DNA of 41,134 nt. Origin: Sedimenticola sp. (lineage in GTDB: Bacteria > Pseudomonadota > Gammaproteobacteria > Chromatiales > Chromatiaceae). The notes under the pieces were generated by a model. It was not told where the DNA came from, did not search any database, and saw only the letters and a program-made list of their open reading frames with translations. The stretch lies in assembly GCA_027008705.1 (NCBI GenBank), contig JALVEB010000040.1, positions 1-41,134 on the forward strand, written 5' to 3'. Below, in pieces: positions 1 through 41,134 of the stretch. Position 1 is the stretch's first letter. Every line of letters begins with the position of its first letter. The position numbers and the translations under genes were made by a program.

Positions 1-245
1 AGGAAGAAGGGGGGCGTCACACCCCATTCTTCAACAACTACCGCCCGCAATTCTACTTTCGCACCACCGACGTCACGGGCGCGGTGGAGCTGCCGGAAGG
101 GACCGAAATGGTCATGCCGGGCGACAACGTCAAGATGACCGTCAAGCTGATCGCGCCGATCGCGATGGAAGAAGGGCTGCGCTTCGCGATCCGCGAAGGG
201 GGGCGCACGGTCGGCGCTGGCGTCGTTTCGAAAATCATCGAGTAA
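1..245 (+). CDS. tuf: Elongation factor Tu, C-terminal part (5' end outside window)
   Basis: The frame runs from base 3 to the TAA at 243-245 and gives the last 80 residues of EF-Tu, the GTPase that delivers aminoacyl-tRNA to the ribosome. The visible part is the C-terminal beta-barrel: [16 protein letters not shown] near the start and [11 protein letters not shown] at the end are family signatures. Only five bases separate its stop from rpsJ, so the end of the str operon runs straight into the S10 cluster. Identification is certain; which tuf copy this is cannot be told. Confidence 0.97.
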
Positions 246-250
246 CTGCA

Positions 251-562
251 ATGGCAAACCAGAAGATTCGTATTCGTTTGAAAGCCTTCGATCATCGCCT
301 GATCGATCAATCGGCACGCGAGATCGTCGAAACGGCGAAGCGTTCCGGCGCCCAGGTACAGGGTCCGATCCCGCTGCCGACGCGCAAGGAGCGCTATACC
401 GTGCTGATCTCGCCGCATGTCAACAAAGACGCGCGCGACCAATACGAGATCCGTACGCACAAGCGGTTGGTCGATATCGTGGATCCGACCGACAAGACGG
501 TCGACGCATTGATGAAGCTGGACCTCGCCGCTGGCGTGGATGTCCAGATTCAGCTGAGCTGA
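251..562 (+). CDS. rpsJ: 30S ribosomal protein S10
   Basis: The 103-residue product has the normal length of S10 and its typical beginning ([19 protein letters not shown]). S10 is a small-subunit head protein and, as NusE, joins the NusB/NusG antitermination complex; this second role is family knowledge. ATG at 251 lies just after tuf with no room for the long leader that carries L4 autoregulation in E. coli. First gene of the S10 cluster. Confidence 0.98.
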
Positions 563-573
563 GGTAGCTGGCC

Positions 574-1224
574 ATGACGATAGGACTGGTTGGAAAGAAG
601 ATTGGCATGACCCGGGTATTCACCGACGAAGGCGCCTCGGTGCCGGTCAGCGTGGTGCAGGTCGAAGCCAATCGGATCACGCAGATCCGTGATGCCGAAA
701 AGGATGGCTACCGCGCCATCCAGGTGACGACGGGCAAACGCAAGCCCAGCCGCGTGACCAAGCCGTTGGCCGGGCATTACGCGAAGGCCGGCGTCGAAGC
801 CGGTGAGGGCTTGTGGGAATTCCGCATCGACGACAGCGACGCCGGTGAATATGAAGTCGGCGCCCAGCTCCCGCTGGAGATGTTCGAGGCCGGCCAGAAG
901 GTCGATGTCCAGGGCGTCAGCAAGGGCAAGGGGTTCCAGGGCGGCGTCAAGCGCCACAACTTTCGCATGCAGGATGCCACGCACGGCAACTCGCTGTCGC
1001 ATCGCGCGCCGGGTTCGATCGGCCAGTGCCAGACGCCCGGTCGCGTCTTCAAGGGCAAGAAGATGGCGGGCCACATGGGTAACGAAAAGGTCACTGTGCA
1101 GAGTCTGGAAGTCGTGCGCGTGGATCCGGAACGCCGGCTGTTGTTGATCAAGGGCGCGATCCCGGGCGCGAAGCAGGGCCGCGTGATCGTCAAGCCCGCG
1201 GTTAAATTCAAGAACAAGGGGTAA
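574..1224 (+). CDS. rplC: 50S ribosomal protein L3
   Basis: The 216-residue product starts [16 protein letters not shown], the standard L3 opening. L3 is a primary 23S rRNA-binding protein needed early in 50S assembly; its central loop reaches the peptidyl-transferase centre. That loop is present as [14 protein letters not shown]. The glutamine methylated by PrmB in E. coli lies in this GQxQTPG motif and is kept, while the usual Asn in the middle is Cys here. It lies 11 bases after rpsJ and 3 bases before rplD. Confidence 0.98.
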
Positions 1225-1227
1225 ACG

Positions 1228-1842
1228 ATGGACATCAGCGTACAGTCAAGCGACGGCGCCGCGGACAATGTGCAGGTATCGGACGCGGTGTTTGCCGTCG
1301 AGTTCAACGAGCCGCTCGTTCATCAGGTCGTTACCGCCTATCTCGCCGGCGCGCGCAGCGGCACCAAGGCACAGAAATCGCGTTCGGACGTGCGCGGAGG
1401 CGGCGCCAAGCCATGGCGTCAGAAGGGGACCGGTCGCGCGCGCGCCGGTACCATCCGCAGCCCGATCTGGCGTAGTGGCGGGGTCACCTTCGCGGCGCGT
1501 CCACGCTGCTACAAGCAGAAGGTCAACCGCAAGATGTATCGTGGCGCGGTTCGTTCGATTCTTTCGGAGTTGCTGCGTCAGCAGCGCCTGATCGTGGTCG
1601 ACGATTTCACCGTGGATGCGCCGAAGACGAAACAGCTGGTCGAACGCCTGAAGGCGCTCGGCGTCGACGACGCGTTGATCGTCAGCGACAGCTTCGATGA
1701 GAACCTGATGTTGGCGGCGCGCAATCTCTATCATGTCGACACTCGATTGGCGGACGATATCGATCCGCCCAGCCTGATGGCGTTCGAGAAAGTCGTCGTA
1801 ACCGCCAACGCATTGAAGGCGATCGAGGAGCGTTTGTCATGA
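1228..1842 (+). CDS. rplD: 50S ribosomal protein L4
   Basis: The 204-residue product matches L4, with the loop [20 protein letters not shown] that lines the peptide exit tunnel. In E. coli free L4 represses the S10 operon by binding its leader; no such leader is visible upstream of rpsJ here, so this role is uncertain in this organism. Its last codons overlap the start of rplW in an ATGA arrangement at 1839-1842, which implies translational coupling. Confidence 0.98.
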
Positions 1843-2135
1843 ATCAGGAACGTCTGATGCAGATCATCAAATCGCCCCTGGTCTCGGAGAAGAGTTCACT
1901 GGCGGCGGACAACGCCAACCAGTTTACCTTTCGCGTCGTCACCGATGCGACCAAGCCGGAGATCAAGCGTGCCGTCGAACGGATGTTCGGGGTGGACGTG
2001 CTTCAGGTGCGGGTCATCAACGTCAAGGGCAAGAGCAAGCGTTTCGGTCGTACCCTCGGTAAGAGGAACGACTGGCGCAAGGCGATTGTTCGCCTGAAGG
2101 AAGGACAGGATATCGATTTTGCCGGTGGCGCCTGA
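1839..2135 (+). CDS. rplW: 50S ribosomal protein L23
   Basis: This 98-residue protein has L23 motifs ([12 protein letters not shown] near the N-terminus, [16 protein letters not shown] near the C-terminus). L23 sits at the exit of the peptide tunnel and is the docking site for trigger factor and SRP. The ATG overlaps the rplD stop by four bases. Confidence 0.97.
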
Positions 2136-2169
2136 GTGCCGCTGAAACACCAATAACGGGAATACAACG

Positions 2170-3000
2170 ATGGCTATCGTCAAGGCTAAGCCTACGTCGC
2201 CCGGTCGCCGCTTTGTCGTCAAAGTGGTTACCGAAGGGCTACACAAAGGTGCACCGCACGGGCCTCTGCTCGAGAAAAAGAGCAAGTCGGGCGGGCGTAA
2301 TAACAAGGGTCGGATCACCACGCGCCATCGCGGTGGCGGGCACAAGCAGCGTTATCGCGTCGTCGATTTCAAGCGTGACAAGGACGGTGTTCCCGGTGTG
2401 GTCGAACGGATCGAATACGATCCGAACCGCACCGCCCACCTCGCGCTGATCAAGTACCTCGATGGCGAGCGACGCTACATCATCGCGCCGAAGGGCTTGA
2501 AAGCCGGCGATCGGATCCTTTCGGGTGATAACGAGGTGCCGATCGCCACCGGCAACGCGATGCCGCTGCGCAGCATCCGCCTCGGTAGCCAGATCCACTG
2601 CATCGAACTGCGTCCGGGAAAGGGCGCGCAGATCGCCCGCAGTGCCGGCGGCTCCGCTCAGCTGGTCGCGAAAGAGGGGCAGTATGCCACCTTGCGACTG
2701 CGTTCCGGCGAGATGCGCAAGGTCCATCTGGATTGCCGCGCGGTAATCGGCGAGGTCGGCAACAGCGAGCACAACCTGCGTTCGTTGGGCAAGGCCGGCG
2801 CCAGCCGATGGCGTGGCGTGCGCCCGACCGTTCGTGGCGTCGCCATGAACCCGGTCGACCACCCGCACGGCGGGGGCGAAGGGCGGACCTCCGGCGGCCG
2901 GCATCCGGTCAGCCCATGGGGCGTCCCGACCAAGGGCCACAAGACGCGCACCAACAAGCGCACCAACAAGATGATCGTTCGCGATCGTCGTCGCAAGTAG
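2170..3000 (+). CDS. rplB: 50S ribosomal protein L2
   Basis: The 276-residue product is full-length L2, a 23S rRNA-binding protein needed for subunit association and peptidyl transfer. The signature [14 protein letters not shown] is present near residue 225, including the conserved histidine close to the catalytic centre. The basic C-terminal tail ([19 protein letters not shown]) is normal. Upstream spacing of 34 bases is longer than between most genes of this cluster. Confidence 0.98.
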
Positions 3001-3018
3001 TCAGGGGAGGGCTGATAG

Positions 3019-3291
3019 GTGCCACGTTCCATTAAGAAAGGGCCGTTTGTCGACCACCATCTGATGAAGAAGGTCGAGGCGGCCGCCGCAAACAACGACC
3101 GCCGGCCCATCAAGACCTGGTCCCGGCGTTCCATGATTCTTCCGGAGATGGTCGGCTTGACCATTGCCGTGCATAACGGCCGTCAACATGTTCCGGTGCT
3201 GGTGACCGAGAACATGGTGGGTCATAAGCTCGGCGAATTCGCGCTGACCCGGACCTACCGCGGCCACGCCGCGGATGGCAAGTCGAAATAA
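3019..3291 (+). CDS. rpsS: 30S ribosomal protein S19
   Basis: The product has 90 residues and reads [17 protein letters not shown], the standard S19 start; S19 lies in the head of the 30S subunit next to S13. The start codon is GTG at 3019, preceded by an AGGGGAGG ribosome-binding site. No upstream ATG is in frame near it, so the GTG is well supported. Confidence 0.97.
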
Positions 3292-3306
3292 GGGCAGGGT
3301 AGAGAT

Positions 3307-3639
3307 ATGCAGGCCACAGCAAGATTGAGATTCGCTCGGCTCTCGGCGCAAAAAGGTCGTCTGGTCGCCGACCAGATCCGCGGATTGCCCGTGGAGGAAG
3401 CGCTGAACATCCTGATGTACAGCAAGAAGAAGGGCGCCGACCTGATCAAAAAGGTACTGGATTCGGCGATCGCGAACGCCGAGAACAACGAGGGCGCCGA
3501 CATCGATGAATTACACGTCGCGGCGATCATGGTCGACGAAGGCCCGACGATGAAGCGGATTCGCGCGCGCGCCAAGGGACGGGCATCCCGGATACTGAAG
3601 CGCAGCAGTCACATCACCGTGACCGTTGCCGAGAAATAA
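3307..3639 (+). CDS. rplV: 50S ribosomal protein L22
   Basis: The product of 110 residues starts [19 protein letters not shown] and carries the extended hairpin near residue 90 ([18 protein letters not shown]) that reaches into the nascent peptide tunnel and is a site of macrolide-resistance mutations in other species. Length and all family motifs are normal. Confidence 0.98.
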
Positions 3640-3651
3640 GCGGAGAGCAGC

Positions 3652-4335
3652 ATGGGTCAGAAAGTACATCCAACAGGTATACGTCTCGGCATCGTCAAGG
3701 AGTGGAATTCCAAGTGGTATGCCGATTCGAAGCTCTATCCCGATCTGCTCGAAGCCGACCTGTCGGCGCGTGACTATCTCAAGAAGAAGCTCGCGCACGC
3801 ATCGGTCAGCCGCATCCAGATCGATCGTCCTGCGAACAACGCGCACATCACGATCCACACCGCGCGTCCGGGTCTGGTGATCGGCAAGAAGGGCGAGGAC
3901 ATCGACAAGCTGCGCGCCGAGATGGTGAAGCGGCTCGGTATCCCGGTACATATCAGCATCGAAGAGATCCGCAAGCCGGAACTCGACGCCACCCTGGTCG
4001 CCGAAGGCATCGCGCAGCAGCTCGAGCGCCGCATCATGTTCCGGCGCGCGATGAAGCGCGCGGTGCAGAACTCGATGCGCCTCGGCGCGCTGGGTATCAA
4101 GGTCAACGTCGCGGGCCGCCTGAACGGCGCCGAGATCGCGCGTTCGGAATGGTACCGGGAAGGCCGCGTTCCGTTGCATACGCTGCGTGCCGACATCGAT
4201 TACGGCACCGCCGAGGCACACACCACCTATGGAGTGCTCGGCATCAAGGTATGGATCTTCAAGGGCGAGGTCTTCGCCGGCCAGGAAAATGCCGCCGGGA
4301 AAGCGCCGGACAGCAAGCGATCGAGAAGGGGTTGA
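3652..4335 (+). CDS. rpsC: 30S ribosomal protein S3
   Basis: The 227-residue protein begins [20 protein letters not shown]. It has the KH RNA-binding domain ([15 protein letters not shown], about residues 75-90) followed by the C-terminal S3 domain. S3 lies at the mRNA entry tunnel and contributes to helicase activity. Its TGA is three bases before the rplP ATG. Confidence 0.98.
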
Positions 4336-4338
4336 GCC

Positions 4339-4752
4339 ATGTTACAGCCGAAAAGAACCAAGTTTCGCAAACAACACAAAGGGCGTAACCGCGGGCTGGC
4401 TTTCTCCGGCTCCGAGGTCAGCTTTGGCGAGTTCGGCTTGAAGGCCACCGGACGCGGGCGCATTACCGCGCGCCAGATCGAGGCCGCCCGCCGTACCATC
4501 ACGCGTACCGTGAAGCGTGGCGGAAAGCTGTGGATCCGGGTGTTTCCGGACAAGCCGATCAGTAAGAAGCCGCTCGAAGTACGCATGGGCAAGGGCAAGG
4601 GCAACGTCGAATACTGGGTCGCCCAGGTTCAGCCCGGTCGTATGCTCTACGAGATCGAGGGCGTTTCCGAGGAGCTGGCGCGCGAGGCTTTCAAGCTGGC
4701 CAGCGCCAAGCTGCCTGTTTCGACAACCTTTGCCAAGCGGACACTGATGTGA
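4339..4752 (+). CDS. rplP: 50S ribosomal protein L16
   Basis: This 137-residue protein starts [19 protein letters not shown] and contains [18 protein letters not shown], the loop near the A-site tRNA. The Arg in this loop is hydroxylated by YcfD/RoxA in E. coli (family knowledge). The stop overlaps the first base of the rpmC ATG. Confidence 0.98.
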
Positions 4753-4949
4753 TGAAGGCGAGTGAATTGAGAGAGAGTTCCGTGACGGAACTGCAAGAAA
4801 CCCTGCTCGACCTGCGCAAGGAACAGTTCAACCTGCGCATGCAGCAGGGAACCGGACAGCTGTCGCGCCCGCATCTGATGAAGCAGGTGCGTCGTGATAT
4901 TGCCCGCGTGAAAACCATTATCAATCAGAAGTCAGGTGAAACCTCATGA
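4752..4949 (+). CDS. rpmC: 50S ribosomal protein L29
   Basis: The 65-residue product [15 protein letters not shown] is L29, a small two-helix protein near the tunnel exit. ATG at 4752 shares its A with the rplP stop codon. A GTG three bases earlier would add one Met; the ATG fits the usual family start better. Confidence 0.95.
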
Positions 4950-5203
4950 GTCAGGGCGAGATGAATCGGACCCAAGTGGGTCGCGTCGTCAGTGACAAGG
5001 GCGATAAATCGATTACGGTATTGGTCGAGCGCAAGGTCAAGCATCCGCTGTATGGCAAGTTCATTCGTCGCTCGTCGAAGCTGCATGCGCATGACGCGGA
5101 CAACCAGTGCAAGATCGGCGATACCGTCGTGGTCGAGCAGTGCCGTCCGATTTCCAAGACCAAGACCTGGCGTCTCGTCAAGGTACTCGAGAGCGCATCT
5201 TGA
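4946..5203 (+). CDS. rpsQ: 30S ribosomal protein S17
   Basis: The 85-residue product has the S17 core ([39 protein letters not shown]). S17 is a primary 16S rRNA-binding protein with an OB fold. The ATG overlaps the rpmC stop (ATGA). A second ATG five codons in is possible, but the overlap favours the first. Last gene of the S10 cluster. Confidence 0.96.
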
Positions 5204-5240
5204 GATTGCGGCCAGTAACACAGAATAACGGACTGAAATC

Positions 5241-5609
5241 ATGATTCAGATGCAGACAAAATTGAGCGTGGCTGACAACAGCGGCGCGCGCAGGGTCCAG
5301 TGTATCAAGGTACTGGGCGGATCCCATCGCCGCTACGCGGGGATTGGCGATATCATCAAGGTCAGCGTCAAGGATGCGATTCCACGCGGCAAGGTGAAGA
5401 AAGGGGACGTCTACAACGCGGTCGTGGTGCGCACCAAGAAGGGCGTGCGTCGTCCCGATGGTTCTTTGATCCGTTTCGACGGGAATGCCGCGGTGCTGTT
5501 GAACAATCAGTTGCAGCCGATCGGCACCCGTATCTTCGGACCGGTGACTCGTGAACTGCGCAGCGAGCGTTTCATGAAGATCATCTCGCTCGCGCCAGAA
5601 GTACTCTGA
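5241..5609 (+). CDS. rplN: 50S ribosomal protein L14
   Basis: The 122-residue product starts [19 protein letters not shown], typical L14, which bridges to 16S rRNA at the subunit interface. It opens the spc gene order. The 37-base gap from rpsQ, where E. coli has the spc promoter, shows no convincing promoter. Confidence 0.98.
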
Positions 5610-5620
5610 GGTAGACGACC

Positions 5621-5938
5621 ATGCGTAAATTGCGAAAGGGCGATGATGTCATTGTCATTGCCGGAAAAGACAAGGGCAAGCGCGGCACCATTGTTCGCGT
5701 AGTTGGCGAGCATAAGGTAGTCGTCGAGAACATCAATCTGGCCAAGAAGCACGCCAAGGGCAACCCCGCCAAGGGCGAGCCGGGGGGCATCATCGACAAG
5801 GAGATGCCGCTCGATGTTTCGAACGTCGCGATCTTCAATCCGCAGACCAACAAGGCGGATCGCGTGGGCTTCAAGGTGCTCGAGGATGGCCGCAAGGTCC
5901 GTTATTTCAAATCCAACGGCGAAGTCGTCGACGTTTAA
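5621..5938 (+). CDS. rplX: 50S ribosomal protein L24
   Basis: The product (105 residues) has the N-terminal KOW motif ([20 protein letters not shown]) that defines L24, an assembly-initiating 23S rRNA-binding protein. Twelve bases separate it from rplE. Confidence 0.97.
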
Positions 5939-5950
5939 GGCAGGTTAGCT

Positions 5951-6490
5951 ATGTCCAGGTTACAGGATCTGTATCGTGAAACCATTGTTCCTCAGCTGAA
6001 GGAACAATTTCAATACAGCAGCGTCATGGCGGTGCCGAGGATCGAGAAGATTACCTTGAACATGGGAGTGGGTGAAGCCACCTCTGATAAAAAGGTGCTC
6101 GATCACGCGAAGTCCGACATGCGGCTGATCGCCGGTCAGGAGCCAGTGGTCACGCTGGCGCGCAAGTCGGTGGCGGGCTTCAAGATTCGCGAAGGTTGGC
6201 CCATCGGTTGCAAGGTCACTCTGCGCCGCGAGCGCATGTATGAATTCCTCGATCGTCTGATCTCGATCGCGGTTCCCCGTATCCGGGATTTTCGCGGCCT
6301 GAACCCGAAATCCTTCGATGGGACCGGCAATTACAGCATGGGAATCAAGGAGCAGATCATCTTTCCGGAGATCGACTACGAGAAGGTCGATGCGTTGCGC
6401 GGGATGGACATCACCATCACCACCACGGCGAAGAGCGACGAAGAGGGGCGCGCCTTGTTGAGCGCGTTCCACTTCCCGTTCAAGAAGTAA
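5951..6490 (+). CDS. rplE: 50S ribosomal protein L5
   Basis: The 179-residue protein starts [20 protein letters not shown] and contains [19 protein letters not shown]5 binds 5S rRNA with L18 and contacts the P-site tRNA. In E. coli the S8 repressor site for the spc operon overlaps the start of rplE; whether it exists here was not established. Confidence 0.98.
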
Positions 6491-6503
6491 GAGATAAGAG
6501 ATT

Positions 6504-6809
6504 ATGGCCAAGAAAAGCATGTTGGCGCGAGAAAAGAAACGCGCTGTTCTGGTGGAACGTTATCGTCAGAAGCGCCAGGCGCTGAAGGCGATCATCGCGG
6601 ATCCGAATGTCGGCTACGAAGAGAAGGAAGCCGCGGTCGTCAAGTTGCAGAAGTTGCCGCGTGATTCCTCGCCGGCGCGTCGCCGCAATCGTTGTCGCAT
6701 CAGCGGTCGTCCGCACGGTTACTACCGTAAGTTCGGCCTCGGTCGGAACAAGCTGCGGGAAGCCGCGATGCGGGGCGATGTCCCAGGTCTGGTGAAAGCC
6801 AGCTGGTAG
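6504..6809 (+). CDS. rpsN: 30S ribosomal protein S14 (long, zinc-free type)
   Basis: The 101-residue product [18 protein letters not shown]... ending [12 protein letters not shown] is the long S14 form without the CxxC zinc pairs of the short form. The signature [20 protein letters not shown] is present. It is followed by an unusually long gap before rpsH. Confidence 0.97.
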
Positions 6810-7000
6810 TGCCTGACCGTTGTCACAGCGGTCTTGATCGTTAACCATCGGTTTGTCTTTGTCGCACGGATTCCGTACTTCGCGGTGGCTCCCGGCTCCT
6901 TTGCCGGTTGCGCTCAGCGAGGTGTTTCCGATGGCGGCTGTCGTCATGCCGAACAGAGGGTATCGCGTCCAGGGTGGCGGGCTGACCCGGAGAAACCAGT
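6810..7000. other. 191-base gap inside the spc cluster
   Basis: No credible gene is seen between rpsN and rpsH, although neighbouring spacings are 10-15 bases. A small hairpin is possible at 6815-6833 (GACCG...CGGTC). I see no clear promoter or terminator. The purpose is unknown; it may be a processing or S8/S14-related control region. Confidence 0.5.
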
Positions 7001-7396
7001 ATGAGTATGTCTGATCCAGTCGCGGATATGCTGACGCGTATTCGCAACGGCCTGATGGTGGGAATGACCTCGGTCACCCTGCCGTCGTCGAAACACAAGC
7101 TCGCAATCCTCGAGGTGTTGCGGGAGGAAGGCTATCTTCTCGGCTACGAGGTGGTCGGCGATAGCGCGAAGCCCGAGGTGCGGATCGATCTGAAATATTT
7201 TCAGGGCGAGCCTGTCATCGAGATGATCCAGCGCGTCAGCCGGCCGGGTCTGCGGGTCTACAAGGGCAAGGGCGAGTTGCCACGGGTGCGGGACGGCCTC
7301 GGCGTCGCCATCGTGTCGACTTCCAAGGGCGTAATGACCGACCGTGCCGCCCGGGACGCGGGCGAGGGCGGTGAAATCATCGCTTACGTGGCCTAG
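7001..7396 (+). CDS. rpsH: 30S ribosomal protein S8
   Basis: The product of 131 residues starts [17 protein letters not shown] and ends with the standard S8 C-terminal block ([22 protein letters not shown]). S8 is a central-domain 16S rRNA binder and, in E. coli, the translational repressor of the spc operon. Confidence 0.98.
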
Positions 7397-7409
7397 GTCA
7401 GGGGGAGAT

Positions 7410-7946
7410 ATGTCTCGTATTGCAAAGAATCCGATCACGATACCGGCTGGAGTCGAGTTCAAGATCGAAGAGGACAAGGCCTGGGCCAAGGGCGCCAAGG
7501 GCGAATTGACCATCCCGCGCCTGCCCGGCATCACGGTCGAGATCGACGACGGCGTGATTACGGTCAAGCCCAGCGATCCGCAGGATCGCAACGGTTGGGC
7601 GATGGCAGGTACGCAGCGTGCGTTGCTGGACAATCTGCTCAATGGCGTGGCCTCCGGTTTTCAGAAGAAGCTGCAACTGGTCGGGGTGGGTTATCGCGCA
7701 CAGATGAAAGGCAAGGTGTTGAATCTTGCGTTGGGCTTCTCGCACCCGGTCGAGTACCCGGTTCCGGACGGGATTTCGATCGAAACGCCGTCGCAGACCG
7801 AGATCGTGGTCTCGGGCGCGGACAAGCAACAAGTCGGACAGGTGGCCGCCGAGATTCGCCGCTACCGTCCGCCCGAGCCTTATAAGGGCAAGGGCGTGCG
7901 TTATGCCGATGAACAGGTGGTTCGTAAAGAAGCCAAGAAGAAATAG
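7410..7946 (+). CDS. rplF: 50S ribosomal protein L6
   Basis: The open frame extends upstream into rpsH, but the L6 start is ATG at 7410 (MSRIAKNPITIPAGVEF), preceded by GGGGGAGA. The 178-residue length and the C-terminal motif RRYRPPEPYKGKGVRYADE are typical. L6 lies near the sarcin-ricin loop and factor-binding site. Confidence 0.97.
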   Translation: MSRIAKNPITIPAGVEFKIEEDKAWAKGAKGELTIPRLPGITVEIDDGVITVKPSDPQDRNGWAMAGTQRALLDNLLNGVASGFQKKLQLVGVGYRAQMKGKVLNLALGFSHPVEYPVPDGISIETPSQTEIVVSGADKQQVGQVAAEIRRYRPPEPYKGKGVRYADEQVVRKEAKKK

Positions 7947-7958
7947 GGTGTGAGTACG

Positions 7959-8315
7959 ATGGATAAAAAGACTAGTCGTTTGCGCAGGGCGCGTCGGGCT
8001 CGCGCCAAGATCAAGGAACTCGGCGTCTATCGCTTGTGCGTCAACCGCACGCCGCGGCATATCTACGCGCAGATCATCTCCCCCAGTGGTGACCGGGTCG
8101 TTGCCAGCGCCTCGACCCTGGACAAGGCGGTTCGTGCGAACCTTGATGGCGCGACGGGGAATGTCGCCGCGGCGAGTGCGGTGGGCCAGGCGATTGCCGA
8201 GCGCGCGAAGTCGGCCGGGATCGAAACCGTCGCCTTCGATCGTTCCGGATTCAAGTATCACGGTCGGGTTCAGGCCCTGGCCGACGCAGCCCGCGAGCAC
8301 GGGTTGAAATTCTAA
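7959..8315 (+). CDS. rplR: 50S ribosomal protein L18
   Basis: ATG at 7959 gives [19 protein letters not shown], the usual L18 start; GTG at 7950 would add three residues and is less likely. The 118-residue length matches E. coli (117). L18 binds 5S rRNA together with L5. Confidence 0.96.
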
Positions 8316-8325
8316 GGTATTGGTT

Positions 8326-8832
8326 ATGGCAAACATGAACAACAACTCCGAGAGCGATGATCTGATCGAAAAGCTCGTGACCGTCAATCGCGTCGCGAAG
8401 GTCGTCAAGGGCGGCCGCCAGTTCGGCTTTACCGCCTTGGTCGTCGTCGGCGACGGCAATGGCCGGGTCGGATTCGGCACCGGCAAGTCGAAGGAAGTGC
8501 CGGTCGCGATCCAGAAAGCGATGGAAGCGGCGCGCCGTTCGATGAAGCAGGTCAAGCTCAACGGCGTTACCCTGCAGTATCCGGTTATCGGGCGCCATGG
8601 CGCGGCCCGGGTCTACATGCAGCCGGCGTCGGACGGCACCGGGATCATCGCCGGCGGCGCGATGCGCGCGGTGCTCGAGGCCGTTGGTGTGCATGACGTA
8701 CTCGCAAAGTGCATCGGCACCAACAACCCGATCAATGTCGTGCGCGCCACGATGAACGGCTTGGTCGAGATGACCGATCCCGAGAGAGTGGCCGCGAAAC
8801 GTGGAAAGACGGTCGAAGAGATTCGAGGTTAG
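8326..8832 (+). CDS. rpsE: 30S ribosomal protein S5
   Basis: The 168-residue product has the S5 double-stranded RNA-binding domain ([20 protein letters not shown], about residues 23-42) and the C-terminal S5 fold. S5 affects decoding accuracy. ATG at 8326 is preferred to TTG at 8320 because an AAGG motif stands 8-9 bases before it. Confidence 0.96.
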
Positions 8833-8836
8833 GGCG

Positions 8837-9025
8837 ATGTCGGACAAGAAGATGATGAAGGTTACGCTGACCCGTAGCATGAACGGGCGCCTGAAGAGCC
8901 ACAAGGCATGCGTTCGCGGCCTGGGTTTGCGCAGAATGCATCAGACCGTAGAGGTTGAGGATACGCCGGCCACCCGTGGCATGGCCAGGAAGGTGTCCTA
9001 CATGGTACGTATCGAGGAATCCTGA
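8837..9025 (+). CDS. rpmD: 50S ribosomal protein L30
   Basis: The 62-residue product [18 protein letters not shown] has the L30 fold motif ([15 protein letters not shown]). ATG at 8837 lies four bases after the rpsE stop and is preceded by AGGG; longer readings of the frame run into rpsE. Confidence 0.95.
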
Positions 9026-9026
9026 C

Positions 9027-9461
9027 ATGCGATTGAATACACTGTCGCCCGCACCGGGCGCGAAGAAGTCTTCGAAGCGGGTCGGTCGCGGCATCGGCTG
9101 CGGCAACGGCAAGACCTGCGGTCGCGGGCACAAGGGCCAGAAATCGCGTTCCGGCGGTTTTCACAAGGTAGGTTTCGAGGGCGGCCAGATGCCTTTGCAG
9201 CGTCGTCTGCCGAAGGTCGGCTTCCGCTCGCGCAAGGCGCGCCTCACCGATGAGGTATGTCTCGGCGAGCTGAAGAAGATCGACGGCGACATCGTCAGCA
9301 TGGAAACGCTGTACGCGGCGGATATCCTGCCCCGGCGTATCCAGCGGGCGAAGCTGATCGCCTCGGGTAGCGTGGAACGCGCCTTTACGGTGAAGGGGGT
9401 CGGCGTCACCAAGGGTGCGCGCGCGGCGATCGAACAGGCTGGCGGAAAGATCGAGGAATAA
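9027..9461 (+). CDS. rplO: 50S ribosomal protein L15
   Basis: ATG at 9027 gives [20 protein letters not shown], the normal L15 N-terminus, 144 residues in all. The glycine-rich extension ([20 protein letters not shown]) penetrates the 50S subunit. Its stop is directly followed by the secY ATG at 9462. Confidence 0.97.
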
Positions 9462-10820
<1,359 letters not shown>

Positions 10821-10862
10821 GGCGCGCGGTCCAGCCTGTCCCGTTGATTTGGAGTCGAGAAA

Positions 10863-10976
10863 ATGAAAGTACGCGCATCCGTAAAGAAGATCTGCAGGAA
10901 CTGCAAGATCGTACGTCGCAAGGGCGTGGTCCGGGTCATCTGCAAGGATGGTCGCCACAAACAGCGCCAGGGTTGA
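10863..10976 (+). CDS. rpmJ: 50S ribosomal protein L36 (zinc type)
   Basis: This short gene encodes 37 residues starting [20 protein letters not shown]. Cys11, Cys14, Cys27 and His32 form the zinc ribbon of the C+ form; one residue is missing before the His compared with the 38-residue E. coli form. L36 is a late 50S assembly protein. It follows secY by 42 bases, the standard end of the spc operon. Confidence 0.96.
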
Positions 10977-10984
10977 CGATACCC

Positions 10985-11015
10985 GAGCGGTCCGGTATAT
11001 TTGACCGTTTCGCTC
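10985..11015 (+). promoter_or_regulatory. Hairpin in the leader of the alpha cluster
   Basis: In the 73-base gap before rpsM, GAGCG (10985-10989) pairs with CGCTC (11011-11015), and CGGT (10993-10996) with ACCG (11004-11007), leaving small internal loops. In E. coli the rpsM leader carries the S4-binding pseudoknot that controls this operon; this hairpin is a candidate equivalent, but a pseudoknot partner was not found. Confidence 0.35.
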
Positions 11016-11049
11016 AGGCAGTTATTCGCTTATTTAGCAGGAGTTATTC

Positions 11050-11406
11050 ATGGCACGTATCGCAGGTGTCAACGTACCTGATCGCAAGCATGCGATCATC
11101 GCATTACAGTCGATCTACGGGATCGGCCCAAGTCGTTCCGCGGCCATTCTGGCGGCTACCGGCGTCAAGCCGGATATGAAGATCCAGGATCTCTCCGAGG
11201 GGGAGCTGGAAGCGATTCGTGCCGAAGTGGCGAAGCTGACCGTCGAGGGCGATTTGCGGCGCGAGGTGTCCATGAATATCAAGCGTCTGATGGACCTGGG
11301 CTGCAATCGCGGGATCCGGCATCGTCGCGGGCTGCCGGTGCGCGGCCAGCGCACGCAGACCAATGCGCGCACGCGCAAGGGTCCGCGCCGCCCGATTCGC
11401 AAATAA
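11050..11406 (+). CDS. rpsM: 30S ribosomal protein S13
   Basis: The 118-residue product starts [20 protein letters not shown] and ends with the basic tail [12 protein letters not shown] that touches P-site tRNA. S13 is in the 30S head and forms intersubunit bridges. An AGGAG site precedes the ATG at 11050. Confidence 0.98.
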
Positions 11407-11451
11407 ACCCGATCCGAACCTGTATTACCGTATTTTAAGGCTCCAGTAACT

Positions 11452-11841
11452 ATGGCTAAGACTCCGACCCGCTCGAAGAAAAAGGTCAAGAAATCGATCA
11501 GCGATGGCGTGGCGCATGTGCATGCGTCTTTCAACAACACCATCATCATGATTACCGATCGTCAGGGCAACGCGCTGGCCTGGGCCACTGCCGGTGGTTC
11601 TGGTTTTCGCGGATCGCGCAAGAGCACGCCGTTCGCCGCGCAGGTCGCGGCGGACCGGGTGGGTCAGAAGGCGAAGGAGTTCGGTCTTCAGAACCTCGAT
11701 GTGCGGGTCAAGGGGCCGGGTCCGGGGCGGGAGTCGGCGGTGCGTGCGTTGCACAATGCCGGCTTCAAGATCACCAGTATTTCCGATGTCACGCCGATTC
11801 CGCACAACGGCTGCCGTCCGCCCAAGAAACGTCGCGTCTGA
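11452..11841 (+). CDS. rpsK: 30S ribosomal protein S11
   Basis: The 129-residue product has the S11 core ([35 protein letters not shown]) and C-terminal [13 protein letters not shown]11 shapes the platform of the 30S subunit near the mRNA exit. Confidence 0.98.
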
Positions 11842-11856
11842 TCCGGAGAATTCGTC

Positions 11857-12477
11857 ATGGCAAGATATATTGGACCCAAGTGCAAGCTGAGTCGTCGCGA
11901 AGGCACCGACCTTTACCTGAAGAGCCGGGTACGCTCGATCGACACCAAGTGCAAGATGGAGAAGACGCCGGGTCAAAGCACGGACCGTCGTCGGCGCCTG
12001 TCGGATTACGGCGTGCAGTTGCGCGAGAAGCAAAAGGTGCGCCGCATGTACTGCGTGATGGAAAAGCAGTTCCGCAACTACTATAAGCGCGCGGCTCAGC
12101 AGAAGGGGTCGACCGGTGAAAACCTGCTTCAGTTGCTCGAGAACCGTCTCGATAACGTGGTCTATCGCATGGGCTTCGGCAGCACCCGTTCCGAGGCCCG
12201 CCAACTGGTCAGCCACAAGGCGATCGAGGTCAACGGCAGGGTCGTGAACATTCCCTCGTACCAGGTTCAGCCGGATGACGTGATTTCGGTACGGGAAAAG
12301 GCGCGCAAGCAGCTTCGCATCCAGAATGCGCTGTCGCTGGCGGAGCAATACGGCTTTCCAGAGTGGATGGAGGTCGATGTGAAAGCGATGTCGGGTGTCT
12401 ATAAGCGGGTGCCGGACCGGGCCGATCTGCCGGCCGAGATCAACGAACATCTGATCGTTGAATTCTACTCCAAGTAA
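11857..12477 (+). CDS. rpsD: 30S ribosomal protein S4
   Basis: The 206-residue product begins [19 protein letters not shown] and contains the S4 RNA-binding motif ([20 protein letters not shown], about residues 100-120). Cys9 and Cys32 are present, but the full four-Cys zinc set of Gram-positive S4 is not. S4 starts 16S assembly and in E. coli represses the alpha operon. Confidence 0.98.
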
Positions 12478-12487
12478 GGGATAGCTA

Positions 12488-13498
12488 ATGGCGGATTCTG
12501 TATCTGTAACTGATTTGCTGAAGCCGAGAATCGTCAATGTCGAGTCGCTCTCGGCGACGCGTTCCAAGGTTTCGCTGGAGCCGCTGGAGCGCGGTTTCGG
12601 GCATACGCTGGGAAACGCTTTGCGGCGTATTCTGTTGTCGTCGATGCCGGGCGCGGCGATCATCGAGGCCGAGATCGAAGGCGTGCTGCATGAATACTCT
12701 TCGATCGAGGGCGTGCAGGAAGACGTCCTCGCGATCATGCTGAACCTGAAAGAGGTCGCCTTGAGCCTGAACGCCAAGGATGAGGCGGTGCTGACGCTGA
12801 GCAAGAAGGGGCCGGCCACGGTGACCGCAGGGGATATCCAGGCGGGACACGATGTCGAGATCGCCAACCCCGATTTCGTCATCGCGCACCTGAACAAAGA
12901 CGTCGACTTCAACATGACCTTGAAGGTCGCGCGGGGTCGGGGCTATGAACCGGCGTCGGCGCGCGAGAGCGCGGCCGGAGAGGATCGTCCGATCGGCCGG
13001 CTACAGCTTGATGCCTCGTACAGCCCGGTGCGGCGCGTGGCCTATGCGGTTGAGGCGGCGCGTCTCGAGCGGCGCACGGATCTCGATCGCCTGGTCATCG
13101 ATATCGAAACCAACGGCACGATCAGCGCGGACGACGCCATCCGCCTGGCGGCGACGATTCTGCAGGATCAACTGTCTTCGTTCGTGCTGCTCGATCAGAC
13201 TACGACGATCGAAGCGCCGGCCAAGACGGAGGAGGCGCAGATCGATCCGATTCTGTTGCGCCCGGTCGATGACCTGGAGTTGACGGTCCGCTCGGCGAAC
13301 TGCCTGAAGGCCGAGAGCATCTTCCTGATCGGCGATCTGATTCAGCGTACCGAGGTCGAGCTGCTGAAGACACCGAATCTTGGAAAGAAATCGCTGGCCG
13401 AGATCAAGGACGTGCTCGCTACCCGTGGCCTGTCGCTCGGCGTTCGTCTCGAAAACTGGCCGCCGGAGAATCTCGGCGGTGAATCGGCCGCCGGCTGA
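12488..13498 (+). CDS. rpoA: DNA-directed RNA polymerase subunit alpha
   Basis: The 336-residue protein has the N-terminal dimerisation domain ([20 protein letters not shown], about residues 27-46) and the C-terminal domain with [12 protein letters not shown], which holds the arginine used for UP-element DNA and activator contacts, then [16 protein letters not shown]. It nucleates core polymerase assembly. Its place between rpsD and rplQ is the normal alpha order. Confidence 0.98.
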
Positions 13499-13509
13499 CC
13501 CATACGATG

Positions 13510-13529
13510 CCCTCGCCGTGAGGCGGGGG
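13510..13529 (+). promoter_or_regulatory. Hairpin between rpoA and rplQ
   Basis: An 8-bp stem (13510-13517 with 13522-13529, one G-U pair) closes a GUGA tetraloop. A short TTTT follows a few bases later. It may slow transcription or protect the mRNA end; it is too weakly followed by U to be a full terminator. Confidence 0.35.
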
Positions 13530-13568
13530 CCCTGGTTTTACCACACTCACTATTTAGGAAGTCGATCC

Positions 13569-13961
13569 ATGCGTCACCGCAAGTCAGGACGGCAACTGAA
13601 CCGTAACAGTAGCCATAGAAAAGCCATGTTCCGCAATATGGCGTGCTCGCTGTTTCGCCATGAACTGATCAAGACCACGTTGCCGAAAGCAAAAGAGCTG
13701 CGCCGGGTGGCGGAGCCGCTTATCACCTTGGCGAAGACCGACAGCGTCGCGAAACGGCGTCTGGCATTCAGCCGCCTGCGTGATGCCGAGGCCGTCGGAA
13801 AGCTGTTCAATGAACTGGGTCCGCGTTATGAAACCCGCCCGGGCGGGTACCTCCGCATCCTCAAGTGCGGTTACCGCGCCGGCGACAAGGCGCCGATGGC
13901 TTATGTCGAGCTGGTCGATCGCCCGGTCGCTGATGAAGAAGCCGGAGCAGCCGCCGAATAG
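13569..13961 (+). CDS. rplQ: 50S ribosomal protein L17
   Basis: ATG at 13569 gives [20 protein letters not shown], the universal L17 start; the open frame continues upstream into rpoA but that part is not L17. The 130-residue product includes [21 protein letters not shown]17 sits at the base of the 50S subunit. It is the last gene of the ribosomal block. Confidence 0.97.
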
Positions 13962-13984
13962 CCCTCCGGCGGGCGCGACAAGGA

Positions 13985-14011
13985 ATCCGGGCTTGCGCCC
14001 GGATTTTTTTT
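13985..14011 (+). terminator. Intrinsic terminator of the ribosomal block
   Basis: A perfect 8-bp stem ATCCGGGC/GCCCGGAT (13985-13992 and 13997-14004) with a TTGC loop is followed by a run of eight T. It lies 24 bases after the rplQ stop, the expected end of the alpha operon. Confidence 0.93.
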
Positions 14012-14030
14012 GTCCCGCGGATTCTTTGTG

Positions 14031-14771
14031 ATGTTCGTGCTTTTCACCGATTTCGGCGCGGCGAGTTTGTACGTCGGCCAGTTGCACATGCGGCTGCTTG
14101 CCGGCGCTCCGGGCTGCCCGGTGGTCGATCTGATGCATGATGCGCCGCCCTACGATGCCCACGCCGGGGCGATCCTGCTCGGCGCCTTGCTGCCGTGGGT
14201 TCCGCGACGCGCGATCGTACTCGCGGTGGTCGATCCCGGCGTCGGCGGCGAGCGCGATGTCGTCGCGATGCGCCACCGGCGCGGTTGGTTGTTGGCGCCG
14301 GACAACGGACTGGCCGGCTGGTTGGCCGATCGCCTTGAGGAGGCCACCGTCTGGCGCCTGGATGACACCGCCTTCGGGACCTTGTCGGCCACCTTTCACG
14401 GTCGCGACCTGTTCGTGCCGGCAGCGCTCGCGATCGCCGTCGAGGGGCGGGTGCCCGGGAGGCCGCTATCGCCGGACGGTTTGCGCCGCCCCTTCGCCGC
14501 GGCTTCACTGGCGCGCATCGTTCACGTCGACCGCTACGGCAATCTGTTCACCGGGATCGCGCGCGATTCCCTGCCGGCGGGCGCGGTGACGATCGGGGGG
14601 ATCCGGGTGCCCTTTGCGCGGACCTTTTCCGATGTCGCTCCGGGGGAACCCTTGCTCTATGTCGATTCGCTCGGATTGGTCGAGCTGGCGGTCAATCAGG
14701 GCAGCGCGGCCGAGCGCTTCGGCCTGGGGCTTGGCGATCCGGTCGAGGCGCTGTCAAGCCTGGTCGAGTAA
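14031..14771 (+). CDS. SAM hydrolase / hydroxide adenosyltransferase family protein (DUF62)
   Basis: The 246-residue product belongs to the DUF62 family, whose studied members split S-adenosylmethionine into adenosine and methionine using an activated water. The conserved Asp-Arg-His set is visible: Asp68 in [10 protein letters not shown], Arg75, and His123 in [14 protein letters not shown] (89-94) is also a family block. The C-terminal beta-barrel is present ([11 protein letters not shown]). ATG at 14031 follows the terminator closely, with only a weak ribosome-binding site; in-frame GTG at 14028 is an alternative. Its tail overlaps uvrA by 18 bases on opposite strands. Physiological role unknown. 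Confidence 0.85.
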
Positions 14772-17582
14772 GTCCTTCAGGTAACGTCCGGTGTGGCTGC
14801 CGCGGGTCGCGGCAATGGCTTCCGGCGTTCCGCTGGCGATGATTCGGCCTCCGCCCGCGCCGCCTTCGGGCCCGAGATCGATGACCCAGTCGGCGGTCTT
14901 CACTACGTCGAGGTTGTGCTCGATGACGACCACGGTATTGCCTTGATCGCGCAGTCGGTGGAGTACGCGCAACAGGTGGTCGACGTCCTCGAAATGCAGT
15001 CCGGTGGTCGGCTCGTCGAGCAGATAAAGGGTGTTGCCGGTATCGCGCTTGGAGAGCTCGCGCGCGAGCTTTACGCGTTGCGCCTCGCCGCCGGACAGCG
15101 TGGTCGCGTTCTGGCCGAGTTGGATGTAACCGAGCCCGACCTCGGTCAGGGTGGCGAGCTTACGGTGGATCGCCGGTACCGCGGAAAAGAACTCCAGCGC
15201 ATCCTCCACTGTCATCTCGAGTACCTCGGCGATGGTTTTGCCTTTGTAGCGGATCTCCAGGGTCTCGCGGTTGTAACGCTTGCCGTGGCATGCATCGCAG
15301 GTCACATAGATGTCCGACAGGAAGTGCATCTCGACCTTGATTACGCCGTCGCCGGCACAGGCCTCGCAACGCCCTCCCTTGACGTTGAAGCTGAAGCGCC
15401 CGGGCGTATAGCCGCGCGAGCGCGCCTCCTGGGTGCCGGCGAAGAGCTCGCGGATGGGGGTGAACAGCCCGGTGTAGGTCGCTGGGTTGGAGCGAGGCGT
15501 GCGTCCGATCGGGCTTTGGTCGATATCGACCACCTTGTCGAAGTGCTCCAGCCCGGTGACTCCCTCGTGTGGCGCCGGGCGCAGGCTGGCCTTGTTCAGG
15601 GCGTTCGCCGTGATCGGATAGAGGGTGTCATTGATCAGGGTCGACTTGCCGGAGCCGGAGACTCCGGTGACGCAAACCATCAGGCCGGCTGGAATCGCCA
15701 GTTCGACCGCCTTCAGGTTGTTGCCGCGGCACCCCTGCACGCGCAGCATGTGTTCCGGGTCGGGCGCGCGGCGGCTTTTCGGCAGCGCGATGCGGCGTCG
15801 CCCGGAGAGGTAGTCGCCGGTGATCGAGGCGGGGTTGGCGACGATCTCGTCGGCGTTGCCCTCGGCGATCACCCGTCCGCCGTGGCGACCGGCGCCGGGA
15901 CCGATGTCGACGATATGATCGGCGCAGCGGATCGCGTCCTCGTCATGCTCGACGACGATCACGGTATTGCCGAGGTCGCGCAGGTGACGCAGCGTGCGTA
16001 GCAGGCGGTCGTTGTCGCGCTGGTGAAGGCCGATCGACGGCTCGTCGAGCACATACATCACCCCGACCAGCCCGGCGCCGATCTGACTGGCCAGGCGGAT
16101 GCGTTGCGCCTCGCCGCCGGAAAGGGTGTCGGCGCCACGGCTCAGGCTGAGATAGTCCAGGCCGACGTCGACCAGAAAGCGCAGCCGCTGGTTGATCTCG
16201 CGCAGGATCTTGCCGGCGATCTCGCCGCGTCCGCCCTCGAGACGCAGCCCGGACAGAAACGCCAGCGCTTCGCCGATCGGCATCTCGGCGATCTCCGGCA
16301 GGTTGCGCCCGCCGATAAAGACATGACGCGCCGCCTGGTTGAGGCGCGCGCCGCCGCATTCCGAACAGGGTTGGCTGGAGATAAAGCGCGCCAGCTCCTC
16401 GCGCACCGCGTTGGACTCGGTTTCGTGGTAGCGGCGCTTCATATTGTTCAGCACGCCCTCGAACGGGTGCTTCTTAACCAGATGGCGCCCGCGTTCGTTG
16501 TGATAGCGAAACTCGATCGCCTCGCCCCCGCTGCCGAACAGCACGATCTCGCGGATGCGCTCGGGCAATTCCTGCCAGGGCGTCTCGATGTCGAAACCGT
16601 AATGGCGGCCGAGCGAGCGGATCAACTGAAAATAGTAGGCGTTGCGCCGATCCCAGCCGCGTACCGCGCCGCCGGCCAGGCTCAGCTCCGGGTTGGCGAC
16701 GACCTTCTCCGGATCGAACTTCTGCTCGAAGCCGAGGCCGTCGCAACTCGGGCAGGCGCCAGCCGGGTTGTTGAACGAAAACAGCCGGGGTTCCAGTTCC
16801 GGGATGCTGTAGCCGCAAAGAGGGCACGCGAAATTGGCCGAGAACACCAGCTCCGGGGTCCGGTCGTCATCCATCTCGGCGATGCGCGCGATACCATGGG
16901 AGAGGCGGATCGCGGTTTCGAAGGATTCGGCCAGGCGCAGACCCAGATCCGGCTTCACACGGAACCGGTCGACCACCACCTCGATGGTGTGCTTGCGTCT
17001 GGCGTCCAGCGCCGGGGCTTCGTCCAGGTCGACCACCTCGCCATCGATACGCGCGCGGATGAAGCCTTGCGCGCGCAGGCTGTCGAGCAGCTTCCGCTGC
17101 TCGCCCTTGCGTTCAACCAGTACCGGCGCGAGCAGCAGGTAGCGGGATTCCGCCGGCAGCGCCAAGGTCTTGTCGACCATCTGGCTGATGGTCTGCGCGC
17201 GCAGCGGTTCGTCGTGGGTAGGGCAGCGTGGCGTACCCACGCGGGCGAAAAGCAAGCGCAGGTAGTCGTGGATCTCAGTGATCGTGCCGACCGTGGAGCG
17301 CGGGTTGTGGGAGGTGGTCTTCTGCTCGATCGAGATCGCCGGCGACAGCCCCTCGATATGGTCGACGTCCGGCTTCTCCATCATCGACAGGAATTGGCGG
17401 GCATAGGCCGACAGCGATTCGACATAGCGGCGCTGACCCTCGGCATACAGGGTGTCGAAGGCCAGCGAGGATTTGCCCGAACCGGACAAACCAGTGATCA
17501 CGATCAGCCGATCGCGCGGCAGGTCGAGATCGATGTTCTTCAGGTTGTGCGTGCGTGCGCCGCGAACGCGTATCGCTTCCAT
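14754..17582 (-). CDS. uvrA: Excinuclease ABC subunit A
   Basis: The 942-residue product is full-length UvrA (E. coli 940), the damage-sensing ATPase of nucleotide excision repair. Visible are the first Walker A (GLSGSGKSS, 31-39), a zinc finger with Cys253, Cys256, Cys277 and Cys280, an ABC signature ([16 protein letters not shown]), the second Walker A ([10 protein letters not shown]), a second Cys set (CEACAGDG...CDACHG) and the second signature [12 protein letters not shown]. The start [16 protein letters not shown] is at 17582; the frame is open further upstream but those residues do not belong to the family. No clear LexA box (CTGT-N8-ACAG) is seen in front. Confidence 0.97.
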
Positions 17583-17673
17583 CTGCACCCTTCGGCTATT
17601 GGCAAACATGCTAATATACGCGTTTTTCCCGACGCGGGGAAAGCCGCCCCGCGCCATCGATCGCGGAGGCAGC
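17583..17673. promoter_or_regulatory. Divergent promoter region of uvrA and the MFS gene
   Basis: This 91-base gap holds an AT-rich core (around 17611-17618, with TAATAT read on plus and TATATT on minus) suitable for -10 elements. A GC hairpin (GCGGGG...CCCCGC, 17633-17653) lies in the leader of the plus-strand gene. Exact start sites cannot be assigned. Confidence 0.4.
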
Positions 17674-19026
17674 ATGAAAGAACAAGCGGCAATGAGTCCC
17701 ATCGAACGGCGCGCCGGTCTGTCGCTGGCGGGCATCTTCGTTTTCCGCATGCTCGGATTGTTCCTGATCCTCCCGGTGTTCGCGCTCTATGCCGAACACT
17801 TGGCCGGCACCACGCCGCTGCTGGTCGGTATCGCGATCGGAGCCTACGGCCTGACTCAGGCGATCCTGCAAGTGCCGTTCGGCATGATCTCCGACCGCAT
17901 CGGGCGCAAGCCGGTGATCATCGCGGGACTGTTGCTGTTCGCCATCGGCAGCGTCATCGCGGCGCGCGCCGATACCATCTGGGGCGTGATCGTCGGGCGC
18001 GCGATCCAGGGCAGTGGCGCCATCGCCGCCGCGATCATGGCGCTGGCCGCCGATCTGACCCGCGAGGAGCATCGCACCAAGGTCATGGCGATGATCGGCA
18101 TGAGCATCGGCATGGCCTTCGCGCTGGCCCTGGTGCTCGGCCCGATCCTCAACCAGCATATCGGCGTGCCGGGGATCTTCTGGGTGACCGCTGGATTGGC
18201 GCTGGCCGGGGTTGCGATCATCGTGCTGGCGGTGCCGACGCCTCCCCGCTCGTCCCTGCATCGCGATGCCGAGGCGGTGCCGGCGCTGCTCGGTCGGGTG
18301 TTCCGCGACGGCCAGTTGTTGCGTCTCGATTTCGGCATCTTCACATTGCACCTGATGCTGACCTCGGTGTTCCTCGCCCTGCCGTTGTCGCTGCGCGATG
18401 CCGGCTTGCCCGAGGCGCGTCACTGGATGCTTTACCTGCCGGTGTTGCTCGGTTCGATGGTCTTGATGGTGCCGTTCGTGATCGCCGCCGAGAAGCATGG
18501 CCGCATGAAACCGGTATTCCTGATCGCGGTCGCGCTGCTGGTGGCCGCGTTGACGCTGTTCTGGCTCGGCGCCGATGCGCTGTGGGCGCTGGTGCTCGGG
18601 CTGGTGGTGTTCTTCACCGCGTTCAACATCCTCGAGGCCACCCTGCCGTCGCTGGTGTCGCGTTTCGCCCCGGCCGATGGCAAGGGCACCGCGATGGGCG
18701 TCTACTCCACCTCGCAGTTTCTCGGCGCCTTCGCCGGCGGCGCGATCGGGGGCTGGGCGCACCAACACTTCGGCGTCACCGCAGTATATCTCGCGACCGC
18801 GCTGGCCGCGTTGGTCTGGCTGCTGGTCGCCAGCGGCATGCAGAACCCGCGCAAGTTGCGTAACCGGGTATTGAAGCTCGAAGGGGAGAAGTCCGATGCC
18901 GTGATCGAGACACTGCGCCGGCTGGAGGGCATCGTCGAGGTCGCGCGCGATCCGGAACAACCCTTGCTGTACCTGAAGTACGATGCCGACCTGACCGATG
19001 ACGAGCGTATCGAGGCCGCGTTGTAA
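17674..19026 (+). CDS. MFS drug/metabolite exporter, YajR-like with C-terminal cytoplasmic domain
   Basis: The 450-residue product has about twelve hydrophobic helices and the MFS loop motif [16 protein letters not shown] after helix 2. After the last helix comes a soluble tail of about 60 residues (from [10 protein letters not shown] to the end, with [10 protein letters not shown]) resembling the ferredoxin-like YAM domain of E. coli YajR; total length is also close (454). The start [13 protein letters not shown] at 17674 is backed by GCGGAGG eight bases upstream. Divergent from uvrA, a pairing common in Gammaproteobacteria. Substrate unknown. Confidence 0.87.
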
Positions 19027-19271
19027 GGTATACTCGTCGCCCATGAATTTTCGGCCACCGCGGTCGCTCCTCGCGTCCTTGCCCGCATTTCTCGCCATCC
19101 TTCTACTGCGACGAGCCAATGGCACGCCCTGGCTGGTTTTCGCTCGGTCGGAGTGCTCGATCGTGTCGGCCATGCCTGCGCGCTCCTCGGTCGCGAAAGC
19201 CACCCAATGAAAGCGGCCTCCTGCGCGATCATCGCGTGGATTCATGAAATTCCCGGGTTAGGAGGCTGTCC
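19027..19271. other. Convergent gap after the MFS gene; no gene supported
   Basis: In many relatives ssb follows the MFS gene here; no ssb is present. A promoter-like TATACT occurs at 19029, followed by an ATG at 19043 opening a 55-codon frame with a hydrophobic patch but no ribosome-binding site. I do not call it as a gene. The sequence from 19029 to 19044 recurs at 38820-38835. Confidence 0.5.
19029..19044 (+). repeat. 16-base repeat, copy 1 (tatactcgtcgcccat)
   Basis: This 16-mer occurs again exactly at 38820-38835. Both copies start three bases after a stop codon (MFS gene here, MerR gene there). The TATACT part resembles a -10 element. An exact 16-mer pair in 41 kb may be chance, so the link is tentative. 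Confidence 0.4.
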
Positions 19272-20027
19272 CTATACCGCGGGGCGGGGCAGTTGCCCTT
19301 GGTGCAGGAATTGCTTCCGCGTAAAGCGCAGAAAACCTTCTTGCCCGGAGAAGCCGACGCTTCCGGCCCGGGTTTCGCATTGCCATGATTGCTGGAACAA
19401 TGGTGCCGGCGCGGACAGCGCGCGTGGTGTGAACAGGGCGAGGTTTTCGCCGTGCGCGGGATCGCGCGCCGAGCAGTAGGCGATGATTTCGATGCCGGCC
19501 TTGCGTAATGCGCTGCCGAGCGCCTGGCTGGCGCGGTAGTCGGCCGGGTGGCATAGTGCCTTGCGGTGCTGGTCGCATGGCGGCCGGTTCAGGCATGCGC
19601 CGCGCTCGCTGGCGATTGCGGCGCCGAACAGGGTGTGCCGGGTGAGCAGGCGGCCGCCCGGGGGCGCTTGGCGCATGCCATCGAAGAACAGCAACCGGTA
19701 GTAGGCAGCTTCGGCGAGTACGGTGCGGGTTTCGCGCGCGCCGTAGAGCAGGCCGGGTTCGAAGCGCTGGCCGAAGCGGGAGCCGTGATGCAGTGGCGGG
19801 TAGCGGAACGGGGTCGCGAGCAGGTAGTGCAGGCCGCTGCTGCCGGCGGGCGGTGGCGGCTTGGTGGTTTCGAGCAGGGTTTCGAGCAGGCTTTGTTCAC
19901 CGAGATCGTCGACCAGATGCGTCGTCGCCACCCGTTCCTGGCTTTCCACCAGCCGCCGCAGCGTGCCATCCAGTCGTTGCGGGGGATTGGGCAGGCAGTC
20001 CGCGAGCCACGCTTCGCTCTGGCTCAA
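19272..20027 (-). CDS. RES-domain toxin (putative NAD+ phosphorylase)
   Basis: The 251-residue product matches the RES toxin family, named for conserved Arg, Glu and Ser. Candidates here are Arg75 or Arg84 (PFRYP, GSRFG), Glu106 in LAEAAYYR, and Ser186 in AYCSARDPAHGENLALF. Studied members deplete NAD+ by phosphorolysis. Translation seems to begin at TTG 20027, sharing TTGA with the antitoxin stop and preceded by GAGGA, so it is probably coupled to the antitoxin. A longer ATG start is not available in frame. The N-terminal ~60 residues are poorly conserved by eye. Confidence 0.85.
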   Translation of the reverse strand: MSQSEAWLADCLPNPPQRLDGTLRRLVESQERVATTHLVDDLGEQSLLETLLETTKPPPPAGSSGLHYLLATPFRYPPLHHGSRFGQRFEPGLLYGARETRTVLAEAAYYRLLFFDGMRQAPPGGRLLTRHTLFGAAIASERGACLNRPPCDQHRKALCHPADYRASQALGSALRKAGIEIIAYCSARDPAHGENLALFTPRALSAPAPLFQQSWQCETRAGSVGFSGQEGFLRFTRKQFLHQGQLPRPAV

Positions 20028-20401
20028 GCGCGTCCTCGCATGGCGTCGAGGTAGTCGAGCACGCGCGTCAGCCCCTGCACCTGGCGCAGTTGTTCGGCCG
20101 GCACGCCGCCGGTATGGAGGTTGTCGGTGTGCAACCAGTGGCGGATGTGCTCGGCGTTGCCGCCCATCAGCGCGTAGAGCGCGCGGTAGACTCGGATCAA
20201 CAGCAGCGCCAGTTCGCCGGGTTTGGTCGCGGGGTTCAGGCGCCGTTTCAGCGAGCTGCGGTCGCGCCCGATGATCTCGCCGATGCGCGCCTGCGACAGC
20301 CCCATCTCGTGGCCGGCGTTCAATACCGCCTTGCGCAAGACCTCGCCCGCGTCGGCATAGTGCTCGGCGGCCTCCCCGGTGCCGTGGACAAGTGAAGACA
20401 T
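20024..20401 (-). CDS. Xre/ParS-type antitoxin (DUF2384)
   Basis: This 125-residue protein is the partner of the RES toxin. It has an Xre-like helix-turn-helix (LSQARIGEIIGRDRSSLKR, about 35-53) and the C-terminal antitoxin domain (WLHTDNLHTGGVPAEQL), which in the family plugs the toxin active site. The start MSSLVHGTGEAAEHY at 20401 is set by AAGGAG seven bases upstream. Antitoxin-first order, overlap with the toxin, a dedicated promoter and a palindrome at its start site all point to an autoregulated module. Confidence 0.85.
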   Translation of the reverse strand: MSSLVHGTGEAAEHYADAGEVLRKAVLNAGHEMGLSQARIGEIIGRDRSSLKRRLNPATKPGELALLLIRVYRALYALMGGNAEHIRHWLHTDNLHTGGVPAEQLRQVQGLTRVLDYLDAMRGRA

Positions 20402-20416
20402 TGTGCGGCTCCTTGT

Positions 20417-20457
20417 GTGCATATGCAACATTATGGTTGGAAAATGCGGCTTTTTCA
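20417..20457 (-). promoter_or_regulatory. Promoter and operator-like palindrome of the toxin-antitoxin module
   Basis: Read on the minus strand: TTGAAA (20452-20457), a 17-base spacer, then CATAAT (20429-20434). The perfect palindrome TGCATATGCA (20417-20426) follows at the expected transcription start and lies before the antitoxin ribosome-binding site. It is a natural operator candidate for the Xre antitoxin. Confidence 0.7.
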
Positions 20458-20468
20458 AGGTGCTGGAT

Positions 20469-20900
20469 TCAGCCGTGTCCCCGTGCCGCATGGCGTTCCA
20501 GCAGGGGAAACATGAATTGTTCCTCGAAGCGGATGCGATCGCGGATCATCGCGAAGACCTCGCGGCTTTCCTCCAGCAGCGCGGCGTGCTCGGCGTCGCT
20601 GATCTCGGCCATGCAGTACTGGCGGACGTAGCCGGCAAAGCGTTTCTTGATGCGCCGTGCCGAATCGTGGAAGCGCCGCGCGGTGGCGGCGACTTCCGGG
20701 TCCTGGTCGTTGGCCAGCTCGCCGTAGACGGTATTGTCCTCGAACACCAAGTGGATCCAGACCTTTTCGCGGAAGCGGTTCATCAGCTCGCAGACGAACG
20801 GGTTGTTGTGCAACTGTCGGTGTTCGACGACCACCGACAGCACGTCGAGCATTTGCGAGATCTCGCGGTTTTGCTGGTGCAGTTCTTCGACCGAGTACAT
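20469..20900 (-). CDS. Hemerythrin-like (HHE-type) protein with an incomplete ligand set
   Basis: The 143-residue helical protein resembles hemerythrin HHE proteins, which bind a di-iron centre for O2 or NO sensing, storage or detoxification. Likely ligands are seen in VVEHRQLHNN, WIHLVFEDN (HxxxE) and RRFHDS, but in the last helix the block is RIRFEEQFMFP, where the usual His four residues before Glu is Arg. It may bind metal differently or not at all. The start at 20900 is fixed by the strong site AAGGAGGA. An FNR-like box lies upstream. Confidence 0.65.
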   Translation of the reverse strand: MYSVEELHQQNREISQMLDVLSVVVEHRQLHNNPFVCELMNRFREKVWIHLVFEDNTVYGELANDQDPEVAATARRFHDSARRIKKRFAGYVRQYCMAEISDAEHAALLEESREVFAMIRDRIRFEEQFMFPLLERHAARGHG

Positions 20901-20955
20901 GGCGCAGTCCTCCTTCTCGGGTTGGCGCGAGTGTGCATGGGCGACGCGCGCGCGT

Positions 20956-20969
20956 GGCTGACCTGGATC
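20956..20969 (-). promoter_or_regulatory. FNR/CRP-family half-perfect box
   Basis: On the minus strand the site is TTGAT-CCAG-GTCAG: one perfect half and a 3/5 second half against TTGAT-N4-ATCAA. CACACT stands about 31 bases downstream of its centre, where a -10 element of an FNR-activated promoter would lie. The centre is about 62 bases before the hemerythrin-like ATG. Regulation by an FNR/DNR-type protein fits an O2 or NO-linked product; this is inference. Confidence 0.4.
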
Positions 20970-21038
20970 AAGTGGCGTCGCGACCGCCACCGCCCGTCCC
21001 GGGGCAATCGCGCGGAAATGCCATTGACTTGGGAAGGC

Positions 21039-21069
21039 GTAGGCCCGAATCAAGCGCAGCGGATCGGGC
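21039..21069 (+). repeat. REP palindrome, copy 1
   Basis: A GTAG head is followed by GCCCGAATC and GATCGGGC arms around AAGCGCAGCG; one extra A interrupts the left arm. The same unit occurs at 38866, 38952, 39062 and, degenerate, 39172. A GTAG head plus palindrome is the form of REP sequences moved by REP-associated tyrosine transposases. Confidence 0.75.
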
Positions 21070-21126
21070 AATAGCGCCAAGCTTTTGAAATCACGAAACG
21101 TCAAGCGAAATCAAGCGCGATTGCCC
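21066..21126 (+). repeat. 61-bp inverted-repeat element, copy A
   Basis: The 12-bp ends GGGCAATAGCGC and GCGCGATTGCCC are inverted copies with one mismatch. It is about 90% identical to copy B (31090-31150) and more distant from copy C (39197-39257); all are exactly 61 bp. The first four bases are shared with the REP in front. Confidence 0.85.
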
Positions 21127-21147
21127 TGGCCGCTCGCCCGGCTTCGA

Positions 21148-21176
21148 TTGACATTTTCCGGTACGGTCAGTAATTT
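21148..21176 (+). promoter_or_regulatory. Promoter of alaC
   Basis: A perfect -35 TTGACA (21148-21153), a 17-base spacer and the weak -10 TAATTT (21171-21176) precede alaC by about 40 bases. It lies just downstream of the 61-bp element. Confidence 0.55.
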
Positions 21177-21215
21177 GGGAAGCTTTTCGTCCACTCCTTC
21201 CATAGAGGAACCGCC

Positions 21216-22415
21216 GTGCCCGGCACAGAGATCGAGGATTTTCGTAGAATCAAGCGCTTGCCGCCCTATGTGTTCAATATCGTAAACGAGTTGAAGGCGG
21301 CGGCGCGAGCGCGAGGTGAGGATATCATCGATTTCGGCATGGGCAATCCGGATCAGCCGACCCCGCAACACATCGTCGACAAGTTGTGCGAAGCGGCGAA
21401 CCGCGGTGATACCCACCGCTATTCATTGTCGCGCGGCGTCCCGCGCCTGCGCCGCGCGATCTGCAACTGGTACAAGCAGCGTTTCGATGTCGACCTTGAT
21501 CCGGAGACCCAGGCGATCGTCACCATCGGTTCGAAGGAGGGCCTGGCGCACCTCGCGCTGGCGGTGACCGGCCCGGGGGATTCGGTGTTGGTGCCGAACC
21601 CGGCCTATCCGATTCATCCCTATGGCTTTGTCATTGCAGGCGCGGACATCCGCCATGTGCCGCTGACGCCGGGCGTGGATTTCTTCGCGAAGCTGGAGGA
21701 GGCGATCACCAGCTCGTGGCCGCGGCCGAAGATGTTGGTGCTGAATTTTCCGGGCAACCCGACCACGCAGTGCGTCGAGCTGGAGTTCTTCGAGAAGGTC
21801 ATCGCCATTGCCCGAGAACACGGCATCTGGGTGATCCATGACATCGCCTATGCCGAGATCGTGTTCGACGGCTATCGCGCGCCGTCCATTCTTCAGGTGG
21901 ACGGGGCCGATGACATCGCGGTGGAGTTCTATTCGTTGTCGAAGAGCTATAACATGCCCGGTTGGCGGGTCGGCTTCATGGTCGGCAACCAGACCCTGGT
22001 GGCGGCGCTGGCGCGGATGAAATCCTATCTCGATTACGGTATGTTCACGCCGATCCAGGTTGCCGCGATCCACGCCCTGGAAGGGCCGCAGGATTGCGTC
22101 GAGGAGATCCGCCAGATGTATCAGCGGCGCCGTAACACGCTGTGTGACGGTCTCGAGAACCTCGGCTGGCATGTCGAAAAGCCCAAGGCGACGATGTTCG
22201 TTTGGGCGCCGATTCCCGAACCTTATCGCGAGATGGGCTCGCTGGAGTTTTCGAAGAAGCTGCTTTCGGACGCCAGGGTGGCGGTTTCACCGGGCATCGG
22301 CTTCGGCGAGTTTGGCGATGATCATGTGCGCTTCGGGCTGATCGAAAACGAACACCGGACCCGGCAGGCGGTGCGCGGCATCCGCGACATGTTTCGCCGG
22401 GACGGATGGTTATAG
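21216..22415 (+). CDS. alaC: PLP-dependent aminotransferase, AlaC type (glutamate-pyruvate)
   Basis: The 399-residue product is a fold-I aminotransferase. Visible are [11 protein letters not shown] (40-50), NFPGNPTT (177-184), Asp209 in HDIAY, and the PLP lysine Lys243 in [12 protein letters not shown]. AlaC-type enzymes make alanine from pyruvate and glutamate; assignment rests on overall similarity, and related subfamilies could differ in substrate. The start is GTG 21216, preceded by AGAGGAA. It is 24 bases upstream of hom, a frequent arrangement in Gammaproteobacteria. Confidence 0.85.
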
Positions 22416-22439
22416 AACATAAACGGTAGGGGAAGCACA

Positions 22440-23753
22440 GTGAAACCGGTTAAGGTAGGACTGCTCGGTCTCGGCACGGTCGGCGGCGGCACGATGAACG
22501 TGCTGTATCGCAATGCGAAAGAGATCTCGCGACGCGCGGGGCGCGAGATCGTCGTCACCCGTGCGGCGGCGCGCGATTACGATGCCAGCGCGATCGACGG
22601 GTTGCATTCGGTGACGGTCGGCGACGATGCCTTCGCCGTTGTGCGGGATCCGGAGATCGATATCGTCATCGAACTGATCGGCGGTTATTCGCCGGCGCGT
22701 GAGTTGGTGCTCGAGGCGATCGCCAACGGCAAGCATGTGGTCACCGCCAACAAGGCGTTGATCGCGCTGCACGGCAACGAGATCTTTTCCGCCGCGCGCG
22801 ACAAGGGTGTCACCGTGGCGTTCGAGGCGGCGGTCGCCGGTGGCATCCCGATTATCAAGGCGGTGCGCGAGGGGCTCGCGGCCAACAACATCGAATGGGT
22901 CGCCGGCATCATCAACGGCACCGGCAACTTCATTCTCAGCGAGATGCGTGACAAGGGCCGCGACTTCGCCGATGTCTTGAAAGAGGCGCAGGAGCTGGGC
23001 TATGCCGAGGCCGATCCCACGTTTGATGTAGAGGGCATAGACGCCGCGCACAAGCTCACCATTCTTGCCTCGTTGGCGTTCGGCATCCCGTTGCAGTTCG
23101 ACAAGACCTACACCGAGGGCATCGCCGCGGTCGATCCGCGCGATGTCGCCAACGCCGAGGAGTTCGGCTACCGCATCAAGCACCTTGGCATCGCCCGCAA
23201 GACCGACGCCGGCGTCGAGCTGCGCGTGCATCCGACCTTGATCCCGGAGCGCCGCCTGATCGCCAATGTCGACGGCGTCATGAACGCGGTACTGGTGATG
23301 GGCGACGCGGTCGGCCCGACGCTGTATTACGGCGCCGGCGCCGGCTCGTTGCCGACCGCCTCGGCGGTTGTCGCCGATGTCATCGACGTCGCCCGCTCGC
23401 TGACCACCGATCCGGGCAACCGCGTGCCGCACCTGGCGTTCCAGCCCGATGAGCTATCCGATACCCCGGTATTGCCGATCGAGCGCGTCGAGACCGCCTA
23501 CTACTTGCGCATGACCGCGCGCGACGAGCCCGGCGTGGTCGCCGCCGTCGCCGGCATCCTCGGCGAGGCCGGCATCAGCATCGAGGCGATCAAGCAACAG
23601 GAGCCGGCCCCCGGCCAGACCGAGGTCGCGCTGGTGATGCTGACCCATCGCGTCGTCGAGCAACGCATGAATGACGCGATCGCGCGCATCGAGGCGCTGG
23701 ACACCATCGGCGGCAGCGTCACGCGCATCCGCGTCGAGACCCTGGATGGCTGA
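22440..23753 (+). CDS. hom: Homoserine dehydrogenase
   Basis: The 437-residue enzyme reduces aspartate semialdehyde to homoserine, the branch point to threonine and methionine. The NAD(P) motif GLLGLGTVGGG (8-18), the catalytic region (NGTGNFILSEM, DPTFDVEGIDAAHKL) and a C-terminal ACT domain (MTARDEPGVVAAVAGILG) for threonine feedback are present. It starts with GTG 22440 after TAGGGGAAG. It is the monofunctional type, not fused to aspartokinase. Confidence 0.95.
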   Translation: MKPVKVGLLGLGTVGGGTMNVLYRNAKEISRRAGREIVVTRAAARDYDASAIDGLHSVTVGDDAFAVVRDPEIDIVIELIGGYSPARELVLEAIANGKHVVTANKALIALHGNEIFSAARDKGVTVAFEAAVAGGIPIIKAVREGLAANNIEWVAGIINGTGNFILSEMRDKGRDFADVLKEAQELGYAEADPTFDVEGIDAAHKLTILASLAFGIPLQFDKTYTEGIAAVDPRDVANAEEFGYRIKHLGIARKTDAGVELRVHPTLIPERRLIANVDGVMNAVLVMGDAVGPTLYYGAGAGSLPTASAVVADVIDVARSLTTDPGNRVPHLAFQPDELSDTPVLPIERVETAYYLRMTARDEPGVVAAVAGILGEAGISIEAIKQQEPAPGQTEVALVMLTHRVVEQRMNDAIARIEALDTIGGSVTRIRVETLDG

Positions 23754-23784
23754 GAGACGGTTCGTTTTTTTTCCGGGTTGGTTC

Positions 23785-23812
23785 GTAGGCTGGGTTGAGG
23801 TATGAAACCCAG
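23785..23812 (+). repeat. Second type of GTAG-headed palindrome
   Basis: GTAG at 23785 is followed by CTGGGTT (23790-23796) and AACCCAG (23806-23812) around a nine-base loop. It resembles the widespread GTAGG...TGGGTT...AACCCA repeats of proteobacteria. Only one copy is seen in the window. It lies in the 104-base hom-thrC gap, which also has a run of eight T at 23766-23773 without an obvious stem. Confidence 0.5.
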
Positions 23813-23857
23813 TACACGCGGCCCAAAGTATGTTCATTATTTATGTGAGAAGTCATC

Positions 23858-24940
23858 ATGCCCTTCAGACCCCGTTATACCGGCCTCATCGACAAATACC
23901 GCGACCGCCTGCCGGTACACGATGACACCCGCGTCATCAGCCTCGGCGAGGGCAACACCCCGCTGATCCGGCTGAACAATATCCCAAGGGCGCTCGGCAA
24001 GGAGGTCGACATCTACGTCAAGTACGAGGGGCTGAACCCGACCGGCTCGTTCAAGGATCGCGGCATGACGATGGCCGTTACCAAGGCGGTGGAAGAGGGC
24101 AGCAAGGCGATCATCTGCGCCTCCACCGGCAATACCTCCGCCTCTGCCGCCGCCTACGCCGCGCGCGCCGGCATCACCGCCTTCGTGCTGATCCCGGATG
24201 GCAAGATTGCGATGGGCAAGCTCGCCCAGGCGATGATGCACGGCTCCGTCGTGATCCAGATCAAGGGCAACTTCGATGCCGGCATGCAACTGGTGAAGGA
24301 TGTTGCCGACCAGGCTCCGGTGACCATCGTCAACTCGATCAACCCGTTCCGCCTGCAAGGGCAGAAGACCGCCGCGTTCGAGATCGTCGAGGAACTGGAA
24401 TGCGCGCCCGATTACCACTGCCTGCCGGTTGGCAACGCCGGCAACATCAGCGCGCACTGGATGGGTTACACCGAATACCGTGACCACGGCATCGTCAACA
24501 GCGCGCCGCGCATGGTCGGCTATCAGGCCGCCGGTTCCGCGCCCTTCCTGCGCGGCGAGATGGTCGACGAGCCCGAGACCGTCGCCACCGCGATCCGCAT
24601 CGGTCATCCGCAATCCTGGGACAAAGCCTGGAAGGTCAAGGACGAATCCGGCGGCTGGTTCGACGAATGCAGCGACGAGGAAATCCTCGCCGCGCAGAAG
24701 CTCCTGGCGCAACAGGAAGGGGTCTTCTGCGAGCCCGCCTCGGCGACCTCCCTGGCGGGCGCGATGCGTGACATCCAAAGCGGCAAGATCCGCGCCGGCA
24801 GCAAGGTCGTGTGCACCCTTACCGGCCACGGACTGAAGGATCCAGACACCGCAATCCAGCAATCCTCCGGCGGCCTGATCACCATCGAGGCCGAATTGGA
24901 CGCGGTCAAGCGCGCAATCCTCGACAACCTCGCCGACTGA
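23858..24940 (+). CDS. thrC: Threonine synthase
   Basis: The 360-residue PLP enzyme converts O-phosphohomoserine to threonine. Lys66 in NPTGSFKDRGM binds PLP, and CASTGNTSASAAAYAA and LPVGNAGNISAHWMGY are family blocks. The short length marks the compact type rather than the ~430-residue E. coli form. It follows hom and completes the homoserine-to-threonine route except for homoserine kinase, which is not in the window. Confidence 0.93.
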   Translation: MPFRPRYTGLIDKYRDRLPVHDDTRVISLGEGNTPLIRLNNIPRALGKEVDIYVKYEGLNPTGSFKDRGMTMAVTKAVEEGSKAIICASTGNTSASAAAYAARAGITAFVLIPDGKIAMGKLAQAMMHGSVVIQIKGNFDAGMQLVKDVADQAPVTIVNSINPFRLQGQKTAAFEIVEELECAPDYHCLPVGNAGNISAHWMGYTEYRDHGIVNSAPRMVGYQAAGSAPFLRGEMVDEPETVATAIRIGHPQSWDKAWKVKDESGGWFDECSDEEILAAQKLLAQQEGVFCEPASATSLAGAMRDIQSGKIRAGSKVVCTLTGHGLKDPDTAIQQSSGGLITIEAELDAVKRAILDNLAD

Positions 24941-24953
24941 GGTTCTCGCCCGG

Positions 24954-25967
24954 ATGAGCGCCAAGACGGCCCCGATCGAGATCATCGCCCCCGGGCTGCT
25001 CGGCCCGATGCCCGGCGTCGAAGCGCGGCGACGCTATCCCTTCCTCGATACCCTGCTCGGGCGCGCCCGGCGCCTGGACGCCCCGCTACAGACCGACACC
25101 ACCCGCGCGCTGCTCGATCTCTGGGGGCTGCCGCAAGCCCCCAATGCCGAGCCGCCGAGCGGCGCGCTCGCCGCGTTGGGTCTGGAGCTGCCGGCCGAAC
25201 TGCGTACCTGGGCCCATGCCGATCCGGTCTACCTGAAGTCCGACCAGGACAGCCTGTTGCTGTTCGATCAAAGCCACTTCGAGCTCGACGAAGCCGAATG
25301 CGCCGCCTTCCGCGACGCCTTCAATCAGCACTTCGCCGATCGCGACATCCGCCTTCACATCGCTTGGCGACGGCACTGGTTTCTTTCGCTGCCGGCGCCG
25401 ATGCGGGTACGCACCCGCACCCTGGAGGAGGTCAGCGGTCGCTCGATCAAACGCTTCATGCCTTCGGGTCCGGAAGGGCGCGCCTGCCGCGCATTGCTCA
25501 ATGAAATCCAGATGCTGTTTCACGGCCTCGAGGTCAACCGGCGACGCGCCGACAACGGGCGCCTGCCGGTCAGCGGCTTGTGGCTGCACGGCTTCGGAGA
25601 ACTTCCCGATGGCGAAACCATCACCCCGCCGGCACGCCGCACCCTCGGCGCCCATCCGGTGCTGAAAGGTCTGGTCGCGCTCGCCGAAAGCCACCACGAA
25701 GACACCCAGCAAGAACCGCTGCGCCCCGGCGATCTGATCGTCTGGGACGACATCCTGCCCGCGGTGCTCGACGCCGATCCGGAATCCTGGAGCAAAGCCG
25801 TCGAACGTTTCTCGCGTTGGCTCCAGCCTCAGGTCGAAACCGCCGCGCGCAAACAGCGCTTTCTTCTCCGCCCGGCCAACGGCGAGGTCTTCGCCTTTAC
25901 CCCGGCCTCCGTGCGGCGCTTCTGGAAACGCCGCGGGCGCTTGGTCGAAAGCCTTGACGAACCCTGA
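24954..25967 (+). CDS. Conserved protein of the phosphoglycerate-mutase-like COG4255 group; function unknown
   Basis: The 337-residue product has blocks AHADPVYLKSDQDSLLLFD, RSIKRFMPSGPEGRACRALL, NEIQMLFH and GRLPVSGLWLHGFG that are shared by proteins often annotated as cofactor-independent phosphoglycerate mutase or regulatory protein. I see none of the metal-binding Asp/His motifs of a true alkaline-phosphatase-fold mutase, so that annotation looks doubtful. ATG 24954 is 13 bases after thrC, suggesting one transcript. Relatives frequently lie near hom/thrC and recJ; recJ is absent here. Its 3' end is inside a long inverted repeat. Confidence 0.6.
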   Translation: MSAKTAPIEIIAPGLLGPMPGVEARRRYPFLDTLLGRARRLDAPLQTDTTRALLDLWGLPQAPNAEPPSGALAALGLELPAELRTWAHADPVYLKSDQDSLLLFDQSHFELDEAECAAFRDAFNQHFADRDIRLHIAWRRHWFLSLPAPMRVRTRTLEEVSGRSIKRFMPSGPEGRACRALLNEIQMLFHGLEVNRRRADNGRLPVSGLWLHGFGELPDGETITPPARRTLGAHPVLKGLVALAESHHEDTQQEPLRPGDLIVWDDILPAVLDADPESWSKAVERFSRWLQPQVETAARKQRFLLRPANGEVFAFTPASVRRFWKRRGRLVESLDEP

Positions 25968-25992
25968 ATCACGGTGTTTCCAGAAGCGCCGC
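25913..25992 (+). repeat. Long inverted repeat around the stop codon
   Basis: Bases 25913-25929 are the perfect reverse complement of 25976-25992 (17 bp). Pairing continues inward through one G-T and three Watson-Crick pairs, leaving a loop of 37 bases that contains the TGA of the upstream gene. The arms encode RRFWKR of its C-terminus. No T-run follows. Confidence 0.8.
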
Positions 25993-26106
25993 CGCGGCGC
26001 TGGAAGCGCTTCATTGTCAAAGATGGAAAGCCGGCGTGTCCGCTTTTCCCGTCGTCCGGCCATCGCGCGTGTCGGCCCCCAGCCATCGGCCGTCCTTTCT
26101 CTTCCC

Positions 26107-27129
26107 ATGCGATATCCCATCGCGATCGTTCTGTTGATTCTCTTCCTGTTGCCGGCCTGCAAGCCAGCGCCGTCTCTGCGCCAGCGCACCCTGTATGTGT
26201 TTGGCACCTTGGTGACGATCAGCGCCTGGACCGCGGACGGAGCCGGGTTCGAGCGCGCCGTCGATCGCATCGATCAGAGCTTTCAGCGGCTCCATCGAGA
26301 GTGGCATGCATGGCGTGGAGACGGCCGGTTGATGCGCCTGAACCGGGCATTGGCGGCGGGGGAATCGCTGCGCGTCGATGAGGACCTGCTCGCTTTGCTG
26401 CGTCTTGGGCAGCGCTTGTATCGCCGGTCCGGCGGCCTCTTCGATCCGGCGATCGGCGGTTTGATCGCATTGTGGGGCTTTCATCGCGACGAGCCGCCGG
26501 CCGGGCCGCCACCGGATCCCGCGCGCATCGCCGAGTGGCTGCGCGCCGCGCCGAACATGGGTGATCTGCGCTTCGCCGGTAATGAGGTGAGTAGCGTCAA
26601 TCCGCGCGTGGCGCTGGATCTGGGCGCCTACGCCAAGGGTTATGCGTTGCGTCGCGCGCTGGATCTGCTGCGCGAGGCGGGGATCTCCAACGCGATCGTC
26701 AACGCCGGAGGAGATCTGTGCGTCTCCGGGCGACGCGACGGCCGGCGCTGGCGGATCGGCGTGCGCAACCCGTTTCGTCCCGGCGTGATCGCGGCCCTCG
26801 CGGCGCGGGATGGCGAGTGCATCATGACTTCCGGCAACTATGAGCGCTACCGGGAATACGAGGGCGTGCGCTATGCGCATATCATCGATTCGCGCACCGG
26901 CTATCCGGTGGCGCATGTCGTCTCGGCCACGGTGATTGCGCGCGATGGCGCCCTGGCGGATGCGGCGGCTACCGCGTTGAGCGTGGCCGGGCCAACGGAA
27001 TGGCGGCGCGTGGCGCGTGACATGGGAATCAGTCAGGCCTTGTTGGTCGACGAATCCGGCCGGGTGATGATGACCGGGGCGATGGCGCGTCGCATCGGGC
27101 GCGCAAGGGAGGCGGAAGAGGGGCGGTAA
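26107..27129 (+). CDS. apbE: FAD:protein FMN transferase, ApbE-type lipoprotein
   Basis: The 340-residue product has a signal peptide ending in the lipobox LLPAC (Cys18), so it is an outer- or inner-membrane-anchored periplasmic lipoprotein. ApbE proteins attach FMN to threonine of Nqr/Rnf and related subunits. Motifs: YVFGTLVTISAW, GGLFDPAIGGLIALWGFH, ALDLGAYAKGYAL, NAGGDLCVSG and the C-terminal DGALADAAATALSV. ATG 26107 is chosen because it gives a proper signal peptide; the longer frame does not. No Nqr or Rnf target gene is in the window. Confidence 0.9.
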   Translation: MRYPIAIVLLILFLLPACKPAPSLRQRTLYVFGTLVTISAWTADGAGFERAVDRIDQSFQRLHREWHAWRGDGRLMRLNRALAAGESLRVDEDLLALLRLGQRLYRRSGGLFDPAIGGLIALWGFHRDEPPAGPPPDPARIAEWLRAAPNMGDLRFAGNEVSSVNPRVALDLGAYAKGYALRRALDLLREAGISNAIVNAGGDLCVSGRRDGRRWRIGVRNPFRPGVIAALAARDGECIMTSGNYERYREYEGVRYAHIIDSRTGYPVAHVVSATVIARDGALADAAATALSVAGPTEWRRVARDMGISQALLVDESGRVMMTGAMARRIGRAREAEEGR

Positions 27130-27139
27130 CGCAGGGCAT

Positions 27140-27169
27140 CCCGCCCGGGAGGCAGGCTGCCCGGGCGGG
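27140..27169. terminator. Bidirectional hairpin between apbE and adk
   Basis: A perfect 10-bp GC stem (27140-27149 with 27160-27169) around a ten-base loop lies between the two convergent stop codons (27129 and 27180). There is no long T-run, so termination may be partial. Confidence 0.65.
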
Positions 27170-27179
27170 TTGCTCACAC

Positions 27180-27824
27180 TCAGGCGATGCCGAGCTTTTC
27201 CTTGATGATCTTAACCACTTCATCGCTTGAGGTGGCGTTGATATCCCACAGCATGCCTTCCTTCTCGTAGAAGCCGACCAGCGGGGCGGTTTGCTCATTG
27301 AACACGTCGAGACGCTTCGAGATGGCCTCTTCGGTCTCGTCCTCGCGCTGCACGACCTTGCCGCCACATTTGTCGCAAACGCCCTCGACCTTGGGCGGGT
27401 TGCTCTTGATGTTGTAGATCGCGCCGCAGTCTTCACAGGTGCGGCGGGTGGTCAGGCGATCCAGGATGACATCGCGCGGGACGTTCAGGTTGACCACGCC
27501 GTCGAGCTCGATGTTCAGCTTTTTCAGCAGCTCCTTCAGCGCCTCGGCCTGAGGGATGGTGCGTGGAAAACCATCGAGCAGGAAGCCAGACTGGCAATCG
27601 TCCTCGAGCAGGCGCTCGCCCATGATGCCCATGATCAGTTCATCCGGAACCAGTTCGCCACGGCTCATGTAGCCTTGCGCCTCCTTGCCCAGTTCGGTGC
27701 CTTCCTTGACCGCCGCGCGCAGGATGTCTCCGGTGGAAATCTGAACCGAGCCGTCGATCGCGGTCAGCATCTTGGCCACGGTACCCTTGCCCGCGCCGGG
27801 CGCGCCGAGAAGTATGAGTCTCAT
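27180..27824 (-). CDS. adk: Adenylate kinase (zinc-LID type)
   Basis: The 214-residue enzyme balances ATP, ADP and AMP. The P-loop GAPGAGKG is at residues 7-14. The LID domain carries Cys130, Cys133, Cys150 and Cys153, a structural zinc site found in Gram-positive and some proteobacterial forms but not in E. coli. The start MRLILLGAPG at 27824 has AGGAGA upstream; the longer frame runs into the divergent gene. Confidence 0.96.
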   Translation of the reverse strand: MRLILLGAPGAGKGTVAKMLTAIDGSVQISTGDILRAAVKEGTELGKEAQGYMSRGELVPDELIMGIMGERLLEDDCQSGFLLDGFPRTIPQAEALKELLKKLNIELDGVVNLNVPRDVILDRLTTRRTCEDCGAIYNIKSNPPKVEGVCDKCGGKVVQREDETEEAISKRLDVFNEQTAPLVGFYEKEGMLWDINATSSDEVVKIIKEKLGIA

Positions 27825-27963
27825 CGAAATGTCTCTCCTGAAGGTTTGATTGAAATCGCTGGGCGCGTATTCTAATGGATTGCGCGGGCCGGGTCTCGCG
27901 ATTTTCGCAATGCGCGGCGGAAGTTCGGTACAATGTCGGGTTTTGAACCCTGGGAAGCCGAGC
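27825..27963. promoter_or_regulatory. Divergent promoter region of adk and gltX
   Basis: For gltX, TACAAT (27929-27934) is a good -10 with a poor -35 at 17 bases. For adk, TAGAAT on the minus strand (27869-27874) is a good -10, again with a weak -35. Start sites are inferred. Confidence 0.45.
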
Positions 27964-29373
27964 ATGACCGTCCGTACCCGATTTGCCCCCAGTCCGACCG
28001 GTTATCTGCATGTGGGTGGCGCGCGCACCGCGTTGTTCTCGTGGTTGTATGCGCGCCGTCACGGCGGCCGCTTCGTGTTGCGCATCGAAGACACCGACCA
28101 GGAGCGTTCCACCCGGGAATCGGTCGACGCCATCCTCGATGGCATGGCCTGGCTGGGCCTGGACGCCGACGAGGGCCCGATCTTCCAGAGCGACCGTTTC
28201 GACCGCTATCGCGAGGCCATCGATCGACTGCTGGAGCAAGGCATGGCCTATCGCTGCAACTGCTCCCGGGAGCGTCTCGAAGCGCTTCGCGAGGAGCAGC
28301 TGCGCAACAAACAGAAACCGCGTTACGACGGGCGCTGCCGCGATGCCGGCATCTCCGCCGACGAGCCGCATGTGATTCGTTTCCGCACCCCGCGTGACGG
28401 CGAGACCGTGATCGACGACCTGGTGCGTGGCCGCGTGGTGGTGCCGAACGCCGAACTCGATGACCTGATCCTTCAGCGCAGCGACGGCACGCCGACCTAC
28501 AATCTGACCGTGGTCGTCGATGACATGGACATGGGTATCACCCACGTAATTCGGGGCGACGACCACCTCAACAACACCCCGCGTCAGTTGCATATCCTGC
28601 GCGCGCTCGGCGGCGAGCCACCGGCCTACGCCCATGTGCCGATGATCCTCGGCGACGACGGCGCGCGGCGCTCGAAGCGTCATGGCGCGGTCAGCGTAAT
28701 GCAGTACAAGGCCGAGGGTTATCTTCCCGAAGCGCTGCTGAACTACCTGGTGCGGCTGGGTTGGTCGCACGGCGATCAAGAGATCTTCTCGCTCGACGAG
28801 ATGATCGCCTTGTTCGATCTGAAAGACATCAACCGCGCGCCTTCGTCGTTCAACACCGAAAAGCTGCGCTGGCTCAACCAGCATTACATCAAGCAGACGC
28901 CGAAGCAGCGCCTGGCCGAACTGTTGGCGCCCTTTCTGGCCGAGCGCGGCATCGATACCAGCGCCGGCGCGGATCTAGCCGAGGTTGCCGAATTGATGAA
29001 AGAGCGCGCCTCGACCCTGGTCGAGATGGCCGAGGGCAGCGGCTATTTCTATCGCGATTGGGAAAGTCTGGACGCCAAAGCAGCGAAAAAACACCTGCGC
29101 CCGGTCGCGCGCGAGCCCCTGCAACAGGTGCGCGAGCGCCTCGCCGCGCTCGACGAATGGACGCCGGAAACCATCCATGCCGCGATCCAGGCCAGCGCCG
29201 AAGCGCTCGGCGTCGGCATGGGCAAGGTCGGTATGCCGTTGCGCGTGGCCGTGACCGGTGGCGGCGCCTCGCCCGCGATTGACAAAACCGTCTGGCTGAT
29301 CGGCCGCGAGGCCAGCCTGCGGCGCATCGACAAGGCGTTGAAATTCATTGAGGAAAGAGCGGCAAATGCCTGA
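27964..29373 (+). CDS. gltX: Glutamyl-tRNA synthetase
   Basis: The 469-residue class I enzyme charges tRNA-Glu. It has the HIGH-type motif [14 protein letters not shown], the zinc-binding Cys set CNCSRE...YDGRC, and the KMSKS-type loop as [13 protein letters not shown] 27964 is the family start; upstream codons are not conserved. Its stop lies inside the glnS start region with an 8-base overlap. Confidence 0.96.
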
Positions 29374-31057
29374 GGAAACAAAGAAAACCAACTTCATTCG
29401 GCAGATCATCGAGGCCGACATCGCGGCCGGGAAAAACGGCGGCAAGGTGCGCACGCGCTTCCCGCCGGAGCCCAACGGCTATCTTCACATCGGGCATGCG
29501 AAATCGATCTGTCTGAACTTCGGCATCGCCGAGGATTACCCCGGCGCGACCTGCAATCTCCGTTTCGACGATACCAACCCGGAGAAGGAAGAGGCCGAAT
29601 ACGTGGAAGCCATCCAACGCGACGTCCATTGGCTGGGCTACGATTGGGGCGATCGTCTGTATTTTGCTTCCGATTACTTCGAGCAACTCTATCAATTTGC
29701 TGTTCAACTGATTGAAATGGGTAAGGCTTTTGTCTGCGATCTCTCGCCTGAAGAGATGCGCGCCTATCGCGGCACCCTGACCGAGCCGGGGCGCGAAAGC
29801 CCTTACCGGGAACGCTCCGTGGCCGAGAACCTGGATCTGTTCGCGCGCATGCGCGCCGGCGAGTTTCCGGACGGCAGCCGCACCCTGCGGGCCAGGATCG
29901 ACATGGCCTCGCCGAATCTCAACCTGCGCGATCCGACGATCTACCGTATCCGCCGCGGCCTGCGCCACCACCAGACCGGCGAGGCCTGGTGCATCTTCCC
30001 GATGTACGATTTCACCCACTGCCTCTCGGACATGCTCGAAGGCATCACCCACTCGCTGTGCACGCTGGAATTCGAAGACCACCGGCCACTCTACGACTGG
30101 TATCTGGACACCCTGAAAACCCCATGCCATCCGCGCCAGATCGAATTCTCGCGCTTGAATCTGGAATATACCGTGGTCAGCAAGCGCAAGCTGACCCAAC
30201 TGGTCGAAGAGGGCATCGTCGATGGCTGGGACGATCCGCGCATGCCGACCATCGCCGGCCTGCGCCGCCGGGGCGTGACCCCGGCGGCGATCCGCGAGTT
30301 CGCCGACCGCATCGGCGTCACCAAATCCGATAACCTCGTCGAGATGGGCCAGCTCGAAAACTGCATCCGCGATGACCTGAATCAGAACGCGCCGCGCGCA
30401 ATGGCCGTGCTCCGGCCGCTGAAGGTCGTGCTGACCGACTATCCAGAGGAACGCGAGGAATGGCTAGAGGCACCCCTGCATCCGCAGCGCGCCGAGATGG
30501 GCACGCGCCGCATCCCGTTCAGTCGCGAACTGTGGATCGATCGCAACGATTTCATGGAGGTGGCGCCGAACAAGAAATTCAAGCGCCTGGTCGCCGGTGG
30601 CGAGGTGCGCCTGCGCAATGCCTATGTCATCCGTTGCGACGAGGTGATCCGCGATGACGCCGGCGAGATCGTCGAGCTGCGGTGCAGTCACGATCCAGCC
30701 ACCCTCGGCGCCAACCCGGAAGGCCGCAAGGTCAAAGGCGTGATCCACTGGGTCTCGGCGCGTCATGCAATACGCGCCGAGGTGCGTCTCTATGACCGCC
30801 TGTTCGATCATCCAACGCCGGACAACGCGCGCGACGGCTCCAGCTTCCTTGAGCACATAAACCCCCACAGCCTGGAAGTGATCGAAGGCGCGATGCTCGA
30901 AGGCGGCCTCGCCGAAGCCGAGCCGGGCCAGGCCTGGCAGTTCGAGCGTGAAGGTTATTTCTGTCGCGATGACGGTAGTGAAGGCTTGGTGTTCAACCGC
31001 ACCATCACCTTGCGCGATACCTGGGCGAAGATCGAAAAACAGGCGCGCCAGGCCTGA
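29366..31057 (+). CDS. glnS: Glutaminyl-tRNA synthetase
   Basis: The 563-residue class I enzyme charges tRNA-Gln directly. Motifs: [15 protein letters not shown] with HIGH at 41-44, NLRFDDTNP, and the KMSKS-type VVSKRKL. The C-terminal anticodon-binding beta-barrels are complete. ATG 29366 lies within the end of gltX; TTG 29348 is an alternative but breaks the usual N-terminus. GlnRS is typical of Gammaproteobacteria. Confidence 0.95.
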
Positions 31058-31077
31058 CGGTCGGAGAGCGGTGCGCT

Positions 31078-31163
31078 ATGGAAGCCGCAGGGCAATCGCG
31101 CCAAAATTTTGAAATCAGGAAACGTCAAGCGAAATGAAGCGCAATTGCCCTGATGGAAGCCGC
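31078..31163 (+). repeat. 11-bp direct repeats flanking 61-bp element copy B
   Basis: ATGGAAGCCGC occurs at 31078-31088 and again at 31153-31163, directly on both sides of the 61-bp element. This looks like a target-site duplication. The site lies 20 bases after the glnS stop. Confidence 0.65.
31090..31150 (+). repeat. 61-bp inverted-repeat element, copy B
   Basis: The ends GGGCAATCGCGC and GCGCAATTGCCC are inverted with one mismatch. The interior shares TTTTGAAATCA and AAACGTCAAGCGAAAT with copy A. It is the only copy not joined to a REP. Confidence 0.85.
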
Positions 31164-31178
31164 GCTTCGAATTGCTGT

Positions 31179-31212
31179 GCGGGCTGTAGGCTGCTACCAT
31201 GGCCCGCTTTTT
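31179..31212 (+). terminator. Hairpin with T-run between glnS and thrS
   Basis: GCGGGC (31179-31184) pairs with GCCCGC (31202-31207), with a shorter inner TAG/CTA pairing, followed by five T. It could terminate the gltX-glnS transcript or act in the thrS leader. Confidence 0.55.
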
Positions 31213-31232
31213 CGTTACCGATGCAGGATCAT

Positions 31233-31253
31233 GTGATCTCGCGTATGGATCAC
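31233..31253 (+). promoter_or_regulatory. thrS operator resembling a tRNA-Thr anticodon arm
   Basis: GTGATCT pairs with GGATCAC (six Watson-Crick pairs and one T-G) and leaves a 7-base loop CGCGTAT. CGT occupies the anticodon places 34-36, followed by A at place 37. The hairpin sits directly before the ribosome-binding site, with CGT at -30 to -28. E. coli thrS has an operator of the same design that ThrRS binds to block ribosome access. Confidence 0.7.
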
Positions 31254-31271
31254 CACTGAAGGAGAGCGCGA

Positions 31272-33182
31272 ATGCCCGAAATCACCCTTCCCGATGGTTC
31301 GAAGCGTCATTTCGACCACCCTGTGACGGTGGCCGAGGTCGCCGCCGATATCGGACCGGGGCTGGCCAAGGCCACATTGGCCGGCAAGGTCGACGGCCGC
31401 CTGGTTGACGCCAGCTACCCGATCGCGCAAGACGCGGAGGTTGCGATCGTTACCGACAAGGACGAGGAGGGCCTGGAGATCCTCCGCCATTCCACCGCCC
31501 ACCTGCTGGCGATGGCGGTGAAGGAATTGTTCCCTGAGGCGCAGGTCACCATCGGGCCGACCATCGACGACGGCTTCTATTACGATTTTTCCTATCAGCG
31601 CCCGTTTACGCCGGAAGATCTGCAAGCCATCGAAAAAAAGATGGCGGAGCTGGCGAAACAGGATTTCCCGATCACGCGGAAGGTGATGAATCGAGAGGAA
31701 GCGATTGAATTCTTTCGTGGAATCGGTGAGGAATACAAGGCCGAGATCATCGAGGCCATCCCCGCGGGCGAGGAGCTTTCGTTATACAGCCAGGGCGATT
31801 TCACCGACCTGTGTCGCGGTCCCCATGTGCCGAGCACCGGAAAGCTGAAGTCGTTCAAGCTGATGAAGCTGGCCGGAGCCTACTGGCGTGGCGACTCCAA
31901 CAACGAGATGCTGCAACGCATCTACGGCACCGCGTGGCGCAACAAAAAAGAGCTGAAGGCCTATCTGCATCGTCTCGAAGAGGCCGAGAAACGCGATCAT
32001 CGCCGCATTGGCAAGGCGCTCGACCTCTTCCATGCGCAAGAAGAAGCGCCGGGCATGGTGTTCTGGCACGACAAGGGCTGGCGCGTCTACTTGCAGATCG
32101 AGCAATACATTCGCGACAAGCTGCGTGAACACGGCTATCAAGAGGTACACACGCCGCAGATCATCGATCGCAGCCTGTGGGAGAAGTCCGGGCACTGGGA
32201 GAAGTTCCAGGAGATGATGTTCACGACGCATTCCGAGAACCGTGATTTCGCAATCAAGCCGATGAACTGCCCGGCGCATATCCAGATCTACAACCACGGA
32301 CTGAAATCCTATCGCGATCTGCCGCTGCGTCTTGCCGAGTTCGGCTCCTGTCACCGCAACGAGCCGTCGGGCACCTTGCACGGTCTGATGCGGGTGCGTA
32401 ACTTCACCCAGGACGACGCCCACATCTTCTGTACCGAAGAGCAGATCCTCGACGAGGTCTCGGCGTTCATCGATCTGCTGTTCGAGGTCTACCGGGATTT
32501 CGGTTTCGACGAGGTGCTGGTCAAGCTTTCGACCCGTCCCGAGCAACGCGTCGGCGCCGACGAACTCTGGGACAAGGCCGAGCGCTCGCTCGAAGAGGCG
32601 CTGAATCAGAAAGGACTGGAGTGGGAGCTGCAACCGGGCGAGGGCGCCTTCTATGGTCCGAAGATCGAGTTCTCGTTGCGTGACTGCCTGGGGCGCGTCT
32701 GGCAGCTCGGCACCATCCAACTGGATTTCTCGATGCCGGAACGGTTGGGCGCCCACTATGTCGCCGAGGACAACCGCAAGCGCGTGCCGGTGATGCTGCA
32801 CCGCGCCATCCTTGGCTCGCTGGAACGTTTCATCGGCATCCTGATCGAGCACTATGCCGGCGCGTTGCCGGTGTGGCTGGCGCCGACCCAGGCGGTGGTG
32901 ATGAACATCACCGATCGTCAGGAGTCGACGGCGCGAGAGATCACGCAAAAGCTTGCCGATACCGGTTTTCGCGTAGAATCCGACTTGAGAAACGAGAAAA
33001 TCGGTTTTAAAATTCGAGAACATACCTTGCACAAGGTGCCGTATCTGCTGGTCGTCGGGGATCGCGAGGTAGAGAACGGCACGGTCGCGGTGCGCACGCG
33101 CGCCGGCGAGGATCTCGGCGCCATGCCGGTCGGGGATTTCATCCAGCGCTTGCGCGATGAAACCGGCCGGCGTGGCGCCTGA
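31272..33182 (+). CDS. thrS: Threonyl-tRNA synthetase
   Basis: The 636-residue class II enzyme has an N-terminal TGS domain (1-60), the editing domain with His73 and His77 in RHSTAHLLA and Cys in DLCRGPHVP, the catalytic core with zinc ligand Cys in PMNCPAH, and a C-terminal anticodon domain. It charges tRNA-Thr and removes Ser mischarged on it. The GGAGAG ribosome-binding site is next to the operator hairpin. First gene of the thrS-infC-rpmI-rplT-pheST order. Confidence 0.97.
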
Positions 33183-33190
33183 TACCGGAA

Positions 33191-33237
33191 GCTTGCCTGG
33201 CTCGCTCCGTTGGGGCGGACGAACCGGGCGGGCTTTT
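33191..33237 (+). terminator. Long hairpin with T-runs between thrS and infC
   Basis: Bases 33191-33210 pair with about 33214-33233 over some 18 positions (several G-T pairs, two mismatches). TTTT and then TTTTT follow. It has the form of an intrinsic terminator or attenuator, so infC expression may depend on readthrough or on an internal promoter. Confidence 0.6.
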
Positions 33238-33268
33238 GTTGTTTTTGTCATCGTTCGGAGAAATTGTT

Positions 33269-33787
33269 ATCGCTAAACCAAAGAGAAGTCGTTTGAATGC
33301 CGACATCACCGCGCCGCAGGTGCGATTGATCGGCTCGGACGGCGAGCAGGTCGGCATCGTGCCGATCGAGGAAGCGCTGGAAAAGGCCCGGAGCGAAAGC
33401 CTGGATCTGGTCGAGATCGTACCGAATGCCGAGCCGCCGGTATGCCGCATCATGGACTACGGCAAGTTCGTCTTCGAGCAGAAGAAGCAGAAACAGGCCG
33501 CGAAGAAGAAGCAGAAGCAGGTGCAGGTCAAGGAAATGAAATTCAGACCGCACACCGGCGAGGGTGATTACCAGGTCAAGCTCCGCAACGTGCGCCGCTT
33601 TCTGGAAGACGGCGATCGCGCCAAGATCACGATGCGTTTTCGGGGCCGTGAGCATGCCCATCGTGAGCTTGGCCTGAAGGTGTTGCAGCGTATCGAGAAA
33701 GATCTCGAAGAGATGGCGACCGTCGAGCAGAAACCGGCCATGGAAGGGCGCCAGATGGTGATGGTGCTGGCGCCGAAGAAGAAATAG
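33269..33787 (+). CDS. infC: Translation initiation factor IF-3
   Basis: The 172-residue product begins [13 protein letters not shown] and contains [21 protein letters not shown], the IF3 signature. IF3 checks the start codon and fMet-tRNA. No ATG or GTG lies near the start. GGAG at 33257-33260 stands eight bases before ATC 33269 and only two before ATT 33263; I choose ATC. TTG codons at 33236-33245 lack a ribosome-binding site. Rare AUU or AUC starts let IF3 limit its own synthesis in E. coli (AUU) and Myxococcus (AUC). Confidence 0.9.
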
Positions 33788-33813
33788 CCCGCGCGACTCG
33801 ATTCGATTTAGCG

Positions 33814-33848
33814 GACGACGATGGGCCCAAGGCATTGCCCGCGTCGTC
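33814..33848 (+). promoter_or_regulatory. Hairpin in the rpmI leader
   Basis: GACGAC (33814-33819) pairs with GTCGTC (33843-33848) and inner GGGC (33823-33826) with GCCC (33837-33840); TTT follows. In E. coli L20 represses rpmI-rplT by binding the rpmI leader. This is a candidate for that site or a weak attenuator. Confidence 0.4.
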
Positions 33849-33883
33849 TTTCACGTACTCATTTTGTCTATCAGGAGTCGAAA

Positions 33884-34078
33884 ATGCCCAAGATCAAGAC
33901 CAACCGTGGTGCCGCGAAGCGGTTCAGAAAAACCGGAGGCGGCGCGATCAAGCGCGCCCAATCCCACCGTCGTCATATCCTGACGAAGAAGAGCACCAAG
34001 CGCATGCGCCATCTGCGCGCGCCCGCGCGCTTGCACAAGGTCGATGTCGCCGCCGCGCGTCGCATGCTGCCGTACTGA
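33884..34078 (+). CDS. rpmI: 50S ribosomal protein L35
   Basis: The 64-residue product [20 protein letters not shown] is L35. ATG 33884 has CAGGAG upstream; the longer frame is not conserved. It is 15 bases before rplT. Confidence 0.96.
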
Positions 34079-34093
34079 TCCAGGAGACGAACA

Positions 34094-34453
34094 ATGCCCA
34101 GAGTGAAACGTGGGGTTACCGCACACGCCCGCCACAAGAAGGTACTGAAGGAAGCCAAGGGGTACTATGGCGCGCGCAGCAAGGTCTATCGCGTCGCCAA
34201 GCAGGCGGTCATCAAGGCAGGGCAGTATGCCTACCGTGACCGCCGCCAGCGCAAGCGCCAGTTTCGCGCGCTGTGGATTGCGCGAATCAACGCTGGCGCG
34301 CGTGAGAACGGCCTTTCCTACAGCCGCATGATGCACGGCCTGAAACTGGCCGGTATCGAGGTCGATCGCAAGATGCTCGCGGACCTGGCGATCCACGACA
34401 AGGGCGCTTTCAGCGCCCTGGCGGAAAAGGCCAAGGCCAGCCTTCCGGCATAG
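34094..34453 (+). CDS. rplT: 50S ribosomal protein L20
   Basis: The 119-residue product [19 protein letters not shown] is L20, an early 50S assembly protein and, in E. coli, a translational repressor of rpmI and rplT. The core [20 protein letters not shown] is present. Confidence 0.98.
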
Positions 34454-34549
34454 CGCCGGCTCGTTCCAGCTTGAGAGCCCCCCGGGCGGCGGAACCGCTT
34501 GCCCATGGGGTTTCCTCAAGCGATCGATCCTTTCCGCGCGACGAGTAAC

Positions 34550-34580
34550 AAGGGAGAGGCCGCTGGTCTTTCCCTTTTTT
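34550..34580 (+). terminator. Intrinsic terminator before pheS
   Basis: A 12-bp stem (34550-34561 with 34565-34576, two G-T pairs) with a GCT loop is followed by T to 34580. It may end the infC-rplT transcript or be the attenuator of pheST. A second possible stem CGCTTG/CAAGCG (34496-34501 and 34517-34522) lies upstream. Confidence 0.8.
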
Positions 34581-34704
34581 GCGTTCAAGGGGCGCTCATC
34601 GTTCAGGGAAGGGCCGGGCGGGCAGGCCCCGTCCCCCCGGTGCGCTGGAAGCTGCTGAGTTGGATCCTGGAGGCTCCAAACTCGGCTGGTTTCCAGTGTT
34701 CGGC

Positions 34705-35778
<1,074 letters not shown>

Positions 35779-35789
35779 GGGTTGGGAAA

Positions 35790-38168
35790 ATGCGTATCAG
35801 TGAAGCCTGGTTGCGTGAATGGGTGAACCCGGAGGCTGGGGTCGAAACCCTGGCGCATCAGTTGACTATGGCCGGGCTCGAGGTGGAAGCGATCGAGTCT
35901 GTGGCGCCGGCGTTCCACGGCGTGGTGATCGGGCGGGTAGAGGCCCTGGAGCCCCATCCGGACGCCGACAAGCTGCGTGTCTGCCAAGTCGATGTCGGCG
36001 CCGGAGAATCGTTGCAGATCATCTGCGGCGCGGCCAATGTCGCTGCCGGCATGAAGGTGCCGGTGGCCACCGTTGGCGCGGAATTACCCGGTGACGTTCA
36101 CATCGGGCGCGTCGAGCTTCGCGGGATCGAATCCTTCGGCATGATCTGCTCGGCGGCCGAACTCGGGCTCGCGGAAGCGTCCGACGGCATTCTGCCGCTG
36201 CCGGACGAGGCGCCGGTGGGCAGCGATTTTCGTGCCTGGGCCGGTCTCGACGACCATGCGATCGAGATCGGTCTGACGCCGGATCGCGGCGATTGCCTGT
36301 CGATTGCCGGCATCGCGCGCGAGGTCGGCGTGATCGACCGTTTGCCGTTGCATTGGCCGGATCTGTCGCCGGTGACCGCCGCCGGCGAGCGGCGGCTCGA
36401 GGTACGGCTGGAGGCCCCGGAAGCTTGTCCGCGCTACCTCGGACGCGTGATCGAGGGTGTCGACCCGGCGGCGGAAACCCCGTTCTGGATGCGCGAGAAG
36501 CTGCGGCGCTGCGGCCTGCGCAGCATCGATCCGATCGTTGACGTGACCAACTTTGTACTGCTCGAGCTGGGTCAGCCGATGCATGCCTTCGATCTGGCGC
36601 GTATCGATGGCGCCATCCATGCGCGCCAGGCGCGCTCCGGCGAGCGACTCGCGCTGCTCAACGGCGACGAGATCGAATTGCGGGACGACAACCTGGTGAT
36701 CGCCGACGATCACCGGCCGCTGGCGTTGGCCGGGATCATGGGCGGCGCGGATTCGGCGGTCTCCGGCGAGACCCGCGACATCCTGCTCGAAGCCGCCCAT
36801 TTCTCGCCGCTGGCGATCGCCGGGCGCGCGCGCGCGCACGGCCTGCACACCGATTCCTCGCACCGCTTCGAGCGTGGCGTCGATCCCGAGTTGCCGCCGC
36901 GCGCGATCGAGCGCGCCACCGCGTTGATTCTGTCGATCTGCGGTGGAACCCCCGGGCCGGTGGTCGAGGCATTGGAGCCCGGACAGTTGCCGCGACGCGA
37001 GCCGATCCAACTGCGTCCCGGACGCATCGTCGCGCTGCTCGGCATCGGCGTGCCGGACGACGAGGTCGTCGACATCCTGCAACGCCTCGAGATGCGTGTC
37101 GAAGCAGCGGACGGAGGCTGGCGCGTGACGCCACCGAGCCACCGCTTCGACATCGCCATCGAGGCCGACCTGATCGAAGAGATCGGCCGCATCTTCGGTT
37201 ACGAGAACATCCCCGACCAGCGTGCCTGCTCGGTGATGCGCATGCATCCGGCGCCCGAGAGCCATGTGCCACTGCAACGCGCGCGATTGTCGCTCGTCGA
37301 CCGCGACTACCAGGAGGCCATCACCTACAGCTTCATCGCGCCCGAGACCCAGGCGCTGATCACGCCGGAGGAAGAACCGATCGCGCTCGCCAACCCGATC
37401 TCGGTCGAGATGTCGGTGATGCGCGCCTCACTGTGGCCCGGTCTGCTCCAGACCGCGGCCTACAATCTGGCGCGCCAACAGGACCGGGTGCGTCTGTTCG
37501 AGAGCGGCCTGGTGTTCCGCAAGCGCGAAGAAGCCATCGAGCAGCACCCCGCGCTCGCCGGCCTGATTCAGGGCGCGCGCTGGCCCGAACAATGGGGCGC
37601 GGAGGATACCCGGGTCGACTTCTTCGATCTGAAGGCTGATGTCGAGGCCCTGCTGGCGGTTCACGGCGTGGATCGCGAGTGCCGCTTCGAGGCCGCCGCT
37701 CACCCGGCCTTGCACCCGGGGCAAAGCGCGCGCATTGCGCGCGACGAAACCCATGTCGGCTGGCTCGGCATGCTGCACCCGCGTCTTGAGAAACCGCTTG
37801 GCCTGCCCGCGGGCGTGTTCCTGTTCGAGCTTTCGCTGCCGGCCTTGGAAGGCGGCCGGGCGCCTTCCTTCGCGCCGTTGTCGCGCTTCCCCGCGATTCG
37901 TCGCGACTTCGCCCTGGTGATGGACCGGGATCTCGACTACGGACGTGTGCTCGAGACCGTCCGCGCGCGCGGCGGCAAACTGCTGCGCGATGCCCGCCTA
38001 TTCGACGTCTACACTGGGGAAAATATAGAGCCGAATCGAAAAAGTCTTGCTTTAGCACTGATATTACAGGATTATTCCGAGACGCTGACCGATGAAAGGG
38101 TCGACCGGCTGTGTCGGGGCATCCTCGACGGGCTGGCGGAAGAACTGGACATATCGTTGAGAGACTGA
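35790..38168 (+). CDS. pheT: Phenylalanyl-tRNA synthetase beta subunit
   Basis: The 792-residue product starts MRISEAWLREWVNPEAG and carries the EMAP-like tRNA-binding domain (GRVEALEPHPDADKLRVCQV, about 48-67), the B3/B4 editing domain, B5, the inactive synthetase-like core and a C-terminal ferredoxin-fold anticodon-binding domain. It edits Tyr-tRNA-Phe. ATG 35790 is 11 bases after pheS; the long open frame upstream is a shadow of pheS. Confidence 0.97.
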   Translation: MRISEAWLREWVNPEAGVETLAHQLTMAGLEVEAIESVAPAFHGVVIGRVEALEPHPDADKLRVCQVDVGAGESLQIICGAANVAAGMKVPVATVGAELPGDVHIGRVELRGIESFGMICSAAELGLAEASDGILPLPDEAPVGSDFRAWAGLDDHAIEIGLTPDRGDCLSIAGIAREVGVIDRLPLHWPDLSPVTAAGERRLEVRLEAPEACPRYLGRVIEGVDPAAETPFWMREKLRRCGLRSIDPIVDVTNFVLLELGQPMHAFDLARIDGAIHARQARSGERLALLNGDEIELRDDNLVIADDHRPLALAGIMGGADSAVSGETRDILLEAAHFSPLAIAGRARAHGLHTDSSHRFERGVDPELPPRAIERATALILSICGGTPGPVVEALEPGQLPRREPIQLRPGRIVALLGIGVPDDEVVDILQRLEMRVEAADGGWRVTPPSHRFDIAIEADLIEEIGRIFGYENIPDQRACSVMRMHPAPESHVPLQRARLSLVDRDYQEAITYSFIAPETQALITPEEEPIALANPISVEMSVMRASLWPGLLQTAAYNLARQQDRVRLFESGLVFRKREEAIEQHPALAGLIQGARWPEQWGAEDTRVDFFDLKADVEALLAVHGVDRECRFEAAAHPALHPGQSARIARDETHVGWLGMLHPRLEKPLGLPAGVFLFELSLPALEGGRAPSFAPLSRFPAIRRDFALVMDRDLDYGRVLETVRARGGKLLRDARLFDVYTGENIEPNRKSLALALILQDYSETLTDERVDRLCRGILDGLAEELDISLRD

Positions 38169-38174
38169 CTGAAT

Positions 38175-38483
38175 ATGGCATTGACCAAGGCAGACATGGT
38201 CGAACATCTGTTCGAGGAACTGGGACTGAACAAACGCGAGGCCAAGGATCTGGTCGAGATGTTCTTCGAAGAGATCCGCCAGGCGCTGGAACGGGGGGAG
38301 CAGGTCAAGCTATCGGGCTTCGGAAACTTCGACCTGCGCGAGAAGCGCCAGCGGCCTGGACGCAACCCCAAAACCGGCGAGGAGATCCCGATATCCGCAC
38401 GGCGCGTCGTGACCTTCCGCCCTGGACAGAAACTCAAGGCGAGGGTAGAGGCCTATGCTGGACGCGACGAACTCGAAAACTGA
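38175..38483 (+). CDS. ihfA: Integration host factor subunit alpha
   Basis: The 102-residue DNA-bending protein has the family motif [19 protein letters not shown] with Pro65 at the tip that intercalates DNA. It pairs with IhfB (not in window). It is six bases after pheT, so it is probably co-transcribed as in E. coli. Confidence 0.96.
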
Positions 38484-38817
38484 ACTGCCGCCGATCCCTG
38501 GAAAGCGCTACTTCACGATCGGCGAAGTCAGCGAACTGTGCGCGGTGAAGCCGCATGTGCTGCGCTACTGGGAACAGGAATTCCCGCAGCTCAAACCCGT
38601 CAAGCGGCGTGGCAACCGGCGCTACTACCAGCGCCATGACGTCATGATTGTTCGCCAGATCCGCAGCCTGCTATACGAACAGGGCTTCACCATTGGCGGT
38701 GCTCGTCAACAACTGGCCGCGGGTGACTCGCCTGCCGCCGATCGCATTCAAAGCCATGAGATCGTCAAACAGATGTTGTCCGAGCTCGAAGATCTCCTGA
38801 AGGTGCTGAAGGGCTGA
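38455..38817 (+). CDS. MerR-family transcriptional regulator
   Basis: The 120-residue protein has an N-terminal MerR helix-turn-helix ([28 protein letters not shown], about 19-46, with the RR-YY wing [10 protein letters not shown]) and a short C-terminal helix. No metal-binding Cys are present. It overlaps the ihfA end by 29 bases, an arrangement conserved in many Gammaproteobacteria. Target genes are unknown. Confidence 0.9.
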
Positions 38818-38819
38818 TT

Positions 38820-38835
38820 TATACTCGTCGCCCAT
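38820..38835 (+). repeat. 16-base repeat, copy 2
   Basis: Identical to 19029-19044. It begins three bases after the MerR stop codon. See copy 1. Confidence 0.4.
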
Positions 38836-38865
38836 CGCGCATAAATGCCATCGACCCGACAAGGC

Positions 38866-38895
38866 GCAGGCCCGATCAAGCGCAGCGGATCGGGC
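38866..38895 (+). repeat. REP palindrome, copy 2
   Basis: A GCAG head is followed by perfect 8-bp arms GCCCGATC (38870-38877) and GATCGGGC (38888-38895) around AAGCGCAGCG. Confidence 0.8.
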
Positions 38896-38951
38896 AGCGG
38901 CGCCATTGCGCGGCGCCGCCGCAGCCTACAGTGGTTTTTCGCCACATGGGC

Positions 38952-38981
38952 GCAGGCCCGATCAAGCGCAGCGGATCGGGC
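38952..38981 (+). repeat. REP palindrome, copy 3
   Basis: GCAG head with perfect arms GCCCGATC/GATCGGGC; part of the first 110-bp unit. Confidence 0.8.
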
Positions 38982-39061
38982 GGTGACGCAATTGCGCGGC
39001 CCCGCCGCAGCCGATTCCGCGGTACTTGAACCGGCCTACAGCGGTTTTTCGCCACATGGGC

Positions 39062-39091
39062 GTAGGCCCGATCAAGCGCAGCGGATCGGGC
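39062..39091 (+). repeat. REP palindrome, copy 4
   Basis: GTAG head with perfect arms GCCCGATC/GATCGGGC; part of the second 110-bp unit. Confidence 0.8.
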
Positions 39092-39171
39092 GGTGACGCA
39101 ATTGCGTGGCCCCGCCGCAGCCGATTCCGCGGTACTTGAACCGGCCTACAGCGGTTTTTCGCCATATGGGC

Positions 39172-39200
39172 GTTGGTTCGATCAAGCGAGCGGATCGGGC
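39172..39200 (+). repeat. REP palindrome, copy 5 (degenerate)
   Basis: The head is GTTG, the left arm is changed to GTTCGATC and one loop base is lost; the right arm GATCGGGC is intact and runs into 61-bp element copy C. Confidence 0.65.
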
Positions 39201-39257
39201 GACAGCGCTAAGCCTTTGAAACCACGAAGCGTCTAGCGAAATCAAGTGCGATGGCCC
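39197..39257 (+). repeat. 61-bp inverted-repeat element, copy C (diverged)
   Basis: Same length as copies A and B, with ends GGGCGACAGCGC and GTGCGATGGCCC (8 of 12 complementary). The interior keeps TTTGAAA and AGCGAAATCAAG. Like copy A it shares GGGC with a REP in front. Confidence 0.75.
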
Positions 39258-39278
39258 TGATAGGCGACGCGTATGCAA

Positions 39279-39307
39279 TTGACAGAACGCACATAAACCC
39301 CTAGGAT
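39279..39307 (+). promoter_or_regulatory. tRNA-Pro promoter
   Basis: A perfect TTGACA (39279-39284), a 17-base spacer and TAGGAT (39302-39307) precede the tRNA by 13 bases. The stretch after the -10 is GCCGGG, a GC-rich discriminator as found in stable-RNA promoters under stringent control. Confidence 0.75.
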
Positions 39308-39320
39308 GCCGGGTTCCGGT

Positions 39321-39397
<77 letters not shown>

Positions 39398-39603
39398 TTA
39401 TCTTTGAGTTCATCCTCGATATACACAGCACGCCCAAGCGCACGGCTCCGTCCAAGCGCGGCAAAGAGGATTTGAACCGCTGCACCACAGGCGGATTTCC
39501 GTTATATTCTCGTTGCCCTCCCGGGTTCGTTCAGTGCGCTTTTCCGTTCCGGTCGCTTTGCCTTGTTTTACGAAAGAGGTGATCCTCCCCGGCATTGTGA
39601 CGG
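39398..39603. other. Gap after tRNA-Pro with an inverted tRNA-like fragment
   Basis: AGAGGATTTGAACC at 39465-39478, read on the minus strand as GGTTCAAATCCTCT, matches the T-arm of the tRNA-Pro (GGTTCGAATCCTCT) at 13 of 14 bases. No full cloverleaf surrounds it. No gene is supported here. Confidence 0.45.
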
Positions 39604-39630
39604 AAAAAGGAGCAGGAGCCGTCCTGCTCC
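39604..39630 (-). terminator. Intrinsic terminator of the secreted-protein gene
   Basis: A perfect 9-bp stem GGAGCAGGA/TCCTGCTCC (39609-39617 and 39622-39630) is followed on the minus strand by five T (39608-39604). It lies 12 bases after the stop of the minus-strand gene. Confidence 0.9.
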
Positions 39631-39642
39631 CGGGAGGCTGAC

Positions 39643-40464
39643 TCAGTGGAATGTTGCTTTGTCGGAGTGGCTTCTCCGTGCCGTTATGCCGCCCAAGCCG
39701 ATCAACATCAAAGCAAGGATGCTGGGGGCCGATGCGGGCGCGGGGGCTGTCGTTTGGATAGAGAAATGGATATTGCCTGATTCCCGGCTGCAATTGTTGT
39801 AAGACGGGATGCAATTCGGGCCAAATGCATTGAAAACGAAAGGACCCAGCTCAAGGAGCGAGTCGAGATTCAGATCCACATCGTACGGTAAGCCAAAACG
39901 ATCTCTATCACTTTCGATCAGACGGAAGATCAAATGGTCTGCACCATCACCTTGGAAAGGACGGATATAACCTCTTTCCGCAGATTGACAGATAGCCGGA
40001 GGGCAGACTTCGGCGGTGGCGAATAACAGGCCGTCGGTATACGAGTCTGCATCGTCATGGTTGGCGGCTGTTTGGTCATCCAGATAGAAACGGACCTGGT
40101 TGCTGATCCCGGGGATATTCGTGTTATGGCCGAGATACAGCCTGCCTTGTGCCGGATCGAAATCCGCGTAGGTGCCCGCGATGTCGTAACTCGCGGTGAT
40201 CTCAAACCCTTGGTAACGGGCCGCGGTGGCGTATCCCCTGACAATAAAGGTGTTTCCAGGTGCCGGTCCGGTGGGTTGGCCGTTGGGATCGAGGATGACA
40301 GTCTGGTTGATGGCCTCGAATGCCATCTCGTTCCCGAGGAGGTAAGCCATCGCCTGGTTGACGAAGTCTGGCGTGGGGTTTGCCAACGATGACAGTAGTG
40401 AGGCGCGGGCGGCTCCACTCATAACCGAAACAAAGCTGAACAGAAATAACATAAGTGTTTTCAT
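39643..40464 (-). CDS. Secreted protein with PEP-CTERM-like C-terminal sorting signal; function unknown
   Basis: The 273-residue product starts with a signal peptide (MKTLMLFLFSFVSVMSGAARA, likely cut after Ala21). The mature part is acidic and rich in Asn, Asp and Tyr, with two close Cys pairs (VCPPAICQ, NCIPSYNNC). It ends with a spacer APAPASAPS, a hydrophobic run ILALMLIGLGGI and an Arg pair ARRS, the layout of a PEP-CTERM signal, although the usual VPEP is replaced by SAPS and ten residues follow the Arg pair. Such proteins are sorted by exosortase in exopolysaccharide-making bacteria. The start has AAAGGAA upstream. No homologue was recognised for the body. Confidence 0.7.
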   Translation of the reverse strand: MKTLMLFLFSFVSVMSGAARASLLSSLANPTPDFVNQAMAYLLGNEMAFEAINQTVILDPNGQPTGPAPGNTFIVRGYATAARYQGFEITASYDIAGTYADFDPAQGRLYLGHNTNIPGISNQVRFYLDDQTAANHDDADSYTDGLLFATAEVCPPAICQSAERGYIRPFQGDGADHLIFRLIESDRDRFGLPYDVDLNLDSLLELGPFVFNAFGPNCIPSYNNCSRESGNIHFSIQTTAPAPASAPSILALMLIGLGGITARRSHSDKATFH

Positions 40465-40949
40465 TTCCTTTCCCCTTTTCCTTGATAATAAGTTTGCATG
40501 TATCGCGTGGAACTGGACGCAGTCCCATCCAGGCTTGTCTGGTGCCGATGTGCCATCGGCATCAGCTGCCGCATGGACTGAGGGAGAATCCATGTGGGGC
40601 AACGAGCGTTTTCCCGCCCCTTTATCACGGTCTGCCAGCTATCGTCCAATCCTATGCGCTGGGTTACAGAATGCCGTGCGGGCTCCAAGTCTGTACGTGA
40701 CAAGGCCAGCACTCGTTCTGTGATGAAGATCCTATCAGAATGTTGTCTGGAGAGAGGAGGTGGCTCATTTTCCTTTTGCGTTATATTGTTTTTTTGAATA
40801 AATACATTTAAATTAGTTTCTTATAAAATATTCTTTATTTATCACTTAAAGTATCTTTCATGGAATTGCAAATCATTATAACAAGATATAATTATATATG
40901 AACTAACTTATATATTCAAGATCAACTGTTTGCATATATTTGCAAATTT
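40465..40949. other. Accessory non-coding stretch with an AT-rich core
   Basis: No gene is supported. A perfect inverted repeat TGCCGAT/ATCGGCA (40543-40549 and 40555-40561) lies about 80 bases upstream of the secreted-protein gene and may be an operator. From about 40785 to 40945 the sequence is strongly AT-rich, unlike the rest of the window, with TTTGCA/TGCAAA (40929-40946). It may be foreign DNA or a regulatory region. Confidence 0.6.
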
Positions 40950-41134
40950 TTACCATTGGGCTGCTCGATAGGCTCTTGGAGCATGGGTAGGGTAAGTGTC
41001 GAGTCCAGTGTGACGAGACCCCGAAAAGGAGCCACGCTCCGTTCCGGGCGACAGTGGTGCTACAGGCCCTCGCACCCGTGGACGTTGTTGCGGAAACTCG
41101 CCATGGAAAGGGCGATGACTCGTTTCCGCGCCGA
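40950..41134 (+). ncRNA. Candidate structured RNA, cut by the window edge
   Basis: Several helices can be drawn: TGTCG/CGACA (40997-41001, 41049-41053) enclosing CCCG/CGGG (41020-41023, 41045-41048) and GGAGC/GCTCC (41028-41032, 41036-41040); GGTGC/GCACC (41056-41060, 41072-41076); and GCGGAAAC/GTTTCCGC (41090-41097, 41122-41129) with inner TCGCC/GGCGA. Such dense pairing suggests an RNA. It reminds me of HEARO/OMEGA RNAs that precede IscB/IsrB nuclease genes, but this rests on memory and overall look. Strand is assumed. Confidence 0.4.

Follow-up and report, generated by a model that had tools for sequence, protein, structure and literature searches.

The stretch of DNA analysed (the window, 41,134 nt, from Sedimenticola sp.) carries glnS (to nt 31057), a gap of 214 bases and thrS (nt 31272–33182, plus strand), followed by infC, rpmI, rplT, pheS and pheT; glnS, thrS and infC were named by matches and the last four genes from their translations. 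The product of thrS is a threonyl-tRNA synthetase (ThrRS) of 636 aa, in which domain and structure matches recognise the TGS, second additional, catalytic and anticodon-binding domains. The leader of thrS holds a hairpin (nt 31233–31253, plus strand) that reads GTGATCT CGCGTAT GGATCAC, with a 7-bp stem, the innermost pair of which is T-G, and a 7-nt loop. When numbered as in the anticodon arm of a tRNA, the loop has C31242, G31243 and T31244 at positions 34–36 and A31245 at position 37, and the triplet CGT lies at −30 to −28 relative to the thrS ATG. A previous sequence-only reading had described this stem, loop, triplet, A37 and distance from the start, and it proves exact on inspection of the letters. 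Position 33 is G, where U is usual in tRNA, and 7 of 87 elements share this G. Taken together, sequence, alignment, covariation and the covariance model R1 (described below) point to an anticodon-arm mimic, the counterpart of domain 2 of the Escherichia coli thrS operator. The triplet (nt 31242–31244, CGU in the RNA) includes G31243 and U31244, both invariant in the elements of relatives according to sequence and loop counts. Below the stem, UCA (nt 31229–31231) forms the 5' side of a short lower helix, seen as pairing columns 7/33, 6/34 and 5/35 in the alignment, with UGA (nt 31257–31259) as its partner. The latter is the end of a conserved 3' flank, CACUGA (nt 31254–31259), the first half of which (CAC, nt 31254–31256) lies in an internal loop. 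Directly 3' of the element and on the same strand is AGGAG (nt 31260–31264), read from the sequence as a putative Shine-Dalgarno motif.

The remainder of the gap holds two further structures. At nt 31088–31152 there is a hairpin repeat of about 65 bases with 14-nt arms that are 93% complementary; it is flanked by direct repeats of 11 nt (nt 31078–31088 and 31153–31163), has another copy in the window at nt 21066–21128, and occurs at 41 or more places in the genome, query included (40 of 100 candidates scored). It resembles a mobile or REP-like repeat that has inserted between glnS and thrS, and as a dispersed sequence with at least that many genomic places it was rejected as a second operator domain. 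Between this repeat and the mimic is a GC-rich hairpin followed by five T (nt 31179–31212, with a terminator-like site listed at nt 31189–31204), which could end glnS transcription or could occupy the place of operator domain 4, though without a GU loop. A promoter scan found no sigma-70-like promoter between glnS and thrS. Searches of Rfam (the whole window at gathering threshold and five loci at E ≤ 1) gave no match at the thrS leader; elsewhere in the window, nt 10993–11082 matched the alpha operon ribosome binding site, a known ribosomal-protein leader, at 38.5 bits (gathering threshold 38).

Leaders of related thrS genes were obtained by searching 38 near genomes, 35 of which matched, with the N-terminal part of ThrRS, and a named genome collection, from which 80 loci were kept, with the whole protein. 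A recurrent element, GTG(G/A)(C/T)C(T/C), loop, (G/C)G(G/A)(T/C)CAC CACTGA, is found before thrS in these relatives, with base 34 at −26 to −40 from the start codon (one at −54). It is present in 31 of the 80 named loci after false rows had been removed by eye (28 of 80 by a stricter pairing and flank rule), the carriers including Thiolapillus, a Solemya symbiont, Marinobacter, Neptuniibacter, Allochromatium, Thiohalocapsa, Zooshikella and Stutzerimonas. Two Methylophaga leaders (L036, L040) carry a diverged form, and at the thrS loci of Nitrosomonas, Massilia, Bordetella and Legionella the element was not seen by eye. In a leader from the same genus (L003) the core, nt 31232–31259, is letter-identical while the sequence further out differs. 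The E. coli leader (L032) reads GTGATCT TTCGTGT GGGTCAC CACTG, and its hairpin is taken as domain 2 of the known operator, matching the anticodon-like hairpin before the start that is described in the available parts of three papers (PMC9976931, PMC11088916, PMC3858243). The operator of E. coli comprises domains 1–4, domain 2 being the anticodon-like arm, and shares with the window the gene, the hairpin size, a near-identical stem, G35-U36, the CACTG flank, and a Shine-Dalgarno motif just 3'. The place is also shared, with the triplet at −30 in the window and −33 in E. coli. The two leaders differ in the loop (UUCGUGU in E. coli, CGCGUAU in the window), in the dispersed repeat (nt 31088–31152) that lies in the leader gap of the window, and in the number of anticodon-like arms, of which E. 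coli has two, as stated in the portions available of PMC9976931 and PMC11088916, and the window one, a second not having been found.

Alignment A1 consists of 49 distinct leaders, left from 59 rows after ten were removed by eye (nine without the flank or off-place, and one duplicate genome). The arm and flank proved homologous to domain 2 of the E. coli operator, the E. coli row standing in both A1 and the model R1 derived from it. The stem is kept by compensatory change, in an alignment that was partly selected by pairing: pair 13/25 is C-G in 29 leaders and U-A in 19, pair 12/26 is G-U in 17, G-C in 15, A-U in 14 and unpaired in three, pair 10/28 is U-A in 46 and C-G in three, and pair 9/29 has a single C-G. 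Overall, 94% of stem cells and 66.5% of those in the lower helix (drawn with five pairs) are paired, percentages that lean high because of the selection; the free exchange of C-G and U-A does not follow from it. In the lower helix, columns 7/33 are paired in 49/49, 6/34 in 47/49 and 5/35 in 29/49, and the internal loop, which has CAC in its 3' strand, lies between this helix and the stem. The innermost stem pair is broken in 18 of the 49, so the loop is often longer than 7 nt. The covariation score of 0.269 compares with 0.197 in 500 shuffles, none of which reached it, and with at most 0.118 for slid versions of the structure, while the count of further pair types in A1 was not above shuffles (119 of 500 as high). 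Covariation of the stem in relatives, which had been suggested as a check, is therefore present.

Covariance model R1 was built from the 49 leaders of A1, E. coli row included, and scored at most 24 candidates per genome in the class and 22 in the phylum, so that weak matches can be missed. Among 276 genomes of the class it returned 132 matches at E ≤ 0.05, in 117 genomes, of which 93 were at E ≤ 1e-6. The window has one match, the element at nt 31233–31253, which at 47.7 bits is 14th of the 132 matches listed. A ThrRS search of the same genomes located thrS in 268, and gene places were taken for the best-scoring 150 of these 268, so that the rates given for positions before thrS apply to the nearer half. 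In the 150 placed genomes all 71 strong matches (E ≤ 1e-6) lie 3–33 nt before thrS on the same strand and none lies elsewhere; at E ≤ 0.05 the corresponding numbers are 81 before thrS and 16 elsewhere. A further 22 strong matches belong to genomes with no listed thrS place, and 17 of the 18 that were read precede thrS, giving a total of 88 directly before thrS out of the 89 strong matches placed or read (93 strong in all). The one that does not (G292:C18) corresponds to nt 151–189 of locus L159, a near-identical second copy of the thrS leader element of that genome with one letter different over 39 bases, no thrS downstream, and a hydrolase-like reading frame on the opposite strand. In 299 genomes of the phylum, 51 had a match at E ≤ 0.001; 50 of them belong to the same class and the one outside is weak (2e-4). 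The element is thus widespread in the class and not universal: 70 of the 150 placed genomes have no R1 match before thrS, and when these 70 leaders were read by eye nothing like the element was seen in about 60. The other ten (L011, L176, L182, L229, L238, L242, L247, L248, L260, L261) appear by eye to have a diverged arm with NGU and a purine at 37 and without the CACTG flank; they were picked by looking for GU, and so provide no test of GU.

Conservation of the loop was surveyed with a rule that requires five of the six outer pairs, followed beyond the stem by C(A/G)CT, and leaves the loop free. Applied to 188 distinct thrS start-codon contexts, in which one gene may count more than once, it found 87 distinct elements. 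G35 and U36 are present in 87/87, position 37 is A in 79 and G in eight, position 33 is U in 77, G in seven and A in three, and position 34 is C in 56, G in 26, U in three and A in two. The loop columns of R1 favour GU, and 42 of the 87 elements occur only in loci fetched through R1 matches; the 45 in loci not fetched with R1 have GU in 45/45, with C (27), G (15), U (2) or A (1) at position 34. In the sequence-only reading, relatives were expected to keep both the stem and the CGT. The stem is indeed kept with compensatory changes and GU is invariant, but C34 varies, so the claim for the whole triplet was too strict, and the element itself is missing from some 60 of 150 genomes. G35 and U36 are threonine identity bases, to which a table in the review PMC9976931, as far as its text was available, adds G34 for Bacteria. 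The Sedimenticola genome has tRNA-Thr with GGU and UGU anticodons; tRNA-Thr(CGU) was not found among the typed tRNAs (29 plus the tRNA-Pro of the window, from 30 fetched of 37 matches in a 244-contig assembly), the remaining seven matches being 82–90 bases long. If this tRNA is missing, C34 of the mimic copies no resident tRNA, which would mean that position 34 matters little.

The number of arms varies between leaders. Neither the window nor leader L003 from the same genus showed a convincing second anticodon-like arm, the counterpart of domain 4; in the window, hairpins having GT within loops of 6–11 nt were listed, and none stood out as such an arm. The arm scan of the E. coli leader shows an upstream hairpin with a UGU loop. 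Two arms are present in L050, L151 and L176, and also in L260, where the second was recognised by eye; L181 (G057:C108:3150-3650) has, in tandem before thrS, three arms (loops CGU, GGU and CGU), two of which are matched by R1. Upstream hairpins with GGU loops occur in two Neptuniibacter leaders and in Amphritea, with CGU in Oceanospirillaceae L078, and with UGU and CGU in Stutzerimonas and L156, and in all seven Marinobacter leaders NGU and a purine can be read in a hairpin upstream, a post hoc reading. Taken across all leaders, upstream GU arms show little or no general excess: GU was not enriched in upstream hairpin loops (11 of 184 hairpins, against 6.9 of 97 in shuffles), nor was GT beyond −52 (17 of 143, behind GC with 20 and GG with 18), and another scan gave a modest excess, with GT in the best arm of 12 of 86 leaders (mean of 300 shuffles 5.2, maximum 12). 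Claims of two arms therefore rest on single lineages.

On balance, energy folding counts against the hairpin in the window leader. The isolated 21-mer (nt 31233–31253) folds into it at −6.3 kcal/mol (z −2.2), the minimum-energy fold of nt 31061–31330 includes it, and nt 31225–31263, the fifth of five pieces in the folding test, gave it a probability of 0.91. In the four other pieces (nt 31225–31275, 31166–31275, 31205–31300 and 31058–31330) an alternative fold is better by 3.1–4.2 kcal/mol and the probability of the hairpin is 0.00–0.04. In the 51-base leader piece the arm's UCGCGU is paired with GCGCGA next to the start codon (nt 31239–31271), and in the 110-base piece the arm pairs differently. 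The UCGCGU/GCGCGA pairing could act as a switch, but as it was not seen in the same-genus leader it is probably incidental. These folds, the dispersed repeat in the leader gap and the lack of a detected second GU arm are what would be expected if the element had been inherited and were nonfunctional here, in a leader that misfolds and an operator spoiled by the inserted repeat and the missing arm. Such a relic is improbable, given that the core is identical in the same-genus leader even though the outer sequence differs, and that the window has one of the best R1 scores. Poor folding is also seen in many relatives, so the measure says little: across the 87 elements the median probability of the hairpin is 0.52, with values above 0.5 in 47, 0.97 in E. 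coli and 0.05 in L003. Covariation was taken as a better witness than energy folding.

Structure matches to the window ThrRS include 1kog, which we take to be the E. coli enzyme with its operator. Residues 1–633 align with E. coli ThrRS (1qf6, E 5e-284), and the TGS and second additional domains required for repression in E. coli are both present; the need for N-terminal domains in regulation there is stated in the accessible part of PMC7373986. With the evidence from relatives, it is very probable that the thrS mRNA contains an autogenous operator for translational control, of the kind known from E. coli thrS. The hairpin would present G35 and U36 (with C34 and A37) like the anticodon arm of tRNA-Thr, and the remaining steps are modelled on E. 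coli. With more ThrRS than tRNA-Thr present, the anticodon-binding domain of the enzyme would bind the hairpin, the rest of the bound enzyme would cover the adjoining Shine-Dalgarno motif and exclude the 30S subunit, and synthesis of ThrRS would fall; tRNA-Thr, by competing for the enzyme, would relieve the repression. The hairpin lies right next to the ribosome binding site, and conservation of its CACUGA flank equals that of the stem, features that would also suit a translation element read by some factor other than ThrRS (a ribosomal protein, a ribosome standby site or an RNase), with the GU loop as signal. This is very unlikely, as the element stands before thrS and not other genes (71/71 strong matches in placed genomes), the fixed and free loop positions fit threonine anticodons, and the E. 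coli counterpart is bound by ThrRS according to the portion available of PMC11088916.

Hairpin shape alone is weak evidence, because dinucleotide-shuffled windows contain a mean of 2.0 hairpins with a 7+7 stem and loop and CGT (60 shuffles, both strands; the window has three on the plus strand and none on the minus strand), and it is position and conservation that carry weight. A chance origin of the CGT-loop hairpin is contradicted by conservation, covariation and position in relatives, and can be dismissed as having practically no likelihood.

By sequence comparison, then, the hairpin belongs, outside the enterics, to the same kind of operator as that of E. coli thrS. Control of this kind beyond the enterics had been predicted; R1, covariation and the invariant GU support it, with binding by ThrRS and repression carried over from E. 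coli. Its spread suggests that the element descends from an operator that predates the enterics. A broader proposal, to which we give roughly even odds of being correct, is that the thrS operator is an old gammaproteobacterial RNA family assembled from anticodon-arm modules whose number differs between leaders: the window has one, L181 three in tandem, and E. coli, Marinobacter, Pseudomonas-like leaders and several others two. Its modules would keep G35-U36 and a purine at 37 while the stem and position 34 drift, thus recording the anticodon contacts of ThrRS, and arm number would tune the stoichiometry or steepness of repression.

T-box RNAs are likewise leaders of synthetase genes, and sense tRNA by pairing with it through a codon-like specifier, whereas here the loop itself is the anticodon; Rfam gave no T-box match in the window. 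In yeast, AspRS and HisRS bind anticodon-like arms in mRNAs in a similar way (PMC7373986 and PMC6542539, in the parts available), but these concern other amino acids and eukaryotic mRNAs, and homology is not claimed. PMC2965389, in its accessible text, briefly mentions E. coli ThrRS among transcriptional cases.

The spread over Gammaproteobacteria is not claimed as new. Older work may have compared some species. The open-access literature, in the parts that were available, describes the thrS operator for E. coli only, and a class-wide spread was not found in it, older papers lying outside this scope (PMC9976931, PMC3858243, PMC3997798, PMC11088916, PMC7373986, PMC9956033, PMC2659441, PMC2965389, PMC6542539, PMC13148393, PMC12323667). 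The spread has no matching Rfam entry, and R1 is a covariance model that could be filed. ThrRS is the target of borrelidin, and the available part of PMC13148393 offers the hypothesis that an E. coli mutation in the thrS leader gives resistance by weaker repression. The findings carry the textbook tRNA mimicry of E. coli beyond the enterics, where evolution has kept G35-U36 in every element seen and left position 34 free, and the natural leaders with one, two and three arms provide material on how many ThrRS sites repression needs.
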